Shown here one piece after another: positions 1-64,000 of a stretch of 64,000 nucleotides of DNA; positions within the stretch are counted from its first letter, which is position 1; each line of letters begins with the position of its first letter. This DNA comes from a candidate division KSB1 bacterium (GTDB lineage Bacteria > Electryoneota > RPQS01): contig JACRMR010000003.1 of NCBI GenBank assembly GCA_016214895.1, positions 62,001-126,000 of the forward strand. Direction: 5' to 3'. A program made the translations under genes and the position numbers. Under the pieces are notes generated by a model. It was given only the letters and a program-made list of their open reading frames with translations. It ran no database searches and was not told the DNA's origin.

Positions 1-1
1 A

Positions 2-319
2 TGGGGCTGGGCCGGACGCGCCTACGACTGGTCGTTGAACGATCTCGCCATTCGCACCGGAGTCAACTACCACTTCCTGCAAGGCGATTGGGAACCCTAT
101 GCCGGCGGCGGACTGGGCTTGCACCTGTATTCCTGGGACTATGCCGGTTCCCCGACCTATACCGACAAAGATGACAGCGAGCTGGGCTTCTACATCGATG
201 GCGGCATCCACCACCAGTTCAACAAACAGTGGTCCGGGCAGGCGCAGCTCCAATTCGACTTCGCCGATGTTGACCAGACCGCTATCTTGCTGCAGGCCAT
301 CTATCATCTCGGCAAGTAG
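2..319 (+). CDS. Outer-membrane beta-barrel protein, 5' truncated
   Basis: The reading frame is already open at base 2, so the gene begins before the window. The visible 105 residues alternate hydrophobic and polar positions with many aromatic and glycine residues (GVNYHFLQ, YAGGGLGLHLY, LGFYIDGGIHHQF) and end in the strand QLQFDFADVDQTAILLQAIYHLGK-like terminus typical of small OmpA/OmpW-like barrels. I infer an outer-membrane porin-family protein. The N-terminal signal peptide is outside the window. A strong hairpin terminator follows at 389-413. Confidence 0.65.
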   Translation, partial: WGWAGRAYDWSLNDLAIRTGVNYHFLQGDWEPYAGGGLGLHLYSWDYAGSPTYTDKDDSELGFYIDGGIHHQFNKQWSGQAQLQFDFADVDQTAILLQAIYHLGK

Positions 320-388
320 CGAGGACTGACCTCCCTACAACAAGCCAGCGGCTTCAGCCGCTTACGACCCCTTCCTGTCCACTCTATC

Positions 389-413
389 GAACCGCCCGTC
401 ATTCGGGCGGTTC
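389..413 (+). terminator. Rho-independent terminator after barrel gene
   Basis: A perfect 10-base stem (GAACCGCCCG / CGGGCGGTTC) with a 5-base loop is followed by a T-rich stretch (TTGTTCT). It ends the transcript of the preceding barrel gene. Confidence 0.8.
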
Positions 414-507
414 TTGTTCTATCCATCCCGGCCTGCCTGTGCCTTCCCAGGCCTCACCTCTGTAAAAACACGTAGTTGCTCTATTTTGACGATTTGTTGT
501 GAACGTC

Positions 508-536
508 TTGACAAATCCGTGAGACGGACTTATCAT
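508..536 (+). promoter_or_regulatory. Sigma-70-type promoter for the 593 gene
   Basis: TTGACA (508-513) and TATCAT (531-536) are separated by exactly 17 bases. Transcription would begin near 543, about 50 bases before the start codon of the secreted protein gene. Confidence 0.6.
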
Positions 537-592
537 AGTATTACGAAAATGTTACGGTCTTATCGGACAGTTCCGCACCCGGAGGCCAGTCC

Positions 593-3265
593 ATGAAAGC
601 ACCTACTTCTCTTTTTCGGTTTGCATGGCTTGCGGCGATCGCTGCTGGGCTGCAAACCGCGCACGCGCAGCCGCCCGGCGAAAACTGCTTCAGCGCACCC
701 GTCATCCCGGCCCCATTCTCATTCAACGGGCAGACCGGCGCCACCGATGATTGCCCGCTGGGTCCGCGTAATGACGTTTTCTACATGCTGCACGTGCCGT
801 CCACCGGGAACTACACCGCGAGCCTCTGTGGAAGCCCGGGAGATCTCTCACTCCGGATCTGGACCAATTTTACGTGCTGCAGCGGTCCCAGTGTCACGAC
901 CGACAATACGTGTGGTGACGATCCGAGCATCACGGTTCCGCTCACCATCGGCGCATTAGCCTACTTCGAGATCGGAAACACAGTCGCCGGGGGACCGGCA
1001 CCGTTTGTCTTTCAACTCACCGGCCCGCCACCCGCTCCGTGCACCGGGACGCTCTCGATTCCCGTGGACCAGACCGTGTTCCCGCCCACTGTCCTCGGCA
1101 TCACGTCGCATCAGGTCTTGATGATCGAGAACACCGGAGCTTCGGATCTTTGCATTACCGAGATTCGCACCAACGGTTCCGTCTGGACCGTTACGCCGGA
1201 CAGCATCACCCTGCCGGCGAGCAGTCAACTGGGACTTGACATCGCGTTCACTCCGGCTTTCGCTCACGATTACCTCGGCACGATCGAGCTCGTCACTTCC
1301 GATCCCGCGAACCCGCTCGATTCGATCCTTGTCGAAGGAACGGGCTGCCGCGGAGTGGTGCAACCGGGTCCGCCGCTTCTGCTCGATGCCTACTCCCCCA
1401 ACGCGGTCTATTTCCGCCCGCCGTGGGTGCAGGCCAATCCCGATCAGGAATACGCGATTGAAGTCTGGTCACCCGCCGACCCGCTCGAATATGCAAACCA
1501 TCCGCGGGGGCTGGCGGACAATCCCGTTTGGGCCACGTCCGCGCAGTGGGGCATCGGCAGCGCCGGTGTGATCGAGGGCTTGGCTCCCGAGACCGACTAC
1601 CAGTTCCGCCTCATCGCCCGCGACTGTACGGGCCAGCAGTTGACCAGCGCACCGGCGTATTACACCACCGGTCCGGAGATTGTGATCGCCAATCCCGACC
1701 TCGTGATCAAAGCGGTGGACGACACCACGGCTACCTTGTACTGGAATCCCTGCCGCGATACGAGCGGAGTCGTCGTCACCAACTATGGCTACCTGCTCTA
1801 TAGCAGCGACCACCCCGACAGCACCGAAATTCCGATCGAATTCGTGCCCCTGCATCTCACCTCGGTCAATGTCCAAGTGGGGACCCCTTGGAAGTTCTAC
1901 ACGATCGAGCCGCACTCGCAGAACTCCTGGTACGGTCCCCGGCCGTTCATCTCCTGGCCGCCCGACGGCTGCACGCTTGCCGGAGAGCAGGACATCATCC
2001 TCAAAGATGCGCTGCACTATACGGTCGAGTGGGACTCCTTCCGCATCGAGAGTGATTCCGCCGGCTTTCCCGTTCTGCTCGGTTCCAGCTGGATCAACAA
2101 CACCGACCTGCTGGGCGAACTCGGCACGCGCGTGGATTTCAACGATCTCGGCAACGGTCCGCATGTCATCACCGCGACCGTCGTTGACGACTCCGGCTAC
2201 TCGCATTTGTCATCGGTGCTGGTGAACGTCGTGGACGCGCCCTATGCCACGTTCACCGCGACGTATGATCCGGGACCCCGGCAATTCCGCGTGACGGAAG
2301 CCGCCACCGTCATTCCCGCCGGCTTTGCTCAGACGGGCACGCTCTGGCTCTGCTCGCATGTCGGCGAGCGTTACGGCCCGGCGATCACGTTGAACTGGGA
2401 ACCTGCCTTCGACTCACTGATGATCGTCAAGCCGCTCCCGCAGGTCAATGACGGCTTGCTCTATGAACCGAACTACTGGTTCCGCGCTGCCGATGAGAAC
2501 GGCGGATTACAGCCGCGTTCCGAGCAGACTCCGGTGACCCTTACTCACATCCGCTGCTGCTGTGTCGAGTTGACTCTGAAAACCGCGGGCCAGGCGGATG
2601 GCTCCTATTCCGGCTTCAGCGGAGTGCTCGGTGCGGTCGTGAACTGCAGTGCGCGCTCGAACACTTTTGAAGTCGGATTTGGGTTTGAAACCAAACGCAA
2701 ACTGCGTCTCGAGTACTCTGAAACTCCCGGCGAATGCACGTGGGGGCAGGATGCCAAAGGCACGCGCTACTTCGACACCGGCGTTTGCAAGAACAACACC
2801 TGCACCATCGTCAAGCAGGATACGATCACCAAGAAGCACAAAGGGGTAAAATACCCCTTCACCGACTCGACAACCGATGGCTTCGGCAATGACGGTTACG
2901 GCAAGAAGGGCGTCGGCAAGTCCGATGGCCGCAATCGCGGGCCGCGCGATGAACGCGGCATGCCCGGCCGCGATAAGGTGAAGAAGACCGGCAAGGCGGA
3001 AGGCACGATCACCAGTTACGATTGGCCGGGCGATACGGGAAAGCTCCTGAACAAGCAGTGCGCCCGCGACAACGCGCAGAATCGATTCTTCTCGCGCGTC
3101 GATCCGCCCTGCGACGCGGGGCTGCCGTGCTGTCTGATGTGGGATATTAGCTGGGATGTGACGTTTTGCATGGGCCAGAACAGTTGCACCATCACGCAAA
3201 CCGTACCGCCTACGCTCACCATGGTTCCGACGCCCGAAGGTTGCCCGGCGCTCGCCGGCGACTGA
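593..3265 (+). CDS. Large secreted Cys-rich multidomain protein
   Basis: An 890-residue exported protein. Residues 1-25 form a signal peptide ending in TAHA. Residues about 30-148 resemble a pre-peptidase C-terminal (PPC)-like beta domain with paired cysteines. About 150-250 is an ASPM/choice-of-anchor D-like Ig fold (IENTGASDLCI, LDIAFTP). About 265-465 contains fibronectin III-like segments. From about 650 the sequence becomes Cys-rich, with a CCC triplet, and it has a Lys/Gly/Asp-rich basic stretch at about 745-806. No YPNPFN sorting tail is present. The start is supported by GGAGG at about 579-584 and a promoter at 508-536. Its N-terminal domain is related to the partial gene at 63684. 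The function is unknown; surface adhesion or matrix binding is a guess. Confidence 0.75.
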   Translation: MKAPTSLFRFAWLAAIAAGLQTAHAQPPGENCFSAPVIPAPFSFNGQTGATDDCPLGPRNDVFYMLHVPSTGNYTASLCGSPGDLSLRIWTNFTCCSGPSVTTDNTCGDDPSITVPLTIGALAYFEIGNTVAGGPAPFVFQLTGPPPAPCTGTLSIPVDQTVFPPTVLGITSHQVLMIENTGASDLCITEIRTNGSVWTVTPDSITLPASSQLGLDIAFTPAFAHDYLGTIELVTSDPANPLDSILVEGTGCRGVVQPGPPLLLDAYSPNAVYFRPPWVQANPDQEYAIEVWSPADPLEYANHPRGLADNPVWATSAQWGIGSAGVIEGLAPETDYQFRLIARDCTGQQLTSAPAYYTTGPEIVIANPDLVIKAVDDTTATLYWNPCRDTSGVVVTNYGYLLYSSDHPDSTEIPIEFVPLHLTSVNVQVGTPWKFYTIEPHSQNSWYGPRPFISWPPDGCTLAGEQDIILKDALHYTVEWDSFRIESDSAGFPVLLGSSWINNTDLLGELGTRVDFNDLGNGPHVITATVVDDSGYSHLSSVLVNVVDAPYATFTATYDPGPRQFRVTEAATVIPAGFAQTGTLWLCSHVGERYGPAITLNWEPAFDSLMIVKPLPQVNDGLLYEPNYWFRAADENGGLQPRSEQTPVTLTHIRCCCVELTLKTAGQADGSYSGFSGVLGAVVNCSARSNTFEVGFGFETKRKLRLEYSETPGECTWGQDAKGTRYFDTGVCKNNTCTIVKQDTITKKHKGVKYPFTDSTTDGFGNDGYGKKGVGKSDGRNRGPRDERGMPGRDKVKKTGKAEGTITSYDWPGDTGKLLNKQCARDNAQNRFFSRVDPPCDAGLPCCLMWDISWDVTFCMGQNSCTITQTVPPTLTMVPTPEGCPALAGD

Positions 3266-3311
3266 GCGGCACTTCGCCCTGCACGGAGCGGAATCCCCAT
3301 GCACTGCGCAG

Positions 3312-3344
3312 CGGGGCAGCCAGCAAGCTGCCCCGTTGCATTTT
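3312..3344 (+). terminator. Terminator after the 593-3265 gene
   Basis: Stem CGGGGCAGC (3312-3320), loop CAGCAA, stem GCTGCCCCG (3327-3335), followed by TTGCATTTT. It is placed 47 bases after the stop codon. Confidence 0.75.
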
Positions 3345-3500
3345 GACCGCGTGAGGTTGCGCAGTGAACCGCTCTCGCGTCAAACGAGCGGGAGCCCACG
3401 CTCCCGAACCGACCACCACTCGCCGGTTTCGGTTCGCCAGGGCACCGACTTGACATGGCACCTGCTTTGCATCCACAATGGCGAAAGGAGGTGCAGCACC

Positions 3501-3932
3501 TTGAAATCTACCACCGCGCCGAACTCAGCTGCCCCGTTCAAGATCTGTCCGATGTGCGGCTACCAGTGGGTGACCGTCGAGCAGCTTGTGACCGACGGCA
3601 CGCTGCGAGTCAACGGCTATCAGGCTGCCTTTGGCCGCGCCGAAGATGGGCTGATCTTCCTGACTCACGAATGCCCCGGTTGCAATACCACGCTGGCGGT
3701 CGGGGCCGCCAGCTTTGCGCATTGGAATCTCGGTCCGCGCTGCGATCATCTCAGTGCGTTCGAGGAGAACTGCCCCAGATACTGCACGGACCGTGAGAAT
3801 CTGGAACCCTGTCCCGCCGATTGCTCGATGCGCTGGGTGCGCGATGTGCTGCAATATCTGGAGCGACACGAGATTCCACTCTCCGGGCTGGTGACCAGCG
3901 ATTCAGCGGACCACCGTGGCTTCAGCGCCTGA
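3501..3932 (+). CDS. Small zinc-ribbon-like protein, paralogue 1
   Basis: A 143-residue soluble protein of no family I recognise. It carries CPMC and CPGC knuckles about 40 residues apart (a zinc-ribbon pattern), then CPRYC and EPCPADC pairs, and a conserved tail RWVRDVLQYLERHE. The start chosen is TTG at 3501, because AAAGGAGGT (3484-3492) sits 8 bases upstream; the frame is open back to 3336 but that part overlaps the previous terminator. A paralogue with about the same length lies at 7403, and both are followed by hairpins built on the same AACGGGACA core, so gene and terminator look like a duplicated cassette. A metal-binding regulatory or adaptor role is possible but unproven. Confidence 0.7.
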   Translation: MKSTTAPNSAAPFKICPMCGYQWVTVEQLVTDGTLRVNGYQAAFGRAEDGLIFLTHECPGCNTTLAVGAASFAHWNLGPRCDHLSAFEENCPRYCTDRENLEPCPADCSMRWVRDVLQYLERHEIPLSGLVTSDSADHRGFSA

Positions 3933-3956
3933 CGCCGTTCGGTCCACGACAACAGC

Positions 3957-3990
3957 AAAACGGGACAACCACACAGGCTGTCCCGTTTTT
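3957..3990. terminator. Terminator between convergent genes
   Basis: AAAACGGGACA (3957-3967) pairs with TGTCCCGTTTT (3979-3989) and is followed by further T residues. It can serve the rightward gene ending at 3932 and, with the A-run on the other side, the leftward gene ending at 4016. Confidence 0.75.
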
Positions 3991-4015
3991 TGTATTCGCA
4001 ATCCCGCACCGCCCG

Positions 4016-7000
4016 TCAGCGCATCAGCAAGAGCTTCTGCGTCGCGACGCCGTGTATCGTGCTGAGGCGTACAAAGTAGATTCCGCTTCCGACAATCGAG
4101 CCGTGATCGTCCACACCGCTCCACTTCAGCTCCTGCATTCCTGCAGGCAGCGGCCGATTCATCAAGGTCGCGACGCGCTGTCCGAGCATGTTGTACAATT
4201 CAACCGTCGCCAGCTCCGCGGTCGGCAGCTCGAATCGAATTGTCGTTTCGGGATTGAACGGATTCGGAAAGCAGGGATGCAGCACCAGGGATTGCGGCAG
4301 CGAAACCGGCGGCACCGGCGGCTCGACCGCCAGCATCGAACGCAGCGTGTCAATGCAGGCGCTCAGCAATTCCCGCGCATCCTCCGCTTGCAGAAAATAG
4401 AGTGGGAAGCTCAGCAGGATCTGTCCCGGCGCGATGATCCCCACCGGTTGATTTCCAAGTCCGCTCGAATCGGTCGGCAATACGACCGACCGATAGAGCG
4501 GCACGCCCGGCCAGCGCGGCCACATCAGGTCGATTTCGGGTAGATAGTCCAGCGAATTGCCCCGCCATCTCAGCGACTGGACCTTGGTCGCATCAATGGC
4601 TATGTCCGGGAACGAGGTCAACGTGCTCGTCGCGCCGACGAATTGCAGCGATTGGCTCTGCGGCGACCACCGGTTCCACACTTGCAGAGAGTCAAAATTG
4701 AGCGGCAGCAGCCAGTGGAAATCGAACTCGCTGCGTAACCGGCCGACCTGAAGTGCGTGCGTGGTGAATATCCGCCGGCCCAGCCGCAGCAATCGGCCAT
4801 TATGTTCGAGATACTGTCTGAGCACCTCCGCGCGAGCGACGGCAAGCGGGTAGTTCGTGAGATTTCGATTGTCTTCGCTATGCCAAATGACGAGATCGTA
4901 ATTGGCCAAGGTCTCCAACGAGTAACGGATGCTGGCCGACTCATGCTGCTGGAGGGTGTCGAACGGCAGATTCAAGGTCTCCATGATCTCCCGATACGCG
5001 GCATCGACCAGGGTGTCCGCAATGCCGCCAGTCAGATTGAGGTCATTCAGGTTCGCCGGATCGGTCTCGTCGATGAGCAGAATTCGATGTTCGGGGTGCC
5101 AGGCGATAGCACTCGCTTGGCTCGACGGCAGACTGGTGAGGCCGCGCGAATTCAGGGCGAACAGGCGATAGCGATATTCGCGACCGGAGATGAGGATTTC
5201 ATCATCGAATGCCGTTTGCGTTGCGGGGAGCGTGGACCGCATCGTGTCATCCGCCGCGGAAATGCGCATAATCTGATAACTGATGACGAGCGGATCATTA
5301 CTCGCATTCCAGCTTACGCGAATGCCGTCGCCAAACGCATGCGCCGTGATACCGGTGACCGGCAGCGCCGCGCCGACTCTCACCAACGTATCTTCGCGCG
5401 CACTCGAATAGCCGCTGTCATCCACGGCCTCCACGGCCAGAAGTACGTCCTCACCCAGCTGCAACCCGGTCGCGGTGAATTCCAGGCCCGGGATCGGACT
5501 CGGTGTCAGCGGAGAAGCCAGCGAGTCGTTCCAGACCCGGACAACATTGTAACCGACGATGTGCTCACCAGCTGCGGCCGACCAGACCAGGTGCACTTGC
5601 GTCGCGTCGTTTCCGACCGGACGCAGATTGGCGACGGGCCGCGGCGGCTGGTAGCTGTAATTGCTGTCCCACATCATCCGCGCGGTGCGATAGGTCCGCA
5701 GCAGACCGGTGAAATCGTAGAGCGTGGGATCGATGTACAGCGGATCCACCTGCGGGTGCTCCGGATCATGAAATCCCGGTCCCATCAAGAGCGCGAACGT
5801 GACCGTGAACTCCTCGCCCGGATTTAAGCGGTACACGCACGCCCCCGCGGGATCTATGTAATCGAACACGCCCACCGGATCGAGGGAGAGCAGAAATCGT
5901 GTGTCATAGCCGTTGACGATGTCTGCGCAGTTCTCATTGACCTCGCTCCGCCACGCCTGACTGAGCAGCTCCGGCGTGCATGGCTCCCGATAGAGTTGCG
6001 GGTGCGATTGCCGATAGGCCAGATCGCAGTTCAGCACCTGGTCGTAGTCCTGCTCCCCCCCGTCCAAAAACCGGTACTTCGCCAGGTCTCCCATCGGGGT
6101 TCCGGAATCGGGGTGCGCCAACCAGCCCGGCGCAAAGTCGTAGGTCAAGTCGCCATTAGACATCCACCAGTTGTAGCCCGTCACAGCATCTGCATTGTCG
6201 CGACTCCAGCCGGAGATCCCGATGGCCGCCGGAATCCCGATCGGCCCGGAATGCGAGGCGCTGCGGCGGCCGTCATTGTCAGCCACGTAGCCGATATTCA
6301 CCGTGTCGCCCGTCAGGGTGTCCGTCAGCAGAAAACCCGTGAGGTCATCCGTGTGCTCATTGAACAGATCGTAATATCCGACGTCGGAGTCACAATAGAG
6401 ACCGAGCGCCGGGTTGCGCAAGACGTTGGTGCCGATATTGCGTACGCGAAACTCCAGCAACAAAAAATCCGCAAATTGCGGACTCGTCCAACCCAGAATG
6501 CTCTGCGTTACCTCTACACCCAACGGGCGATGCGGTCCATCCACTGGATCATCGACCAGCCAGTAATCTTCCGTCAGCGTGTCCGCATAGACGGCGATTG
6601 CTTCGAGGTGCGCCCGCGCGGCCGGATCGAAGATGTCCTCCCCGAAGCAGTTGACCGCACCGGGAATGTTCGAGCGCCACCTGATGCCGTGCTGTTCACC
6701 CTCGCCTGGCCAGAATTCGTTCACCGACGGATTCAGCCACCCGTCAACACCCACGCTCACGCGAGGCGTTAGCGAATCCGGTCCCTCGACGATCTCCGCG
6801 CCGAACCACAGCGCCGCCTGATACAGATAGTGAACACCCGATCCCGGCGGGTACTCCAGCGACTCCGCCCAGCCACCCGGAGGACAGGGGTCCGTGAGTG
6901 CATCTTGGCTCGGATCGCTGTTTCCGATGTACCCGAAATTCGTGATATTCAGATCCAGCCGGCCGTTCCGTATGACGGCGTTTTCAATGTTGGGATTGGC

Positions 7001-7108
7001 GACATCCAGCGCCCTCCGCCGAACCGGCCCGCGACCCGCCGCCGGATCGGAAATCGCCGCATAAACAGCGATCGGCAGCAATAACACGGAAATGAACAGC
7101 CGCTTCAT
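4016..7108 (-). CDS. Large secreted protein with type IX-like sorting domain
   Basis: A 1030-residue exported protein. Residues 1-18 are a signal peptide (MKRLFISVLLLPIAVYA). The first about 480 residues form an unrecognised region rich in Asp, Trp and Tyr. Fibronectin III-like modules occupy about 490-660. Residues about 665-790 look like a glutamine-amidotransferase-like Rossmann module (ILLIDE, YDLVIW, YLEHNGRLLRLG). The last about 85 residues are a classic FCB-type sorting/anchoring domain (FPNPFNPETTI, ELYNMLGQRVATL, GIYFVRL, QKLLLMR). GGAGG precedes the ATG, and a promoter lies at 7151-7179. Surface display through a type IX-like system is inferred from the tail; no secretion machinery is in the window. 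Confidence 0.8.
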   Translation of the reverse strand: MKRLFISVLLLPIAVYAAISDPAAGRGPVRRRALDVANPNIENAVIRNGRLDLNITNFGYIGNSDPSQDALTDPCPPGGWAESLEYPPGSGVHYLYQAALWFGAEIVEGPDSLTPRVSVGVDGWLNPSVNEFWPGEGEQHGIRWRSNIPGAVNCFGEDIFDPAARAHLEAIAVYADTLTEDYWLVDDPVDGPHRPLGVEVTQSILGWTSPQFADFLLLEFRVRNIGTNVLRNPALGLYCDSDVGYYDLFNEHTDDLTGFLLTDTLTGDTVNIGYVADNDGRRSASHSGPIGIPAAIGISGWSRDNADAVTGYNWWMSNGDLTYDFAPGWLAHPDSGTPMGDLAKYRFLDGGEQDYDQVLNCDLAYRQSHPQLYREPCTPELLSQAWRSEVNENCADIVNGYDTRFLLSLDPVGVFDYIDPAGACVYRLNPGEEFTVTFALLMGPGFHDPEHPQVDPLYIDPTLYDFTGLLRTYRTARMMWDSNYSYQPPRPVANLRPVGNDATQVHLVWSAAAGEHIVGYNVVRVWNDSLASPLTPSPIPGLEFTATGLQLGEDVLLAVEAVDDSGYSSAREDTLVRVGAALPVTGITAHAFGDGIRVSWNASNDPLVISYQIMRISAADDTMRSTLPATQTAFDDEILISGREYRYRLFALNSRGLTSLPSSQASAIAWHPEHRILLIDETDPANLNDLNLTGGIADTLVDAAYREIMETLNLPFDTLQQHESASIRYSLETLANYDLVIWHSEDNRNLTNYPLAVARAEVLRQYLEHNGRLLRLGRRIFTTHALQVGRLRSEFDFHWLLPLNFDSLQVWNRWSPQSQSLQFVGATSTLTSFPDIAIDATKVQSLRWRGNSLDYLPEIDLMWPRWPGVPLYRSVVLPTDSSGLGNQPVGIIAPGQILLSFPLYFLQAEDARELLSACIDTLRSMLAVEPPVPPVSLPQSLVLHPCFPNPFNPETTIRFELPTAELATVELYNMLGQRVATLMNRPLPAGMQELKWSGVDDHGSIVGSGIYFVRLSTIHGVATQKLLLMR

Positions 7109-7150
7109 GGTAAGCCCTCCGCAGGTTGAACCGCCCCGGTGTGCAACATG

Positions 7151-7179
7151 AATTTAATGCCCGCCCGGGTGATTGTCAA
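7151..7179 (-). promoter_or_regulatory. Promoter for the 1030-residue secreted protein
   Basis: On the minus strand TTGACA (7179-7174) and TAAATT (7156-7151) have a 17-base spacer. The start codon lies about 43 bases downstream. Confidence 0.55.
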
Positions 7180-7402
7180 GTAGCGGTTCGAAACAACCAA
7201 AACTGGTTCGCGGGCAGGCTCGAAACCTACCCGCAGCGAAACTGAAGCAGACTACGGTCACGAACGCCGCGTCCGCCGATGCCAGCTGTGCTCCCCGTAT
7301 CAGTATTGTCCTGCCGCGCGGTCTGCTGGGCAGAGTCGAACCCCCGCCCGGTGTTGGCACCCCGCTTGCACCCATTTCGGAACAAATATGAGGGTCATTC
7401 GT

Positions 7403-7792
7403 ATGCAACCGGCTTCATCTACGACCGTCGCTTCATGTTTCAAGGCCTGCCCGATGTGCGGCTACGCGTGGCACACGATTGAACAACTCGTGACAGACGG
7501 CACGCTGCGGGTCAACGGCTATCAAGCCGTGCTGGACTCGCCCGTGGACGGAATCTTCTTCCTGACCCACGAGTGCCCCGGTTGTCACTCCACACTCGCC
7601 GTGCCCGTGACCAGCTTCGCCGACTGGAATGTCGGCACGCGCCCCGCGCATCTCAACGCGCTGCAGGAAGGTTGCCCCGGCCACTGCGTCAATCGGGACG
7701 ATCTCGAACCCTGCTCAGCGGAGTGCTGCATGCGCTGGATCCGTGATGTCCTGCAATACCTGAAACGCCACGAAATGCCGTTAGCGGATTAG
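7403..7792 (+). CDS. Small zinc-ribbon-like protein, paralogue 2
   Basis: A 129-residue paralogue of the protein at 3501. Shared blocks include CPMCGY, EQLVTDGTLRVNGYQA, FLTHECPGC, LEPC and RDVLQYL-RHE. The cysteine pattern is fully kept (CPMC, CPGC, CPGHC, PCSAEC). ATG at 7403 is preferred because GAGGG lies about 8 bases upstream; an in-frame ATG at 7388 would add five residues. It is followed by a hairpin like the one after paralogue 1. The high identity in the middle and the divergent N-terminus suggest a duplication older than the surrounding intergenic sequence. Function unknown. Confidence 0.7.
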   Translation: MQPASSTTVASCFKACPMCGYAWHTIEQLVTDGTLRVNGYQAVLDSPVDGIFFLTHECPGCHSTLAVPVTSFADWNVGTRPAHLNALQEGCPGHCVNRDDLEPCSAECCMRWIRDVLQYLKRHEMPLAD

Positions 7793-7832
7793 TCCGCGTC
7801 GGGTGCGGCTCTCCCCATATCCCCTGCAACGA

Positions 7833-7859
7833 AACGGGACAGCACCTCGCTGTCCCGTT
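7833..7859. terminator. Terminator after paralogue 2
   Basis: AACGGGACAG (7833-7842) pairs with CTGTCCCGTT (7850-7859) across a 7-base loop. It shares its stem core with the hairpin at 3957-3989. Confidence 0.65.
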
Positions 7860-7961
7860 CTGATCTCAGTTCGACATTCCCCGCCAGCGCTTCCACTTGA
7901 GCGACCGCCACCGGAGATCGGCTTCGCCTCCGGTGAGGAGCAGGGTAGGGGGGCGCATCGG

Positions 7962-9464
7962 TCACTCCTTGAGCAAATCCTCCACCCACAACGGCAGCTT
8001 GTCGGCCAGATTGTAGTCGAAGCCCAGCTCCTCGTAGCGGACCGTGCCGTGCTTGTCAATCGCGCACAAGTACGGAATCCCGTTGAAGCCATACAGCTTG
8101 GAGAGTTCCTTGTTGCCGTGCAGGAGTTCCATCGCGTAGCCCTTCTTCTCCATAAAGATTTCGCTCTTCAGCCCCGGCTCTTCCCACACATTGACCGAAA
8201 AAATGCGCACGCCCCGTTTGGGCATCTGCGTCTTGATATACTGATCGATGACGGGCATCGCCATTCGGCACGGCCCGCACCACGTCGCCCAGAAATCGAG
8301 CAACACCACCTGCCCGCGCAGGTCCGACAGCTTCACGGTCTTCCCCGTTTCGTCTGTCAACTCCCAGTCCGGCGCGGGCTTGTCAAGCCGATGTTCACGC
8401 AGCCCGGCAACCAGTTCCTGCGTCGTGGACGCCTTGCGCGCGGCGACTTGTGCGGTCACGTCCTGCCACTGCGGATCCGCGTGCAGGATCTCCAGATCCG
8501 TGTCAGAATCCAGTCGATAGGTCTGCGCAAAGCCGGCGGCGGCCGCGGCCCTCAAATGCGCGAACGCTTCGCCGCTGTTGCCCGACAGGGCATAGAGACA
8601 GGCGATATTGTATTCGGCGTCACCATGGTCATCGGTGCGCGGGGGATGCTGGAAGTACGCAATCGCCGCGTCGTACGCGTGCGCCCTGCGCAACGCGGTA
8701 ACATAGCCGCTTTGAATCTCGCTCGGTTTGTATTCCGCCCCGCGCTGTCCCGCCGCAATCAGCGTTTCAACGTCGGCCGTGATCTCCGCCAGCGCCTCGT
8801 CGTACTTGCCTTCAATGCAGAGCAACTGCGCCCGCTGCTCCACACCCGCCCAGTCCGCCGAGTCCTTGACCGCGCGCTCGTACTGTGCTCGTGCCGCCGC
8901 CGCCTCGCGCTTGTAAATCCGGTAGGCAAACAGAAATTGCTGCGGGAAAGAAGACTCGGAATCGACCTCCGCAAACCGCTGGAACAGCGGCTCGTCCTTC
9001 GGGAGCTCCGGCTTCAGCTCCGCCTGTTTGGACGGTGCCGTCGAGTTCTCAAACAAATCGTAAACATACGTCGCGAGTAACAGCCGGTAGCCGTACGACC
9101 ACTTGGGGTCAAGCGCCACGACCTGACGGCCAATTCGGATCTTGTCGATCGCCGTCGGCGCGACTCGTCCGTAGAGATAGCCCGCACGAGCGGAGTTTGG
9201 GTCGCTCTCCCAAGCAGCGCGAAAACGATCAACGACCCCCGCCGAATCCAGCGCCTTCCACTCGTCCTCGGCCTTGCGTGCGACGTCCATGTCCGGAGCA
9301 TGGTCGGCGTAATCAGCAAAGACTGCCGTCAGTTCGTCCCGGGTCGTAACTCCCTTGAGCGCGGCCTCATACCCCTTGCGTGAATAGTCCGCGGCCTGCG
9401 CTTCGGCCAGCCACAGTCCCAGCAGCAAGGCCGCGGCAATGAATACCATTGAAAATCGCATCAT
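7962..9464 (-). CDS. TPR-containing TlpA-like thiol-disulfide protein
   Basis: About 500 residues. A signal peptide (FSMVFIAAALLLGLWLAEAQA) is followed by a long helical, Ala-rich TPR-like region to about residue 345, then a TlpA/AhpC-type thioredoxin domain in the last 140 residues with the redox motif WCGPC at about residue 394 and the cis-Pro segment GIPYLCAI. It probably reduces or isomerises disulfides of envelope proteins. The frame is open to 9542, but a promoter at 9514-9542 places the transcript start near 9507, so the ATG at 9464 (or 9461) directly before the signal peptide is more likely. No clear Shine-Dalgarno sequence is visible. Confidence 0.8.
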   Translation of the reverse strand: MMRFSMVFIAAALLLGLWLAEAQAADYSRKGYEAALKGVTTRDELTAVFADYADHAPDMDVARKAEDEWKALDSAGVVDRFRAAWESDPNSARAGYLYGRVAPTAIDKIRIGRQVVALDPKWSYGYRLLLATYVYDLFENSTAPSKQAELKPELPKDEPLFQRFAEVDSESSFPQQFLFAYRIYKREAAAARAQYERAVKDSADWAGVEQRAQLLCIEGKYDEALAEITADVETLIAAGQRGAEYKPSEIQSGYVTALRRAHAYDAAIAYFQHPPRTDDHGDAEYNIACLYALSGNSGEAFAHLRAAAAAGFAQTYRLDSDTDLEILHADPQWQDVTAQVAARKASTTQELVAGLREHRLDKPAPDWELTDETGKTVKLSDLRGQVVLLDFWATWCGPCRMAMPVIDQYIKTQMPKRGVRIFSVNVWEEPGLKSEIFMEKKGYAMELLHGNKELSKLYGFNGIPYLCAIDKHGTVRYEELGFDYNLADKLPLWVEDLLKE

Positions 9465-9513
9465 CCAGCGTTCGTGTAAGTTAGGAGTGAACTTGTCGTT
9501 ATCTAACATAGCT

Positions 9514-9542
9514 AAGATAGCATTTGTTCCCCGGATTCGCAA
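9514..9542 (-). promoter_or_regulatory. Promoter for the TlpA-like gene
   Basis: Minus-strand TTGCGA and TATCTT are separated by 17 bases. The predicted transcript starts near 9507, downstream of the longest possible start codon, which argues for the shorter protein. Confidence 0.5.
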
Positions 9543-9674
9543 CCCCGGACTGTCCGGCCTTCAAGCGATGTACAGTCAGACCCCTGCAAAGTTACAGCGG
9601 CCTCGTCCGGAGTTGATTTTCAATGCCTTCGGTGCTAACTTAGACCATTCGCCTCCCTTTCCCGTGTATCCGCC

Positions 9675-11120
9675 ATGTCCGAGCACTTTCCACAACGGAT
9701 CCCCGGCGCGACGTCCACCGCCGCACCGCTCGAAGTCCGCGCTCCGTACGACAACGAGTTGATTGCCACGTGTGACACCGCCGACGCACGCGCTGCCGAG
9801 CACGCATTGGCCACGGCGGACGCCCTCTTTCGCGACCGTTCCCGCTGGCTGCCGCTGTCCGAGCGGCTGGCGATTCTCGAACGAGCGATCGACTTGCTGA
9901 GACCGCAGGCGGAGTTGCTCGCTGTCGAAGCCGCGCGCGAAGGCGGCAAGCCCTTAGCCGACTCCCGGGTGGAAGTGACGCGCGCGCTGGACAGTCTGCG
10001 CATCTGCGTGGACACGATCCGCACCTCAGGCGGGCGCGAGATTCCCATGAATCTGAATGCCGCTTCGACCGGTCGCTTTGCGGTCACCCGGCTGGAACCC
10101 ATCGGGGTCGTCACGGCGGTGAGCGCTTTCAATCATCCTCTGAATCTGATCGCACATCAGGTCGGACCCGCGCTTGCCGCGGGCTGCCCGGTGCTCATCA
10201 AGCCCGATCCGCGCACGCCGCTTTCCTGCCTGCGGCTCGTCAACATCTTCCGCGACGCCGGATTGCCCGCCGCATGGTGTCAGCCCGTGATTACTGCCGA
10301 CAATACCGTGGCGCAGAGCATTGTCGCGGATCCGCGTGTGGCGTTCTTCTCCTTCATCGGCAGCGCGCGCGTGGGCTGGATGCTGCGCTCCAGGCTCGCG
10401 CCGGGCACGCGCTGCGCGCTCGAACACGGCGGTGTCGCCCCGGTGATTCTCGCGGCCGATGCGGACGTCCGCGCCGCCGTCGCGCCGATTGCCAAGGGCG
10501 GCTTCTATCATGCCGGGCAAGTCTGCGTTTCCGTGCAGCGTGTGTTCGTGCATGAAAGCGTTTTCGGCGAATTCACGTCGCAACTGGTTCACGCCGCGCA
10601 GCAGCAGAAGATCGGCGATCCCACGCTGCCCGAAACGGAAGTTGGTCCACTGATTCAGGAGCGTGAGCTCGTGCGGGTGCATGACTGGGTGCACGCTGCC
10701 GTACGCGGCGGCGCCCGGCTGCTCTGCGGCGGCAAGCCCGTGAACGCGTCGTGCTACGAGTGCACGGTGCTTGCCAATCCCGGACCCGACGCGCAGATCA
10801 GTACGGCGGAAATCTTCGGTCCGGTGATCTGCGTCTACGCCTACCAGGATCTTGACGACGCGATTGCCCGCGCAAACTCGCTGCCTTTCGCATTTCAAGC
10901 GGCCGTGTTCACGCGCAGCATCGACACGGCATTGCGCTGTCACGCGCGGCTGAACGCCTCGGCGGTGATGGTCAACGATCATACCGCGTTTCGCACGGAT
11001 TGGATGCCGTTCGCCGGATTGCGCGAATCGGGCCTCGGCATCGGCGGCATTCCCTATTCCATCCGCGACATGCAGATCGAAAAGCTGCTGGTAATCAAAT
11101 CCGCGGAGACCCGAGCATGA
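9675..11120 (+). CDS. NAD(P)-dependent aldehyde dehydrogenase
   Basis: A 481-residue aldehyde dehydrogenase of normal family length. It oxidises an aldehyde to the acid in the cytoplasm. The cofactor-binding region includes AFNHPLNLIAHQVGPALAAG and KPDPRTP. The general base Glu is at about 250 (LEHGG) and the catalytic Cys at about 284 (GQVCVSVQRV), with the usual 34-residue spacing. EIFGPVICVY and the C-terminal GLRESGLG block are also present. The more common EL-GG and GQ-C motif is slightly changed (EHGG). Substrate cannot be told from sequence. It stands alone between two divergent or convergent neighbours. Confidence 0.9.
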   Translation: MSEHFPQRIPGATSTAAPLEVRAPYDNELIATCDTADARAAEHALATADALFRDRSRWLPLSERLAILERAIDLLRPQAELLAVEAAREGGKPLADSRVEVTRALDSLRICVDTIRTSGGREIPMNLNAASTGRFAVTRLEPIGVVTAVSAFNHPLNLIAHQVGPALAAGCPVLIKPDPRTPLSCLRLVNIFRDAGLPAAWCQPVITADNTVAQSIVADPRVAFFSFIGSARVGWMLRSRLAPGTRCALEHGGVAPVILAADADVRAAVAPIAKGGFYHAGQVCVSVQRVFVHESVFGEFTSQLVHAAQQQKIGDPTLPETEVGPLIQERELVRVHDWVHAAVRGGARLLCGGKPVNASCYECTVLANPGPDAQISTAEIFGPVICVYAYQDLDDAIARANSLPFAFQAAVFTRSIDTALRCHARLNASAVMVNDHTAFRTDWMPFAGLRESGLGIGGIPYSIRDMQIEKLLVIKSAETRA

Positions 11121-11151
11121 GACTTCGATCATACTTCGTTCCTTCCCGCCG

Positions 11152-11260
11152 AGCGGGGACGCACGGCGCGGCGAGCGCCTTTCAGCAACAGCCCGCACAG
11201 CCGTACGCACGGAACCAGACAGAACAGCAGCGGGCGACTCTTTCGAGTCGCCCGCTCCAT
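11152..11260. repeat. Dispersed repeat copy plus hairpin
   Basis: GCGGGGACGCACGG followed by CGGCGAGCGCCTTTCAGCAA repeats the same segment found twice at 39253-39550. Just after it, AGCGGGCGACTC (11229-11240) and GAGTCGCCCGCT (11245-11256) form a 12-base stem with a 4-base loop that could terminate the aldehyde dehydrogenase transcript. It has no T-run, so terminator function is moderate. A short GCGGCGGCA-TTGTCTCC motif is then repeated at about 11268 and 11297. Confidence 0.6.
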
Positions 11261-11375
11261 ACTATTCGCGGCGGCAATTGTCTCCCGGAATGATTCGCGG
11301 CGGCACTTGTCTCCAAGTGCCCCGCTCTTCCACCGAGCAGCGTTTCCTTCCCAGCCGGAATCAAAAGCCCACCCC

Positions 11376-12722
11376 TTACTTCACGGCAATCACTCGTGCC
11401 GTCAGTTCCTGCCCGCCGCTCGTGAGCTTCAGCAGATACACACCCGTGCTCACGCTCGCTGAACTCCAGCGCAGCGCGTGCGAACCGGCCGGGAAGTTCG
11501 TGTTCGCGAGCACGGCCACACGGCGGCCCAGCATGTCAAACATTTCGAGCCGCACCTGACCCGCGTGCGGCAAGACAAACGGAATCGTCGTCTCGGCATT
11601 GAAGGGGTTCGGATAGACCGGCCCCAACGACAGTTCCGTCGGTACGACCGGGCCGCGATCGTTCGCGGCATTCGCCGTCGTCACGAAGCTCCAAATCGGT
11701 CCCGGTGTCGTGCCGATCGCATTGACCGCGGCGATTTCCCAGAAGTAGGTCGTCGCAAAGTCGATCACGCCGGTGAGATCGTACGAAGTATCGGTCAACC
11801 CCTGCGCTAACGGTGCCGGCGGATTCGTCGTACCGAAACACACATTGTACGATTCAGCGCCATCCGCCACGGACCACGACAGCACCGCGTTCAGCGGGAT
11901 TTCGATCGCGCCGTCGTCCGGCACCGGATTTCCGCTCGCATTCGGCAACACACCCGTGGCAAAACTCCAGGTTTCACCTGTGGTCGTCCCCGCATCGTTG
12001 CGCGAATCCACCCGCCACAAATACGTCGCACCCGGCGCCAACGGATCCGGCGCGAATACGGTGAAGCCCGAATGATTCTCCACGAGTAATTCCAGGGAGT
12101 CCCCAGCAACTCCAAAATAGATGTCGTGAGTCTCCGCTCGCGCGCCGGGCTGCCAAGACAATTCAATCCCGGATAGCAACTGGTCTATGGCGCCGCTGGC
12201 AGGTTGCGGATCCGACGCGGCCTCGGGCGGCTGCGGCACAACCAGTTCCGCGGCGATCGCGACTATCGTGGTGTTGGGGCCCGGTTGCAAGCCTTGGTGC
12301 GCGCCGACATACAGGCGGACGGTACCCGTTCCGGCAGCGGGAGCCTGCCAGTTGAACGTCGCCGACACCTGATCAAACTGCGAGAGATGAATGCCGTTCG
12401 TCTCGCCCGCGACACTGTAGGTCGAAGTATGCGACCCGCCGGAGAGCTGCCCGGCGTTCTGCGTACCGGTTCCGATGCGGCAGGATGCATTGAAATTCTT
12501 GATCGCCAGTCCCGACATCCGCTGAATCGTAATCAGGTACGTGGAATCCGGCACATACTCCGCGGGGAATCCGCTGATTTGCACCGTCCCTCCGGCGGAA
12601 CCATGGCAGGTTGAAGCGCAGGTCCCACGGCCCGGTGATCCGGAGTAACCGGTATTGGTCGGTACGGCATACAGAGCGACTGTCATCGCCAGGATAATGC
12701 CCGCAGTCCAGATTGACTTCAT
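11376..12722 (-). CDS. Secreted choice-of-anchor V protein with sorting domain
   Basis: A 448-residue exported protein. It starts with a signal peptide (MKSIWTAGIILAMTVALYA) followed by YSGSPGRGTCASTCHGS, the heme-like CxxxCH hallmark of choice-of-anchor V/Reeler-like domains. Fibronectin III-like modules follow at about 170-360. The C-terminus is a FCB sorting domain (YPNPFNAETTIPF, EMFDMLGRRVAVL, GVYLLKL). The ATG at 12722 is chosen because AGAGGAAAG lies just upstream and the signal peptide begins there; the frame is open to 12848. It is downstream of the redoxin gene, 97 bases away, and may be cotranscribed with it. Surface location is inferred. Confidence 0.8.
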   Translation of the reverse strand: MKSIWTAGIILAMTVALYAVPTNTGYSGSPGRGTCASTCHGSAGGTVQISGFPAEYVPDSTYLITIQRMSGLAIKNFNASCRIGTGTQNAGQLSGGSHTSTYSVAGETNGIHLSQFDQVSATFNWQAPAAGTGTVRLYVGAHQGLQPGPNTTIVAIAAELVVPQPPEAASDPQPASGAIDQLLSGIELSWQPGARAETHDIYFGVAGDSLELLVENHSGFTVFAPDPLAPGATYLWRVDSRNDAGTTTGETWSFATGVLPNASGNPVPDDGAIEIPLNAVLSWSVADGAESYNVCFGTTNPPAPLAQGLTDTSYDLTGVIDFATTYFWEIAAVNAIGTTPGPIWSFVTTANAANDRGPVVPTELSLGPVYPNPFNAETTIPFVLPHAGQVRLEMFDMLGRRVAVLANTNFPAGSHALRWSSASVSTGVYLLKLTSGGQELTARVIAVK

Positions 12723-12819
12723 GTTGCTTTCCTCTGCTTGCTTACACTTACAATGGCGGTTACCCGGCGGCAGCCCGACCGTGGTCGCCTCGAAGTCCGG
12801 CGGCCACTCGCCCTGCCAA

Positions 12820-13425
12820 TCATTCCTTCCACTTGATCGTACAACCAAACGCCTTGGTCACACGTGTCGTAATCTGATCGGGCGACCCGGCCAACAGCAG
12901 ATCGAGCGCGTCTTTCAGGTCGCGCTTCTTCACCTGACCCGGCTCCGTGTTATCGTCGATCCGGCCCCGGTACTGCACCGTCATCTCCGGTGGGAATAGC
13001 AGATAGGCTTCGGGCGTTCGATTCGCTCCGTAGGCCTTCGCGATCTGCTGCGTCGAGTCGTACAAGTACGGGAACGGGTATTTCTTGTCCGTGGCCCGCT
13101 TCTGCATCTTCTCAAAGCTGTCCTCGGGCTGCTTCTTCGGATCATTCGGATTGATCAGAATGAACTTCACGCCCTTGTCCGCATAGTCCTGCTGCAACTG
13201 GATCAGTCGCGGTTCGTAGGCCTGCGAGAACGGACAATGATTGCAGGTAAAGACCACGACCACCGCCTTGGCCTCGGCCAAGTCGGTTAGCGACACCGTC
13301 TTCTCGTCAACGTTTTTCAGTGAGAAAGCGGGTGCCACAGCCCCCGGTTCCGGCCCGGCCGCAAAGGTCCGCAGGACTCCGGTAAGCATGACCGCAAGCA
13401 GCGACCGCTGAAGTGCTGTATTCAT
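12820..13425 (-). CDS. Exported redoxin-domain (AhpC/TSA-like) protein
   Basis: A 201-residue thioredoxin-fold protein. A signal peptide covers residues 1-23 (MNTALQRSLLAVMLTGVLRTFAA). The redoxin fold has APAFSLKNVDEKTVSLTDL, the Cys pair C61-NH-C64 (CNHCP) and the cis-Pro region RTPEAYLL. This matches the CNHCP-type redoxins often seen in envelope proteins of FCB and planctomycete bacteria. It probably reduces peroxide or disulfides in the periplasm. ATG at 13425 is preceded by GGGAG; the longer frame to 13464 lacks a signal sequence at its start. Confidence 0.85.
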   Translation of the reverse strand: MNTALQRSLLAVMLTGVLRTFAAGPEPGAVAPAFSLKNVDEKTVSLTDLAEAKAVVVVFTCNHCPFSQAYEPRLIQLQQDYADKGVKFILINPNDPKKQPEDSFEKMQKRATDKKYPFPYLYDSTQQIAKAYGANRTPEAYLLFPPEMTVQYRGRIDDNTEPGQVKKRDLKDALDLLLAGSPDQITTRVTKAFGCTIKWKE

Positions 13426-13505
13426 CTTGCTCCCGATGGGATTACCACAGGTATGAGTGTTCAATTCGGTTTCTGACTGTTCAGTTCCGTCGGTTCAGGA
13501 CGACC

Positions 13506-13534
13506 TTGACATTCTCGCTCTGTTTCGGTATTTT
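13506..13534 (+). promoter_or_regulatory. Promoter for the VOC-cupin pair
   Basis: TTGACA (13506-13511) and TATTTT (13529-13534) are spaced by 17 bases, giving a 5' leader of roughly 105 bases before the ATG at 13648. Confidence 0.5.
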
Positions 13535-13647
13535 TGAACATATGGTTCGCCAAGCTACTCGTTTCCGTTTTCCCGACAAATCGAGTCTAATTTAGCGGTT
13601 ATTCCTGTTGAGTGTCAACACCCCGCAGCTTCAAAAACGAAAAACCA

Positions 13648-14001
13648 ATGCAGACTTTCTGCCACATCGAAATCCCGGCTGTCAACCTCGATCGCGAAGC
13701 CGGCTTCTACCACCAGCTGTTCGGCTGGACCACCGAGGTCATGCGGCCCGGTGAATACCTATTCATCTCCGCGTCAGATGGAGTTCTGCTCGGTGGCCTC
13801 ACCCGCGTGGGCAAGATGCCGGACAATTCCGAGTTCCAGAACTATGTGGCCGTTGACGAAGTCGGAGCGGCGCTGGTCAGGGCGCGGTCTTTGGGCGGCT
13901 CCGTGAGTCAGGAGCGGCGCGATCTCGGTAACGGTATGGGGTTCATTGGTGTACTGAAGTCACCCGACGGGTTCTACCTCGGTGTGTGGTCCCCGAAGTA
14001 G
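13648..14001 (+). CDS. VOC-superfamily (glyoxalase-like) protein
   Basis: A 117-residue single-domain vicinal-oxygen-chelate protein. It opens with FCHIEIPAVNLDREAGFYHQLFGW, and has the second-half signature GVLKSPDGFYLGVWSPK. Such proteins bind a metal between two beta-alpha-beta-beta-beta units and act as dimers in glyoxalase, fosfomycin-resistance or dioxygenase-type roles; which of these applies here cannot be told. The start at 13648 begins the domain exactly; an upstream GTG at 13612 is possible. The cupin gene follows after 10 bases, so the two are probably one operon. Confidence 0.8.
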   Translation: MQTFCHIEIPAVNLDREAGFYHQLFGWTTEVMRPGEYLFISASDGVLLGGLTRVGKMPDNSEFQNYVAVDEVGAALVRARSLGGSVSQERRDLGNGMGFIGVLKSPDGFYLGVWSPK

Positions 14002-14011
14002 GCGACGACTC

Positions 14012-14380
14012 ATGCTCATCCACCGACTTACTGATTGTACAGAGTTTGTCGCCGGGGACGGCACCCGGCTCCGGGAGCTGCTCCACCCTGCCAAGCACCT
14101 CATCTCGGCACGTTACAGCATCGCTCACGCAAGTCTTGCACAGGGGCAGTCCTCTCATCTGCATCAGCTCTCCACCTCAGAAGTGTACTACATTCTGAGC
14201 GGCGTCGGGCGGATGCAGATCGATGATGAAACCCGCAGCGTATTTCCCGGAGACCTGATCTATATTGCACCACAGGCGAAACAGCGAATAACTTCACTGG
14301 GATCTGATGCTCTTGAATTCTTGTGCATCGTTGATCCCGCCTGGCGCGCCGAGGATGAGGTGATTCTCGAAGCCACATAA
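14012..14380 (+). CDS. Cupin-domain protein
   Basis: A 122-residue single cupin. The metal-binding motifs are visible as HLHQLSTSEVYYILSGVG (cupin box 1: H-x-H-x-E region) and PGDLIYIAPQAKQRI (box 2, with Gln replacing the usual His). It begins 10 bases after the VOC gene and is closed by a bidirectional hairpin. Small cupins with this layout include isomerases, dioxygenases and ligand-binding regulators. The changed box-2 residue may weaken metal binding. Confidence 0.8.
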   Translation: MLIHRLTDCTEFVAGDGTRLRELLHPAKHLISARYSIAHASLAQGQSSHLHQLSTSEVYYILSGVGRMQIDDETRSVFPGDLIYIAPQAKQRITSLGSDALEFLCIVDPAWRAEDEVILEAT

Positions 14381-14383
14381 AGT

Positions 14384-14418
14384 GATCGGGCGATTGACCT
14401 GAAGTCAATCGCCCGATC
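14384..14418. terminator. Bidirectional terminator, cupin / HTH genes
   Basis: A perfect 15-base stem (14384-14398 with 14404-14418; GATCGGGCGATTGAC and its complement) around a 5-base loop lies between two convergent genes. The following T-run is weak. Confidence 0.7.
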
Positions 14419-14467
14419 CAGTTCGATCTGCTGCGCGGGGTCTTCGGACCCCGGCGAGTCCAGCCGG

Positions 14468-14725
14468 TTATGCGCGGGAAGAAGCTTTCGCAGTTGCCGG
14501 GCGCTTGCCCCGACGATTATCGATCGTCGCCTTCTCCTTGGGTTCGGACATCGAGATCTCTTCGATCATATTCTTGCCGACCCATTCTTGAAGCGCTTCC
14601 TGCGTAAACTTTATCTGTCCACCCAGCCGGAAGTGTGGAACCCCCCAGCGCTTGTAGCCGTTTCGCAAAGCAGCGGGAGTCTTGCCAAGGAACTTGGCCG
14701 CCTGCTGAATGTTGAGAATCACCAT
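14468..14725 (-). CDS. Small helix-turn-helix DNA-binding protein
   Basis: An 85-residue protein with an excisionase/AlpA-like winged HTH: LNIQQAAKFLGKTPAALRNGYKRWGVPHFRLGGQIKF then a helix QEALQEWV. The last about 30 residues are Lys/Arg/Ala-rich (RRGKRPATAKASSRA), similar in composition to the histone-like protein at 30022. ATG at 14725 has AAAGGA upstream; the frame is open to 14794. No integrase or mobile-element gene is nearby, so it may be a chromosomal regulator rather than a recombination factor. Confidence 0.75.
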   Translation of the reverse strand: MVILNIQQAAKFLGKTPAALRNGYKRWGVPHFRLGGQIKFTQEALQEWVGKNMIEEISMSEPKEKATIDNRRGKRPATAKASSRA

Positions 14726-14977
14726 GGTTGCATCGTCCTTTCTTGATGTCGCGTTAAACGCCAATCCGGATACCCAAATGAATGGCGGTCGCACTCTGTA
14801 AACCTCGCGCCGATTGAAAGGTTCCCACGAACCTCCAAATCCTTCACCTAATCTCCTAACCCCGCCCGATTTTCCACATCTCTGACGGAATCAAAATTTC
14901 GGAACATCAAGATCTTACAAACGAATTCCCCGCGCCGCGACCCCACATCAACCCTACTCAGAGTGACGTGAACCTGC

Positions 14978-15343
14978 ATGGAAAACCCGTGGTCTTTATT
15001 GTTACAGATTGCAGCCGCTGGAATGATACTGATATTTCTCTTCTTTCGCAAGAGGAATAACAAATCAGACCAAAACACTCCGATTCAACGAGTGGAGGTC
15101 AAACTCAGCGGCACTTTCCACCCGGCGGAGACGCGGATTCAGGTTAATCGACCCACGCAACTGCTGATTCACCGCTTTGAAACCGAACCGGAGCACGAGC
15201 TGTTCGAAATCGAGGAGCTGAATCTGTATGAATTGCTTCCGGCGAAGCACACGACAATTATAGCATTTACAGCGGAGAAGCGGGGAAGCTTTGGGATGGT
15301 AGTGGCCGGCGAGCGGGAGGCGGGGCGACTGATCGTCGAATGA
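14978..15343 (+). CDS. Membrane-anchored cupredoxin-like protein without copper ligands
   Basis: A 121-residue protein with one N-terminal membrane helix (LLLQIAAAGMILIFLFF) and a beta domain resembling the EfeO-type cupredoxin-like fold: VEVKLSGTFHPAETRIQVNRPTQLLIHRFE, a middle LYELLPAKHTTIIAF and a closing GRLIVE. In the usual family an F-R-E-x-x-x-C and a CGM-motif bind copper; here both Cys are absent and the CGM site reads MVVAG. It is therefore likely a fold relative that does not bind copper in the normal way. It stands alone and ends near a convergent terminator. Confidence 0.6.
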   Translation: MENPWSLLLQIAAAGMILIFLFFRKRNNKSDQNTPIQRVEVKLSGTFHPAETRIQVNRPTQLLIHRFETEPEHELFEIEELNLYELLPAKHTTIIAFTAEKRGSFGMVVAGEREAGRLIVE

Positions 15344-15492
15344 GGTGAATTCCGGAAGCACAGCGTAGTCTCAGGCAGAGGACTTTAGAGAAGGCAATCT
15401 GGCGCGCGAAATAGGCGGCCTGTCTTCCGACCACGGAAGAAGCCGGATCCACAACCCGGACCGGGCGAGGCCCGGGATGGACCGAATTGAGG

Positions 15493-15517
15493 CGGCGGCC
15501 CTTGATTGTGGCCGCCG
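15493..15517. terminator. Hairpin between convergent genes
   Basis: CGGCGGCC (15493-15500) pairs with GGCCGCCG (15510-15517) and is followed by TTCCTTGTTTT. It lies between the cupredoxin-like gene and the leftward membrane protein gene. Confidence 0.65.
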
Positions 15518-15526
15518 TTCCTTGTT

Positions 15527-15832
15527 TTAGCGTGTTGCCGTGAGATAGGCTGCGATGAAGAGGAGCGCGGTAATCGCGCCGAATATCAATAGCGTCTTGA
15601 CAATCAGTCGAACCGCCTCGGCTTTCTGCCCGGCGATCAAGAGCTGGAGCGGTTGGGCCAGAAAGCAGTATCCCATGACGGCTACGGAAAGGGTGAGCAG
15701 GGAGATCATGGCAATCGGGACCACAAACGACGAGGCGCTGTGTTCGATTCCCTGGCTAAGAAACAGACCCGATCCGACGACGGTAATGTAAGCCGCGGCG
15801 GCGAGGGCATTGATCAGCGGGTTTTTGGTCAT
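15527..15832 (-). CDS. Small three-helix membrane protein
   Basis: A 101-residue protein with three predicted membrane helices (INALAAAAYITVVGSGLFL, FVVPIAMISLLTLSVAVMGYCFL, LIVKTLLIFGAITALLFIAAYL). It is not recognised beyond that. The ATG at 15832 overlaps the stop of the ogt gene by four bases, so translation is probably coupled to Ogt. The frame runs further upstream but only as a shadow of ogt. Confidence 0.7.
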   Translation of the reverse strand: MTKNPLINALAAAAYITVVGSGLFLSQGIEHSASSFVVPIAMISLLTLSVAVMGYCFLAQPLQLLIAGQKAEAVRLIVKTLLIFGAITALLFIAAYLTATR

Positions 15833-16311
15833 AGCATCAGCTCCGGGTCCAAGACCCCTTCGTGCTTGAGCAGCCATTCTTTCCGCCAGATTCCGCCGCC
15901 GAAGCCGGTCAGCGCGCCGTTGGTCCCCAGCACGCGATGACAGGGAATAATGACCGGCAGCGGGTTGCGTCCGCAGCACACCCCCACGGCCCGCGCGGTC
16001 TGGGTTTTTTTTGTGAGCGCGACGGCCAGTTGGCCATAGGTTCTGGTCTTGCCGAAGGGAATGCGTTCGAGCGCACGCCAGACCTTGAGCTGCAGATCGG
16101 TTCCGGTCATCTCCAGCGGCAGGTCGAATTCGGTCCGCTTGCCCGCGAAATACTCGGTCAGTTGACGCCTCGCTAATGTCAGGATAGCGCTGTCGCCACG
16201 AGTTCCGCTCCTGCCGTGCGCCACGCCTGCAAACTCGACCTGGATCAGAGCGTTGTCATTCGCAGCGAGATAGAGGTCGCCGATCGGGGTGGCGAGGGTG
16301 GTCCAGCGCAT
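15829..16311 (-). CDS. ogt: Methylated-DNA--protein-cysteine S-methyltransferase
   Basis: A 160-residue suicide DNA-repair protein that moves the alkyl group from O6-alkylguanine (and O4-alkylthymine) to its own cysteine. The acceptor Cys124 is in the PCHRV motif, followed by GTNGALTGFGGGIWRKEWLLKHEG as expected. The helix-turn-helix region (PFGKTRTYGQLAVAL) with the arginine finger segment is present. Length is normal for the Ogt/MGMT type without the Ada metal domain. It overlaps the following membrane protein gene by four bases. Confidence 0.93.
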   Translation of the reverse strand: MRWTTLATPIGDLYLAANDNALIQVEFAGVAHGRSGTRGDSAILTLARRQLTEYFAGKRTEFDLPLEMTGTDLQLKVWRALERIPFGKTRTYGQLAVALTKKTQTARAVGVCCGRNPLPVIIPCHRVLGTNGALTGFGGGIWRKEWLLKHEGVLDPELML

Positions 16312-16744
16312 GGGCAGAGAGGATGAAGGATGAAGCAGATTGTGGAAGCAGGCGCAACCTATTTTTGACCAAACAAAGTGCTCTAACGCAATGGGTTAGC
16401 CGCATTTATCTCGAATGAGACTAATCCAAACCGCTGATGTCTTTTGCAGATACGCAACCGAAACGGTGGTGTTATGTGTCCGAATGGCGGGGGGATGCAG
16501 GATTTTTGACGGAACGAACTTCTTTGCCGAAAACTTACACTATGGATAGTCAATTGCAGAGGAGACCGCGTCCCCAGCCTGGCATGAACGATCGATGCAG
16601 ATGACAGATGGTACATGGGCTGAGAGTTGGAGCCTCTTGGCATAATATAATATACGAAGAATTGGACAAAAAGTCAATAGGTGAACGGGAAACAGCCCAA
16701 GTGACGGACGGGATTAGTATTTAAGGCTCAACGTAAGCGGATAC
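16312..16744. other. AT-richer intergenic region without a supported gene
   Basis: A stretch clearly lower in G+C than its surroundings, with runs such as ATAATATAATATAC near 16642-16655. Short frames exist (for example on the minus strand at 16383-16643) but have no ribosome site or recognisable protein pattern. It may hold promoters for the divergent ogt and SUMF1-like genes. Confidence 0.6.
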
Positions 16745-16773
16745 TTGACAAAATGGTGATATTTGTAGATATT
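16745..16773 (+). promoter_or_regulatory. Candidate promoter for the double-SUMF1 gene
   Basis: TTGACA (16745-16750), a 17-base spacer, then GATATT (16768-16773). It would give a leader of about 150 bases before the ATG at 16930. Confidence 0.45.
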
Positions 16774-16929
16774 GAAGAGAGGGAAGAAGGCGGAGGGATG
16801 AGGGATGAAGCAGAAACGAGGAAGTACGTCGCGTCGCATGGGCATGCGCTCGGGATTGGATCGACAAAGCACATTACATTTTAGCGGAGCGGGCGGGATG
16901 CCGCCGCGTCGGATAGGAGAGGTAATCAA

Positions 16930-19900
16930 ATGAAGCTCGCGTCAGGATTCATGGCATTGCTGGTGTTTGGCAGCATCGCGTTTGCCAATGTAGCTCCCGT
17001 TGTCAGCAACGTTACCGCCGTTCAACAGCCGTTGCCGTCGCAGCTCGTGCAGATCAGCTACGACGTGTCCGATGCTGACAATGACACGATGACTGTCTCA
17101 TTGCAGATCTCGTCGGATGGCGGCTCCACATGGACTGTGCCCGTGAACACCGTGAGCGGAAACATCGGTGACAGCGTTCTGTCCGGTGTGAACTACCAGA
17201 TTATTTGGGATGCGGGTGCGGATTATCCGATGCAAGTCGGAACGCAGTATCAGGTGAAGGCGATTGCCGATGATCATCAGGTTCTTGTAGGGACGGTTCC
17301 GGTTCCGGCTGGTCCGTATTCTATGGGGGCTACCTATCAGGACGAATCCCAGCCAATCCACACGGTGAATTTACCGCTGTTCTATATGGACATCTATGAA
17401 GTGACCAACACTCAGTACAAAGCCTTCTGTGATGCCACAAGTCGCGCCTATCCACCCGATCCGGGATTCTACGTGCCTGACTACTTTACCAATCAGGCCT
17501 ACTCCACCTATCCCGTCGTCAATGTTGAATGGTACGATGCTGTGGCTTACGCGACTTGGGCGGGAAAGCGTTTGCCTACGGAGGCGGAATGGGAGCGGGC
17601 GGCCAAGGGGAGCGTAGACAATCGCCAGTGGCCGTGGGGGGATACCTGGGTCGCGGCCAATGCCAACATTGAGGGCAATCTTGCCGACGGCTACACTTAT
17701 ACTTCACCCGCAGGTAATTACCCGAACGGCATCAGTCCAGCGGGGTGTTATGACATGGCGGGGAACGTGTGGGAGTGGTGTGAAGACGATTATCACTTGA
17801 GTTACAACGGTGCACCCACTGATGGCAGCGCATGGATAAACGACCCGCGCGGCTCCTACCGTGTTATTCGGGGCTTCTCGTGGAACGGGCCCAACACGCT
17901 CGCACGGTGCGCCTGTCGCTACGAGAACAACCCGGCGGATCGCGACTGGGCCATCGGATTCCGTTGCGCCAGCTCGCAAACAGCGGTTGGCTTTGGCGTC
18001 AGCCCGTTGTTTAGTTTGGACACAAGACCAATTAATCCGCCACCCTGTACAAATCTGGCGGGCAGCCTCGTTTCTTCCAATGTAGTGCTGACGTGGGCCG
18101 ACCCAATACAAGATACACTTAGTCGCCCGTTCACGATAAACTTCGTGGAAGTTTGGCTGGGGGCGGTTGAGACTGGAACATTGCTTGCCACGGTCAACCC
18201 CGGCGTGCAGACCTTGACGCATCACAAGAACGAAAACGGTTGCAGTTACTGCGTTCGCGCACTGGCCGGGGAATACTACGGGGCTGCGGTATGCGTCGAG
18301 ACGCAGGAACTCTGCGATACGACAGGACTCCATCGCAACATGGCGCTGGAATGCGGTACTGGCTACGGGATTGGGCAAGTGGGCGGATCACCGCCTGCGC
18401 TCGCCGTGGACAACAGCTTGTCCAGCGCGTGGTACACGGAAAGCACGACGGGAAGACTGGTGGTAGCACTGCGGACCTTGTGCGCCTTGGACAGTCTGGT
18501 GCTTCACGTCGCCACCTATCCCGACGGCAGCGCCCGGCACGTCGTCTCGATTTCGTCCGACTCCTCGCAATGGCAGACGCTATTAGATACCACGGCGTTC
18601 TGGACCGACAGTCAGCGCCTCGTGATTCCCGCGAGTCCGCTGGATACAGTGAAGTACATCTCGCTCTACACGCCCTCGTCCGTGTCCTTCGTTGCATGGT
18701 ATGAGGTTGAGGCGTATGGACGGCCCTTGCAATGCCGCGCGATGCTTAATGTCGAGCCCCCAGCTATTGGTTTCGGGACGATCAACTGCGATAACCCCTC
18801 TGTGCAATACGTCCAACTAGTTAACCTATCTGCGGTCCCGGTGCCCATTCTCAACCTGATCAATTCAGATCCTCATTTTGTTCCTGAAATAGCGCTGATT
18901 GGCAGTTGGATCGCACCCTATTCCAGTGGTTCTTTGACCATACAATTTCAGCCATTATTGGAGGGAGCCTTTCAGGATACGTTGTATGTTGTTTCCCGGC
19001 TGTTCGGACCGGATACCTTGCGGATTCCCATGTCAGCAGCTGTGCTCTGCCAAGCGACGCTCAACACAGTACCCTCATCTCTCGATTTCGGAACGATCGG
19101 TTGCGATAGTTCGGCAGCGCGATATGTTCAAATAGACAATACATCAGAGTTCCCTGCGCCCATTCTTGGCCTGTACAATTCCAATGCCGATTTTCATCTC
19201 GACACGTCGCCAATTGGCAGTTGGATCGCACCCCATTCCAGCGCTGGCCTAACGGTGCAAGTCCAGCCGGTGTCGGAAGGATACTTGTGGGATACGCTAC
19301 GGATCGTCTCCCGACTTTCCGGATCAGATACATTGCTGATTCCGATAACGGCCACTGTGCCTGTGTTCCCGACCGTTCCTGAGAGTCTGGTCGTAAGGCG
19401 GGGGACCGGGACCCATATCAACTTATGCTGGGCACCCGTTACGCATTCCATCTGCGAAAACGCTTTGACAATTTCGCAGTACAAGGTCTTTGCTGCGTCC
19501 AGTCCGAACGGACCATTCGCGCAGATTGGCACATCGGTGACGAACAGTTATGTGCATCCATTTGTCCTGAACGCACATCCCATCTACTTCTATCGGGTGA
19601 CAGCATGGGTGGATACCCCCGTGCCCGAAGGAATGGTTCTGGTTCCGGCGGGGCCGTTCACCATGGGAGCTGACTATCAGCCACCGACTTCGCTACCCGT
19701 TCACACTGTGAATGTCCCGGCGTTCTACATCGACGTCTATGAAGTGACGAATGCGCAGTACAAGGCGTTTTGTGATGCGACAAGTCGCACTTATCCGGAT
19801 GATGCCGGATTCATTGGTATGCTCAATTACTTCACGAATCCTGTCTATGCGAATTACCCCGTAACAATGGTCTATTGGGAGGATGCCGTCAGCTACGCAA

Positions 19901-20322
19901 CATGGGCAGGAAAGCGTCTGCCCACAGAAGCGGAATGGGAACGGGCCGCGAAGGGGACAGACAATCGCCTGTATCCGTGGGGAGATACATTTGTAGCGGC
20001 CAATGCAAATCTTGGTCTTAGCAATCCAGACGGCTTCGACTACCCCTCACCGGTGGGCAGCTATCCCGTTGGAGTTAGCCCCGCTGGATGTCTTGACATG
20101 GCAGGTAACGTTGCGGAGTGGTGTGAAGATGACTGGCACGATGACTACACTGGTGCACCCACCAATGGCGGCCCTTGGATTGACGATCCGCGAAGCTGGT
20201 ATCGTGTCTTTCGGGGCGGTTCGTGGGCTCTTGGGTACTCGTGGGCGCGGTGTGCCTTTCGTTCACCCACTGTGGCTGAACGATTCAGCCACGGCGGCTT
20301 CCGTTGCGCGAAAACTCCGTAG
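16930..20322 (+). CDS. Secreted protein with two SUMF1-like domains
   Basis: An 1130-residue exported protein; signal peptide 1-19 (MKLASGFMALLVFGSIAFA), and GGAGAGG before the ATG. Order of parts: PKD/Ig-like 22-115; SUMF1/formylglycine-generating-like domain about 118-355; Ig-like 370-455; discoidin (F5/8)-like about 465-605; two choice-of-anchor D repeats about 610-805; fibronectin III about 810-890; second SUMF1-like domain about 895-1130. Both SUMF1 copies keep YEVTN-QYKAFCDATSR, TWAGKRLPTEAEWERAAKG, DMAGNV-EWCEDD and the GFRCA end. In both, only the second of the two FGE active-site cysteines is kept (RCACR, RCAFR), so formylglycine-generating activity is unlikely. A binding or structural role on the cell surface is more plausible. 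Confidence 0.85.
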   Translation: MKLASGFMALLVFGSIAFANVAPVVSNVTAVQQPLPSQLVQISYDVSDADNDTMTVSLQISSDGGSTWTVPVNTVSGNIGDSVLSGVNYQIIWDAGADYPMQVGTQYQVKAIADDHQVLVGTVPVPAGPYSMGATYQDESQPIHTVNLPLFYMDIYEVTNTQYKAFCDATSRAYPPDPGFYVPDYFTNQAYSTYPVVNVEWYDAVAYATWAGKRLPTEAEWERAAKGSVDNRQWPWGDTWVAANANIEGNLADGYTYTSPAGNYPNGISPAGCYDMAGNVWEWCEDDYHLSYNGAPTDGSAWINDPRGSYRVIRGFSWNGPNTLARCACRYENNPADRDWAIGFRCASSQTAVGFGVSPLFSLDTRPINPPPCTNLAGSLVSSNVVLTWADPIQDTLSRPFTINFVEVWLGAVETGTLLATVNPGVQTLTHHKNENGCSYCVRALAGEYYGAAVCVETQELCDTTGLHRNMALECGTGYGIGQVGGSPPALAVDNSLSSAWYTESTTGRLVVALRTLCALDSLVLHVATYPDGSARHVVSISSDSSQWQTLLDTTAFWTDSQRLVIPASPLDTVKYISLYTPSSVSFVAWYEVEAYGRPLQCRAMLNVEPPAIGFGTINCDNPSVQYVQLVNLSAVPVPILNLINSDPHFVPEIALIGSWIAPYSSGSLTIQFQPLLEGAFQDTLYVVSRLFGPDTLRIPMSAAVLCQATLNTVPSSLDFGTIGCDSSAARYVQIDNTSEFPAPILGLYNSNADFHLDTSPIGSWIAPHSSAGLTVQVQPVSEGYLWDTLRIVSRLSGSDTLLIPITATVPVFPTVPESLVVRRGTGTHINLCWAPVTHSICENALTISQYKVFAASSPNGPFAQIGTSVTNSYVHPFVLNAHPIYFYRVTAWVDTPVPEGMVLVPAGPFTMGADYQPPTSLPVHTVNVPAFYIDVYEVTNAQYKAFCDATSRTYPDDAGFIGMLNYFTNPVYANYPVTMVYWEDAVSYATWAGKRLPTEAEWERAAKGTDNRLYPWGDTFVAANANLGLSNPDGFDYPSPVGSYPVGVSPAGCLDMAGNVAEWCEDDWHDDYTGAPTNGGPWIDDPRSWYRVFRGGSWALGYSWARCAFRSPTVAERFSHGGFRCAKTP

Positions 20323-20339
20323 GCGCATATAGGCTTATA

Positions 20340-20405
20340 TTCTCCGAGCGCATGTCCATGCGGCGCTACGGAGATTTCCGATATCGCGCGGCCGTGCGGC
20401 GCTAC
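20340..20405. repeat. Two copies of a CGGCGCTACGGA repeat
   Basis: TGCGGCGCTACGGA occurs at about 20356 and 20395, in inverted orientation to the CCGTAGCGCCGCAC motif found at 26370, 26595, 26813 and 47985. It belongs to the dispersed repeat set of this window. The remaining bases to 20560 hold no supported gene. Confidence 0.55.
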
Positions 20406-20561
20406 GGAAACGGACCCCCTTGGCCCCGGTCCGATGCAATCGGACCCTACAGCGGAGGGGTGAAAGCTGACGGGCGGCGCAGCCGGTCGCGGCAAACCGA
20501 CATCCTGAATCTGATCACCCCTCCCGGTCTCCGGCTCAGCGGGGAGAGAGCTTAGTAAGAA

Positions 20562-20590
20562 CGGCACCCTGCGGGGTGCCGCTTGCTTGT
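20562..20590. terminator. Terminator between convergent genes
   Basis: CGGCACCC (20562-20569) and GGGTGCCG (20574-20581) form a compact hairpin followed by CTTGCTTGTT. It separates the SUMF1-like gene and the leftward glycosyltransferase gene. Confidence 0.65.
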
Positions 20591-20617
20591 TAAGCACCGA
20601 TTGACTACCATGCCTCC

Positions 20618-21769
20618 TCATGGCGCGAGGGCGGCGAGTATTCGCCGGCAGCGCTCCTGCCAGGTGTAGTGCTCGGCCACATGCCGGCGGGCGGCGGCGG
20701 GCATGGGGGACTTGTCGATCAGCGGAATCGCCTTGCGCAGGGCCGCGACCAACGCCTCCGGATGATCCGGCTCGAACAAGATGCCGTGCACACCATCCTG
20801 CATCACTTCGGTGATCGTGGGAAACGCGGGGCCGACGATCAGCCGTTCCGCCGCCATATACTCGAACAGCTTCATCGGCGAGCAGATCGCAATCGTGCGC
20901 ACCCGCCAGGTCCACATCATGAGCTCGATATCCGCCGCGGCGAGCCAGCGCGGGACGTCGTGATGCGGCACCTGACCCGTGAACCTCACGTTTGAGCAGG
21001 ACAACCGGGCGGCCTGCGCCCGGTAGTTCTCCACGTCGCCGCCGACTCCGCCGACGAGCACGAACTCCGCTTCCGGCATCCGCTGCGCGGCGGTCAGGAT
21101 CAGCTCAATTCCGCGATTGGCGTAGAGCGAACCGGTATAGACGATCAACGGTCCGCGCGGGGCGAGGTTCAACGACTGGCGCGCGTCGCGCTTGCTCAGC
21201 GTGTTGACGAACAAGGACAGATCGACGGCATCGTGGGCGACATGAATCTTGTGCGCGGGCACACCGAGCTTGCGCCACTCGCGACCCAGCGCGGCCGAGA
21301 TCACGACGAACTTTTTGCAGTGACGCCGCCGGGAACCGGCCACCATCAGCCGCTGCATGACCCAGGTCAAAAGTCGTGATTCGCGATGCAGCTCCAGCTC
21401 GTGGGCTTCGAAGACGAACGGCACGGCTTGCAACGGCAGCAGCAGCATGGCCCACGGCGCGCGCGTGTAGATCAGATCCAACACCGCTTGCCGAATTGCC
21501 CGCCGGGCACCCGGCAGCGAGCCGAGCATCCGCAACCGGCCGAGGACGGTGCGCCGTGGCAGGAATACCACATCAAACAGCAGCGGCTGCCCGAACCATT
21601 CGCCCGCTTCTTGCACAGCAGCTTGCTGATCGGCATACCGCTCGTTGCGCGGAACAAACAGGGTCACGTCATGACCGAGCAGCGCGAAGGCGCGGCACAT
21701 CTGCACAATGTGAACGATGTCCGCGTCGAGCGACGGAAACGGCACGGGATAATAATACCCGATTTTCAT
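20618..21769 (-). CDS. GT4-family glycosyltransferase
   Basis: A 383-residue GT-B fold glycosyltransferase. The N-terminal acceptor domain starts MKIGYYYPVPFPSLDADIVHIVQMCRAFA-like with GHDVTLFVPR. The C-terminal donor domain includes RGPLIVYTGSLYANRGIELILTAA, FVLVGGVGGDVENYR, VRFTGQVPHHDVPRWLAAADIELM and the E-x7-E-like region SPMKLFEYMAAERLIVGPAFPTITEVM. It transfers a sugar from a nucleotide donor in polysaccharide or glycolipid synthesis. It is divergent from asparagine synthetase with only 57 bases between, an arrangement common in surface-polysaccharide clusters. No Shine-Dalgarno sequence is obvious. Confidence 0.88.
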   Translation of the reverse strand: MKIGYYYPVPFPSLDADIVHIVQMCRAFALLGHDVTLFVPRNERYADQQAAVQEAGEWFGQPLLFDVVFLPRRTVLGRLRMLGSLPGARRAIRQAVLDLIYTRAPWAMLLLPLQAVPFVFEAHELELHRESRLLTWVMQRLMVAGSRRRHCKKFVVISAALGREWRKLGVPAHKIHVAHDAVDLSLFVNTLSKRDARQSLNLAPRGPLIVYTGSLYANRGIELILTAAQRMPEAEFVLVGGVGGDVENYRAQAARLSCSNVRFTGQVPHHDVPRWLAAADIELMMWTWRVRTIAICSPMKLFEYMAAERLIVGPAFPTITEVMQDGVHGILFEPDHPEALVAALRKAIPLIDKSPMPAAARRHVAEHYTWQERCRRILAALAP

Positions 21770-21826
21770 CGCATTCTGAGTATCAGTCTAAGTCCGAATT
21801 CAGCTAACCCTCATCCCCAATCATAG

Positions 21827-23632
21827 ATGTGCGGAATCTGCGGAATCGTCGATCCGGCGGGAACGATCGAACATAGCGAACTGTCGGCGATGGCCGCGCG
21901 GATGCACTATCGCGGGCCGGATGCCGACGGGGCGTGGGTGAGCGCGGACCGGCGATTCGGACTCGGTCATCGCCGCTTGTCGATCATCGATCTTGATCCG
22001 CGCTCGAACCAGCCGTTCTTGAGCGCGGACGGGCGCCTCGTGATTTCGTTCAACGGCGAGATCTACAATTACCGGGAGCTGAAGCGCGAACTCGAAGGGC
22101 GCGGTCATCATTTTCGCACGGCGTCGGATACGGAAGTGATCCTCTCCGGCTACCGCGAGTGGGGGCTCGACTGCCTGCACCGGTTTCGCGGCATGTTCGC
22201 GTTCGGCTTGTTCGATCTGGATCGCGAGCGGCTCTGGCTGGTGCGCGATCGCTTCGGCAAGAAGCCGCTGCTCTATTATCGCAAAGCTGATCTGCTGGCC
22301 TTCGCGTCGGACTTTCGCTGCTTCGAGGAATCGCCGCGCTTTGATCTCCAGCTCGATCTGACGGCGCTCTACGATTGCCTGACGTACAATTACATTCCCG
22401 CGCCCAAGACCGCGTATCAGCATGTCCGCAAGCTCGAAGCAGGCTGCTGGATGTTGTGGGAGCGTGGCGAATTCACGGAGCGTCGCTACTGGGACATCAC
22501 GGAATTCGGCACCAACGATGTCCCGCTGGCTCAGACGGTGCAGCGCGTGCGCGAGTTGATCGACGAGTCCACGCGGTTACGGATGATCTCGGATGTGCCG
22601 GTCGGCGTGCTGTTGTCGGGCGGACTGGATTCGAGTACGGTGGCCTATTATGCGCAGCAGCACTCCGCGACGCCGATCAAGACCTTCTCCATCGGTTTTG
22701 ATGTCAAGGCTTACGATGAGCTGCGGCACGCGACCTACATGGCGGAGGCGATCCACGCCGAGCATACGACGCAGGTTTACGACTTCGAGGCCGCGCGTGC
22801 GGATCTGAAGGAGACGATGCATTTGTACGGCGAGCCGCACGGGGATTCGTCGATCTTTCCGACGACGGCAGTGAGTCGTATCGCGCGGCAGCATGTGACC
22901 GTAGCGCTGGCGGGTGACGGCGGCGACGAGGTCTTCTACGGTTATCGTCATTTCCTCGCCCATGCCCGTCACGCCGTGCAGGCCCGGTTGCCGTTGCACG
23001 AAGTCGGCCAGCGGGTCTGGCAGTCGGTTGTGCCGATGGGGGCGAAGGGCCGCAACTACGGATTGCGCTATTTTCTCGAGGATCTCGAATTGCACACCGT
23101 GCTGCTGGGCGGGCTGACGCGCGCGGACAAACTGCGGCTGGTGGCGGACGATTTGCTCGATGCGACGAAGGACTACGACGACTACTGGTTCTTCCGCAAG
23201 TACTGGCGGGCGGAGCTGCCGCTGGCGACGCGGTTGCAATATCTCGACTTGAAGACGTACCTGGTCGAGGGCGTGTTGATGAAGGTGGATCGCGCCAGCA
23301 TGTCCTGTTCGCTCGAAACGCGCACGCCGCTCTTGAATCATCCGCTGGTTGAAGAGGTCTTTTCCTGGCCGGAGCGCGTGCGGCTGGACGGCGACACGTT
23401 GAAATACCTCTTCAAGAAGGCCATGACCGGCGTGCTGCCTGAGCTCATTATCGACAAACCGAAGCAGGGGTTCAGCATTCCGTGGCGCAGTTGGGTGCGC
23501 AACATCGAGGAGTTGCGCATGATACGCGGCCGCGGCCTGTTTTTCAAGAAGGGGTTGGTGCTGCCGCCGCTCTACACGGCGCTGGCGATTCAGGATTGGC
23601 TGCGGATCAAGACGCAGGGTCGGTTCGTGTAA
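21827..23632 (+). CDS. asnB: Asparagine synthetase (glutamine-hydrolysing)
   Basis: A 601-residue enzyme that makes asparagine, or amidates a related acid, from aspartate, glutamine and ATP. The N-terminal class-II amidotransferase has the catalytic Cys2 (MCGICGIVDP), MHYRGPDADG and SFNGEIYNYRELKREL. The synthetase domain has the PP-loop LLSGGLDSS and the AGDGGDEVFYGY motif. Paralogues of this type often sit in exopolysaccharide gene clusters, and the divergent GT4 gene fits that; it may therefore amidate a sugar acid rather than serve general asparagine supply. Start is fixed because Cys must follow Met. Confidence 0.92.
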   Translation: MCGICGIVDPAGTIEHSELSAMAARMHYRGPDADGAWVSADRRFGLGHRRLSIIDLDPRSNQPFLSADGRLVISFNGEIYNYRELKRELEGRGHHFRTASDTEVILSGYREWGLDCLHRFRGMFAFGLFDLDRERLWLVRDRFGKKPLLYYRKADLLAFASDFRCFEESPRFDLQLDLTALYDCLTYNYIPAPKTAYQHVRKLEAGCWMLWERGEFTERRYWDITEFGTNDVPLAQTVQRVRELIDESTRLRMISDVPVGVLLSGGLDSSTVAYYAQQHSATPIKTFSIGFDVKAYDELRHATYMAEAIHAEHTTQVYDFEAARADLKETMHLYGEPHGDSSIFPTTAVSRIARQHVTVALAGDGGDEVFYGYRHFLAHARHAVQARLPLHEVGQRVWQSVVPMGAKGRNYGLRYFLEDLELHTVLLGGLTRADKLRLVADDLLDATKDYDDYWFFRKYWRAELPLATRLQYLDLKTYLVEGVLMKVDRASMSCSLETRTPLLNHPLVEEVFSWPERVRLDGDTLKYLFKKAMTGVLPELIIDKPKQGFSIPWRSWVRNIEELRMIRGRGLFFKKGLVLPPLYTALAIQDWLRIKTQGRFV

Positions 23633-23692
23633 GCCCCCGCGTCGCGACCCCACTTCGCGTGCGCGGGTCTGGAGACCCTCGAACTGCTATTT

Positions 23693-23722
23693 AACGGCGG
23701 CCCATGGTCGCCGTTTCTCGTT
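23693..23722. terminator. Terminator between asnB and barrel gene
   Basis: AACGGCG (23693-23699) pairs with CGCCGTT (23709-23715) followed by TCTCGTT. It is between two convergent genes. Confidence 0.6.
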
Positions 23723-24350
23723 ACAATCCGAAGAAATAGTAGCCGACGAAGACCTGGAATCCGTTGGTCTTGAGCTCCGGCTCGTTGTCCATGTCGTTCG
23801 CGCTGGAGTAGTCCGAAAGATCAACCAGGCCGAGGTTATATCGCGCGTCGAATTCCAGCGCGCTTCCGCCGAGCGGCAGCAGCACGCCTGCGCCCACATT
23901 CAGACTGTAGTTCTGGCTCTTCCACTTGTCAGTGATCGACTGCTGCTCGCCGGGCGCGTCAACTTCGGCCAGCGTATTGAAGCCGACCTCCGGACCGATT
24001 TCGATGAACGGCGATGCCTTGGCGGCAGCGAATTTGAAAAGCAGGAACGGCGCGAGCACGATTTCGTCGTTCTTCAGGGTCCCGTCGCCCGCGGGGTTGG
24101 TAAACTTCGCGCCCTTCTGGACGAATAGCAGCTCGGCGCGCAGCGCGAGTGGCGACGCCGCACCGAAGTCGATCAGGGCCATCGGCCCGATCCCGAATCC
24201 GGTGCGAGTCTTGTAGTCGATCCCGCTTACGTTTTTTGCAGCCACGTTCGAGAAATTGACGCCAAATTTTCCGCCGAGGCGTAGTGCCGCGTTGCTGACG
24301 GAAGTCAGGCCGAGCAGCAGGATCGCGCTGACGATGAACACGCGTTTCAT
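23721..24350 (-). CDS. Outer-membrane beta-barrel (porin-family) protein
   Basis: A 209-residue exported barrel. Signal peptide 1-20 (MKRVFIVSAILLLGLTSVSNA) leads into LRLGGKFGVNFSNVAAK, typical of PorT/OMP_b-brl_2-like proteins in FCB bacteria. Strands with aromatic girdles follow (ALRAELLFVQKGAKF, FIEIGPEVGFNTL, LNVGAGVLLPL, DARYNLGLVDL) and it ends GFQVFVGYYFFGL with a terminal aromatic/hydrophobic strand. AGAGGAG precedes the ATG. Probably an eight-strand outer-membrane barrel; its ligand is unknown. Confidence 0.82.
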   Translation of the reverse strand: MKRVFIVSAILLLGLTSVSNAALRLGGKFGVNFSNVAAKNVSGIDYKTRTGFGIGPMALIDFGAASPLALRAELLFVQKGAKFTNPAGDGTLKNDEIVLAPFLLFKFAAAKASPFIEIGPEVGFNTLAEVDAPGEQQSITDKWKSQNYSLNVGAGVLLPLGGSALEFDARYNLGLVDLSDYSSANDMDNEPELKTNGFQVFVGYYFFGL

Positions 24351-24434
24351 AAATCACTCCTCTTTCAGGGAAAGTTCGGGTAAGAGAGCAACGTTCGGGC
24401 ACGGTTGCCGCCGGCGGCTCCTGTGTTCTTTAAC

Positions 24435-25094
24435 TCATCGCTGCAGCATCCGTTCCGGCCAGACGAAGAGCTGGGGACGCACTTCGACCTCGAGGACGCG
24501 CTGATGCAGCTCACAGAGTCGCCGGATTTCGCGGGCGGTCGCTTCGCCGGCTACGATGATCGAGTTCGCACGCTCCAGCGGCAGCGCGTGTTGCACGAGC
24601 ACTTCAGCTTGCGGGTGCGTGGGGATGGACTGGGCCAGGTCGCTGCGCGTCGCGCCCTCGACTTCGGCGGTGAACATCGCGCGAAATCCCTCCCGTCCCG
24701 AGCCGACATGGCGGCCGCGATCATGCGCCGCGGACATGGCACAGAAGCGCGTCGTCTCCCGACTCAAGAGCGCGAGCTCCAGCGCGAAATGCACCCAGTC
24801 GGCCTTCCAATCGCCCTTCGAGCGCCGATAGAGCAGTTCGACGTTGGGCAGCGTCAGCGAGCAATTGACATAGTCGAGACCAACGGCATATTTCTCATAG
24901 CGGTTCGGATCGTGCAGGTAGCGCGCGGCGCGTTCACGTCCATGGCGCGCGATCAGCCCGGCGGCGGTGTCGATGACTCCGCTTTCGAGAATCGCGGGCA
25001 GGTTCTTGTAAAGATGCGTGGAGTGCAGCAGCAGCGTGATTCCGCGCCGCCGCGCATCCGTTTCCACCGACGCCTCACGAAACGGCCACATCAC
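24435..25094 (-). CDS. DarT-like (DUF4433) ADP-ribosyltransferase homologue
   Basis: A 219-residue protein. Its overall order of motifs resembles DarT, the NAD-dependent enzyme that ADP-ribosylates thymidine in single-stranded DNA: an early H-x-THLYKNLPAILESG (24-39), LDYVNCSLTLPN (73-84), and a late QAEVLVQHALPLERANSIIV (162-181) whose Glu164 sits where DarT has its catalytic Glu. The middle differs from the well-studied DarT proteins. The GTG at 25094 (or the ATG at 25091) overlaps the stop of the MFS gene, so it is translated with that exporter. No DarG-like macrodomain antitoxin gene is adjacent. The family call is from motif recall, not a search. Confidence 0.6.
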   Translation of the reverse strand: MMWPFREASVETDARRRGITLLLHSTHLYKNLPAILESGVIDTAAGLIARHGRERAARYLHDPNRYEKYAVGLDYVNCSLTLPNVELLYRRSKGDWKADWVHFALELALLSRETTRFCAMSAAHDRGRHVGSGREGFRAMFTAEVEGATRSDLAQSIPTHPQAEVLVQHALPLERANSIIVAGEATAREIRRLCELHQRVLEVEVRPQLFVWPERMLQR

Positions 25095-26293
25095 ACGGCT
25101 CGCAGTCGCGGTTCACGCGCGAGCACGAAGGACACGGCGATCAGGCAGAGTACGGCGAAGCCGAGCATCGTGATCGACGCGCCGATCCACGCCGCCAGCA
25201 GTCCGGCCAGCAGACTTCCCACCGGCAGAAATCCGAGAAAGGCGGTGGTATAGAAACCGAGCACGCGACCGCGCAGATGATCGGGCGAGTGTTGCTGCAA
25301 CAGTGTGTTCGTGGACGCGAGCATATTTACGAATGAAAAACCCGCGCCGAACAGCATGGCGAGCGAGAACCAATACCAATGCGAAAGCGCGAACCCGCCG
25401 ACGAACACGGCGAGACTGATCGCGCCGACGATCACAGTGAAGCCCCGCTTGGCGCCGGGCGGCAGCGTGGCCTGCCGCAAGCCGCCGGCCAAGGCGCCCA
25501 GCCCGATTGCTCCGGTGAGCACTCCCAGGCCTTCCACCCCCACGTCGAGGATCCGGTCGGCGACGAGGGGCATCAGCGGCACATAAGAGAAGCCGACGAC
25601 CGCGTAGATCATCACGTTGAGCATGAGCGTGCGGTGCAGTGGCGAACCGCGCACGTAGTCGAACGCTTCGCGCAGTTGCTGGCGGACGGGCGCGCTGTTG
25701 CCTGGCGATTGCGGAAGATTCTTCATCATGAACAGCGTCGCGATCAAGCCGAGAAACGAGACCGCATTGACCGCGAAGATCCCGCCTTCGCCGATCACGG
25801 GAACGAGAAAGCCCGCGATGGAAGGACCGACCAATCGCGCGGCATTGAATGTTGTGGAATTCAGCGCGACGGCATTGCCGATATCTTCCTTACCGACCAG
25901 GTCCTGCGCGAACGAGAGCCGTGCGGGCGTGTCGATGGCGACGAAGATTCCCGACACGACAGCAATTCCGAGAATGATCTCCGGTGTGACCTGTCCGGTG
26001 AGCGTGACGATGGCCAGCGCGGCGGCGCTGAGTCCGAGCCCGAGCTGGGTGACGACCAGCACGGACCGTTTGAAATGCCGGTCCACGATCACGCCGCCGA
26101 ATGGCCCCAGGATTAGGGATGGAAGCTGCGGCATCGCGCCGATCAGACCCAGCCAGACGGTCGAGTGCGTGAGCCGCCAAACGAGCCACGACTGCGCGAG
26201 CACTTGCATCCACGAGCCGAGCATCGAGATCGCGAATCCGAGGAAGAAGAGTCGAAAGTTGCGGTGCTGAAATGCGCGAAAGGTCGGGTTCAT
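25091..26293 (-). CDS. MFS exporter (EntS-like)
   Basis: About 400 residues with 12 predicted membrane helices. It begins FRAFQHRNFRLFFLGFAISMLGSWMQVLAQSWLVWRLT, the typical start of MFS_3/EntS-like exporters, and has the loop motif GPFGGVIVDRHFKR (motif A form) after helix 2 and GRVLGFYTTAFLGFLPVGSLLAGLLAAWIG in the second half. Such carriers export small molecules such as siderophores or drugs. ATG at 26293 has a G-rich ribosome site; the frame continues to 26314. It is coupled by overlap to the DarT-like gene. Confidence 0.85.
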   Translation of the reverse strand: MNPTFRAFQHRNFRLFFLGFAISMLGSWMQVLAQSWLVWRLTHSTVWLGLIGAMPQLPSLILGPFGGVIVDRHFKRSVLVVTQLGLGLSAAALAIVTLTGQVTPEIILGIAVVSGIFVAIDTPARLSFAQDLVGKEDIGNAVALNSTTFNAARLVGPSIAGFLVPVIGEGGIFAVNAVSFLGLIATLFMMKNLPQSPGNSAPVRQQLREAFDYVRGSPLHRTLMLNVMIYAVVGFSYVPLMPLVADRILDVGVEGLGVLTGAIGLGALAGGLRQATLPPGAKRGFTVIVGAISLAVFVGGFALSHWYWFSLAMLFGAGFSFVNMLASTNTLLQQHSPDHLRGRVLGFYTTAFLGFLPVGSLLAGLLAAWIGASITMLGFAVLCLIAVSFVLAREPRLRAV

Positions 26294-26342
26294 TCTGTCT
26301 GGCTTTCCCCCCACGTTGTGGGGGGATCAAGGGGGGGTCGGT

Positions 26343-26840
26343 AATCTTGCTCCAGGATGTCACGTTCTTCTGTCGCGCCGCACAGCCGTGCGCGCTCGGG
26401 GATACCTGACACCCCCCTATAATCCCCCCTTGAAAGGGGGGATAGGGCTCGGGAGTGATGATTTCTGCTCTTAACTGTTGCGAAGCGCCACTCCGTCAGG
26501 TCGCAACAACTCAATGTTGGCACGCTGTCCCCCCGTTCACGGGGGGACAACAGTGGGGTTCGGTCAATCTTGCTCCGGAATGTCACGTCCTTCCGTAGCA
26601 CCGCACAGCCGTGCGCGCTCGGGGAAATACCTGACACCCCCCTATAATCCCCCCTTGAAAGGGGGGATAGGGCTCGGGAGTGATGATTTCTGCTCTTAAC
26701 TGTCGCGAAGCGCCACTCCGTCAGGCCGCAACAACTCAATGTTGGCACGCTGTCCCCCCGTTCACGGGGGGACAACAGGGGGGGGCAATCTTGCTCTGGA
26801 ATGTCACGTCCTTCCGTAGCGCCGCACAGCCGTGCGCGGT
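26343..26840. repeat. Tandem repeat, about 222 bases, 2.2 copies
   Basis: Unit starts (AATCTTGCTC) are at 26343, 26566 and 26787, so the period is 221-223. Each full unit contains AGCCGTGCGCGCTCGGG, the hairpin CCCCCCTTGAAAGGGGGG, a single-copy-looking middle and CCCCCCGTTCACGGGGGG. The two full copies differ at only a handful of bases. No open frame in it looks like a protein. The unit combines three of the short palindrome types scattered in the rest of the window. Confidence 0.85.
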
Positions 26841-26854
26841 CGGAATTCTCCGGT

Positions 26855-28093
26855 TCAGTATTTCCAGCTCAATGTGACTTGCCGGAACTGCTGATCCGGA
26901 TAGCGGTCGTCGTACCACGGATAAACCGGCAGGCCGTCATAGTCGATCACGCTCTCATGGTACTGCACGTCAACGCGGCTGAGCGCAGACTCGTCGAACA
27001 AGCGGAAGAGTCCGTTGAGGGACACGCCGAACCCGTTGGTCTTGTAGGAAATCCACTGAATTCCGCCGCGCACTTCGCCGCGCCGCCAGTAGAAGATGTC
27101 CAGCAGTCCGATTTCCCAACCCTCGCGGACCAGTACATCCTCACTACTCCGTCCCTGCACGAATTGCTTCACCGGCTGGATTCGGCCGAGCGGGTTGGTA
27201 TAGCGATAGCCCCGGCCGTCATAGCCTTCAATCAACTCATCTTCCGCCTGAATTCCGGCGCTCAACGAGATCGCGTGCACTGCACGACGCTCGTTCACGG
27301 GGACATTCCATGCGCTCAAGATGGTGAACCCCAGCTGGCCGTTGCGCGGCAGCGGATCGCCGCCACCCATGGTAAGCCCATCGTACTTGACGGTTCCACC
27401 GACATTCGTCATCGTGTAGCTGGCTCCAAGCAGAACGGAAATCGGCAATGGTTTCGCCAGATTCTGATGCTTGGCTTTCCGAATTGCCGCCAGTATATTC
27501 CAATGCACCTGCGTGCCGAAATCCGTGGCGAAGGCGTCGGCGTCGTACTGCCCAAGGTGGGAATCGATATATTTATGCGTGAAGCCGAGCCCCAGATTCC
27601 AGCAGTCATGGTGCAGGCCGCCCGACAACGTCAGTCCATAAGCCCGCTCCCATGAATGAAACTCGCCGATCATCCGTCCATTTTCATCGTAGGATGAGAT
27701 CGTGCCCATGTCAAACAGCACTTCGTTGTAGCCGACCGCGATGCTGAGCGGCGCGGTCCAGCCGAAGTACTTTTGTAAGGACTGTGGATCGAAACCGTAA
27801 TACGCGCCGCGGGCCGCATACTCGAAGTCGAGGCTGGACCCGCCTCCGAGATACCAATCCAGGCGCTCGGTGTAGAGCGCCGCCGTGGCGCGGTGCTCTC
27901 TGGCCGCGACGCCAATTTGCCCCGGTCGCGTGAACATGCTGAGCGGATCGGCGTCGAACGGATCAAAATAGAGTCCGCCTCTGCCGATGGCTTCCGGCGA
28001 TTGCGGATAGTTGAGAAAGAAGAAGGTGCCGCGAGCCGCGTGAAGCTCATTTATTCCCAGCAGCAGGCACAGCAACAGTCCATAGCGAAACAT
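26855..28093 (-). CDS. Exported outer-membrane barrel-like protein
   Basis: A 412-residue protein with signal peptide 1-19 (MFRYGLLLCLLLGINELHA). After RGTFFFLNYPQSPEAIGRGGLYFDPFDADPLSMFTRPG it shows repeated amphipathic strands with many Tyr/Trp/Gly and ends RQVTLSWKY, a terminal aromatic as in outer-membrane barrels. The small early motif (GRGG-F-ADPLS) resembles the start of PorV/UPF0164-like FadL-type barrels. I infer a 12-14-strand outer-membrane protein. GGGGG precedes the ATG. It could be linked to type IX export through PorV similarity, but that is weak. Confidence 0.65.
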   Translation of the reverse strand: MFRYGLLLCLLLGINELHAARGTFFFLNYPQSPEAIGRGGLYFDPFDADPLSMFTRPGQIGVAAREHRATAALYTERLDWYLGGGSSLDFEYAARGAYYGFDPQSLQKYFGWTAPLSIAVGYNEVLFDMGTISSYDENGRMIGEFHSWERAYGLTLSGGLHHDCWNLGLGFTHKYIDSHLGQYDADAFATDFGTQVHWNILAAIRKAKHQNLAKPLPISVLLGASYTMTNVGGTVKYDGLTMGGGDPLPRNGQLGFTILSAWNVPVNERRAVHAISLSAGIQAEDELIEGYDGRGYRYTNPLGRIQPVKQFVQGRSSEDVLVREGWEIGLLDIFYWRRGEVRGGIQWISYKTNGFGVSLNGLFRLFDESALSRVDVQYHESVIDYDGLPVYPWYDDRYPDQQFRQVTLSWKY

Positions 28094-28125
28094 GTTTGCC
28101 CCCTTCAGGTGCGTTTGCAGCGATG

Positions 28126-29799
28126 TCAGTCTCGACCGGATTTCCCGAGCTTCGCAAGTGCCGATGTGAATTTCAGATTCTTGCTCAGCGCGCGCGCATA
28201 GTTGACTTCACAACCCGCACCCTTGGCGCGACACAGCTCAAACACGCTCTGCCGTTCGCGGGCAGTCCAGCGGTCGAAATCCGGAATCGCCAGGGCCCAC
28301 AGGAGCATCTGTCCGGCGCGCACTTTCTCGTCCTTAGTCCATCGCGAGCTGTCCAGCCCCCAGCGGAGGTGACACTCTTTCAGTACTCGTGATTCGAGAC
28401 CTTTGCGGCTTCCGTTGAACAAGTGCGCAATCGTTTTCGTTGCAAGCAGGCCCACCGACCCGAGCGGATATTCGCGATACTCGCTCGGTGGACGGCCCGC
28501 CAGTGAGAGTACGACATCCGCCTCCGCGATCTTCTTGAGCACGGATTTCGGAGTGCGGTAGCCCTTCCGTTTTGCGATTAGCGCGCGTTCGCGATCGGCG
28601 ATCTTGCGAATCGCCGGGTCAACGGAGCGGAAGCCGAGCTTGTCATAGAACCAGTAGGTCCCCGACACCAACCCCTCCGTATTGCCCTCGCCACCGAGTT
28701 GCCAGCGGCGCGTCACCAGCCACGGCGCTGGACAGACCGCGCGGCAGATGCGGCCGTACTGCGCATAGAGCCAGGCCGCTTCACCGCCCCGGAACGTATC
28801 GAACACATTGATCGAAATTTCGGAACGCTGGCCGGTCAGGCCGCCCGCGCCGTACCCGATGGGCACGTTGTTCTTCAGAATAATGCAGCCCCAGCCCGCC
28901 TCGATCGGCAGCCGCATTTGCGGTTGCATAAACCACCACACGATCCGGATTCCGCGGTCGAGGGGGATGTCATAGACCTCTTCCGGATTGCCGTAGGTGA
29001 GCGGGTACAGTTCGCGATGGCGGATCAGGAGCGTCGAATAGACCAAATCGAAGAACTGCAGGCCGAGCTTCCGGGACACGGGTTTCGGCAGCACGAGCGG
29101 CCGGTTGATCTCTCTGACGAGGTCAAACGACGTTCGCGCGGCCGTGGGATCCCAGATGAACATTTTCCGGGGTTGCCCATCGTCAACCAGCGTGCGCGAC
29201 GGACCCTCGGGGATCAGTTCGAGGGCCAGCGGGAGCTGCAGCGGGTTGTAGATGTGCTCGCGGATTCCCGCCGGGAACGCGGCCTCGAACCGGTCCAGCA
29301 GCCACGCCAATGCGCTCTGTTTGCCCCGCGCGGCCTCAATCAGGTCGCGGGAGCTCAGGTCGCCGTCGTCGCCGGCATCCGCTTCCACGGCCGTCAGGAA
29401 CATGGGTAGCAGCGCGGCGAGCGGGTCCGGGTCTTTGTGGTCGAACTCCTCCCAGTCGATGTCGATCTGACCCTGTTGTCGCCCGGCGAGCCAGCGCACG
29501 GGCAGGTCGTCGAAGGCATAAAACATCCGCGACCCGACGACTCCGCTTTGGTCAAGGGAGGTTCGCTCGTCGTCGTCGAGGGCGCGAACCCGCGCGTAGA
29601 ACTGTTGCAGCTCGCGTTCGCAAAATCGACGGACTTCGAGGCTGCGCGGATAGGCCTTGTAGAAGAGCAGCGCTTCGTGTAGTGCGAGTAGTTCGTTGCC
29701 GCTCGTGCTGCGTGCGGCGAGCACTTGCAGGATCTCGAGGGTGCGTGGCGGACTGGGCCGCGCGGCGAGTTCCTTGGTGAGGGAAGAAAGGGATGGCAT
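28126..29799 (-). CDS. Unknown 557-residue protein with GNAT-like segment
   Basis: A soluble protein without signal peptide or membrane helix. The N-terminal 120 residues are helical. From about 320 there is a segment with the layout of an acetyltransferase: VPIGYGAGGLTGQRSEISINVFDTFRGGEAAWLYAQ as a strand-loop-helix around the acetyl-CoA position, and later TYWFYDKLGFRSVD, the FYxKLGF hallmark of GNAT enzymes. The C-terminal 150 residues are helical and Lys/Arg-rich. I do not recognise the full-length family. It lies upstream of the barrel gene in the same direction, 32 bases away. No ribosome site is evident. Confidence 0.6.
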   Translation of the reverse strand: MPSLSSLTKELAARPSPPRTLEILQVLAARSTSGNELLALHEALLFYKAYPRSLEVRRFCERELQQFYARVRALDDDERTSLDQSGVVGSRMFYAFDDLPVRWLAGRQQGQIDIDWEEFDHKDPDPLAALLPMFLTAVEADAGDDGDLSSRDLIEAARGKQSALAWLLDRFEAAFPAGIREHIYNPLQLPLALELIPEGPSRTLVDDGQPRKMFIWDPTAARTSFDLVREINRPLVLPKPVSRKLGLQFFDLVYSTLLIRHRELYPLTYGNPEEVYDIPLDRGIRIVWWFMQPQMRLPIEAGWGCIILKNNVPIGYGAGGLTGQRSEISINVFDTFRGGEAAWLYAQYGRICRAVCPAPWLVTRRWQLGGEGNTEGLVSGTYWFYDKLGFRSVDPAIRKIADRERALIAKRKGYRTPKSVLKKIAEADVVLSLAGRPPSEYREYPLGSVGLLATKTIAHLFNGSRKGLESRVLKECHLRWGLDSSRWTKDEKVRAGQMLLWALAIPDFDRWTARERQSVFELCRAKGAGCEVNYARALSKNLKFTSALAKLGKSGRD

Positions 29800-29953
29800 G
29801 GATCGGGCGGGAAGGAGGAAGCACTGGGGAATCGGACGACTGAGACCGACTGGCCAGGTGCTGAAATGGACTCACTGAGCAGGGGCTGCGTCCCTGCCGG
29901 GAAGAACGGGGCGCGCGAGACAACTCGCAGCAGGCGACCGCACTCCGGAAGCA

Positions 29954-29993
29954 GAAAGCCGGCCACGGGGAACGAACCCACGGGCCGGCTTTC
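29954..29993 (-). terminator. Terminator after the histone-like gene
   Basis: GAAAGCCGGCC (29954-29964) and GGCCGGCTTTC (29983-29993) form an 11-base stem just beyond the leftward stop at 30022. A copy of the dispersed GCAGGGGCTG-CCCTGCCGG hairpin lies beside it at about 29879-29903. Confidence 0.65.
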
Positions 29994-30021
29994 CAGTTCG
30001 CCGAAAACAGAGGCGACAGAA

Positions 30022-30498
30022 TTACATGCCCATCGTGGGCTTCTTCGCCGCGACCTTCTTCGCTGTCCGCTTCTTGGTCGTCCGCTTCTTGGCCTTCTTC
30101 GGGGCGGCCTTCTTGGTCGTGGCCTTCTTGGCGGTGGCCTTCTTGGCGGTCGACTTCTTGGCGGTGCTCTTCTTGCGCTTCGGAGCGGCCTTCTTGGCAG
30201 TCGACTTCTTGGCGGTGCTCTTCTTGCGCTTCGGAGCGGCCTTCTTGGCGGTCGACTTCTTGGCGGTGCTCTTCTTACGCTTCGGAGCGGCCTTCTTGGC
30301 GGTCGACTTCTTGGCGGTGCTCTTCTTACGCTTCGGGGCGGCCTTCTTGGCGGTCGCCTTCTTGGCGGTGGCCTTCTTCGGGGCGGCCTTCTTGGCGGTC
30401 GACTTCTTGGCGGTAGCCTTCTTCTTGGGGGCAGCCTTCTTGGCGGTCGCCTTCTTGGCCGTGGACTTCTTGGCCGTGCTCTTCTTGGCAGGCGTCAT
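30022..30498 (-). CDS. Histone H1-like Lys/Ala-rich protein
   Basis: A 158-residue protein made almost entirely of Lys, Ala, Thr, Ser and Pro. A 17-residue unit ([17 protein letters not shown]) is repeated four times; the DNA repeats with a 51-base period at 30181, 30232, 30283 and 30334. Flanking [13 protein letters not shown] blocks vary. This matches bacterial histone H1-like/AlgP-type tails, which bind DNA through charge and help compact it. ATG at 30498 has AAGGAGAT upstream; the 62 extra residues in the longer frame are unrelated in composition. Repeat number is likely to vary between strains. Confidence 0.88.
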
Positions 30499-30903
30499 AA
30501 CACGATCTCCTTGAACTGATGACTGGGCAGGGACTCGTTCGGAAACGATGAGTGTTGGGCCGGCAAGCTCTCCGCTGCCCACTTCTCGGGGAGCCTGGGA
30601 TCGGCCAGTTTTAGAGGTCCGTGCGGCGGACCTGTCGTCGCTGGCCTTCCGCACAGTGAGCGGACCGGCCAACAATCCTATCAACAGCCTTCGAACGAAG
30701 GCACTGATCTCGTTTCCGAATCGTACGTGACATCGAGCGACGTCAGCGCACTTTCTCGACCCGACTTAGGTTGCAACCATCGGGCCAATTCGCTTGCAAA
30801 GCGCGGCAACGCGCGTTGTCGTTCCCGTTATTTTGCGTGTGGTCGCGGGGTTCCGCGCGTCCGCGAAGTGCATTCTGGCGGGATTTCCAAGGGCGGAATT
30901 CGC
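30499..30903. other. Intergenic region, no supported gene
   Basis: About 400 bases between the histone-like gene and the next leftward gene. It should hold the histone-like gene's promoter, but no convincing -35/-10 pair stands out. Open frames here are shadows without ribosome sites. Confidence 0.5.
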
Positions 30904-31272
30904 TCACTTGAACCAGCCTCGCCGCCGTTTGCGGGAGGCCGTCTTCGCGACTCTGCGCTCGCTTTTCAGGGCTTTTTCGCGAGCCCTAACGACCTCTTCC
31001 TTGGCATCGAGCAGATCGCACAACCAGCCGATGGTCTCGCGTCTTTCCAGGGCTTCCCGGACCAGATCATACTGGCGGGTGTCGAACAGCGCATGGACAA
31101 ATGGGGCGAAGAACAGCATCGCTTGCGACCCCACGAAGTTCAGCGGTCGCGCGGATTCCAGAAAGAGCAGGGCTGGTACGGTCAGCCTGCGGGCGGCGAC
31201 GCCGGCGGCCAGCCGGTCGAATAGCTCGACCTGTTCCGGGCTGAGATACTCGGGCGGGGCCGGACCGCTCAT
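30904..31272 (-). CDS. Small helical protein of unknown function
   Basis: A 122-residue acidic-to-basic helical protein. It begins MSGPAPPEYLSPEQVELFDRLAAGV, has a hydrophobic segment SQAMLFFAPFVHALF that is too polar at its ends to be a sure membrane helix, and ends in a Lys/Arg-rich tail (KSERRVAKTASRKRRRGWFK). I do not recognise it. The ATG at 31272 overlaps the stop of the preceding membrane protein gene by four bases, so the two are probably translated together. The frame further upstream only shadows that gene. Confidence 0.65.
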   Translation of the reverse strand: MSGPAPPEYLSPEQVELFDRLAAGVAARRLTVPALLFLESARPLNFVGSQAMLFFAPFVHALFDTRQYDLVREALERRETIGWLCDLLDAKEEVVRAREKALKSERRVAKTASRKRRRGWFK

Positions 31273-31691
31273 CGTTCGGCGCGCGGGATCGATCGTTCCA
31301 GAAAGCTCTTGAACTCTTGAGCATTCCGGCCCAGTTGAACCCACAGTCCGCGATACGGATCGAGCCGATTCGGTTCCGCGAACGGGGACAGAAACACGGC
31401 CCGCGCCCCCGGTACGAACCGTTTGTACCCGTTCAGCCGGTGCGTCGTGCGGAACCACCAGCGGCTGAATTCGATCTCGGTTTCACTCACGCGGTAGCGC
31501 TGTGGAACCCAGAACCGGTTGAGGGATCCGAGCAGGAAGACCAGGCTGATGAGTGCCCATTCACTCGAGTGGAAGCTGAGGCCGACCAGCAGCGGAATCA
31601 GCACCAACGCGGCGACGAAAACCGTCGATCGCGCGTGATCCGCGCCCAGCGGCAACACACTCCATTCAAAGATCACATCGGTGTCACGCAT
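31269..31691 (-). CDS. Two-helix membrane protein, unknown
   Basis: A 140-residue protein with two adjacent membrane helices (TVFVAALVLIPLLVGLSF and WALISLVFLLGSLNRFWV) followed by a beta-rich cytoplasmic part (YRVSETEIEFSRWWFRTTHRLNGYKRF) resembling a bacterial PH-like domain. The start at 31691 is supported by CGGAGG upstream and by a promoter at 31725-31753; the longer frame to 31808 begins before that promoter. Confidence 0.65.
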   Translation of the reverse strand: MRDTDVIFEWSVLPLGADHARSTVFVAALVLIPLLVGLSFHSSEWALISLVFLLGSLNRFWVPQRYRVSETEIEFSRWWFRTTHRLNGYKRFVPGARAVFLSPFAEPNRLDPYRGLWVQLGRNAQEFKSFLERSIPRAER

Positions 31692-31724
31692 CAAACCCGT
31701 AACCTCCGATGGCAGATAAGGCGA

Positions 31725-31753
31725 AATATATAACACGATTCTTGAAAATGCAA
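31725..31753 (-). promoter_or_regulatory. Promoter for the 31691 gene pair
   Basis: On the minus strand TTGCAT and TATATT are separated by 17 bases. The transcript would begin near 31718, giving a short leader of under 30 bases. Confidence 0.5.
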
Positions 31754-31958
31754 GTCCTTTCGCAAAAAAAGCCAGTACTTTGCGTTGGAAACGCGACTGC
31801 ATCCGCATTCACGGAGCGATGTTGCCCGAATTCATGCATCACACCGCTCCAATCCTGTTCGAGAATTGCTCTCTGCTCCGGTCCGCGCGGTCGAAGATAT
31901 CCACAGGACGGTGCTCCCATCGCGGTTCGCCGCGTGCCGCCGTGCCGGATTCACCGGG

Positions 31959-34859
31959 TCAGTGCGCCGCGAGCCAACTTGGGCCGTGGCCGATGTCCAC
32001 GATCACCGGAACGGACATCGGCAGCGCGTGCTGCATCTCCTCGCGGACCATCGTCTCCAGCGGTTCGCGGTCGGCTTCCGCGACCTCGAACACGAGTTCG
32101 TCGTGAACCTGTAAGAGCATCCGGGCGGCAATCTTTTCCGAATGCAAGCGGCGATGAATGCCGATCATCGCGAGCTTGATCATGTCGGCGGCGCTGCCTT
32201 GAACGGGGGTATTGATGGCCGTGCGCTCGGCGAATTCGCGGACTTGCCGTTCCTTGGCCTCAATGTCCGGGATGCGCCGCTGGCGGCCCAGAATCGTCTC
32301 GACGAATCCCCGTTCCCGGCACGTCACGATGGTTCGATCCATGAATTCGCGGACCCCCGGATAGAGCTGGAAATAGGCATCGCGGAACGCTTTGGCCTCG
32401 TTTCTCGGGATGCCCAGCTCCTGCGCGAGGCCGAAATCGGTTTGGCCGTAGATGATGCCGAAATTGACCGTTTTGGCCGCGCGCCGCATGTCCGAATTGA
32501 CCGTAGTCAGGTCGCACTTGTAGATCAGCGCGGCGGTCTCCGCGTGAATATCGCCGCCCCGGTTGAAGGCCGCGACCAGCCGCTCATCGCCCGACAAGTG
32601 CGCCATGATCCGCAGCTCGATTTGGCTGTAATCGGCGGAAACCAGAGTCCAGCCTGCCTCGCCCGGGACGAAGGCCTCGCGGATTCGGCGGCCGACTTCG
32701 GTTCGAATCGGGATATTCTGCAGGTTGGGGTTGTTGGAGGCCAATCGTCCGGTCGCCGCCACGGTTTGACTGAACGTCGTATGGACGCGCCCGGTTCGCG
32801 GATGCACCATCTGCGGCAGCGCCTCGACGTAGGTGCTCTTGAGTTTGGCCAGCGTCCGGTATTCGAGCAGTTTGAGCGGCAGATCGTGCATCGGCGCGAG
32901 GGTCGTCAGCGTGTCCACATCGGTGGACGGGCCGGTCTTGAGCTTCTTCTGGACCGGCAGCTTGAGCTTGTCGAACAGGATTGTGGCGAGCTGTTTGGTT
33001 GAGTTCAGGTTGAACGATTCTCCCGCCGCGCGATAGCACTCGTCGGTCAGCCGGATCAGATCGCGATCCAGCTCTTTGCTCATTTCGGCCAGCAGCTCGA
33101 CATTCAGCCGGATGCCGTTGAACTCCATTTCGCGCAGCACGGGCAGGAGCGGCAGTTCGACCTCGGTCAGGATCTTCTCCTGTGAGGCGAGCATGGGCTT
33201 GAGCTTGTGCGCCAGCCGCAACGCGTAATCGGCGTCCTCGCAGGCGTATTCGCAGACCCGCTCGACCGGAACCTCGCGCATGGTGATCTGGCTCTTGCCC
33301 AAGCCGATCAGCTCGTCGGTGGCGATCTTCGGCAATTGCAGGTAGTCCCGCGCCAGCGCGTCAATGCTGAGCGTGCGGCTGCCGGGGTTGATGATATAGG
33401 CCGCGAGGATGCTATCGAACACAATCCCGCAGGTCACGACCCCGTGGTTCAGCAGCACCAGCGTGTCATATTTCAGGTTCTGTCCGGTCTTGGGCACCTG
33501 CTCGTCTTCATAGAGCGCCCTCGCGAAGGACAAGAACGCCTCGCTGCCCCTCCTGCTCTCCCCCCCGTTCACGGGGGGGCTGGGGGGGGGTCCAAGATCG
33601 GCATTTGGATTATCGGCCATGCCCCCTCCGAACAGATCCAACCTCCGGCTCTCCCTCCCGCTCATGTGGCCTTCGCTCTCCCCCCCGTTCACGGGGGGGC
33701 TGGGGGGGGTTCTCAGATCGGCATTTCGATTTTCGATTTTGGATTTTGGATTTCCGGCATCCCCCAGACTCGCCACATCCACATACCACGCCTCACCTTC
33801 GACGATCGCGAAACTGGCGCCCACGATTTCGGCTCGCATCGGATCGACGGATGTCGTTTCGAGATCCATGGAAAGCAGGGGGCGCTCGCGCCGCCACTTA
33901 TCCACAAGTTGCGATAGTGTCGCTCGATCCTGAATCAAGCGGTAGTTCCGCACCGACAGCGGTGCCTGCGCTCCGGCCGGAGCCGCCGCACCCGCCATCT
34001 TGCGGATGCGCTCGAGCAGCGAGTAGAGTTCGAGTTCGTTCAACAGCCGCTCGAGTTCCGCATTCAGGATCGGCTTGAGATCGCACTGGTCATGCCCGAA
34101 ATCGACCGGCGCGTGCGTATCGATGGTGACGAGTTCCTTGCTCATGAGCACCTGTTCGCGGTCCCGGAGGAGCGCGTCCCGCGCTTTGCCCGGCTTCATT
34201 TCCGCGGCGGCGTCGAGCACAGCCTCCACGGAACCATGATCCAGCACCAGCTTGACCGCTGTTTTCGGTCCAATTCCGGCCGCTCCGGGCACGTTATCGG
34301 ACGTGTCTCCCATCAGCGCGAGCACGTCAATCACTCGTTCCGGCGGGACGCCGAAGTGGGCTTCGACCTCCTTTGGCCCCATCACGAGCGTCTCTTCCTT
34401 GCTCGGATTATAGAGAAAGACGTGCTCACTCACCAGTTGCTGGTAATCCTTGTCTCCGGTCACCATGAAGACATCATAGCCCTCGGCTTCCGCCTGCCTG
34501 GCCATGGTGCCGATCACATCGTCGGCCTCCCAACCCGGTCGAGCCAGAATCGGAATTCCGGTGGCCTTCAAGACCTGATCGAGTCGGCCCAGTTGATCCA
34601 CCAACTCCTCGGGCATCTTCTGTCGCGTGGCTTTGTACTCGGTATAGGCTTTGTGGCGAAAAGTCGGTTCAGCGGTATCGAAGACAATCGCCAGATGCGT
34701 CGGCCGCTCTTTCTCGATCAAGCTAACCAGCGTATTCAGGAAGCCGAAAATGGCGGACGTGATCTCGCCCCGGCTGGTCTTGAGCGGGTTGCGCAGGAAG
34801 GCGAAGTGCGCGCGATACATCTGCGCCGAGCCGTCGATCAGGAAGATTCGCTTGTCCAT
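31959..34859 (-). CDS. polA: DNA polymerase I with in-frame repeat insertion
   Basis: A 966-residue replication and repair polymerase. The 5' nuclease domain occupies about 1-290 (FLIDGSAQMYRAHFA, GDKDYQQLV, GDTSDNVPGAAGIGPKTA). The 3'-5' exonuclease domain at about 315-525 keeps D-L-E, NLKYD and YACEDADYAL, so proofreading is likely active. The polymerase domain has DYSQIELRIMAHLSGD (motif A), RRAAKTVNFGIIYGQ (B) and VHDELVFEV (C). About 70 extra residues at about 367-437 interrupt the exonuclease domain between the third strand and the following helix. They hold two PPSPPVNGGES peptides, encoded by two copies of a palindromic repeat 120 bases apart. The leader at 34911-34943 also carries a dispersed hairpin. 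Confidence 0.95.
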   Translation of the reverse strand: MDKRIFLIDGSAQMYRAHFAFLRNPLKTSRGEITSAIFGFLNTLVSLIEKERPTHLAIVFDTAEPTFRHKAYTEYKATRQKMPEELVDQLGRLDQVLKATGIPILARPGWEADDVIGTMARQAEAEGYDVFMVTGDKDYQQLVSEHVFLYNPSKEETLVMGPKEVEAHFGVPPERVIDVLALMGDTSDNVPGAAGIGPKTAVKLVLDHGSVEAVLDAAAEMKPGKARDALLRDREQVLMSKELVTIDTHAPVDFGHDQCDLKPILNAELERLLNELELYSLLERIRKMAGAAAPAGAQAPLSVRNYRLIQDRATLSQLVDKWRRERPLLSMDLETTSVDPMRAEIVGASFAIVEGEAWYVDVASLGDAGNPKSKIENRNADLRTPPSPPVNGGESEGHMSGRESRRLDLFGGGMADNPNADLGPPPSPPVNGGESRRGSEAFLSFARALYEDEQVPKTGQNLKYDTLVLLNHGVVTCGIVFDSILAAYIINPGSRTLSIDALARDYLQLPKIATDELIGLGKSQITMREVPVERVCEYACEDADYALRLAHKLKPMLASQEKILTEVELPLLPVLREMEFNGIRLNVELLAEMSKELDRDLIRLTDECYRAAGESFNLNSTKQLATILFDKLKLPVQKKLKTGPSTDVDTLTTLAPMHDLPLKLLEYRTLAKLKSTYVEALPQMVHPRTGRVHTTFSQTVAATGRLASNNPNLQNIPIRTEVGRRIREAFVPGEAGWTLVSADYSQIELRIMAHLSGDERLVAAFNRGGDIHAETAALIYKCDLTTVNSDMRRAAKTVNFGIIYGQTDFGLAQELGIPRNEAKAFRDAYFQLYPGVREFMDRTIVTCRERGFVETILGRQRRIPDIEAKERQVREFAERTAINTPVQGSAADMIKLAMIGIHRRLHSEKIAARMLLQVHDELVFEVAEADREPLETMVREEMQHALPMSVPVIVDIGHGPSWLAAH
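33555..33709 (-). repeat. Two palindromic elements inside polA
   Basis: GCTCTC followed by a C-run, GTTCAC and a G-run, then CTGGGGGGG, occurs at 33555-33590 and again at 33675-33709, exactly 120 bases apart, each followed by AGATCGGCATTT. On the coding strand both read PPSPPVNGGES in frame. A flanking segment (33721-33760) has the repeat GATTTT-GATTTTGGATTTTGG, read as KSKIENRN. Confidence 0.85.
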
Positions 34860-34910
34860 AGGTCGAGTCCGTGGTCGTTCAATTCTGCGCCCCGGGCAGG
34901 GTCAAGTTCA

Positions 34911-34943
34911 CGCCGAGCGGGGTCTTCAGACCCCGCCGGAAAC
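34911..34943. repeat. Dispersed hairpin in the polA leader
   Basis: CGCCGAGCGGGGTCTTCAGACCCCGCCGGAA has the pattern of the CCGCCGAG-GGG-CCC-GCCGGAA repeat family. It lies about 52 bases before the polA start. Confidence 0.75.
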
Positions 34944-35116
34944 CGCTTTCGCAATTCAACGTCTCCATCAGTGCAATCTAACTAATCGCTGCAAATAGGC
35001 AAGCCGTGCGGTTCGTGGATCCCTCTTCGGTGGACCGTCCCGCTTGACTTTCTCCCAGATTCTGCTTCTTTGTAGAGGTGTCTTTCTAACCATTTGTTCA
35101 AGTGAAAACCATTCCC

Positions 35117-35437
35117 ATGTCTGCCGACCCGAAACCACAGCAAATCAATATTCAGTTAGACGAGAAGATCGCCGAGGGGATCTACTCCAACCTCGCTTTG
35201 ATCTCCCACAGCCCGGCTGAGTTCTTTATCGACTTCGCCCGCATGGTACCCGGCGCGCCCAAGGCCACTGTCCAGTCGCGGATTATCATGACTCCGTCGC
35301 ACATGAAGTTCCTAATGAATGCGATCAAGGAGAATATCGAGCGATACGAGAAGCAGTTTGGCGAGATTAAGCTGCACGGTCAGCCGCAGCCCGGCGGCGG
35401 CGGCTTCGGCTTCAAACCCGGCGGCGAAGGCCAGTAG
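35117..35437 (+). CDS. DUF3467-family protein
   Basis: A 106-residue soluble protein. The core (INIQLDEKIAEGIYSNLALISHSPAEFFIDFARMVPG, KATVQSRIIMTPSHMKFLMNAIKENIERYEKQFG) matches the DUF3467 family, common in FCB bacteria and of unknown function. A Gly/Pro-rich tail (PQPGGGGFGFKPGGEGQ) follows. ATG at 35117 is taken; a GTG at 35102 would add five residues. Neither has a Shine-Dalgarno sequence. Dispersed repeats fill the next 200 bases. Confidence 0.85.
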   Translation: MSADPKPQQINIQLDEKIAEGIYSNLALISHSPAEFFIDFARMVPGAPKATVQSRIIMTPSHMKFLMNAIKENIERYEKQFGEIKLHGQPQPGGGGFGFKPGGEGQ

Positions 35438-35464
35438 GCCGCGCGCGGCCGGAATCTGCCTCGA

Positions 35465-35612
35465 GTCCCCCTCCGTTCGCGGGGGGGTCAGGGGGGCTCG
35501 GAGCCCCCGCCGAGCCGTGCGTCCTCGCGCGGCCGGACTCGGAGCGTCACGCCGGGTAGGGCACCGGATAGCAAGTTACCCCGAGCAGGGTCTCCCGACC
35601 CTGCCGGAATCC
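35465..35612. repeat. Cluster of three dispersed repeat types
   Basis: A C-run/GTTCGC/G-run palindrome at about 35467-35496, then CGCCGAGCCGTGCG-CCTCGCGCGGCCGGA-TCGGAGCGTCA (35508-35550), then GAGCAGGGTCTCCCGACCCTGCCGGAA (35582-35609). The second unit is nearly identical to 39040-39081. All lie between two rightward genes. Confidence 0.8.
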
Positions 35613-35660
35613 GTATCGAGACTTTGATTTTTCAATTTTCGTTTTTCATTGCTTCTTCCC

Positions 35661-37145
35661 ATGTCCCGAATCAATCCACTCATCCTCCTGTTGCTCGTCG
35701 CGGGACTCGTGCTTTCCTGTAAAGATCCGAAAGACCCTGTGACTCCGCCTGCGCCCGTGGTGCCGACCGGGCCCAACCTGTTCACGATCGTCAGTGTGAC
35801 GCAGTACTCGATGAATCTGACTTGGAACGATCGGTCGGAGGATGAAGACGGGTTCAAGGTCCAGGTCTATATCGAGTCGGAAAGCGCCTGGTTTACCCAG
35901 GCGAATGTGGCCGCGCATGCCGGGATCGGAACGGTGACCTACGAGCTGACCAACCTCTCACCGGGGACAGTTTACCGGCTGCGGGTGGTCGCGTGGAACG
36001 CGGCGGGAGAGTCGGCTCCGTCCAATGAGCAGCAGCGGTCCACGACCGCCGCGCCGTTGCCCCGCGCGCCGTCGGACGTACAGGCGGTGGCGCTTGCTGC
36101 GGTCACGGTTCGCGTGACCTGGCAGGACAATGACGTCGTGGATGCTTTCGTGATTCAGCGCCATGTCGCGGGGGGGCAGTGGGCGGATCTCGCCACCGTC
36201 GGTGATGCGGTCGTGGTTTACACGGACAACACCGTGAGCGCGGAGACGACATACTACTACCGCGTCGGTGCGCAGAACGAGAATGGGATCGCCTGGAGCG
36301 CGGATTCCGCCGTGGTGACGACACCGGCGCCCGGCGCGCCGTTGGCCCCCGACAGTTTGGTCGCCGAGGTCGTGATCGGCCGCCGCGTCATTCTGCATTG
36401 GTTGGATCGCGCCGTGAACGAGACGGGCTTCGAGCTGCAACGCGCGCCGTACGGACAGCAGTTCCAGCCGCTGGCCATGCTGGGGCCGGATGTGACCCAG
36501 TACAATGATGAGTTGGGGACGAACCCGGATGTTTACAACTATCAGTTGCGCGCCTACAACGGCATCGGCTCGTCCGGCTGGGTTCGCATTACCGTGGATT
36601 ATCGCTACTGTTCGGACGGGCTCATTCCACTCTGCGAGGGCAACACCTGGGACTACGTAGTCTCCGACACGGTCGGCGAAGATTATGAGATTCGCGTGCA
36701 GTCGCTGCGTCCGGAATTCATCGACGATCTCGACTGGTACGGGATCCGTTCGATCCGCACCGGCACGCCCGACGTCGATACGCTGTATTACTGGCGGAAC
36801 ATCGACGACACCGGAACATTCCAGCTCGATTACCCGGCTCCGGTCCCGGCGGCGGGCAACCTGCTCTATCGCTGGCCGGCCGCGCTCGGCAGTTACACCG
36901 TAATCAATGGTGACTCCGTGCAGTTGGTTTCGACGGGAACCACCGTACTGGGCCGCACGGAAGCGGGCGAGGATACGGCGTTCACGAACTGCCTTGCGTA
37001 CGAACATCGTTACCACGGCTCCGACCGCTATGATCAGGTCTTCATTCATCCGAATGATATTGGAGTGGTACAGCTCAAACAGTACGTCCGCGGCATTGGC
37101 GTGGTCGCCGTCCGCGATCTGATCCGCTGGCACATCCAAAACTGA
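35661..37145 (+). CDS. Lipoprotein with fibronectin III domains
   Basis: A 494-residue exported lipoprotein. The signal peptide ends in the lipobox LVLS-C20, followed by KDPKDPVTPPAP, a flexible linker with Asp at +2 or +3 that could affect sorting. Three fibronectin III domains span about 35-130, 135-225 and 228-320 (YSMNLTWNDRSEDEDGF, VTVRVTWQDNDVVDAFVI, RRVILHWLDRAVNETGF). The last 170 residues are a separate beta domain starting SDGLIPLCEGNTWDYVVSD. ATG at 35661 gives the best signal peptide. The upstream leader is T/C-rich without a ribosome site. A terminator follows at 37171. Confidence 0.82.
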   Translation: MSRINPLILLLLVAGLVLSCKDPKDPVTPPAPVVPTGPNLFTIVSVTQYSMNLTWNDRSEDEDGFKVQVYIESESAWFTQANVAAHAGIGTVTYELTNLSPGTVYRLRVVAWNAAGESAPSNEQQRSTTAAPLPRAPSDVQAVALAAVTVRVTWQDNDVVDAFVIQRHVAGGQWADLATVGDAVVVYTDNTVSAETTYYYRVGAQNENGIAWSADSAVVTTPAPGAPLAPDSLVAEVVIGRRVILHWLDRAVNETGFELQRAPYGQQFQPLAMLGPDVTQYNDELGTNPDVYNYQLRAYNGIGSSGWVRITVDYRYCSDGLIPLCEGNTWDYVVSDTVGEDYEIRVQSLRPEFIDDLDWYGIRSIRTGTPDVDTLYYWRNIDDTGTFQLDYPAPVPAAGNLLYRWPAALGSYTVINGDSVQLVSTGTTVLGRTEAGEDTAFTNCLAYEHRYHGSDRYDQVFIHPNDIGVVQLKQYVRGIGVVAVRDLIRWHIQN

Positions 37146-37170
37146 ACTTGCTGAACCTCCAGTAACTGAG

Positions 37171-37200
37171 AACGGCGACCGCCTTGGTCGCCGTTTCTGC
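37171..37200 (+). terminator. Terminator after the lipoprotein gene
   Basis: AACGGCGACC (37171-37180), loop GCCTT, GGTCGCCGTT (37186-37195), followed by TCTGCTC. Confidence 0.7.
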
Positions 37201-37316
37201 TCGGGTCTCCCCCCACATCCAGTGGGGGGCCGGGGGGGATGCGCGTCTTCGCGCAGCTGTTCTTCCTCGCCGCACGCTGCGCGTCTCCGCGCCGCTCCAC
37301 CGCCCTGCTTCCTCCC

Positions 37317-38213
37317 TCATCCTTCCAGTAGCAGCATTCCCCCCTCCATCGGTCCGCCCGACGGCTCTGCAATCACGACCGGCAGGTTGCGAATCTCGAT
37401 TTCCTGCTCGATCAGCGGTCGCAGGATCTCGCGCTGTTCCCACAATCCGCCCATGATAACCACCGGCACGGCATGCGCATCGGGCAGCAACGGCTCCGCG
37501 ATTCGCTCCACCAGGTCCACGAGTTCGATGGCCATTCGCGTCAGCATCTTCATCACCGACGGATCTTCCTGAGCGTATTGGAACGCCAGCGGTGCCAGCT
37601 GCGCCCACTCGCTCGGCCCGAAGTTTTCGGAGTAAACCTTGGTGATTAGCTGTGGCGTGAATTCCAACCCCAGTTGTTCCAGGACTGCGGAATGAAACGG
37701 GGATAGTTCATCGTTCTCATACTCGAAGAGACACTGCCGGATGATCTCGCGCCCCAGCCAAGCTCCGCCGCCTTCGTCGCCCAATAGCGGTCCCCAGCCA
37801 CCGACGCGCTTGAATTCGCGGCTGGCCGGTGTCTGGCCGTAGGCAATCGTCCCCGTTCCGCAGATGAGGAGCACACCCTGTCGGCCTCCGGCGAACGCCC
37901 CTCGATACGCCAATTCCGCGTCCGGCACGACATGAATCTTGCAGGTCGGCCACTCAGTCCGGGCCGCGACCAGGGCGGCATTCCGTTCTTGTTCGCGTCC
38001 GACTCCGGCCAGCCCGAGTACGACGGTATCAAACCGCGCGTCGCCGCCGAGCAGGTGCCGGAGGTCGCGCAGCACGGCTCGCAGGCCTTCCGCTTTGACC
38101 TTTCCGAAATTGGACGGTCCGGATTCCGCGGTCGCCAGAATCCGTTTGTTGGGAATATCCACGAGCCACGCCCGCGTTTTGGTCCCGCCGCCGTCCGCGA
38201 TCAAGGCATGCAC
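37317..38213 (-). CDS. BadF/N-acetylglucosamine kinase-type sugar kinase
   Basis: A 298-residue actin-fold ATPase/kinase. It has the phosphate-1 motif DGGGTKT at residues 7-13, the conserved SGPSNF, VVLGLAGVGREQ, DAELAYRGA, LICGTGTIAYG and RVGGWGPLLGDEGGGAWLGR signatures, as in bacterial N-acetylglucosamine kinases of the BadF family. It probably phosphorylates an amino sugar during cell-wall recycling or salvage. The start is GTG at 38213, because no ATG in frame is near. The lipoprotein gene upstream ends one base before, so the two form an operon. A G/C-rich dispersed palindrome lies downstream at about 37207-37238. Confidence 0.85.
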   Translation of the reverse strand: MHALIADGGGTKTRAWLVDIPNKRILATAESGPSNFGKVKAEGLRAVLRDLRHLLGGDARFDTVVLGLAGVGREQERNAALVAARTEWPTCKIHVVPDAELAYRGAFAGGRQGVLLICGTGTIAYGQTPASREFKRVGGWGPLLGDEGGGAWLGREIIRQCLFEYENDELSPFHSAVLEQLGLEFTPQLITKVYSENFGPSEWAQLAPLAFQYAQEDPSVMKMLTRMAIELVDLVERIAEPLLPDAHAVPVVIMGGLWEQREILRPLIEQEIEIRNLPVVIAEPSGGPMEGGMLLLEG

Positions 38214-38214
38214 G

Positions 38215-38979
38215 TCAATAGACTCCGTTTTCGAGAATCGTCCCGGGTAGGAAATACCCGAGTTCTTTCAAATCGCCCACCGCCTTTTCGAGCGCGCCCT
38301 GCCAGCGGTTATGCATATTCTCCGTTAGCGGCAGCAGGTAATCGGGCTTCAACTCCAGCGAACCCGCCCAAGCCGGTCGGGTCACATCGAGCTGTTGCAC
38401 CACCGCTTGTGCTCCGGGTGAATTCGTCGGCAACGCCGCCAACACATCGGTAATGACCGTCATGCGCTCAACTTTAGAGCGGGCATTTCGCCGCGCGTCC
38501 TCGACCGCGGAGATGGCATTGAAGTAGGCGCTGCCGCCTGCCCCCGTGGTTCCACCGGGCAACTCCGACAGCGTCGTGCGATAGTCCACGGACTTGATAT
38601 CCTCGTTCATCTCGCTCAGCAGAATATTCCCCTGCCGCGAAAGGGCAACCGCGAGAAACCGGCCAATCTCGCGCCAGGCGTCAGGGGGTTCTTGTTTGTG
38701 CCGCAGGCTGATTGCCGCGCAGACCAGACTCGCCTGCAACAGGTACGGCAGGGGGTCTTTGTCCTGCACTTCGAGTGGCCGGACCAGCTCGGTCGTGAGG
38801 CGGCAGAACTCCAGCCAGACCTTCATCCGGTCCGGCTTTTCATTGACCAGTTGAATCGCCAGTGCGCGCGCATTCTCGATGTCGCCGCTCTTGCGCAACG
38901 ATTCGACCTCGCGGAACGACTCGTCGCCGACGCATCCGCCCAGCGCGATCAACAGCGTGAAGATAAGTATAGTGCGCAT
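38215..38979 (-). CDS. Helical lipoprotein, unknown
   Basis: A 254-residue exported lipoprotein. The signal peptide ends in the lipobox LIALGG-C16 and the mature part is helical, with an early TPR-like pattern (REVESLRKSGDIENARALAIQLVNEKPDRMKVWLEFCRL). The remainder is unrecognised. It ends one base before the kinase gene start, which implies co-expression. Its upstream region contains T/C or A/G-rich repeats (GAAACGCTGAAATCTGAAAG on the coding strand). Confidence 0.7.
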   Translation of the reverse strand: MRTILIFTLLIALGGCVGDESFREVESLRKSGDIENARALAIQLVNEKPDRMKVWLEFCRLTTELVRPLEVQDKDPLPYLLQASLVCAAISLRHKQEPPDAWREIGRFLAVALSRQGNILLSEMNEDIKSVDYRTTLSELPGGTTGAGGSAYFNAISAVEDARRNARSKVERMTVITDVLAALPTNSPGAQAVVQQLDVTRPAWAGSLELKPDYLLPLTENMHNRWQGALEKAVGDLKELGYFLPGTILENGVY

Positions 38980-39039
38980 GATCGTAGGATTTGCTTTCAG
39001 ATTTCAGCGTTTCACTCGCCCGCCGGGGACTGATAGTTT

Positions 39040-39577
39040 CGCCGAGCCGTGCGACCTCGCGCGGCCGGGATCGGAGCGTCAGACCGTTCCCCGGTTTCCG
39101 GGGCAGTCAGATGGGGTTGGTCTTCGGCAATGGACTCCCCCCCGTCAGCGGCGGAGGACAACGGGGGGTCTGTACCAGCCAGAATTCGTGCCGCACCCGG
39201 CGGCACCGTGCTCGGCGCCATCGCCGTGCGGGCTTGTCGCCGAAATCGGAATCCGCCGAGCGGGGACTGTGTCCCCGCCGGAATTGACGGCAGTCAAATT
39301 CCGTTGTGCTTCAATCGGCATCAAATGCCTCAGATTCCGGCCGCGCGGGGACGCACGGCTCGGCGAGCGCCTTTCAGCAATAAGCGCCATCCAGCCGTGC
39401 GCGAGCTTCAGACTCTATCCGCCGAGCGGGGACTGTGTCCCCGCCGGAATTGACGGCAGTCAAACTCCGTTGTGCTTCAATCGGCATCAAATGCCTCAGA
39501 TTCCGGCCGCGCGGGGACGCACGGCTCGGCGAGCGCCTTTCAGCAACAAGCCCGTGCGCCGTTGCGGAATTCAGATT
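39040..39577. repeat. Dispersed-repeat block with a 132-base direct repeat
   Basis: Contains CGCCGAGCCGTGCG (39041), matching 35508, then two 132-base copies at 39253-39384 and 39419-39550 that differ at about two positions. Each has GCCGAGCGGGGACTGTGTCC-CCGCCGG, TGACGGCAGTCAAA, a single-looking middle and GCGGGGACGCACGG-CGGCGAGCGCC. The last part also occurs at 11152. A frame open on the plus strand from 38879 to 40324 covers it but is a shadow of mutY and the repeats. Confidence 0.85.
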
Positions 39578-40672
39578 CTAAGTCTGCTTCAACTTCGCCA
39601 GCACGACCCGGTCCGCCTTCGGGAACGCGTAATCATCGAGTTCGGCCGGCGTCACCCAGCGATAGTCCGCCACGGCCAGTTTGCGAATGCGTCCCGACCG
39701 GACCCGGCAGTCATAGCAGTGCAACGTGATCGAGAAGTGCGAGTAGCCATGATCGACGCTCATCAGATGCTTGCCCACGGCGATTTCGATCCCCAGCTCT
39801 TCCAGGATTTCGCGCGCGACGCACTCCTCCAAGGACTCGCCGTCATGTTGCTTGCCGCCCGGAAACTCCCAGAGGCCGCCCAGCATCCCTTCGGGTGGTC
39901 GCTGCGTGATCAGGACTTTGCCACGTCGCCGGATCACCGCCGCGCCGATTTGATAGTGTGGAATCCGTTTCGCCGGAGTTTTGCGTGGCAGGACCGTGAC
40001 ATCGGCCAGCGAGGCTCTCGCCCGGCATTCCGTCCTCAACGGGCAATCTTCGCACATCGCCGAGCGCGGCCGGCAGAGCGTGGCGCCCAACTCCATCAGC
40101 GCCTGATTGTAGTCGCCGGGACCGAGTTTCAGCCGGGTAATCTCCGTCATCAGCGATTCCGCGACGACCCGCAGCCGTTTCAAGGCAGGCGTGGTCTTCA
40201 GAATCCGTCGTTCGCGGAGCACGCGGGCGAGGACGCGCTCCACGTTGCCGTCAATTACGGGCACCGCTTCGCCGTAGGCGATCGAAGCGATCGCGGCAGC
40301 CGTGTAGGCGCCGATGCCCGGTAGTTTTCGCCATTCCGCCGCCGCATGCGGCAGCCTTCCGGTTTCGGCAACGAGCCTGGCCGCTTTGTGCAGATTCCGC
40401 GCGCGGGCATAATAACCGCAACCTTCCCACGCTTTCAGCACCCTGTCCATCGGTGCCGCGGCCAGGGTCTCGACCGTCGGAAACTGTCTCAGGAAGCGCG
40501 CGTAGTATGGCTTGACCGTCTCGACTTGCGTCTGCTGAAGCAGAATCTCACTGATCCAAATTCGGTACGGATCACGTTGCTCACGCCACGGCAGCTCGCG
40601 CTTCTGTTTCCGGTACCAGCGGAGCAGCGCCCGCAGCGCGTTGGCCGACAGCGCCGGTTTACTTTTCGGCAT
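39578..40672 (-). CDS. mutY: A/G-specific adenine DNA glycosylase
   Basis: A 364-residue base-excision repair enzyme that removes adenine mispaired with 8-oxoguanine. Catalytic Glu42 is in SEILLQQTQVE and Asp141 in VIDGN, with the helix-hairpin-helix LPGIGAYTAAAI between. The iron-sulfur cluster ligands are C200-x6-C207-x2-C210-x5-C216. The C-terminal Nudix-like domain keeps GGLWEFPGGK and REILEELGI for 8-oxoguanine recognition. ATG at 40672 overlaps the end of the glycosyltransferase gene by 14 bases; the longer frame to 40732 shadows that gene. Confidence 0.95.
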   Translation of the reverse strand: MPKSKPALSANALRALLRWYRKQKRELPWREQRDPYRIWISEILLQQTQVETVKPYYARFLRQFPTVETLAAAPMDRVLKAWEGCGYYARARNLHKAARLVAETGRLPHAAAEWRKLPGIGAYTAAAIASIAYGEAVPVIDGNVERVLARVLRERRILKTTPALKRLRVVAESLMTEITRLKLGPGDYNQALMELGATLCRPRSAMCEDCPLRTECRARASLADVTVLPRKTPAKRIPHYQIGAAVIRRRGKVLITQRPPEGMLGGLWEFPGGKQHDGESLEECVAREILEELGIEIAVGKHLMSVDHGYSHFSITLHCYDCRVRSGRIRKLAVADYRWVTPAELDDYAFPKADRVVLAKLKQT

Positions 40673-42407
40673 GCAGGTCCCGGCGGGCAAACAGGTAGAA
40701 GTCGGGTGCCCAGTCCGTGACAAAACTCTCAATCGGTGCGAGGACGTCGGTCTTTCCGTTCATCGACGCTCGCCACAGCGGCTCATAGAGTTCGGCGATC
40801 ATTCCGCCGCGCATGGCGCGCAGATTGTCCTGATTCGCGGTCACGAAAGCATATTCCGGACGTTCCGCGAGCAGGATCGTCTGCAAATCATTCCGGAAGG
40901 TCATCGCCTGCGGCCAGACCAAGCCCGGCTCGTCCAGAATCTGCAATCCGGTATAATAGCCGAACGCGCCGAAGTCCATGCCGTAGGCCCGCATTCCGGT
41001 AAATGACTTCCCCGCCACCCACTCGCGAATCTTCGAATACACGTTGCTCTCCATCCGGTCACGTCCGAACGCCGCCGCAAACCCGACCCATGCTGTCACG
41101 ATGAAAACCGCCGCACCGATTGCAATCCTCTCCGTCCCGGGCAGGGGACGCCCGTTGGATTCCCCTCTGTTCACGGGGGGGCAGGGGGGGGTCACGTCGG
41201 CCCCGGGCTTGCGGATCGCATCAACCCACACCCCGGCAGCCACCGCCGTCACCACCACCTTATAGAACCAAATTGGCACACAATACCACGCCCATAGATG
41301 CGCGCCGGTAATCATCCAGACCAGCAGCAACAGCACGGCCCACGGAGTATAAACCCGCACCAGGGCGGACGCGCTCCACGCGCTGCGCAGTCCAACTAAT
41401 GTCGTGATTGTGAGCACAAACTGCAATGGGTCCCGCAACGGAAACAGGGCCAGCGTGAAGACCTCATGGTAGTGGTTCGGCAGCGCCATCTTCCCGGCCA
41501 CGGACTGCGGAATCCAAGTTCCGTAGTACCACCGTTGCAACACCGCCCCCAGCGTGACGATGACGAATCCGACCGCTGCCGCGGCGAGCAATCGCTGCCA
41601 CTCGGTGCCTCCTCCATGCACGGGGCGCAATGCAGTCTCCCCTTTTTTTACGGTAGGGCAGGGGGGAGTCTCTACCTCCCCGCCGAGCCGGGTCTCCAGA
41701 CCGTGTTCCCCGCCGAGCAGGGTCTCCCGACCCTGCCGGAATCTACCCGGACTTCGCATTTTTCTCACCACCGCATACCCGAGCATCCCCGCGGCGCACA
41801 GCGCCCCTTCCGGTCGCACAAACACGCTGGCCGCAACGATCACGGCGGACGCGATCAGCCGCCCGTCTAAGAGCAGCAGCATCGCCCCCATGGTCATGAG
41901 CAGGAACAGTGACGATTCCATGCCGCTCACCGCCGTTTTCGCCAAGAACAAGTCCAGCGCGAATAACCCGACCGCCACCGTCGCCGCCCGCGCGCGGCCC
42001 TCGTCGCGCAGCCGACGATAGACGAGCAGTGCGATCACCGCATCGAGCAGCAGTCCAAGCGTTCGGGCACTCCACACGAGCCGCAGGCCCGCTGCCGTCG
42101 GAGCGGCCAGCACCAGCCCCCACAGTGGTGTGCTGATCCCCTGCACCCGTTCGCCTGCATTATAAAGAAAACCTTGCCCGGAGACAAGGTTTTCCACAAA
42201 TCGAAACGTGATGAACGCGTCATCGTAAAGATAGAAGCTGTACATCGCCGCCAGCCGCGACACGATGAGCGCGAGCAAAAGTGCGAAGAAGGGGCGCAGC
42301 GGAGGAGGCGGTGAGGTTTGATGGGGAACGTGGCGCGGCAGAGTAACAACCGGGGAGCAGCCATCCTCCCGTTTGACGGGGGATAGCGGGCGGGTAGCGA
42401 CGCTCAA
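40659..42407 (-). CDS. GT-C membrane glycosyltransferase with repeat insertions
   Basis: A 582-residue membrane protein with about ten helices. The first loop holds YLYDDAFITFRFVENLVSGQGFLYNAGERVQGISTPLW, the DD-containing loop and GxRVQGxTxPLW pattern of GT-C enzymes (AftB/ArnT-like), which take sugars from polyprenyl-phosphate at the outer membrane face. Two hydrophilic inserts are made of dispersed repeats: about residues 214-272 (GRETLLGG, TPPCPTVKKGET) and 400-420 (TPPCPPVNRGES). The start is TTG at 42407, overlapping the previous stop by four bases; the first 30 residues also include repeat-like sequence (VKREDG). The true start is thus not certain. Confidence 0.75.
   Translation of the reverse strand: MSVATRPLSPVKREDGCSPVVTLPRHVPHQTSPPPPLRPFFALLLALIVSRLAAMYSFYLYDDAFITFRFVENLVSGQGFLYNAGERVQGISTPLWGLVLAAPTAAGLRLVWSARTLGLLLDAVIALLVYRRLRDEGRARAATVAVGLFALDLFLAKTAVSGMESSLFLLMTMGAMLLLLDGRLIASAVIVAASVFVRPEGALCAAGMLGYAVVRKMRSPGRFRQGRETLLGGEHGLETRLGGEVETPPCPTVKKGETALRPVHGGGTEWQRLLAAAAVGFVIVTLGAVLQRWYYGTWIPQSVAGKMALPNHYHEVFTLALFPLRDPLQFVLTITTLVGLRSAWSASALVRVYTPWAVLLLLVWMITGAHLWAWYCVPIWFYKVVVTAVAAGVWVDAIRKPGADVTPPCPPVNRGESNGRPLPGTERIAIGAAVFIVTAWVGFAAAFGRDRMESNVYSKIREWVAGKSFTGMRAYGMDFGAFGYYTGLQILDEPGLVWPQAMTFRNDLQTILLAERPEYAFVTANQDNLRAMRGGMIAELYEPLWRASMNGKTDVLAPIESFVTDWAPDFYLFARRDLHAEK
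41158..41193 (-). repeat. Palindromic element inside GT-C gene, copy 1
   Basis: TTCCCCTCTGTTCACGG and a G-run, then CAGGGGGGGG. On the coding strand it reads TPPCPPVNRGES, the same frame as in polA. Confidence 0.75.
41633..41745 (-). repeat. Palindromic elements inside GT-C gene, copy 2 plus two hairpins
   Basis: A degenerate C-run/TTACGGTAGGG palindrome (41633-41670; reads TPPCPTVKKGET) is followed by two units of the CGCCGAG-GGGTCTC-CCGGAA family at about 41681-41710 and 41711-41742, read as RQGRETLLGGEHGLETRLGG. Confidence 0.75.
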
Positions 42408-42937
42408 TTCATGGACACTTCGCCGAGGTCCATTTCCAGCAGAAACCGGATCGTCCCGGAGACCGGCTCCATCGGCATGTCATCCGATCGATCTCCGAGC
42501 CACCAGCCCTGCACCTCCTCGGAACCATCGAGCCACACTCGCATCATCCGGCGATTGGTCACCACGAGCACCGATTGACCGGGATTGAGCCGCTGGAGTC
42601 GCCACCGCCGCCAGAGCATGGCGACTGCCACGAGTCCGAACAGCCCCAGCCAACTCAATAGCGCCAGCGCCACCGCGACCGGATCCTGAAAGATAAACGC
42701 CGTGGTCCCCACAATCAAGAGCGGAGTCACGAGCATCATGGTCTTGAGGACCAGGAAATGGCGGGCCTGATGCCGGTTGCGCGGATCGGGCCAATCCTGC
42801 ACGGTGCTTACGAACTCGTTGGGCCGCAGGTGCTCCTGCAACAGGTCCAGCAGCTCACCGGCCTGCCGGTGGACCGCCATGAACTGCTTGGGCGTAAGCT
42901 CGCCGCTGCTATATCTTTTGAGAGTATCGAGGTCCAT
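42404..42937 (-). CDS. Membrane protein with PH-like domain
   Basis: A 177-residue protein. A helical N-terminus (MDLDTLKRYSSGELTPKQFMAVHRQAGELLDLL) leads into a short beta stretch, two membrane helices (MMLVTPLLIVGTTAFIF and VALALLSWLGLFGLVAVAML), and a beta-rich C-terminus (SVLVVTNRRMMRVWLDGSEEVQGW) like a bacterial PH/YdbS-type domain. ATG at 42937 is used; upstream residues in the longer frame are Gly/Gln-rich without a ribosome site. Its stop overlaps the TTG start of the glycosyltransferase gene. Function unknown. Confidence 0.65.
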   Translation of the reverse strand: MDLDTLKRYSSGELTPKQFMAVHRQAGELLDLLQEHLRPNEFVSTVQDWPDPRNRHQARHFLVLKTMMLVTPLLIVGTTAFIFQDPVAVALALLSWLGLFGLVAVAMLWRRWRLQRLNPGQSVLVVTNRRMMRVWLDGSEEVQGWWLGDRSDDMPMEPVSGTIRFLLEMDLGEVSMN

Positions 42938-43101
42938 GATTTGACGTTGCCCGAGTCCCGCTTGGGCACCCCACCATTCAACCACTACAAATATACGCTT
43001 CCCGTCTCACTACCGCAAGCCCGCAATGGCCTGCTGCGTGAGCTGGTCAGGATAGGCTAAAGAGTTGCTTTTCAGGAGAAAAAGGCGGATATTGAGACTC
43101 C

Positions 43102-43533
43102 ATGAACCCGTATTATCAGGACTTTAGCCGTACTCTCCGGGCTTTCCTCCTTGTACTCGGCTGGACCGCTGTGGTTTCCGCCCAGCCGGTCCCGGATTCG
43201 TTGACCTGTCCGGGGGACTCCCTACGGATTATACCTTGCGGTCCGGTCGTCGGTTCGTTTGGCCCGTCGGCTCGCGTCACCGTGGCCGATACCGTGGCAG
43301 GCTGGGCGAAAGTGTATGTCGAGGGCTGGGTCCCGGTGGACCGGGCGATCCCGTTCCTCAATCAGGTTCGCCTTGACAGCGTTTCCGCAAGGGCCGCCCT
43401 CGACCTATTGCCGGCCTCCGTCAGCAAGCCGTCCGACGTCCGCCGGCAGTGTGAGGCGACGACTACCAAGGGCACGCGCTGCTCCCGCAAAGCCGAAAAG
43501 GGCTCGCGGTACTGCTGGCAGCACAAGAACTGA
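43102..43533 (+). CDS. Exported protein with DUF5763-like Cys motif
   Basis: A 143-residue protein with signal peptide 1-27 (TLRAFLLVLGWTAVVSA). The middle is an SH3-like stretch (DSLRIIPCGPVVGSFGPSARVTVADTVAGWAKVYVEGWVPVD). The C-terminus is QCEATTTKGTRCSRKAEKGSRYCWQHKN, the C-x7-C-x10-C-x2-H motif of DUF5763-type small zinc-binding modules often found at the end of FCB proteins. It probably binds a metal ion outside the cytoplasm. The role is unknown. Confidence 0.72.
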   Translation: MNPYYQDFSRTLRAFLLVLGWTAVVSAQPVPDSLTCPGDSLRIIPCGPVVGSFGPSARVTVADTVAGWAKVYVEGWVPVDRAIPFLNQVRLDSVSARAALDLLPASVSKPSDVRRQCEATTTKGTRCSRKAEKGSRYCWQHKN

Positions 43534-43724
43534 GCGTCTTTCTGCCGAGGCACCCATCCCCTGGTGCCCGGAATCTGTCGCCGCGCCGTGCGTCCCCGCG
43601 TGCCCGGAACGTGTCAATCGTAGCGGCGCACTGCGTGCGCTCTGTTTCGCCGGGCAGGGACCATGTCCCCACTGGAGTCGGTTCGGTTCGCCGTAATCAT
43701 TCTCGAAGTTTCGCATTTCCAATC

Positions 43725-44363
43725 TTGAAATTCCTGCTTTCCCTCCTCCTCTTGTTACCAGCCGTCGCACCCGCTCAGCCGCTCCTGCAGCCGACGAGCG
43801 GTCTCGCCACGGATTACGAGTGGGAGTTACAATCGCCCAATCGCACGTTGTTCCGTGATCTGACTCCCGTGGGCCGGATTTCGCTGCGGCACATCGGCGG
43901 CATGGGCGGTATGTTGGGCAAGAAGGGTAAGGACACGGGTGAAGACCTCTTCGTACAGGCGGATGTCGCGTTTATTCCGGGCGATACGGTACGGTTCTTC
44001 GCCGCCAACATCTCGCTGACCAACGGCGGCGTGCAGGCCGAGAGCATACTCGATGCCGGCGAGCTGCCCGCGCTCTATTCCGCGTTGAAATACATGTTGC
44101 AGACCGCCGGGCATATTATTGATACGGATCGACCTGACACGCGCGTGCAGCATCGCTCGAAGAGCGGTTTGACGTTCATGTTTAGTCAGCGGGGCACAGA
44201 GCAGGGTTTTTCGATCAGCTGGCCGGTCGGGCCGGGCCGGGTTGTCGAACGCGGACTTGAAGCGGATCAGTTTCAATCCCTGATTGATCTGCTCGACCTG
44301 ACCATGTTTGAACTGCGGCGGCAGGGTGCGGTGATTCAGGCCGTTGTGGAGCTCCCGCGATGA
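43725..44363 (+). CDS. Exported protein of unknown function
   Basis: About 212 residues. A signal peptide (LKFLLSLLLLLPAVAPAQP) is followed by a beta-rich protein of unknown family (LQSPNRTLFRDLTPVGRISLRHIGGMGG, ISLTNGGVQAESILDAGELPAL). The start is set at TTG 43725, because the frame upstream (to 43611) is made of dispersed repeat sequence with no signal-like start; no ribosome site is visible. It overlaps the short gene at 44360 by four bases. Confidence 0.6.
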   Translation: MKFLLSLLLLLPAVAPAQPLLQPTSGLATDYEWELQSPNRTLFRDLTPVGRISLRHIGGMGGMLGKKGKDTGEDLFVQADVAFIPGDTVRFFAANISLTNGGVQAESILDAGELPALYSALKYMLQTAGHIIDTDRPDTRVQHRSKSGLTFMFSQRGTEQGFSISWPVGPGRVVERGLEADQFQSLIDLLDLTMFELRRQGAVIQAVVELPR

Positions 44364-44500
44364 GTCCGGAGCCGAAAGTTCCGGCCCAGCCGCGTCGCCC
44401 CAAACCGCGAATTCCGCTTCCCACCCAACCCGCCAAGGTGATCGACGACGACAAGGTTTACAAGCGTAAACCCAAGCATCCCAAGCGCATCCAGCCTTAG
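44360..44500 (+). CDS. Small Pro/Lys-rich protein, 46 residues
   Basis: The ATG overlaps the previous stop in the ATGA arrangement. The product is 46 residues, rich in Pro, Lys and Arg (PKVPAQPRRPKPRIPLPTQP, then VIDDDKVYKRKPKHPKR). The coupling and codon use support a real small protein; there is no known family. It is too short for most gene finders. Confidence 0.5.
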   Translation: MSPEPKVPAQPRRPKPRIPLPTQPAKVIDDDKVYKRKPKHPKRIQP

Positions 44501-44607
44501 TTCGCCGTGCGTGTCGCGCTCGCCTTCTTCCGCCGCGCGGGTTGTCTTCGCGTTTTTCCGCCGCGCGGGTTGTCTTCAACTCGCCGGAATCCGACTGCTT
44601 GTGGCGG

Positions 44608-44687
44608 CACGTCAAATAAGTCTTGACGTGTCCACCTCTGCCTTCAGGTTTCAAGTTTCACGTTTCAGGTTTTCTGCACTTCTCCCC
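44608..44687 (+). repeat. Repeated 5' leader with hairpin, copy 1
   Basis: CACGTCAA (44608-44615) and TTGACGTG (44623-44630) form a perfect hairpin, followed by CTCTGCCTTCAGGTTTCAAG-TTTCACGTTTCAGG ending right before the ATG at 44688. A related leader precedes the gene at 45778. Just upstream CGCCGCGCGGGTTGTCTTC occurs twice (about 44530 and 44560). Confidence 0.7.
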
Positions 44688-45278
44688 ATGTTCTACAAAG
44701 ACCTCATCCCCAAGACCGCCGCGCTCGCCGCGGGCCGACATGTCATCTACGCGTTGAACGACGGTCGTGTGGAGATACGCAACGTCGGCCGGCGTCATCA
44801 TAGTCTGGCCGCGCAGCCGGAATTCCGCCTGCATCTGCATTTCGATCAGCGCGAGCTCACGCCGCGCCATAGCGATTTCTTCAGCGATTTTCTGCTCAAG
44901 ATCGAAACCCGGCACGAGTTGCGGTTGGCCCTGACGGAGACCTGCGAACTGGTCTGCAACGGCAGCGATCCCATTGAGAGCGCGCAGCATCACAAGCTGC
45001 CGGCCTATTTTGCCGAATGGGGGGAAGGCACGTGGTCGTTTCAGATGGGCATGTATCAGACGGGCGGCCTGCCGACGGAAGTGTTCCTGTGCGGGTTGCA
45101 GACGCTAATTCGCGTCTATCAATTGAATGATCCGACGCGCAACTGGCCGGAACTCTATCGCGTCGGTTTTGTGAATCTGGAGAAGGGCCAACCGTTGCTC
45201 GACGTGGTGAGATCGCTGGCTCCCATCGTGCGCCCCGGCAAGCGCTATTTTGACCGGCAGGAACGCAAGCTTGCGTGA
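44688..45278 (+). CDS. Unknown 196-residue soluble protein
   Basis: It begins MFYKDLIPKTAALAAGRHVIYALNDGRVEIRNVG and continues with mixed alpha/beta segments (PEFRLHLHFDQRELTPRHSDFF, WGEGTWSFQMGMYQTGGLPTEVFLCGLQTLIRVYQLNDPTRNWPELY). No signal peptide, membrane helix or known motif. It overlaps the crcB gene by eight bases, so it may be expressed together with the fluoride pair; that does not prove a shared role. The start at 44688 follows the repeated leader. Confidence 0.65.
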   Translation: MFYKDLIPKTAALAAGRHVIYALNDGRVEIRNVGRRHHSLAAQPEFRLHLHFDQRELTPRHSDFFSDFLLKIETRHELRLALTETCELVCNGSDPIESAQHHKLPAYFAEWGEGTWSFQMGMYQTGGLPTEVFLCGLQTLIRVYQLNDPTRNWPELYRVGFVNLEKGQPLLDVVRSLAPIVRPGKRYFDRQERKLA

Positions 45279-45648
45279 GCTGTTGTGGGTGGGCAGCGGC
45301 GGGTTTCTCGGCTCGGTGCTGCGCTATTATGTCGGCGGCTGTGTACAGCGCGGCTTGCCCGGCTCCGCGTTTCCCATGGGCACGCTGGCCGTGAATGCCC
45401 TCGGCTGTTTGGTGATCGGATTGCTCGCCGGCCTCGCGGAGTCGCGTTTCGTGCTCTCGGCGGAAGCGCGGCTCTTCTTGTTGATCGGCGTGCTCGGCGG
45501 CTTCACGACGTATTCTTCGTTCGGCTACGAAACGGTTGCGCTCGCTCGTGACGGCCAACTGCTCGCGGCGTTCGGTAACATCGCATTGCAGCTCGTGCTC
45601 GGCCTCGGCGCGGTCTATCTCGGCCTCGTGGCCAGCCGCTTCCTGTAA
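45271..45648 (+). CDS. crcB: Fluoride ion channel CrcB/Fluc
   Basis: A 125-residue membrane protein with four helices that exports fluoride as a dual-topology dimer. It has the family signatures GSGGFLGSVLRYY near the N-terminus, GTLAVNALGCLVIGLLAG (including the Asn that lines the pore) and GVLGGFTTYSSFGYET (the F-x-TYS track). TTG at 45271 is chosen because AGGAA is 7 bases upstream and this gives the usual start. A DUF190 gene follows, as is common for fluoride genes. No fluoride riboswitch could be recognised upstream. Confidence 0.9.
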   Translation: MRELLWVGSGGFLGSVLRYYVGGCVQRGLPGSAFPMGTLAVNALGCLVIGLLAGLAESRFVLSAEARLFLLIGVLGGFTTYSSFGYETVALARDGQLLAAFGNIALQLVLGLGAVYLGLVASRFL

Positions 45649-45654
45649 CCGGGT

Positions 45655-45777
45655 CCGCCGCGCAGGGGCTGTGTCCCTGCCGGAATCGGAATTCCTGCGG
45701 CAGCACGTCTGCTGAGTCTTGACGTTCCCCGCTCTGCCTTTCACGTTTCAAGTTTCACGATTCAAGTTTTTCTTCCC
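45655..45777 (+). repeat. Dispersed hairpin and repeated 5' leader, copy 2
   Basis: CGCAGGGGCTGTGTCCCTGCCGG-AATC (45660-45687) belongs to the hairpin family. It is followed by GCGGCAGCACGTC-AGTCTTGACGT and TTTCACGTTTCAAG-TTTCACGATTC up to the ATG at 45778, matching the leader at 44608. Confidence 0.7.
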
Positions 45778-46122
45778 ATGCTCTCCGGCGACGGCCAACT
45801 ACTTAGAATTTTCATCGGTGAAAGCGACCGCATCGACGGCAAGCCGCTCCACGAGTGGATCGTCTTGCGCGCGCGCGAACACGGCCTCGCGGGAGCCACG
45901 GTCCTGCGCGGTCTCGAAGGCTTCGGCGCGCACAGCCGCCTGCACACGGCCAAAGTACTGCGGCTATCGACGGATCTTCCGCTGGTCATCGAGATCATCG
46001 ACAAGGCCGAGAGGATTGAAGCGTTTCTGTCGGTGATCGATTCGGCGATCGTCGAAGGCCTCGCGACCGTGGAGAAAGTGCACGTTCGCTGGTATCGCGG
46101 TCGCCAGCCGCGCGAGGGTTGA
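45778..46122 (+). CDS. DUF190-family protein
   Basis: A 114-residue PII-like fold protein. GQLLRIFIGESDRIDGKPLHEWIVLRAREHGLAGATVLRGLEGFGAHSRLHTAKVLRLSTDLPLVIEIID is the DUF190 core, and the C-terminal HVRWYRG closes it. Members are usually next to crcB and are thought to help fluoride resistance, perhaps by sensing. The neighbour here is crcB, 129 bases away with the leader repeat in between. Its stop overlaps the start of the GT2 gene. Confidence 0.9.
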   Translation: MLSGDGQLLRIFIGESDRIDGKPLHEWIVLRAREHGLAGATVLRGLEGFGAHSRLHTAKVLRLSTDLPLVIEIIDKAERIEAFLSVIDSAIVEGLATVEKVHVRWYRGRQPREG

Positions 46123-47276
46123 TGCACACCGCGGCCTGGATCGTGCTCGGGGTATGTCTGCTGGCGATGCTGCACACGTACGCGCTCTATCCGCTGACGC
46201 TGCGGCTGTTTCGCCGTCGCTTTGTCGATCCGCCGCATTTTCCCGACGGGGCCTGGCCAACCGTGGCGGTATTGATTCCGGCGTACAATGAAGAGCGCGT
46301 GATCGGCGAGAAGGTCCATAACGCGTTGGCGCTGGAGTATGGGCCGGGCAAGCTGGAAATCCTGATCGGCTCTGACGGTTCGACCGACCGGACCAACGAG
46401 ATTGTGCGCGGGATTGCCGATGCGCGCGTGAGATTGATCGAGCTGCCCGGTCGCAGCGGCAAAGCCGGCGTGTTGAATGCACTCGTCGCTTGCACGGAGG
46501 CCGAGATCCTTGTCATCTCGGACGCCAACGTGGAACTTGCCGCGGACGCCGTGGGCAATCTGGTGCGGCATTTTGCCGACCCGCACGTCGGCGTCGTGAA
46601 TGGCGGCAAGTACATTCGGGTTCCGGCCGGCGCCATCGACGTCGCGGGCGAAGCGACCTACGGCACGTACGAGAATCGCCTGCGCACGATCGAGAGTGAG
46701 GTGGGCGGCATGTCCGGCGCGCTTGGCTCGCTGATGGCCGTGCGCCGCTCGCTGTATCAACCCTATGGACGCGGCGCGCTGAATGATGATACGGTGCCCG
46801 CGATCTGGGCCGTACTCGCGGGCTTGCGGCAGGTGCATGATCCCGCGGCCCGCGCATTCGAAGAATCGGGGGCGTCGGTGCGCGAGGAATACCGCCGTCG
46901 CGTGCGCATCGGTGCGGGCAATTTCCAGACGCTCTTTCGCTACGCCCGCGTCTTGCAACCGCGGTACGGTCTGGCCGCCTACAGCTATTTCTCGCACAAG
47001 GTGCTGCGCTGGGTCTTTCCCTTCCTGATGATCGGCGCGCTGGTTTCCAGTTTCTCGCTGCGCGCCACGCTGCCGGGCTACTACCTGTTTTTAGTCCAAG
47101 TGTGCGGCTATGCGGCGGCGCTGCTCGGTGGCCTGCTCGGACTGGTGGGAATCAAACTGCGCATCCTGTCCCTGTTGTTTCTCTTCGTGGCCCTGAATGT
47201 GGCGCTGTTGCAGGGCTTCTTTCGTTACGCGCGCGGCATTCGCGCCAGCACCTGGGAGCGCACCGACCGCGCCTGA
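46122..47276 (+). CDS. GT2-family membrane glycosyltransferase
   Basis: A 384-residue processive-type glycosyltransferase. An N-terminal membrane helix precedes the GT-A domain with TVAVLIPAYNEERVIGEKVHNAL, EILIGSDGSTDRTNEI, LVISDANVELAADAV (the DxD-like site) and GGMSGALGSLMAVRR; a late RRR-VRIGAGNFQTLFR stretch resembles the Q-x-x-RW region but is not exact. Three C-terminal membrane helices follow. It probably makes or exports a polysaccharide. ATG at 46122 overlaps the DUF190 stop and has GAGGG upstream. Confidence 0.85.
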   Translation: MHTAAWIVLGVCLLAMLHTYALYPLTLRLFRRRFVDPPHFPDGAWPTVAVLIPAYNEERVIGEKVHNALALEYGPGKLEILIGSDGSTDRTNEIVRGIADARVRLIELPGRSGKAGVLNALVACTEAEILVISDANVELAADAVGNLVRHFADPHVGVVNGGKYIRVPAGAIDVAGEATYGTYENRLRTIESEVGGMSGALGSLMAVRRSLYQPYGRGALNDDTVPAIWAVLAGLRQVHDPAARAFEESGASVREEYRRRVRIGAGNFQTLFRYARVLQPRYGLAAYSYFSHKVLRWVFPFLMIGALVSSFSLRATLPGYYLFLVQVCGYAAALLGGLLGLVGIKLRILSLLFLFVALNVALLQGFFRYARGIRASTWERTDRA

Positions 47277-47411
47277 GGTCCCGTCTCAACTCCGCTGAAG
47301 CGGGCGGCAGGGGCCGACGGCGTCGCCCGCTTTTCCCCGCCGAGGCGCCCGTCCCTGCGTGCCCGGAAGCGGATCGTCAAGTTCCAAGTTTCACCTTTCA
47401 AGTATTCTTCG

Positions 47412-47903
47412 ATGCCCCGCATTTCCTGGGACGAATATTTCTTCGGCATTTCGCATCTGATCGCGCAACGCAGCGTCTGCCCGCGGCGCAAGGTCGGCTG
47501 CCTGATCGTCCGCAACAATCAGATTTTGTGCACCGGCTACAACGGTCCGCCGGCGGGCCATCCGCATCCCGATGAACTCGGCGGTTGCGAGCGCGAGCGC
47601 GAGGGGGTGAAGTCCGGCGATCGCCTCGAACTCTGCTGGTGTTTGCATGCGGAGCAGAACGCGATTCTACAGGCCGCGCGCAATGGCGTGTCGATCGAAG
47701 GCGCGACGATCTTTGTGACGGTCTTTCCCTGTCCGATTTGCGCGCGCATGATCGCCAACTCCGGCATTCGTCACGTGAAAGTGTTCGGTAATTACGCGGG
47801 CGAGGAGCGCTCGAAGCTCATGTTTGAACGCACCAAGATCGACGTGAGTTGGCCTGACGTGACCGGTTTCAAGTTTCCTCTCGAAGGCCCCGACGGCTGG
47901 TGA
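47412..47903 (+). CDS. dCMP/ComEB-type cytidine deaminase
   Basis: A 163-residue zinc deaminase. The active site is H79-A-E81 (HAEQNA) with C107-P-I-C110, and the N-terminal RSVCPRRKVGCLIV is typical of the dCMP deaminase/ComEB group. The enzyme deaminates dCMP to dUMP for thymidylate synthesis. The insertion GPPAGHPHPDELGGCEREREG carries the extra zinc-binding residues seen in this group. The upstream leader is again T/C-rich (GTTTCACCTTTCAAG) without a ribosome site. Confidence 0.9.
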   Translation: MPRISWDEYFFGISHLIAQRSVCPRRKVGCLIVRNNQILCTGYNGPPAGHPHPDELGGCEREREGVKSGDRLELCWCLHAEQNAILQAARNGVSIEGATIFVTVFPCPICARMIANSGIRHVKVFGNYAGEERSKLMFERTKIDVSWPDVTGFKFPLEGPDGW

Positions 47904-48235
47904 CGAATCCGCTTTTCTCTCGCCTCCTGTGTGGGGATCAAAGGGGGAATTAACGTTCCCTGCCGGAATCGTGCTTGACCGGTCCCCGTAGCGCCGCACC
48001 GCCGTGCGCGATCTGCCTCTGCCGCCGCCAATCCAATTGCCCATCGCCGGGTTCGGGTGTGTTGTCCCGATCTTCCCGCGGTGGGCTTTTCTTGGGGATC
48101 AAGTTAGATCAACTCCGCCACAGATTGTCTCGCAAGCCGGGGGCAGATAACGCACCGTATCGGGCACGGAGTTGATTCTAATTGTTGCGGTCACTACCTT
48201 GTTGACAGGATGGCAACAATCACCGGAATCGATCC
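47904..48235. other. Intergenic region with repeat traces
   Basis: Holds a degenerate G/C palindrome (TGTGTGGGGATCAAAGGGG near 47928), a GTTCCCTGCCGGAAT fragment (about 47957) and a CCGTAGCGCCGCACCGCCGTGCGCG motif (about 47987) related to those at 26370. No gene is supported. The promoter for the 48236 gene probably lies near 48190-48225, where TTGACA (48202) is present without a good -10. Confidence 0.55.
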
Positions 48236-50683
48236 ATGCAAATACGAAATCTGTTCTGCCTGCTGCTCTGCGCCGCAACCTGCACCGCGCAAGTTCAGCA
48301 ATTCAACCCCGCCGGCATCGGCGGCGGCGGTGGTCTCTTCTACCCCGCGCTCAGCCCGCAGGATTCGGCGGAGTTCCACCTCGCCTGCGACATGGGCGAG
48401 TTCTTTCAATCTTCCGACGCCGGAGTGTCGTGGCAAGTTCCGTCTTTCCGCGAGTTGCGTTCGAGTGACCGGGGCCGCGTCAAGTACAGTGGCGATCCCC
48501 TCGTTCGCTACGCGCTCAGCGGTGGTGACGTCATGGGTTTGCACAAAACCACGGATGGCGGAAACGACTGGTTTCCGGTGGTGGCCGATCCCACCGGCGG
48601 TGAAGCTTACGGCCTCGCGGTTGCTGTGAATTCAAGCAACCGGCTCGTGGTCTCCGACTACAGCAGTGTGTACTACTCGGGCAACGGTGGCAGCACCTTT
48701 TCGACCCTCGCCTCGAACGGTGGCGGTTTGCATCTCGCCGGAGCGGCGTTCCTCGGAGACACGATTTACGTCGCCACCGGCAGTGGTCTATTCAGTTCCG
48801 CAAACGGTGGCAGCAGTTTCGTTCCGCTGAATCTGCCCGGCATTCCGGCGGGTCAAACCTACCTTTCCTTCTGCGGCGCCAGACAGGGCGCGACCGTTCG
48901 CCTGTTCTGCATCGTGGCCGCCGTGGCCGATGTCTATCCCGGCATCGGCGGCGCGGATTACGGCATCTTCAGCGGGCTCTATACCTGGACGAGCGGCGAC
49001 GCCTCCTGGACGCAGCGCACGGCCGGGATTCAAGGCGGTGATCGGCTGTTCTACATCGACTGCGCGGTGGACAGTGTCGAGATGGCTTATGCCGCGGGCG
49101 CGAGCATTTCCAGTTACAATCCGATCGTGCTCAAGACCACGAATGGCGGCACCGCTTGGCAGAGTGTGTTCCTGACGACGAATAACCAGAACATCACGAC
49201 CGGCTGGTGCGGTGACCACGGCGATGTCAACTGGGGTTGGGCCGAGTGTCCGCTCGGCTTCAGCGTCTGCGCGACGGCTCCGCAGCGGGTGCTGATCACG
49301 GATTATGGTTTTGCGCATTTGAGCACCGACGGCGGAGCGAGCTGGCGGCAGGTCTATCTCGATCCCGCCACTTCAAATCCGGCGGGCAGTCAAACCCCGC
49401 GCTATCAAGCGTACTCCAGCAACGGGCTGGAACCGACCTCCGTATGGCAACTCCTGTGGGTGGATTCGCTGCGCATGATCGCGAGTTTCACGGACATTCG
49501 CGGCGTGCGCTCCACCGACGGTGGAACTTCGTGGTCGCGACTCAAGCTTGACACACTCGGGACGTTCGGCGTGAATACAGTCTATCACACGATCAAGCAC
49601 CCGGTATCGGGACTGCTCTACGCCGCGACCTCTTCCGTTCACGATCTGTACGAGAGCACGTATCTGACCGACGGTTCGATGGACGGCGGCCGCGGGCAAC
49701 TCTGGTACAGTGGCGATTTCGGCGCGACCTGGTCCGTGCTGCATGACTTCCTGCATCCCGTGATCTGGGTCGCGAGTGATCCGACCAATCCCGCGCGACT
49801 CTATTGCAGCGTCGTCCACAGCACGCTCGGCGGCATCTATGTCACGAACAACTTGCCAGACGGTCCCGCGGCGACGTGGACCAGGCTGAGCGCACCGCCG
49901 CGTACGCAGGGACACGCCTTCAATATTCATGTGCTGAACGACGGGACGCTGCTGGCCACCTACTCCGCCCGTCGCGCGGGATCGCCGTTGGCGTTCACGC
50001 CGAGCGCGGGCGTCTTCTATTCCACAAACGGTGGCACGAGTTGGCTTGACCGCTCTGACCCCATGATGATCTACTGGACGAAAGACCTCGTGATCGACCC
50101 GCACGATCCTCTGCAAGACTCGTGGTTCGTGACCGTGCGGCGGGGCTGGGGCGGACCTCCGAATGAACTCGGCGGATTGTTTCGCACCACCGATCGCGGC
50201 GCGAATTGGACGCGCATCAGCGATCAACTGTACGCCGAATCGTGCCGCATCAGTCCGCTCGATTCCAATGCAGCCTACCTCTCCACATCCGAAAGCGGCT
50301 TGTGGTATTCCTCGAACGTGCGCGCCGCCCTGCCGACCTTCACGGAGTTGACCGCTTTCCCGTTCGCGCATCCATCCCGGATCTTCTACAATCCCGCGGA
50401 TCCCGGCGAAGTCTGGTTCGGCAGTTTCGGCAACGGGCTGCGCTATGGCTCAGCGGCTTCGCCGCCGCCAGCCGTCTCCGATCTCACGGCGATCTTTGCG
50501 GCAGGACAACTGCTGCTCCGCTGGTCGGCAACCGCTGGCGCACAAAGTTACCGGATTTACGGAAGTCCCGATGCCGCGTTTGGTTCGTTGACGTTGCTGG
50601 GTACCACGAGCTCCACCGAGTATGCGCTGCCGACTCCGGACGATCGCTATTTCTATTACGTGACAGCCAGCGACGCGCCGTAG
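48236..50683 (+). CDS. Secreted Asp-box (BNR) beta-propeller protein
   Basis: An 815-residue exported protein with signal peptide 1-18 (MQIRNLFCLLLCAATCTA). Many Asp-box/BNR motifs (SSDAGVSW, TTDGGNDW, SANGGSSF, STDGGASW, STDGGTSW, YSTNGGTSW, TTDRGANW) are spread over the first 700 residues, giving one or two seven-bladed propellers, as in sialidase, Vps10 or xyloglucanase-like proteins. A fibronectin III domain ends it (APPPAVSDLTAIFA onwards). No catalytic set can be assigned and there is no sorting tail. Surface or secreted carbohydrate binding is an inference. A 17-base-stem terminator follows. Confidence 0.82.
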   Translation: MQIRNLFCLLLCAATCTAQVQQFNPAGIGGGGGLFYPALSPQDSAEFHLACDMGEFFQSSDAGVSWQVPSFRELRSSDRGRVKYSGDPLVRYALSGGDVMGLHKTTDGGNDWFPVVADPTGGEAYGLAVAVNSSNRLVVSDYSSVYYSGNGGSTFSTLASNGGGLHLAGAAFLGDTIYVATGSGLFSSANGGSSFVPLNLPGIPAGQTYLSFCGARQGATVRLFCIVAAVADVYPGIGGADYGIFSGLYTWTSGDASWTQRTAGIQGGDRLFYIDCAVDSVEMAYAAGASISSYNPIVLKTTNGGTAWQSVFLTTNNQNITTGWCGDHGDVNWGWAECPLGFSVCATAPQRVLITDYGFAHLSTDGGASWRQVYLDPATSNPAGSQTPRYQAYSSNGLEPTSVWQLLWVDSLRMIASFTDIRGVRSTDGGTSWSRLKLDTLGTFGVNTVYHTIKHPVSGLLYAATSSVHDLYESTYLTDGSMDGGRGQLWYSGDFGATWSVLHDFLHPVIWVASDPTNPARLYCSVVHSTLGGIYVTNNLPDGPAATWTRLSAPPRTQGHAFNIHVLNDGTLLATYSARRAGSPLAFTPSAGVFYSTNGGTSWLDRSDPMMIYWTKDLVIDPHDPLQDSWFVTVRRGWGGPPNELGGLFRTTDRGANWTRISDQLYAESCRISPLDSNAAYLSTSESGLWYSSNVRAALPTFTELTAFPFAHPSRIFYNPADPGEVWFGSFGNGLRYGSAASPPPAVSDLTAIFAAGQLLLRWSATAGAQSYRIYGSPDAAFGSLTLLGTTSSTEYALPTPDDRYFYYVTASDAP

Positions 50684-50706
50684 TCGAAGGCAGCCCTGCG
50701 TGCCAA

Positions 50707-50746
50707 AAACAAATCGGGAGACCAACATGGGTCTCCCGATTTGTTT
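50707..50746 (+). terminator. Strong terminator after the Asp-box gene
   Basis: A perfect 17-base stem (50707-50723 with 50730-50746) around AACATG, with TTTGTTT in the 3' arm. Confidence 0.85.
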
Positions 50747-50775
50747 CCATCGCAGCGGGCCGGTATCTCGTCCTC

Positions 50776-50908
50776 CGCCGAGCAGGGATTGTACCCCGTT
50801 CCGCCGAGCAGAGATTGTAACGCGTCTTCCGCCGAGCAGGGATTCCTTCCCTGCCGGCACCTCGCTCAACCATTCACCCCGCGCAGGGTCTCCAGACCCT
50901 GCCGGATG
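50776..50908. repeat. Four clustered hairpin repeats
   Basis: CCGCCGAGCAGGGATTG or close variants begin at about 50777, 50801, 50830, and a fourth unit CCGCGCAGGGTCTCCAGACC-CTGCCGG lies at 50879-50906. They belong to the dispersed hairpin family and fill the space between two genes that converge. Confidence 0.8.
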
Positions 50909-50918
50909 GTCGCCCCGC

Positions 50919-51683
50919 CTATCGGATGTTCAAGTCGATGTCCACCTGTGCCGTGAAGTAGTTCTCCACGCCCGCCAGATCGGCATCATTGAGAATATCG
51001 TAGCCGAGCAGGATCGATGCATTGTCCGCGAACTTCCATGAGCCGCCGATGTTCATCGTTCCATACGCGCTGTTACTTCCGACATACTCCAGACAGAGCC
51101 ACAGCTTGTCCGAAATCTCCGGCATCGAGCGCTCCCAAGCCGCCAGCAAACCCGTGTTCGATTTCTCGCCTTCGCTGTCAAGCAACAGCTTGTCATTTCC
51201 GCTGAAAAAACCTACGGAGAGGCGGCCCACCTGCTCGAACGACATCGCGGCCTTGCCATACACCACGTTGTAGTCTGTCTTGTCCGACTCGGTGCCGACA
51301 TCAAAAACACCGACGGCCAACGCCGGAAAGCGACTCATCAGTGTGTTCTCGGGCACACCCAGCTTCGCGTTGAAATAGAGCGGATAGCGATCAAACGCGC
51401 CGAACCCGGCCTTGTGATCGACTCCCACTTCCAACTGCACTTCCTTGGTGGGTAGCACACCGCAGGTCAGTCCCAGATTCGTCACGGGCGGCAACTGCAC
51501 ACCCACGTCTCCGGGCAGCGCGTCCAGTTGTGTCGGCAGATACATGTCCGCCGTGACATGCAGGACTTTGAACGGTTGAACGTCCGTCGCCGGTCCCCAG
51601 ATGTGCGTGGTCGCTGTCGCCAACGCCAGGTTCGCCGCCGGGACCATCAGTGAAAGCAAAATGATCGTACGCAAAGTTCGCAT
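50919..51683 (-). CDS. Exported barrel-like protein next to amtB
   Basis: A 254-residue protein. Signal peptide 1-24 (RTIILLSLMVPAANLALATA). The mature part has alternating strands (VQLEVGVDHKAGFG, LYFNAKLGVP, ALAVGVFDVG, GRLSVGFFSGND, LWLCLEYVGSN, MNIGGSWKFA) and ends AQVDIDLNIR, which fits an outer-membrane barrel. It begins 8 bases after amtB and probably shares its transcript; similar proteins of unknown role are often seen beside ammonium transporters in FCB bacteria, but I am recalling this only in outline. Confidence 0.65.
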   Translation of the reverse strand: MRTLRTIILLSLMVPAANLALATATTHIWGPATDVQPFKVLHVTADMYLPTQLDALPGDVGVQLPPVTNLGLTCGVLPTKEVQLEVGVDHKAGFGAFDRYPLYFNAKLGVPENTLMSRFPALAVGVFDVGTESDKTDYNVVYGKAAMSFEQVGRLSVGFFSGNDKLLLDSEGEKSNTGLLAAWERSMPEISDKLWLCLEYVGSNSAYGTMNIGGSWKFADNASILLGYDILNDADLAGVENYFTAQVDIDLNIR

Positions 51684-51691
51684 GAAGCCTC

Positions 51692-52903
51692 CTATTCGTA
51701 TGCGATTTCGCCGTGCAGCGATTGGTCCAGTCCCTTTTCCTCCTCACCTTCCGTCGTGCGAACGCGGGTCAGCTTGTTGATGAGCCACAGCATGCCCCAC
51801 GTGAACACAAAGGCATAAATCGAAGAGACCACCACCGCCATGAGTTGCGCCATAAAAAAGCTGGTGTTGCCCAGCAGCAGTCCGTCCGCGCCCGCCGAGT
51901 TCACCGCTTTGTCCGCCAGGATCCCGAGCAGAATGATCCCGATCAAGCCGCCCACGCCGTGCACGCCCCAGACGTCGAGCGCATCGTCCCAACCGAGTTT
52001 GTTCTTCAGGCTCACGGCGAAGTAGCACACTATGCCTGCGACAATACCGATCAACGCCGCGCTCGTCGGAGTCACGTAGCCCGCGCAGGGCGTGATCGTC
52101 GCCAGACCCGCCACCGCGCCCGTCAACAGTCCCAGGAACTTCGGTTTCTTCTCGATCATCCACGCCAGCAGCATCCACGTCGGGCCGGCAAATGAGGCGG
52201 CGAGGTCCGTGTTCAGAAATGCGAGTCCGGTTACCGCATCAACCGCCAGCTGACTGCCCGCGTTGAAACCATACCAACCGAACCACAGCAAACCCGTGCC
52301 CAGCGCCACCAGCGGAATGCTGTGCGGGACCGCATCCCCCACTCTCCGCCGTCCCACATACAGCACGGAGGCCAGCGCGGCCATTCCGGCGATATTGTGC
52401 ACCACAATCCCGCCCGCGAAATCCAGCACTCCCATCTTCGCCAGTACACCGCCGCCCCATACCATGTGCACGAACGGAAAGTACACCAGTGTCAGCCATG
52501 CCACCAGAAAGAGCAGGTACGCGCTGAACCGGATGCGATTGGAAAATGCGCCCGTAATCAACGCTGGCGTGATGATCGCGAACATCATCTGATACGCGAC
52601 AAACACATACAGCGGGATGTTCCCGGCGCCGAACGGACACGGCGTCGTGAGCGAAATCCCGCTCAGGAACGCCTGATCCAGATTCCCGATAATCCCGCCC
52701 TCACCGCCGCTGAAGCAGAGCGAGTAGCCGTAGGCCCACCACACGATCGTGGTCACGCCCATCGACACAAAGCTCTGAATCATGATCGTCAGCACATTCT
52801 TCCGCCCGACCAAGCCGCCATAAAAGAACGCCAGTCCCGGTGTCATCAGCATCACCAGACTGGTCGCCACCAGCATAAAGCCAGTATTTCCAGTGTCAAA
52901 CAT
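51692..52903 (-). CDS. amtB: Ammonium transporter
   Basis: A 403-residue membrane protein of the Amt/Rh family that conducts ammonium. Eleven membrane helices are expected. The pore twin-His pair is His169 (DFAGGIVVHNIAG) and His315 (DVWGVHGVGGLIG), with Asp161 at the recruitment site. The start has GGAGGA upstream. It lies downstream of a histidine kinase and response regulator in the same direction, 119 bases away, which suggests two-component control or simple read-through. No GlnK/PII gene is next to it, unlike in many bacteria. The start protein has no cleaved signal peptide, as usual for many Amt proteins outside the enterobacteria. Confidence 0.94.
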   Translation of the reverse strand: MFDTGNTGFMLVATSLVMLMTPGLAFFYGGLVGRKNVLTIMIQSFVSMGVTTIVWWAYGYSLCFSGGEGGIIGNLDQAFLSGISLTTPCPFGAGNIPLYVFVAYQMMFAIITPALITGAFSNRIRFSAYLLFLVAWLTLVYFPFVHMVWGGGVLAKMGVLDFAGGIVVHNIAGMAALASVLYVGRRRVGDAVPHSIPLVALGTGLLWFGWYGFNAGSQLAVDAVTGLAFLNTDLAASFAGPTWMLLAWMIEKKPKFLGLLTGAVAGLATITPCAGYVTPTSAALIGIVAGIVCYFAVSLKNKLGWDDALDVWGVHGVGGLIGIILLGILADKAVNSAGADGLLLGNTSFFMAQLMAVVVSSIYAFVFTWGMLWLINKLTRVRTTEGEEEKGLDQSLHGEIAYE

Positions 52904-53022
52904 CGAACGTCCTCCAGGTGAATCGGATCAATCCATGGAGGACCAATTTAGGTGGCGACGCGGTTAACCGCCATCGGGAAAACGCTGATTCTGAGCGGGG
53001 GAATCCCTGACACCCGGTCCCG

Positions 53023-53676
53023 CTACTCCAAGGATGTCAACCCCTCGCGGATCGCGTACCGCGTCAGATCCGCCACGGTGAACAGATTCAGCTTTTCCAT
53101 GATATGCTGACGATGCGTCTCCACGGTCTTCACGCTCAAACTCAGCTTGTCCGCGATCTGCTTCGTCGTGTTACCCTCCGCGATCAGTTGCAGCACGGTG
53201 CGCTCGCGTCCGCTGAGTAAATCGTAAACCCCCGTGGCGGGTGGAGCGGCGAGCTTCAGGAACTCCGCGATAATCTGCTGATTCGTGGATTCAGACAAAT
53301 AGTACTGATTCTGCGTCACGCGTCGAATGGCCCGCACCAGCTCCTCGGGTGCCGCGTCTTTCAGGACATAGCCACGCGCGCCCGCCCGCAACGACTCGAT
53401 CACGTAGCGACGGTCGGCGTGCATCGAGAGCATCACCACGCGGATATCCGGCTCCTCGGAAACGATGCGCCGGCACGCCTCGATGCCGTTCAACTCCGAC
53501 ATCGAGATATCCATCAGGATTACATCCGGATGCAATTCCCGCGCCAGTGAAATCGCTTCCAGTCCGTTGCCCGCCTCACCCACGACGTTGAGCCCTTGGT
53601 GCGACGTGAGCAACTCCCGCAGCCCCAGCCGAAAGAGCTTGTGATCGTCCGCCAAAATCACGCGAAGTTCGCGCAT
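53023..53676 (-). CDS. NarL/FixJ-type response regulator
   Basis: A 217-residue two-component regulator. The receiver domain has the acidic pair D10-D11 and the phosphoacceptor Asp56 (DVILMDISMSE), with Thr/Ser and Lys switch residues (MLSMH, GYVLKDAAPEE). The C-terminal LuxR-type HTH is GRERTVLQLIAEGNTTKQIADKLSLSVKTVETHRQHIMEKL. It begins directly after the kinase stop with no spacing and has GGAGGGG inside the kinase end. It should be the partner of that kinase. The target could include amtB or the RND operon, which is inferred only from proximity. Confidence 0.92.
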   Translation of the reverse strand: MRELRVILADDHKLFRLGLRELLTSHQGLNVVGEAGNGLEAISLARELHPDVILMDISMSELNGIEACRRIVSEEPDIRVVMLSMHADRRYVIESLRAGARGYVLKDAAPEELVRAIRRVTQNQYYLSESTNQQIIAEFLKLAAPPATGVYDLLSGRERTVLQLIAEGNTTKQIADKLSLSVKTVETHRQHIMEKLNLFTVADLTRYAIREGLTSLE

Positions 53677-54855
53677 CTACCCCTCCCGCCGCAATAGCAA
53701 CCGAACCCGTGCTCCCGCTCCCGGCGCCGCCTCGATCTGCATCTCGCCGCCCAGATACCGCACGCGCTCCCGGATGCTGAATAGACCAAATCCTGCCGCA
53801 TCGGAACGCACGGCATCCGTGATCGCCGGGTCGAAGCCGCGGCCATTGTCGCGCACTTCGAGCGAAATTTGCCGCCGATTCGCTCGCAGCGAGACCGTCA
53901 CCGCCGCGGCCTGCGCGTACTTGACCGTATTGGTCAACAATTCCTGCGTGCACTTGAATAACGTCACACGTTCCGCCTCCGAAAGGGTGCTCGCATCGCC
54001 GGTCGCGCTGAACGTGACCGGCAGCCCATGCCGGGTCTGATACTGTTCGACCAACCACTCCAGCGCCGCGGCGAGTCCCAATTCATAGAGAATCGGGGTG
54101 CTGATCTCAAAGATCAGCCGCCGCGCATGCCGGATCGCCCGATCCAACAGCGTGGCGATTTCTTCCAGATTCTGCTCGAAGCCGCAGAATACCGCGTCGC
54201 CGCGAAACTGCTGGATCCGCAGCCGCAGGAACGCGAACTCCTGAATCACATGATCGTGCAGGTCCGTCGCCAACTCCCGCCGTTGCCGCTCCTCCGCCAG
54301 CGCAAGTTCCGCCGCCAACTTGCGCAGCCGGTCGCGGTACTCTTCGATCTGCGCCCGCGCCGAACGATGCTGCGCGATCTCCTGTTCCAGTGCCGCCGTA
54401 CGCTCGCGCACCAGTTCTTCCAACCGGCGCGCCGTCGCGAGGATCTCCGCATCCGCCAGCTGGTGTTGAAAATAAGTCTCGAGCATGTCTGCCAGCGACT
54501 CAATCAGCTCGCGTTCCTCCGGCAGAAACGGCCCCTCGCCGCACTCCGGACGCGCTTCGAGATAGCAGACCTCAACGGTTCCGCAAAGTCCCTCGCGCGG
54601 TTCAAACGTCGCCGCCTGCCGCCACACCGTCGCGCGAAATCCGGGCGAAAGCGCCTCGTGATCCTCAAACTGTATCCGCGCGCACGCAACATCGGGATAT
54701 TGCCACGCCGCCGGAAGCTGCGCGGCAACCGCGCTCAGGCAGTCGCCAATCGACAACCGCTCGTCCTGCAACAGGCGTGCCGTCCGGTGCAGCGCCGTGA
54801 GTTCCTTCACGCGCTCTTCCAGCCGCCAGCGGGTCTCGTCGGCAGGCGCGGTCAC
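53677..54855 (-). CDS. GAF-type sensor histidine kinase (HisKA_3)
   Basis: About 392 residues, no membrane helix, so it senses something in the cytoplasm. A GAF-like domain covers about 20-145 (AQLPAAWQYPDVACARIQFED, CYLEARPECGEGPFLPEERELIESLADML). A coiled-coil leads to the HisKA_3 box ERQRRELATDLHDHVIQEF, where His is the phosphoacceptor. The ATPase domain has N-box ELLTNTVKYAQA, G1 VRDNGRGFD and G2 GFGLFSIRERV. The start may be GTG at 54855, overlapping the RND stop by four bases in the same way as neighbouring genes; a GTG at 54870 is an alternative. It is the last gene of the efflux array before the regulator. Confidence 0.9.
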   Translation of the reverse strand: MTAPADETRWRLEERVKELTALHRTARLLQDERLSIGDCLSAVAAQLPAAWQYPDVACARIQFEDHEALSPGFRATVWRQAATFEPREGLCGTVEVCYLEARPECGEGPFLPEERELIESLADMLETYFQHQLADAEILATARRLEELVRERTAALEQEIAQHRSARAQIEEYRDRLRKLAAELALAEERQRRELATDLHDHVIQEFAFLRLRIQQFRGDAVFCGFEQNLEEIATLLDRAIRHARRLIFEISTPILYELGLAAALEWLVEQYQTRHGLPVTFSATGDASTLSEAERVTLFKCTQELLTNTVKYAQAAAVTVSLRANRRQISLEVRDNGRGFDPAITDAVRSDAAGFGLFSIRERVRYLGGEMQIEAAPGAGARVRLLLRREG

Positions 54856-57800
54856 GCTGACCCCGGCCACGTGTGTGCCACCGCTGCCGCGTCCACCCTC
54901 GGCTTCCGCGCGAACCGGTCCAGGAGCGTGTACATGACGGGAACCAACACGAGCGTCAGTAGCAGGGATGAAATGAGTCCGCCGATGATCACGATGCCCA
55001 TCCCGGATCGCATCTCCGAGCCCTCGCCCAGCGCCAGTGCCAGCGGCATCATGCCCAGCACCATGGTCATCGTCGTCATCAGAATCGGCCGCAGCCGCAG
55101 CGGTCCCGCCGTGAGCAACGCCTCGCGCATGGTCAGGCCCTGACTCCGCAAGTGCTGCGTAACGTCCACAATCAAGATCCCGTTCTTGGTCACCAGTCCC
55201 AGCAGGATCAGAATCCCGATCATCGAGAACATCGAAAGCGTTGCTCCGCTCAGCGCCAGACCGAGAAACGCGCCGATCAGCGCCACCGGGACCGAAAACA
55301 TGATCGTCAACGGATGCACGTAACTCTCGTACAGCGTCGCCAGAATCATATAGACAAACAGCACCGAGAGCGCGATCGCCGTCAGCATGTCCGTCATCAT
55401 CGTGCGCATATTCTCCACGTCGCCGAAGGCGAAAAACGTCACGCCGCGCGGCGGTTCATAGGACTCCATCGCCTGGTCAAAATCGCCCTGCACCGCGCCC
55501 AGCGAACGGCCCACTACATTCGCCGACACCGTAATCAACCGCTCGCGATCCTTGCGCGTAATCGACGATGGGCCGCCGGCCCGTTGAATTGTCGCCACGT
55601 CGCCGAGCTTGACCATCCGCCCGGCCCGATTGCGAATCTCGATGCGCGAGATCAGCGACGGATCCTGCCGGTATTGAGACGATAGCAGCGAGCGAATGTC
55701 CACCTCCACTTCGCCCGTGCGAAACCGCGTGATGACGGTCCCGGTGACCGCGTTGCGCAAGGTCCCCGCGATTTCGCCCGGCGTCAACAGACTATTCGCG
55801 GCGCGCGCCCGATCAATCGAAATCTGCATCTCGGGCGAACCCAGCTCGTAGCTGGTCTGCACGTCGCGCGCGCCCGGCACCGCCCGCAACGTCTTGAGCG
55901 CGTATTGCGCCGCCACCTGCACCGAGTCGAGGTCTTGCCCGCGCACCTCGTATTGAATCGGTTGCGCGTTGGCCATGCCGAACAGCCCGATATCACTGAC
56001 CACAACCTCCATCCCCGGAATGCCGCGCGCGAAAGCCGCGATCTCATTCTGCGTCTGCCGCGTCAACTGCCGCCGCTCGTGCTTCGCGCTCAACCGCACC
56101 TGAATCGTGCCCAGCCGGGCGTTCGTCGTGATCCCATTCTCGGTTTCCTGCTGACCGATAATGGTCAACATCTGCACCAGATCAGGGTTGTTCAGAATGA
56201 ACTCCTCGATCTTCGCCATCGCCGCGTTGTTCTCGGCCAGGGTTGTGCCCAACGGCATCTTCGTCGTGACCGCGAACTCGCCGCGATCCGTCGGCGGAAT
56301 GAAGTCCGTGCCGATCAGGCCGAGCGGAACCAGCGCGATCGAACCGATCATCAGCACGGTAATTCCCAGCAGCACCAGCCCGCGGTGGTCGAGCGCCCAC
56401 GTCAACACCGTGCGGTACCCGTGTTCCAGCGCGGCAAACCACCGCTCGAAGCCCCGCGCGAAGCCGCGCATCCAGCGCTCGCCGGCCACCGTCTCCCGCG
56501 TGTTCATCCGACTGGAAAGCAAGGGCGTGATCGTAAACGAAACCAGCAGCGACATCAGCACGGCCGTCACGAACACTCCCGAGAATTCGCGGAAGATGTT
56601 TCCCACCAGCCCGCCCAGAAACGCCACCGGCAGGAAGATCACGACGTCCACCAGCGTGATCGAAACCGCCGCCAATCCGATCTCATTGCGCCCCTGAATT
56701 GCCGCGGTCTTGGGATCGGCCCCCGTTTTCAGACAGCGATGGATGTTCTCCAACACGACAATGGAATCATCCACCAGCACGCCGATCACCATGCCCAGCG
56801 CCATCATCGTCATCAGATTCACCGAAAACCCGAACAGCTCCATGCTGATGAACGTGGACACAATGGAAATCGGTATGGCGATCAGCACGATCAGCGAATT
56901 GCGCAGCGAGTGCAGGAACACCAGCAGCACCAGGGCGACCACGAGCAGCGCCTCGGACAGATTGCGCTGAACTTCGGCGATGGCGTTGCGCGTGAAAATC
57001 GTAATGTCCTGGGCGACTTCGATCCGAATCGAGCCCGCGTAATCCCGCTCCAATTTCGCCAGTTCCGCGCGAATCCGCTGCGAAGTCTGAACACTGTTCG
57101 CCTGGGCCTGCTTGACGACTTGAATGCCGAGCGCGGAACGGTTATTCAGCCGCGCCAGCGAGCGTTCCGCTTTGATCGTATCCGTGACCGCGGCGACGTC
57201 CCGCAAATAGATAGCGCGGCCATCCGCCAGCGGAATCCGCGTGCGTTCGATCTCTGCCAGCGATCCATACTTGCCGGCGACGCGCACCGTGAAATCCTGC
57301 GACGCGCCGTACACCTTGCCCGCGGGGACATCCAGATTGTCGGCGACCAGCACGCCGTTCACATCCTGCAACGACAAGCCATAAGTCTTCAACTTGGCCG
57401 GATCCACGGCGATCTCGATCTCGCGTTCTTCCGCGCCGGAGATCGCCACCTGACCGACGCCGTCCACCTGCTCCAGCCGCGGCCGGATCTTCTGATCGAT
57501 CAGCGTGAACAAGTCCGGCCCCGCGAGTCCGCTCGTGACCGCGATTCGGAGAATCGGCAGCGCGCCGATATCCGCCTTGTAGAACTGCGGCTCCTCGGCA
57601 TCGTCCGGCAACTGCGCCCGCATCGCGCTGACCACGCGCTGCGTCTCCTGGGCAATCTGGTCCGCATCGGCCGACATGTCAAATTCGAGCACGACCACCG
57701 AAGCATTCTCCTGATTGTAGGAGCGAATGTGCTTCAGCTTGTTGAGCGAGATGACTGCGTCCTCGATCGGCTTCGTCACCATGGTCTCGATTTCCTTCGG

Positions 57801-57965
57801 ACCCGCCCCCGGCCATACCGTGACCACCGTAACCCACGGCCAGTTCATCGATGGCAACAGGTCCACGGCCAGCCGCTGGTAGAGGAAGAGTCCGACCACC
57901 GCGATCGCCACAAAGAACATCGCGACCGCGGTCGAACGCTTGATGGCAAGTTCGGTCAAGGTCAT
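54852..57965 (-). CDS. RND efflux pump, HAE1/AcrB-like
   Basis: A 1037-residue inner-membrane transporter of usual length with twelve helices and two large periplasmic loops. It starts MTLTELAIKRSTAVAMFFVAIAVVGLFLYQRL. In helix 4 the proton-relay acids are present (GVLVDDSIVVLENIHR), and the paired signature GILILLGLVTKNGILIVDV is in helix 10. Works with the MFP and TolC-like proteins to push drugs or hydrophobic compounds across both membranes. ATG overlaps the MFP stop by four bases. The C-terminal end overlaps the histidine kinase start. Confidence 0.93.
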   Translation of the reverse strand: MTLTELAIKRSTAVAMFFVAIAVVGLFLYQRLAVDLLPSMNWPWVTVVTVWPGAGPKEIETMVTKPIEDAVISLNKLKHIRSYNQENASVVVLEFDMSADADQIAQETQRVVSAMRAQLPDDAEEPQFYKADIGALPILRIAVTSGLAGPDLFTLIDQKIRPRLEQVDGVGQVAISGAEEREIEIAVDPAKLKTYGLSLQDVNGVLVADNLDVPAGKVYGASQDFTVRVAGKYGSLAEIERTRIPLADGRAIYLRDVAAVTDTIKAERSLARLNNRSALGIQVVKQAQANSVQTSQRIRAELAKLERDYAGSIRIEVAQDITIFTRNAIAEVQRNLSEALLVVALVLLVFLHSLRNSLIVLIAIPISIVSTFISMELFGFSVNLMTMMALGMVIGVLVDDSIVVLENIHRCLKTGADPKTAAIQGRNEIGLAAVSITLVDVVIFLPVAFLGGLVGNIFREFSGVFVTAVLMSLLVSFTITPLLSSRMNTRETVAGERWMRGFARGFERWFAALEHGYRTVLTWALDHRGLVLLGITVLMIGSIALVPLGLIGTDFIPPTDRGEFAVTTKMPLGTTLAENNAAMAKIEEFILNNPDLVQMLTIIGQQETENGITTNARLGTIQVRLSAKHERRQLTRQTQNEIAAFARGIPGMEVVVSDIGLFGMANAQPIQYEVRGQDLDSVQVAAQYALKTLRAVPGARDVQTSYELGSPEMQISIDRARAANSLLTPGEIAGTLRNAVTGTVITRFRTGEVEVDIRSLLSSQYRQDPSLISRIEIRNRAGRMVKLGDVATIQRAGGPSSITRKDRERLITVSANVVGRSLGAVQGDFDQAMESYEPPRGVTFFAFGDVENMRTMMTDMLTAIALSVLFVYMILATLYESYVHPLTIMFSVPVALIGAFLGLALSGATLSMFSMIGILILLGLVTKNGILIVDVTQHLRSQGLTMREALLTAGPLRLRPILMTTMTMVLGMMPLALALGEGSEMRSGMGIVIIGGLISSLLLTLVLVPVMYTLLDRFARKPRVDAAAVAHTWPGSA

Positions 57966-59020
57966 CTGGACTCACCCCGCAGCGAGAGCTGAATCGGCGT
58001 GCCTTCGGCGAGGAGTTGATTCCCGGTAACGATCACCGTGTCGCCCGCCTCGATTCCGCTGACGGCTAACAGATCGCCCTGCGTTCCCAGCGTCTTCACT
58101 GCGACCTTATGCGCTGTCTGTCCCCGTGCGACAAAGACGACCAACCGCCCCATGTCCACCAACGCCGCGGCGCGCGGAATCAACAGCCCGTGTTCGTCCG
58201 TGCTCCCCGCAATGATGACGCGCGCAAACATCCCCGACTTCAGTCCGGCGCGACCCGGAATCTTGACTTCCACCGGATACGTCCGCGACCCCGGCGCGGC
58301 GCGACTGCCGATGGAATACACCTCACCGCCGATCGAGTCCGCCAGCGTCTCCACGATTACGGTGGCCGGCGCCCGTTCTTTAACCAACGGAATCTCCGCC
58401 TCCGAAATCTGCACCGTGATCTTGAACGCGGAAGCGTCAACAATTTGGGCAACCGGCATCCCGCGCTCCAGCATCTGGCCGACTTCCACGAAGCGCGAGG
58501 CCACGCTGCCGGCAAACGGCGCGCGCACCGTGCCGTCGCGATAATTCTTGTCCGCCAGCCGGTACGCCACCTCCGCGCCCTTCATTCCCAGTCGCGCACC
58601 CTCCAGCTCGGAATCGGAAACGCTGCGTTGCTCGTGCAGCTTCCGAACGCGCTCGAAATCGAGTGTCGCTTTGTCAAAGCCGACTTTCGCGCGCTCGGCT
58701 TCGAGTCCCAACAGCTCATCATCCAACCGCGCCAGCGGGGCCCCGGCGGCCACCTGCTCTCCCGCTTCCACCGCGACGGCGGTCACGCGACCGCCGACCT
58801 CGGCGGAGATCACCGCCTCGCGATTTCCCTGCAACGTACCGGTTTCTTCCAGGCTTCGCACGAACGCTTGCGGCGTCACCACCAGGCCGGCGACGGGCAC
58901 CGTGAGGCTCACGCCATCGCTCGCGACTTCCGTGCGCGCCGAACGAATCAGCCGCGTCGTAATGAGCGCCAGCAGCACGATGGCGAAGATCAGGAGTGTT
59001 GATTTGGTCTTTCGTGTCAT
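57962..59020 (-). CDS. Periplasmic adaptor (membrane fusion protein) of RND pump
   Basis: A 352-residue HlyD/AcrA-type adaptor. An N-terminal helix (STLLIFAIVLLALITTRLI) anchors it, followed by a barrel-sandwich domain (VSAEVGGRVTAVAVEAGEQVAAGAPLARLDDELL), a helical hairpin (KATLDFERVRKLHEQRSVSDSELEGARLGMKGAEVAYRLADKNY), the second half of the sandwich (GTVRAPFAGSVASRFVEVGQML) and beta-barrel domains. It links the pump to the TolC-like channel. ATG at 59020 is used; the 110 extra residues in the longer frame are shadow sequence of TolC. Confidence 0.9.
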   Translation of the reverse strand: MTRKTKSTLLIFAIVLLALITTRLIRSARTEVASDGVSLTVPVAGLVVTPQAFVRSLEETGTLQGNREAVISAEVGGRVTAVAVEAGEQVAAGAPLARLDDELLGLEAERAKVGFDKATLDFERVRKLHEQRSVSDSELEGARLGMKGAEVAYRLADKNYRDGTVRAPFAGSVASRFVEVGQMLERGMPVAQIVDASAFKITVQISEAEIPLVKERAPATVIVETLADSIGGEVYSIGSRAAPGSRTYPVEVKIPGRAGLKSGMFARVIIAGSTDEHGLLIPRAAALVDMGRLVVFVARGQTAHKVAVKTLGTQGDLLAVSGIEAGDTVIVTGNQLLAEGTPIQLSLRGESR

Positions 59021-59037
59021 GATAGTTCTCGGTATCG

Positions 59038-60357
59038 TTAGCGGGTAAAGGGTGCGTGCCCCGCCGCCATTCTGGCCTCCGCCGTGGCCATCAGCCGCCC
59101 GAACTTCGCGTTCGCCAGCGCCACCCGCGCCACCAACTCGTCCAGGAGCGCCGCGTCCATTTCCAGCGGCGTCAACTGCCCCTGCGCAAATTTCGTCTCC
59201 GCGATCGTTCGCGCCTGCGTCGCCGCGTCCACCGTCGTGCGCGCCGCGGCTTCGCTCTCCAGCGCCGCGCCATACGAACGCAGCGCCGATTCGTATTGCA
59301 ACCGGGCTCCGCGTTCGGCCTTGCGGACGTTCAAATCCGCCCGCAGCCACTCCGCCTTTTGCTGCTGTGCCCGGCCCCGGTAGTAGCCGCCCGTCCAGAT
59401 GGGGATGGACAGGCCCAGCCCGCCATAGACCGCCGAGAGATTATTCCGCGGCTGGATTCCCCACTGGTCGTTCTGCCACGTCCACGAATATTTCACCTGC
59501 CCGCCCAGGGTCGGCCAGCGCGCGTTGCGGTAGATCACGTAGATGCTCCGCTGCATCTCGTTCAAATCGCGCAGCGCCTCCAGATCGTCCCGCGCCAGGA
59601 TCCGTTCGGCGCCGCCGGTCGAATCGATTTGCAGCGTGAAGTCATCAAAGTCGCCTTCGCAGCGGAACGCGGTGTCCAGCGACACTCCCAGCCACTCCTT
59701 GAGCGCGAGTTCCGCGAGTTGTCGCTGATTCTCCGCCTCCCGCAGCGGCGGCCGCTGATTCATCGACTGCACGTTGACGCGCAGTACATCGTAATCGCTC
59801 AATAACCCCACGTCGCGCATGCGGGTCGCGCGCGCCAGCGAACTGTCACTGATCGACAAGCTGAGCTGTCGCGCCTGCACGACGTCGTGCGCGAGCAACA
59901 CACTCCAAAACCGCCGCAACGTTTCCAATTCCACCGCGCGGTCCGTATTCGCCGCCTGATGGGCGGTGGCCCGCTGCGCGGCGTACGCTCCGCGCAATCC
60001 GGCTGCGATGCGCCCAAACGTCAGCAACGGCTGATTCAACGTGAGATCCGCCTGCACGGTGTTGTCCTGCTGCATCTTCAACGCCATGTAGTCGCCCGTC
60101 TCGGGATTCGGAAAGAAGATCTTGCTCGCCTTGAACGCGCGCTGGTAGCCGATCTCCCCAGCGAGTTGCGGCAGCGCCGCCGACCACGCCTCCGCAATCT
60201 GACCTTGCACGCCCACCCGATTGATGCGCGGATCCTCCAACGCCAGCGCGCGCGACTTTGCAATCGCCAGCGCTTCATCCAGCGTCAACGCGTACGCGTT
60301 GCCGCCGCCCAGCAGCGTCAGCAGGATGGCCGCGGTCCACCATCGACGAGCCCTCAT
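59038..60357 (-). CDS. TolC-family outer-membrane efflux channel
   Basis: A 439-residue outer-membrane factor. Signal peptide (WWTAAILLTLLGGGNAYA) precedes LTLDEALAIAKSRALALEDP, the family opening. Long coiled-coil helices, VQADLTLNQPLLTFGRIAAGLRGAYAAQRAT and the second-half equivalent LGLSIPIWTGGYYRGRAQQQKAEW are the two repeats. It forms the trimeric exit channel for the pump. ATG at 60357 overlaps the TetR stop by four bases; longer frame is shadow. Confidence 0.9.
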   Translation of the reverse strand: MRARRWWTAAILLTLLGGGNAYALTLDEALAIAKSRALALEDPRINRVGVQGQIAEAWSAALPQLAGEIGYQRAFKASKIFFPNPETGDYMALKMQQDNTVQADLTLNQPLLTFGRIAAGLRGAYAAQRATAHQAANTDRAVELETLRRFWSVLLAHDVVQARQLSLSISDSSLARATRMRDVGLLSDYDVLRVNVQSMNQRPPLREAENQRQLAELALKEWLGVSLDTAFRCEGDFDDFTLQIDSTGGAERILARDDLEALRDLNEMQRSIYVIYRNARWPTLGGQVKYSWTWQNDQWGIQPRNNLSAVYGGLGLSIPIWTGGYYRGRAQQQKAEWLRADLNVRKAERGARLQYESALRSYGAALESEAAARTTVDAATQARTIAETKFAQGQLTPLEMDAALLDELVARVALANAKFGRLMATAEARMAAGHAPFTR

Positions 60358-60977
60358 GCGCGCGCCTCCGGTGAGCGGGGCGCGGCCGCGGTGACCAGGG
60401 CGTCGTAGATCAGCTTGGTCGTGGTCTCGATCACCTCGATCGGATTGATGCTCGGATCCATTTGTGCCCGGATCATGATGCCGTCGTATAGCGCGTTGAT
60501 CGCCTGCGCCACCTCGCGCGTGCGAAAGGCGCGGAAATGTCCATTCTCGACCGCGCGGTCGAAGAGCGCGGAGACCGTGTCGTCCCATTCACGGTGATAC
60601 TGATTCAGCCGGTCGCGAATTTCCGGATAACGGTTCGACAGGCTCACCAGCTGATTGAACAGCAGGTCATGCGCCGGATTCGTCTGCATCCGCTCCAGGA
60701 ACGCGCGATGGCTCTTGTACAGCGCCTCGACGCCCATCTGATCGGGATCGGCCATATGCACGATCTCCGCCTGACTGCCGTGCACGAAGCGGTCCGTGAG
60801 TTCAAACAGAATCTCGAGTTTGCTCGGAAAGTGCCAGTAGATTGCGCCCTTGGATAGTCCCGCGGAACTGGCGATGTCGTCCACGGAGCTGTTCTCGAAT
60901 CCCTTGCTCGCGAAGAGCTGGAAGGCCGCATTCAGGATCTGTTCTTTGCGGACGTCTCGTGATTGATGCTCTGTCAT
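60354..60977 (-). CDS. TetR-family regulator of the efflux operon
   Basis: A 207-residue regulator. The N-terminal HTH is LNAAFQLFASKGFENSSVDDIASSAGLSKGAIYWHFPSKLEIL, and the C-terminal ligand domain is AcrR/TetR-like. It is the first gene of the operon and probably represses it. A GGAGG ribosome site is 5 bases before the ATG, and an 18-base palindrome lies at 60988-61005 over the -10 box. When a pump substrate binds, repression would be lifted. The regulator is thus part of the operon it controls. Confidence 0.9.
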   Translation of the reverse strand: MTEHQSRDVRKEQILNAAFQLFASKGFENSSVDDIASSAGLSKGAIYWHFPSKLEILFELTDRFVHGSQAEIVHMADPDQMGVEALYKSHRAFLERMQTNPAHDLLFNQLVSLSNRYPEIRDRLNQYHREWDDTVSALFDRAVENGHFRAFRTREVAQAINALYDGIMIRAQMDPSINPIEVIETTTKLIYDALVTAAAPRSPEARA

Positions 60978-60987
60978 GGTTCCTCCA

Positions 60988-61005
60988 ATACTGACCGGTC
61001 GGTAT
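60988..61005. promoter_or_regulatory. TetR operator 1
   Basis: ATACTGACCGGTCGGTAT, an 18-base palindrome with one mismatched pair, 10 bases before the TetR start. It overlaps the -10 (TTATAC, 61007-61002) of a leftward promoter whose -35 (TTGTCG) is at 61030-61025 with 17-base spacing. Confidence 0.7.
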
Positions 61006-61073
61006 AAAATGGAGTAGCTGATCCCGACAATTGTTGCCCGAGACCGGAGCCGAATTGGACCAAGTTGGTATAA

Positions 61074-61091
61074 AAACCGACCAGTTGGTAT
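61074..61091. promoter_or_regulatory. Candidate TetR operator 2
   Basis: AAACCGACCAGTTGGTAT matches operator 1's symmetrised form at 15 of 18 positions. A third half-site (AAGTTGGTAT) lies at 61062-61071. A rightward TATAAT (61089-61094) overlaps, so a divergent transcript may be controlled too. Confidence 0.5.
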
Positions 61092-61094
61092 AAT

Positions 61095-61390
61095 CTAATA
61101 TCTTTCTCGACGAGAAGCAAACCCAATCCGCTGACCCGCTGCGAAAATAATCGATCTAAATTATTTTATTGCAATGATTTAGCAGATCTCTATAGCGACG
61201 TATTCAATATCATCCCCGCTGCCTCCTGCAGACGGCCGCTGCATCGAAATACTTCACCATGCGGCCAAAACCCACCAAGGATCCCTCATGCGCCGGTTTT
61301 CACATGCGACAGTTTGCGGCATGAGAAGTGCTACGGTGTGGGATAACGAATCGTCCTCTCGGCGTTACTCCACAGAAACTCGCAGCACCT
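61095..61390. other. Leader region before phosphofructokinase
   Basis: AT-rich stretch (AAATAAT, AAATTATTTTATTGC near 61145-61175) then ordinary sequence. No gene is supported; an upstream frame extension of pfkA begins at 61328. Confidence 0.5.
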
Positions 61391-62413
61391 ATGCGTCTTG
61401 CTATCTTAACCAGCGGCGGGGATTGCCCCGGTCTCAATGCGGTCATCCGCGCCGTCGTGCGCGCCGCGAACGATCGTCATCAGTGGGAAGTCGTGGGGAT
61501 CAAGAACGGCTGGAAAGGCGCGGCCACCGGCGAACTGGTCCCGCTCCCGGCTAAGGCCGTCTCCGGCATTCTCTATCGCGGCGGCACGATCCTCGGCACC
61601 TCTCGTTTCAACCCCATGCAGGATAAGCAGACGACCGCCCGCATCTTAGAGAATCTCACGCTGCATCAGATTGATGCGGTGATCTGCGTCGGCGGCGACG
61701 GGACGCTGCGCGCCAGCCATGAGCTGGCCAAGCTCGGCGTCAACATCATCGGCGTCCCGAAGACCATTGACAATGACATCGCCGCCACCGATGTAACGTT
61801 CGGCTTTCACACGGCAGTGCAGATCGTCACGGATGCGATCGATCGGCTGCACTCCACCGCCGAGTCCCATGCCCGCATCATGATTCTCGAAACCATGGGT
61901 CGGCACACCGGCTGGATCGCGCTCATGGCCGGCATGGCGGGCGGCGCGGACTTGATTCTGATTCCCGAGCGGCCGTTCAGTTACGAAACGATTTGTGATC
62001 AGCTCGCCAAACGCCACGAACGAAAATCCTTCTCCATCGTCGTGATCGCGGAGGGCGCTCACCCCGCGGGCGGCAAGCCGGTGGATCTCGGCGAACTGGA
62101 CGCCTTCGGTCGGCCACGGCTGGGCGGGATCGGCTTTGAGCTGGCCCACGAGATCGAAACGCGCACGCAGATTGAGTCCCGCGTCACCGTGCTCAGTTAC
62201 GTGCAGCGCGGCGGCTCCCCCGTGGCTTACGATCGCATCCTGGCCACTCGCTTCGGCGTCGCGGCCGTCGCGGCCGTGAAAGCCAGGCAGTACGATCACT
62301 TCATTGCGCTCAAAGGCGAACACCTGGTCCCGATTCCCATTGCCGATGGTATCGGCCAGCCTAAGACCGCCGACGACGAACTGTTCAGCGTCGCGGAGCT
62401 GTTCTTCGGGTAA
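61391..62413 (+). CDS. pfkA: 6-phosphofructokinase
   Basis: A 340-residue glycolytic enzyme that phosphorylates fructose 6-phosphate. It starts MRLAILTSGGDCPGLNAVIRA. GGDGT at 101-105 is the ATP-type signature (Gly rather than the Asp seen in PPi-type enzymes), PKTIDNDI is the catalytic loop at 123-130, and ETMGRHTGWIAL is the substrate-binding block. The Lys in PKTIDND is common in the PPi and group III mixed families, so this is most like a group III PFK, whose phosphate donor cannot be set by eye. It stands alone, followed by a tandem repeat array. Confidence 0.9.
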   Translation: MRLAILTSGGDCPGLNAVIRAVVRAANDRHQWEVVGIKNGWKGAATGELVPLPAKAVSGILYRGGTILGTSRFNPMQDKQTTARILENLTLHQIDAVICVGGDGTLRASHELAKLGVNIIGVPKTIDNDIAATDVTFGFHTAVQIVTDAIDRLHSTAESHARIMILETMGRHTGWIALMAGMAGGADLILIPERPFSYETICDQLAKRHERKSFSIVVIAEGAHPAGGKPVDLGELDAFGRPRLGGIGFELAHEIETRTQIESRVTVLSYVQRGGSPVAYDRILATRFGVAAVAAVKARQYDHFIALKGEHLVPIPIADGIGQPKTADDELFSVAELFFG

Positions 62414-62440
62414 TTGAGACTCTTCGCCGCGCCGGGCCGG

Positions 62441-62772
62441 CATCGGAGCATCGGCTCTCCCCCCACATCCTGTGGGGGGCCGGGGGGGTGCGCGTCTTCG
62501 CTCATCGGGAACTCTCGTCCGACATCGGAGCTCGGCACTCCCCCCCACATCCTGTGGGGGGCCGGGGGGGGCGCGTCTTCGCGCATCGGGAACTCCTCGT
62601 CCGGCATCGGAGCATCGGCTCTCCCCCCACATCCTGTGGGGGGCCGGGGGGGTGCGCGTCTTCGCGCATCGGGAACTCCTCGTCCGGCATCGGAGCATCG
62701 GCTCTCCCCCCACATCCCGTGGGGGGCCGGGGGGGTGCGCGTCTTCGCGCATCGGGAACTCCTCGTCCGGCA
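62441..62772. repeat. Tandem array, four copies of an 82-83-base unit
   Basis: Unit starts (CATCGGAG) are at 62441, 62523, 62605 and 62688. Each unit holds CCCCCCACATCCTGTGGGGG, CCGGGGGGG and GCGCGTCTTCGC-CATCGGGAACTC. The units differ by only a few bases. It begins 28 bases after the pfkA stop. Confidence 0.9.
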
Positions 62773-62977
62773 TCCCGCTCCGGTCGTCAACCAGACCAGA
62801 TTCCGCCGCGCAGCAGGTGCGTCAAATCCTGCACATCCTGTGCCGTGCACCCCTGTCGGGGCGGCTCCGCGACCTGCCCACTGAACCGCACGTTTGGAAG
62901 CGAGCCCTCCGCGAACCCTCCCCAGCGGGTCATCTGCCGCCATTTACCGCCGCGTGTAAACCTTGGTCGGGGCGACC

Positions 62978-63202
62978 GTGGATTCGTTCTTCGATATCTT
63001 CAACTCAGTGGAGCTGCCACCGCGGCGGATCTATGCCGTCGTCGTGACGACCCCGGCCTTCGGCGGTGGTGGACACGGGGGCGGGCTGACGAGTGCAACC
63101 CGCGAGTGGCTGTCGCAACAGACGGATCTTGAAGTGATCAGGACCGAACTTGACCGTCGCAAGATCAAGTTCCGGATGGTCACCAGCGCCGACGAACAGT
63201 AA
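62978..63202 (+). CDS. Possible small protein
   Basis: A 74-residue frame starting at GTG 62978, with GTCGGGG a few bases upstream: VDSFFDIFNSVELPPRRIYAVVVTTPAFGGGGHGGG then EWLSQQTDLEVIRTELDRRKIKFRMVTSADEQ. The C-terminal half looks like a normal helical protein; I do not recognise it. The next hairpin at 63266 could be its terminator. Confidence 0.4.
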   Translation: MDSFFDIFNSVELPPRRIYAVVVTTPAFGGGGHGGGLTSATREWLSQQTDLEVIRTELDRRKIKFRMVTSADEQ

Positions 63203-63265
63203 CGCGTCGGCTTGGAGGAGCACGCGCGGAATAGTCTGTCCCCCTACAATGAGAACGGATACACA

Positions 63266-63300
63266 GCAGGGCCTGCAAGCAAATCGCTTGCAGGCCCTGC
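63266..63300. terminator. Hairpin terminator
   Basis: A perfect 15-base stem (63266-63280 with 63286-63300) around AAATC, followed by TTCCTTCTGC. Confidence 0.7.
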
Positions 63301-63603
63301 TTCCTTCTGCAGGCCGGCGGCGCGGTGATCGCCTCGCACTATTGAAGCTTGACTCTCGACGATTAAAGCCCCCCTCCGACACACCCGCCTACCACCACCC
63401 TACCGCAGCAGCATCAGCCGCTTCGTCTGCGAGGGTTCTTCCGGTTCCGGGCATTCCAGTAAGCTCCGGATGCGGCAAGGGGACAGCGGATTCGACTCCA
63501 TGAAGCGCTCGGTCGAGTGAATACGTTCAAATTCACCAATGATGTAACTAATCGTTAACAATTCGACTCTTTGAGAAATAATGCGTTCACAAGTGACTAT
63601 GGC
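63301..63603. other. Intergenic region, no supported gene
   Basis: Short frames exist but none has a ribosome site. The last 80 bases become AT-richer before the promoter of the next gene. Confidence 0.5.
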
Positions 63604-63632
63604 TTGACACAGAAGCGGTTTACCATTATATT
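63604..63632 (+). promoter_or_regulatory. Promoter for the 3'-truncated secreted protein
   Basis: TTGACA (63604-63609) and TATATT (63627-63632) with a 17-base spacer; a leader of about 45 bases precedes the start codon. Confidence 0.6.
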
Positions 63633-63683
63633 TGTGTATCAACTATGGTGCTACATGTCAAGAGTGTGAAGAAGGAGAAGGTT

Positions 63684-64000
63684 GTGAATAGTTTCTCAAA
63701 GATGTTACTAATGTTGCTGATCACGGCGGCAGCGGTGGACGTGGTGTGGGGGCAAGATGACTGCGGCAGCCGTGCCATTGTCACGGGTTTGCCCTACGTG
63801 TCAACCGGTAGTATCTCAGAAGCGGCACACAATTTCGGGGGGGAATCACCCTGTCCGCTGGGTGGTCCGGATGTGATCTACGAGTTCACCCCGCTGGTCT
63901 CCGGAGCGTATTCGGTTTCATTATGCGGGAGCCAGTTTGACACTTTCCTCTATGTGCGATCTGGCGGTCTTTGTCCCGGGAGCGTGCAAATCGCTTGCAA
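63684..64000 (+). CDS. Secreted protein, 3' truncated, related to the 593 gene
   Basis: The frame runs off the window after 105 codons. Signal peptide about 1-23 (KMLLMLLITAAAVDVVWG) is followed by a PPC-like domain: DDCGSRAIVTGLPY, NFGGESPCPLGGPDVIYEFTPLVSGAYSVSLCGSQFDTFLYV. The C-P-L-G, Y-x-F/L, G-x-Y and SLCGS positions match those of the protein at 593-3265, so the two are paralogous at least here. GTG at 63684 is chosen because AAGGAGA is 5 bases upstream; a GTG at 63666 is also in frame. Confidence 0.7.
   Translation, partial: MNSFSKMLLMLLITAAAVDVVWGQDDCGSRAIVTGLPYVSTGSISEAAHNFGGESPCPLGGPDVIYEFTPLVSGAYSVSLCGSQFDTFLYVRSGGLCPGSVQIAC

Follow-up and report, generated by a model that had tools for sequence, protein, structure and literature searches.

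The DNA polymerase I (PolA) encoded in the 64,000-nucleotide stretch of DNA analyzed here (the window, G000:C3:62001-126000; source genome G000, 3.2 Mb in 26 contigs) is interrupted in frame by palindromic repeats. The insertion is real and REP-like in its behavior, and it is neither an RPE nor a GTAG/CGTC REP. As REPs inside polA and tRNA-synthetase genes have already been published (PMC3733652), the in-gene insertion itself is a fresh case of a known phenomenon. The new part is the pairing of such palindromes with genes of the DUF559 nuclease family, which the sequence comparisons below point to as their probable partner. The polA locus is composed as follows.

34859..31959, minus strand: polA, DNA polymerase I, 966 aa, carrying both inserts, with the 5′-3′ exonuclease, 3′-5′ exonuclease and polymerase domains all matched
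33666..33752, minus strand: insert 1, residues 370-398, NPKSKIENRNADLRTPPSPPVNGGESEGH, an AT-rich repeat plus a palindrome
33680..33699, minus strand: palindrome copy of insert 1, CCCCCCCGTTCACGGGGGGG (GTGAAC on the coding strand)
33621..33665, minus strand: candidate ancestral-linker remnant, residues 399-413, MSGRESRRLDLFGGG (GRxFxRFG in relatives), a suggestive assignment
33549..33620, minus strand: insert 2, residues 414-437, MADNPNADLGPPPSPPVNGGESRR
33560..33579, minus strand: palindrome copy of insert 2, CCCCCCCGTTCACGGGGGGG

As a preliminary description of this DNA had proposed, two C-run/GTTCAC/G-run palindromes lie in frame in PolA with their starts exactly 120 bp apart, and both are read as PPSPPVNGGES in the minus-strand 966-aa ORF; they belong to a 61-bp direct repeat with 92% identity. 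An alignment of 90 PolAs, drawn from the family, order and phylum of the source organism as well as from Bacteroidota, Chloroflexota and others confirms the inserted segment and its predicted place between a strand and a helix, where relatives are short. The linker running from the strand that ends in GEAxYV to the next helix has 83 residues in the window PolA versus 30 in same-family PolAs, so that the approximately 70 extra residues of the preliminary description have to be reduced to a net excess of 53 (159 nt, in frame). A comparable insert is absent from 89/89 other aligned PolAs, in which the longest linker has at most 37 residues. The 3′-5′ exonuclease motifs DLE, NLKYD and YACEDADYAL are all intact, again as described. 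In an AlphaFold2 model of PolA (mean pLDDT 86.7), residues 369-432 have a pLDDT below 50 and are located between a confident strand (356-361) and a confident helix (430-451), and the extra stretch is predicted to be a disordered loop.

Insert 1 is a composite of the AT-rich repeat NPKSKIENRNADL, present at some 12 further sites of the genome, and the palindrome, which likewise recurs elsewhere. Because the linker-like MSGRESRRLDLFGGG separates the two palindrome copies, the stretch looks like two inserts: MSGRESRRLDLFGGG may be a leftover of the family linker, which would place the inserts at two separate positions. This similarity is no more than suggestive: 3.7% of shuffling trials produced a sequence that reaches the region's best linker score, and the MSGRESRRLDLFGGG remnant itself falls slightly short of that score.

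Copies of this REP-like palindrome are dispersed and restricted mainly to the family of the source organism. Allowing up to two mismatches, CCCCCNTTCNCGGGGG has 12 matches in the window versus 1.3 expected, a number that no shuffle reached. With at most one mismatch, CCCCCGTTCACGGGGG is found in 21 copies throughout G000 versus none for the reversed control pattern, and some of these copies are in frame inside genes. All 11 family genomes (11/11) contain CCNCCGTTCNCGGGGG, in 1 to 54 copies each; outside the family, it has 5 copies in one member of the order (G012) and 0-1 in the other genomes tested, including the rest of the phylum. Three further copies in the window are intergenic.

26530..26545, plus strand: exact core, in the first member of a duplicated block of ~225 bp that also holds CCCCCTTTCAAGGGGG
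26755..26770, plus strand: exact core, in the second member of the ~225-bp block
35470..35485, plus strand: imperfect copy CCTCCGTTCGCGGGGG, downstream of the gene at 35102-35437

The preliminary description had listed them at 26531, 26751 and 35467; the first two are exact cores with slightly different starts, and the third is imperfect.

GTTCAC is one of many loops. The pattern C6-N(4-14)-G6 occurs 257 times in G000 versus 23 times for a control pattern, and the loops of these C-run/G-run palindromes include ACAGGATGT, GTGAAC, AACTCGCTT and AGCTTGACT. There are several palindrome families that have one architecture and differ in the loop. Their common unit is about 34 nt long and consists of a C-run, 2-6 nt, a second C-run, the loop, a G-run and AGA. 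In its GTGAAC version, 5/6 reading frames are open and the sixth contains TGA. Elsewhere in the window, four CCCCCCACATCCTGTGGGGGG-type palindromes form an array at 62459-62726 with a spacing of about 82 bp.

To be scored as lying in a gene, a palindrome had to have the same coding strand and frame on both sides according to a codon-usage score trained on long ORFs. By this test, the majority of the family's copies fall outside genes. Of 107 GTTCAC copies, 10 passed; an eleventh, in MnmE of G010, was included after its ORF had been inspected. In G000 such copies are found in PolA (twice), LeuRS, a CHAD protein, a SpoIID protein and a 511-aa protein, and in its relatives in LeuRS (G005), MurQ (G006), RarA/MgsA (G003), an FAD oxidoreductase (G007) and the above-mentioned MnmE, the LeuRS copies spanning two genera. 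The frames used are PPVNGG (6 copies), P[PS]VHGG (4) and PRERG (1), and the other two open frames are used by none. When palindromes with any loop are considered, 18/69 are in frame within genes in the sampled stretches of G000 from which these counts were taken. A SpoIID-like ORF of 697 aa (G000:C20:350298-353313) contains five different in-frame palindromes together with SSLIPHPSSL repeats; it could be a gene in decay or a highly tolerant one.

Several enzymes have received such sequences repeatedly. In LeuRS, the loop between GTEIEF and VFTTRADTLFG holds repeat-derived inserts in 7/9 family members (G000, G001, G002, G005, G007, G008 and G009), no two with the same sequence; G006, G010 and the two members of the order have none. 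In G000, LeuRS carries the loop AACTCGCTT in frame, read as PPSELGG. MurQ and MnmE likewise display differing repeat types in one loop across genera. The MnmE proteins of G005 and G009 have an in-frame insert of 131-161 aa that holds a complete DUF559 domain with a palindrome-encoded peptide on each side. The MurQs of the sister species G006 and G010 both carry inserts with differing palindromes and, as both are filled, they offer no empty site from which exact insertion boundaries could be read. We read these recurrent loops as repeated invasion filtered by the tolerance of surface loops; a sequence-specific hot spot is possible. The LeuRS, MurQ and MnmE loops are natural insertion experiments that map how much added sequence an essential enzyme tolerates, up to a whole nuclease domain in MnmE. 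The leuS gene of G001 also has a second insertion site, occupied by the three-fold repeat ERHTPPYDGSALPCGTTPVNGGES (73 aa).

DUF559 (PF04480) is a Vsr-like PD-(D/E)XK nuclease domain whose Pfam name denotes unknown function. Since MnmE contained such a domain, DUF559 genes were tested for flanking palindromes. Matching flanks (score of at least 16, within 220 bp upstream and downstream) were found for 27/33 DUF559 genes in the set from the window's phylum and for 14/19 in other phyla, versus 4/300 random control positions. C-run/G-run palindromes are present on both sides of 33/52 DUF559 genes, versus 2/2000 random positions, which lay mostly within genes where palindromes are rarer, and versus 0/19 Y1_Tnp genes of the family and order, a better control of n = 19 only. 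Ten of the 52 DUF559 genes lack any C-run/G-run palindrome. The upstream and downstream loops agree in 24/33 cases when taken from the same gene and in 33/1056 when taken from different genes. The conserved residues of the predicted DUF559 nuclease core (D, ExDG and H) are kept.

The two features also co-occur across 156 genomes, mostly fragmented drafts: among those in which DUF559 was detected, 21/38 are palindrome-rich, and among the others 6/118. Counting only genomes from outside the phylum, the numbers are 7/23 and 3/105 (p = 0.0002), and the reversed control pattern shows no such difference. G001, G018 and G023 are palindrome-rich with no DUF559 detected. Loop and protein correlate weakly (Mantel r = 0.19), and phylogeny may account for part of this. 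Among plasmid-collection records of named organisms, 6/10 DUF559 examples have matching palindromes; this search, and no other, used a composite DUF559 sequence as the query in place of an exact G000 protein. In Sphingomonas parapaucimobilis, palindrome-flanked DUF559 genes are located at yqeY/dnaG and sufB/sufC, and in Deinococcus psychrotolerans one is found between paaD and paaZ. Pseudanabaena, Picosynechococcus and Azospirillum lipoferum are also among the matching examples. Long ORFs of G106, G127 and G130 furthermore contain in-frame DUF559 insertions. A DUF559 domain within a long ORF of G002 (G002:C434) has no palindromes, and the peptide adjacent to it may be Hint/intein-like.

A direct link within G000 is provided by the loop AACTCGCTT, which brackets the DUF559 gene at C21:14708 and sits in frame in LeuRS. 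The GTTCAC loop itself brackets 0/3 DUF559 genes of G000, all of which have other loops; nearest to it are the GTCCAC/GTGGAC loops that surround the MnmE-internal DUF559 domain in G005 and G009. The PolA palindrome fits the DUF559-flanking architecture, with its C-run/loop/G-run stem and a third run on one side. Nucleotide-level comparisons of MurQ and of the G017 DUF559 genes revealed no clean pair of empty and filled sites with a target-site duplication, and no sharp boundary at the palindromes was found between two related DUF559 copies of G017. The multi-copy DUF559 of G143 was considered as proof of nuclease-driven transposition and rejected. Its about 15 copies, several of them internally deleted, share a TIR element of ~630 bp with the ends GGTAGTGTCAAAA...TTTTGACATTACC, and DUF559 is there a hitchhiking cargo.

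Combining these findings, we consider it fairly probable that the PolA inserts are REP-like miniature repeats and that a DUF559 nuclease is their spreading partner. Copies of the miniature repeat would have entered polA without disturbing its reading frame and would have persisted there owing to the flexibility of the linker. The DUF559 nuclease would recognize or cleave the palindrome, either as a hairpin or as a target site, and cassettes and bare palindromes would then spread in the manner of RAYT/REP. The GTTCAC loop of PolA would be an orphan, acted on in trans or left by a lost partner. That the nuclease mobilizes the palindromes is what we infer. For the wider proposition, namely that DUF559 and C-run/G-run palindromes constitute a widespread bacterial mobile system parallel to RAYT/REP, whose palindromes and sometimes nuclease cassettes repeatedly enter permissive loops of housekeeping proteins in frame, we put the chances at about even. 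If true, there is a second nuclease family, unrelated to RAYT, with palindromes of its own around its genes in several phyla; the C-run/G-run repeats gain a testable partner, and DUF559 gains a possible function.

The palindromes could instead be target sites of homing-like DUF559 cassettes, with bare copies spreading by slippage, gene conversion or an unknown transposase. We regard this as unlikely, although it survives best among the alternatives: it predicts the bracketing and the loop matching equally well, and some palindrome-rich genomes with no detected DUF559 agree with it, as does Caulobacter VsrA, a DUF559 protein connected with mismatch repair and DNA damage and not with mobility (PMC12907096). 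Palindrome abundance, however, follows the presence of DUF559 across genomes, and different DUF559 genes tend towards different loops, both of which speak against this reading.

REP-like palindromes are common in bacteria, and RAYT transposases are their recognized partner, thought to spread them. The repeats described here might therefore be ordinary REPs moved by RAYT (Y1_Tnp) transposases, their association with DUF559 being incidental, and we judge this a little less likely still. It gains from the occurrence of Y1_Tnp genes in nearly all genomes of the set and from GTAG/CGTC REP families known inside polA and other repair genes. It loses on the absence of two-sided C-run/G-run palindromes from the Y1_Tnp genes of the family and order, whose flanks match through different repeats, for instance GCAGGGTC-n-GACCCTGC-CGGAAT. 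Nor was a GTAG or CGTC tag seen by eye at the ends of the palindromes, which are typically flanked by a C-run and TCT/AGA. RAYT was accordingly rejected as the partner: Y1_Tnp is near-ubiquitous in the genome set and other repeats flank it. The window also contains GC-rich inverted repeats at 34915-34943 (GAGCGGGGTC..GACCCCGCCGGAA) and 35583-35607 (GAGCAGGGTC..GACCCTGCCGGAATC), which are of the type that flanks the family's Y1_Tnp/RAYT genes and represent a second, RAYT-type REP system in G000.

An adaptive insert that alters proofreading is very improbable. REPs do recur in replication and repair genes elsewhere, and the authors of that work speculated on mutators (PMC3733652), but residues 369-432 of PolA are predicted to be disordered, the catalytic motifs are intact, similar inserts are present in unrelated enzymes, and no PolA relative shares this one. 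An assembly or binning artefact is hardly credible: the genome is a draft and C/G homopolymers are difficult to assemble, but the frame is kept over +159 nt in an intact 966-aa ORF, the copies are not identical to each other (92% over 61 bp), and independent genomes have like inserts in LeuRS, MurQ and MnmE.

Among known systems, MITEs with terminal inverted repeats are similarly small, non-autonomous, dispersed repeats capable of making in-frame fusions; the unit described here is a single palindrome. Caulobacter VsrA contains the same DUF559 domain of the PD-(D/E)XK superfamily and has been connected with a cytosine methyltransferase and with mismatch repair (PMC12907096). In the portion of the literature searched, to which subscription journals did not belong, we found no report tying DUF559 to repeats or mobility, or Vsr to REP. 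The preliminary description had likened the PolA palindromes to the protein-coding elements of Rickettsia (RPE, ~150 bp; PMC10969869). The comparison is fair as an analogy, as both occur within numerous unrelated protein genes, in frame and with the function apparently intact, but the elements are not RPEs: they are ~34 nt long, belong to another phylum, have an unrelated sequence and probably have a DUF559 partner.

The closer precedent is that of the REPs described by Di Nocera and colleagues inside the genes for DNA polymerase I, UvrA, RecB and tRNA synthetases, including different REPs at about one site of recB (PMC3733652). Those repeats too are short (20-40 bp), dispersed and mostly intergenic, sometimes lie in frame in polA, uvrA, recB and tRNA-synthetase genes, and have as their partner a gene with its own palindromes on either side. 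The repeats found here differ from them in their C-run/G-run stem, which has a third run added at one side, and in bracketing a gene that encodes DUF559 and not a Y1 transposase.
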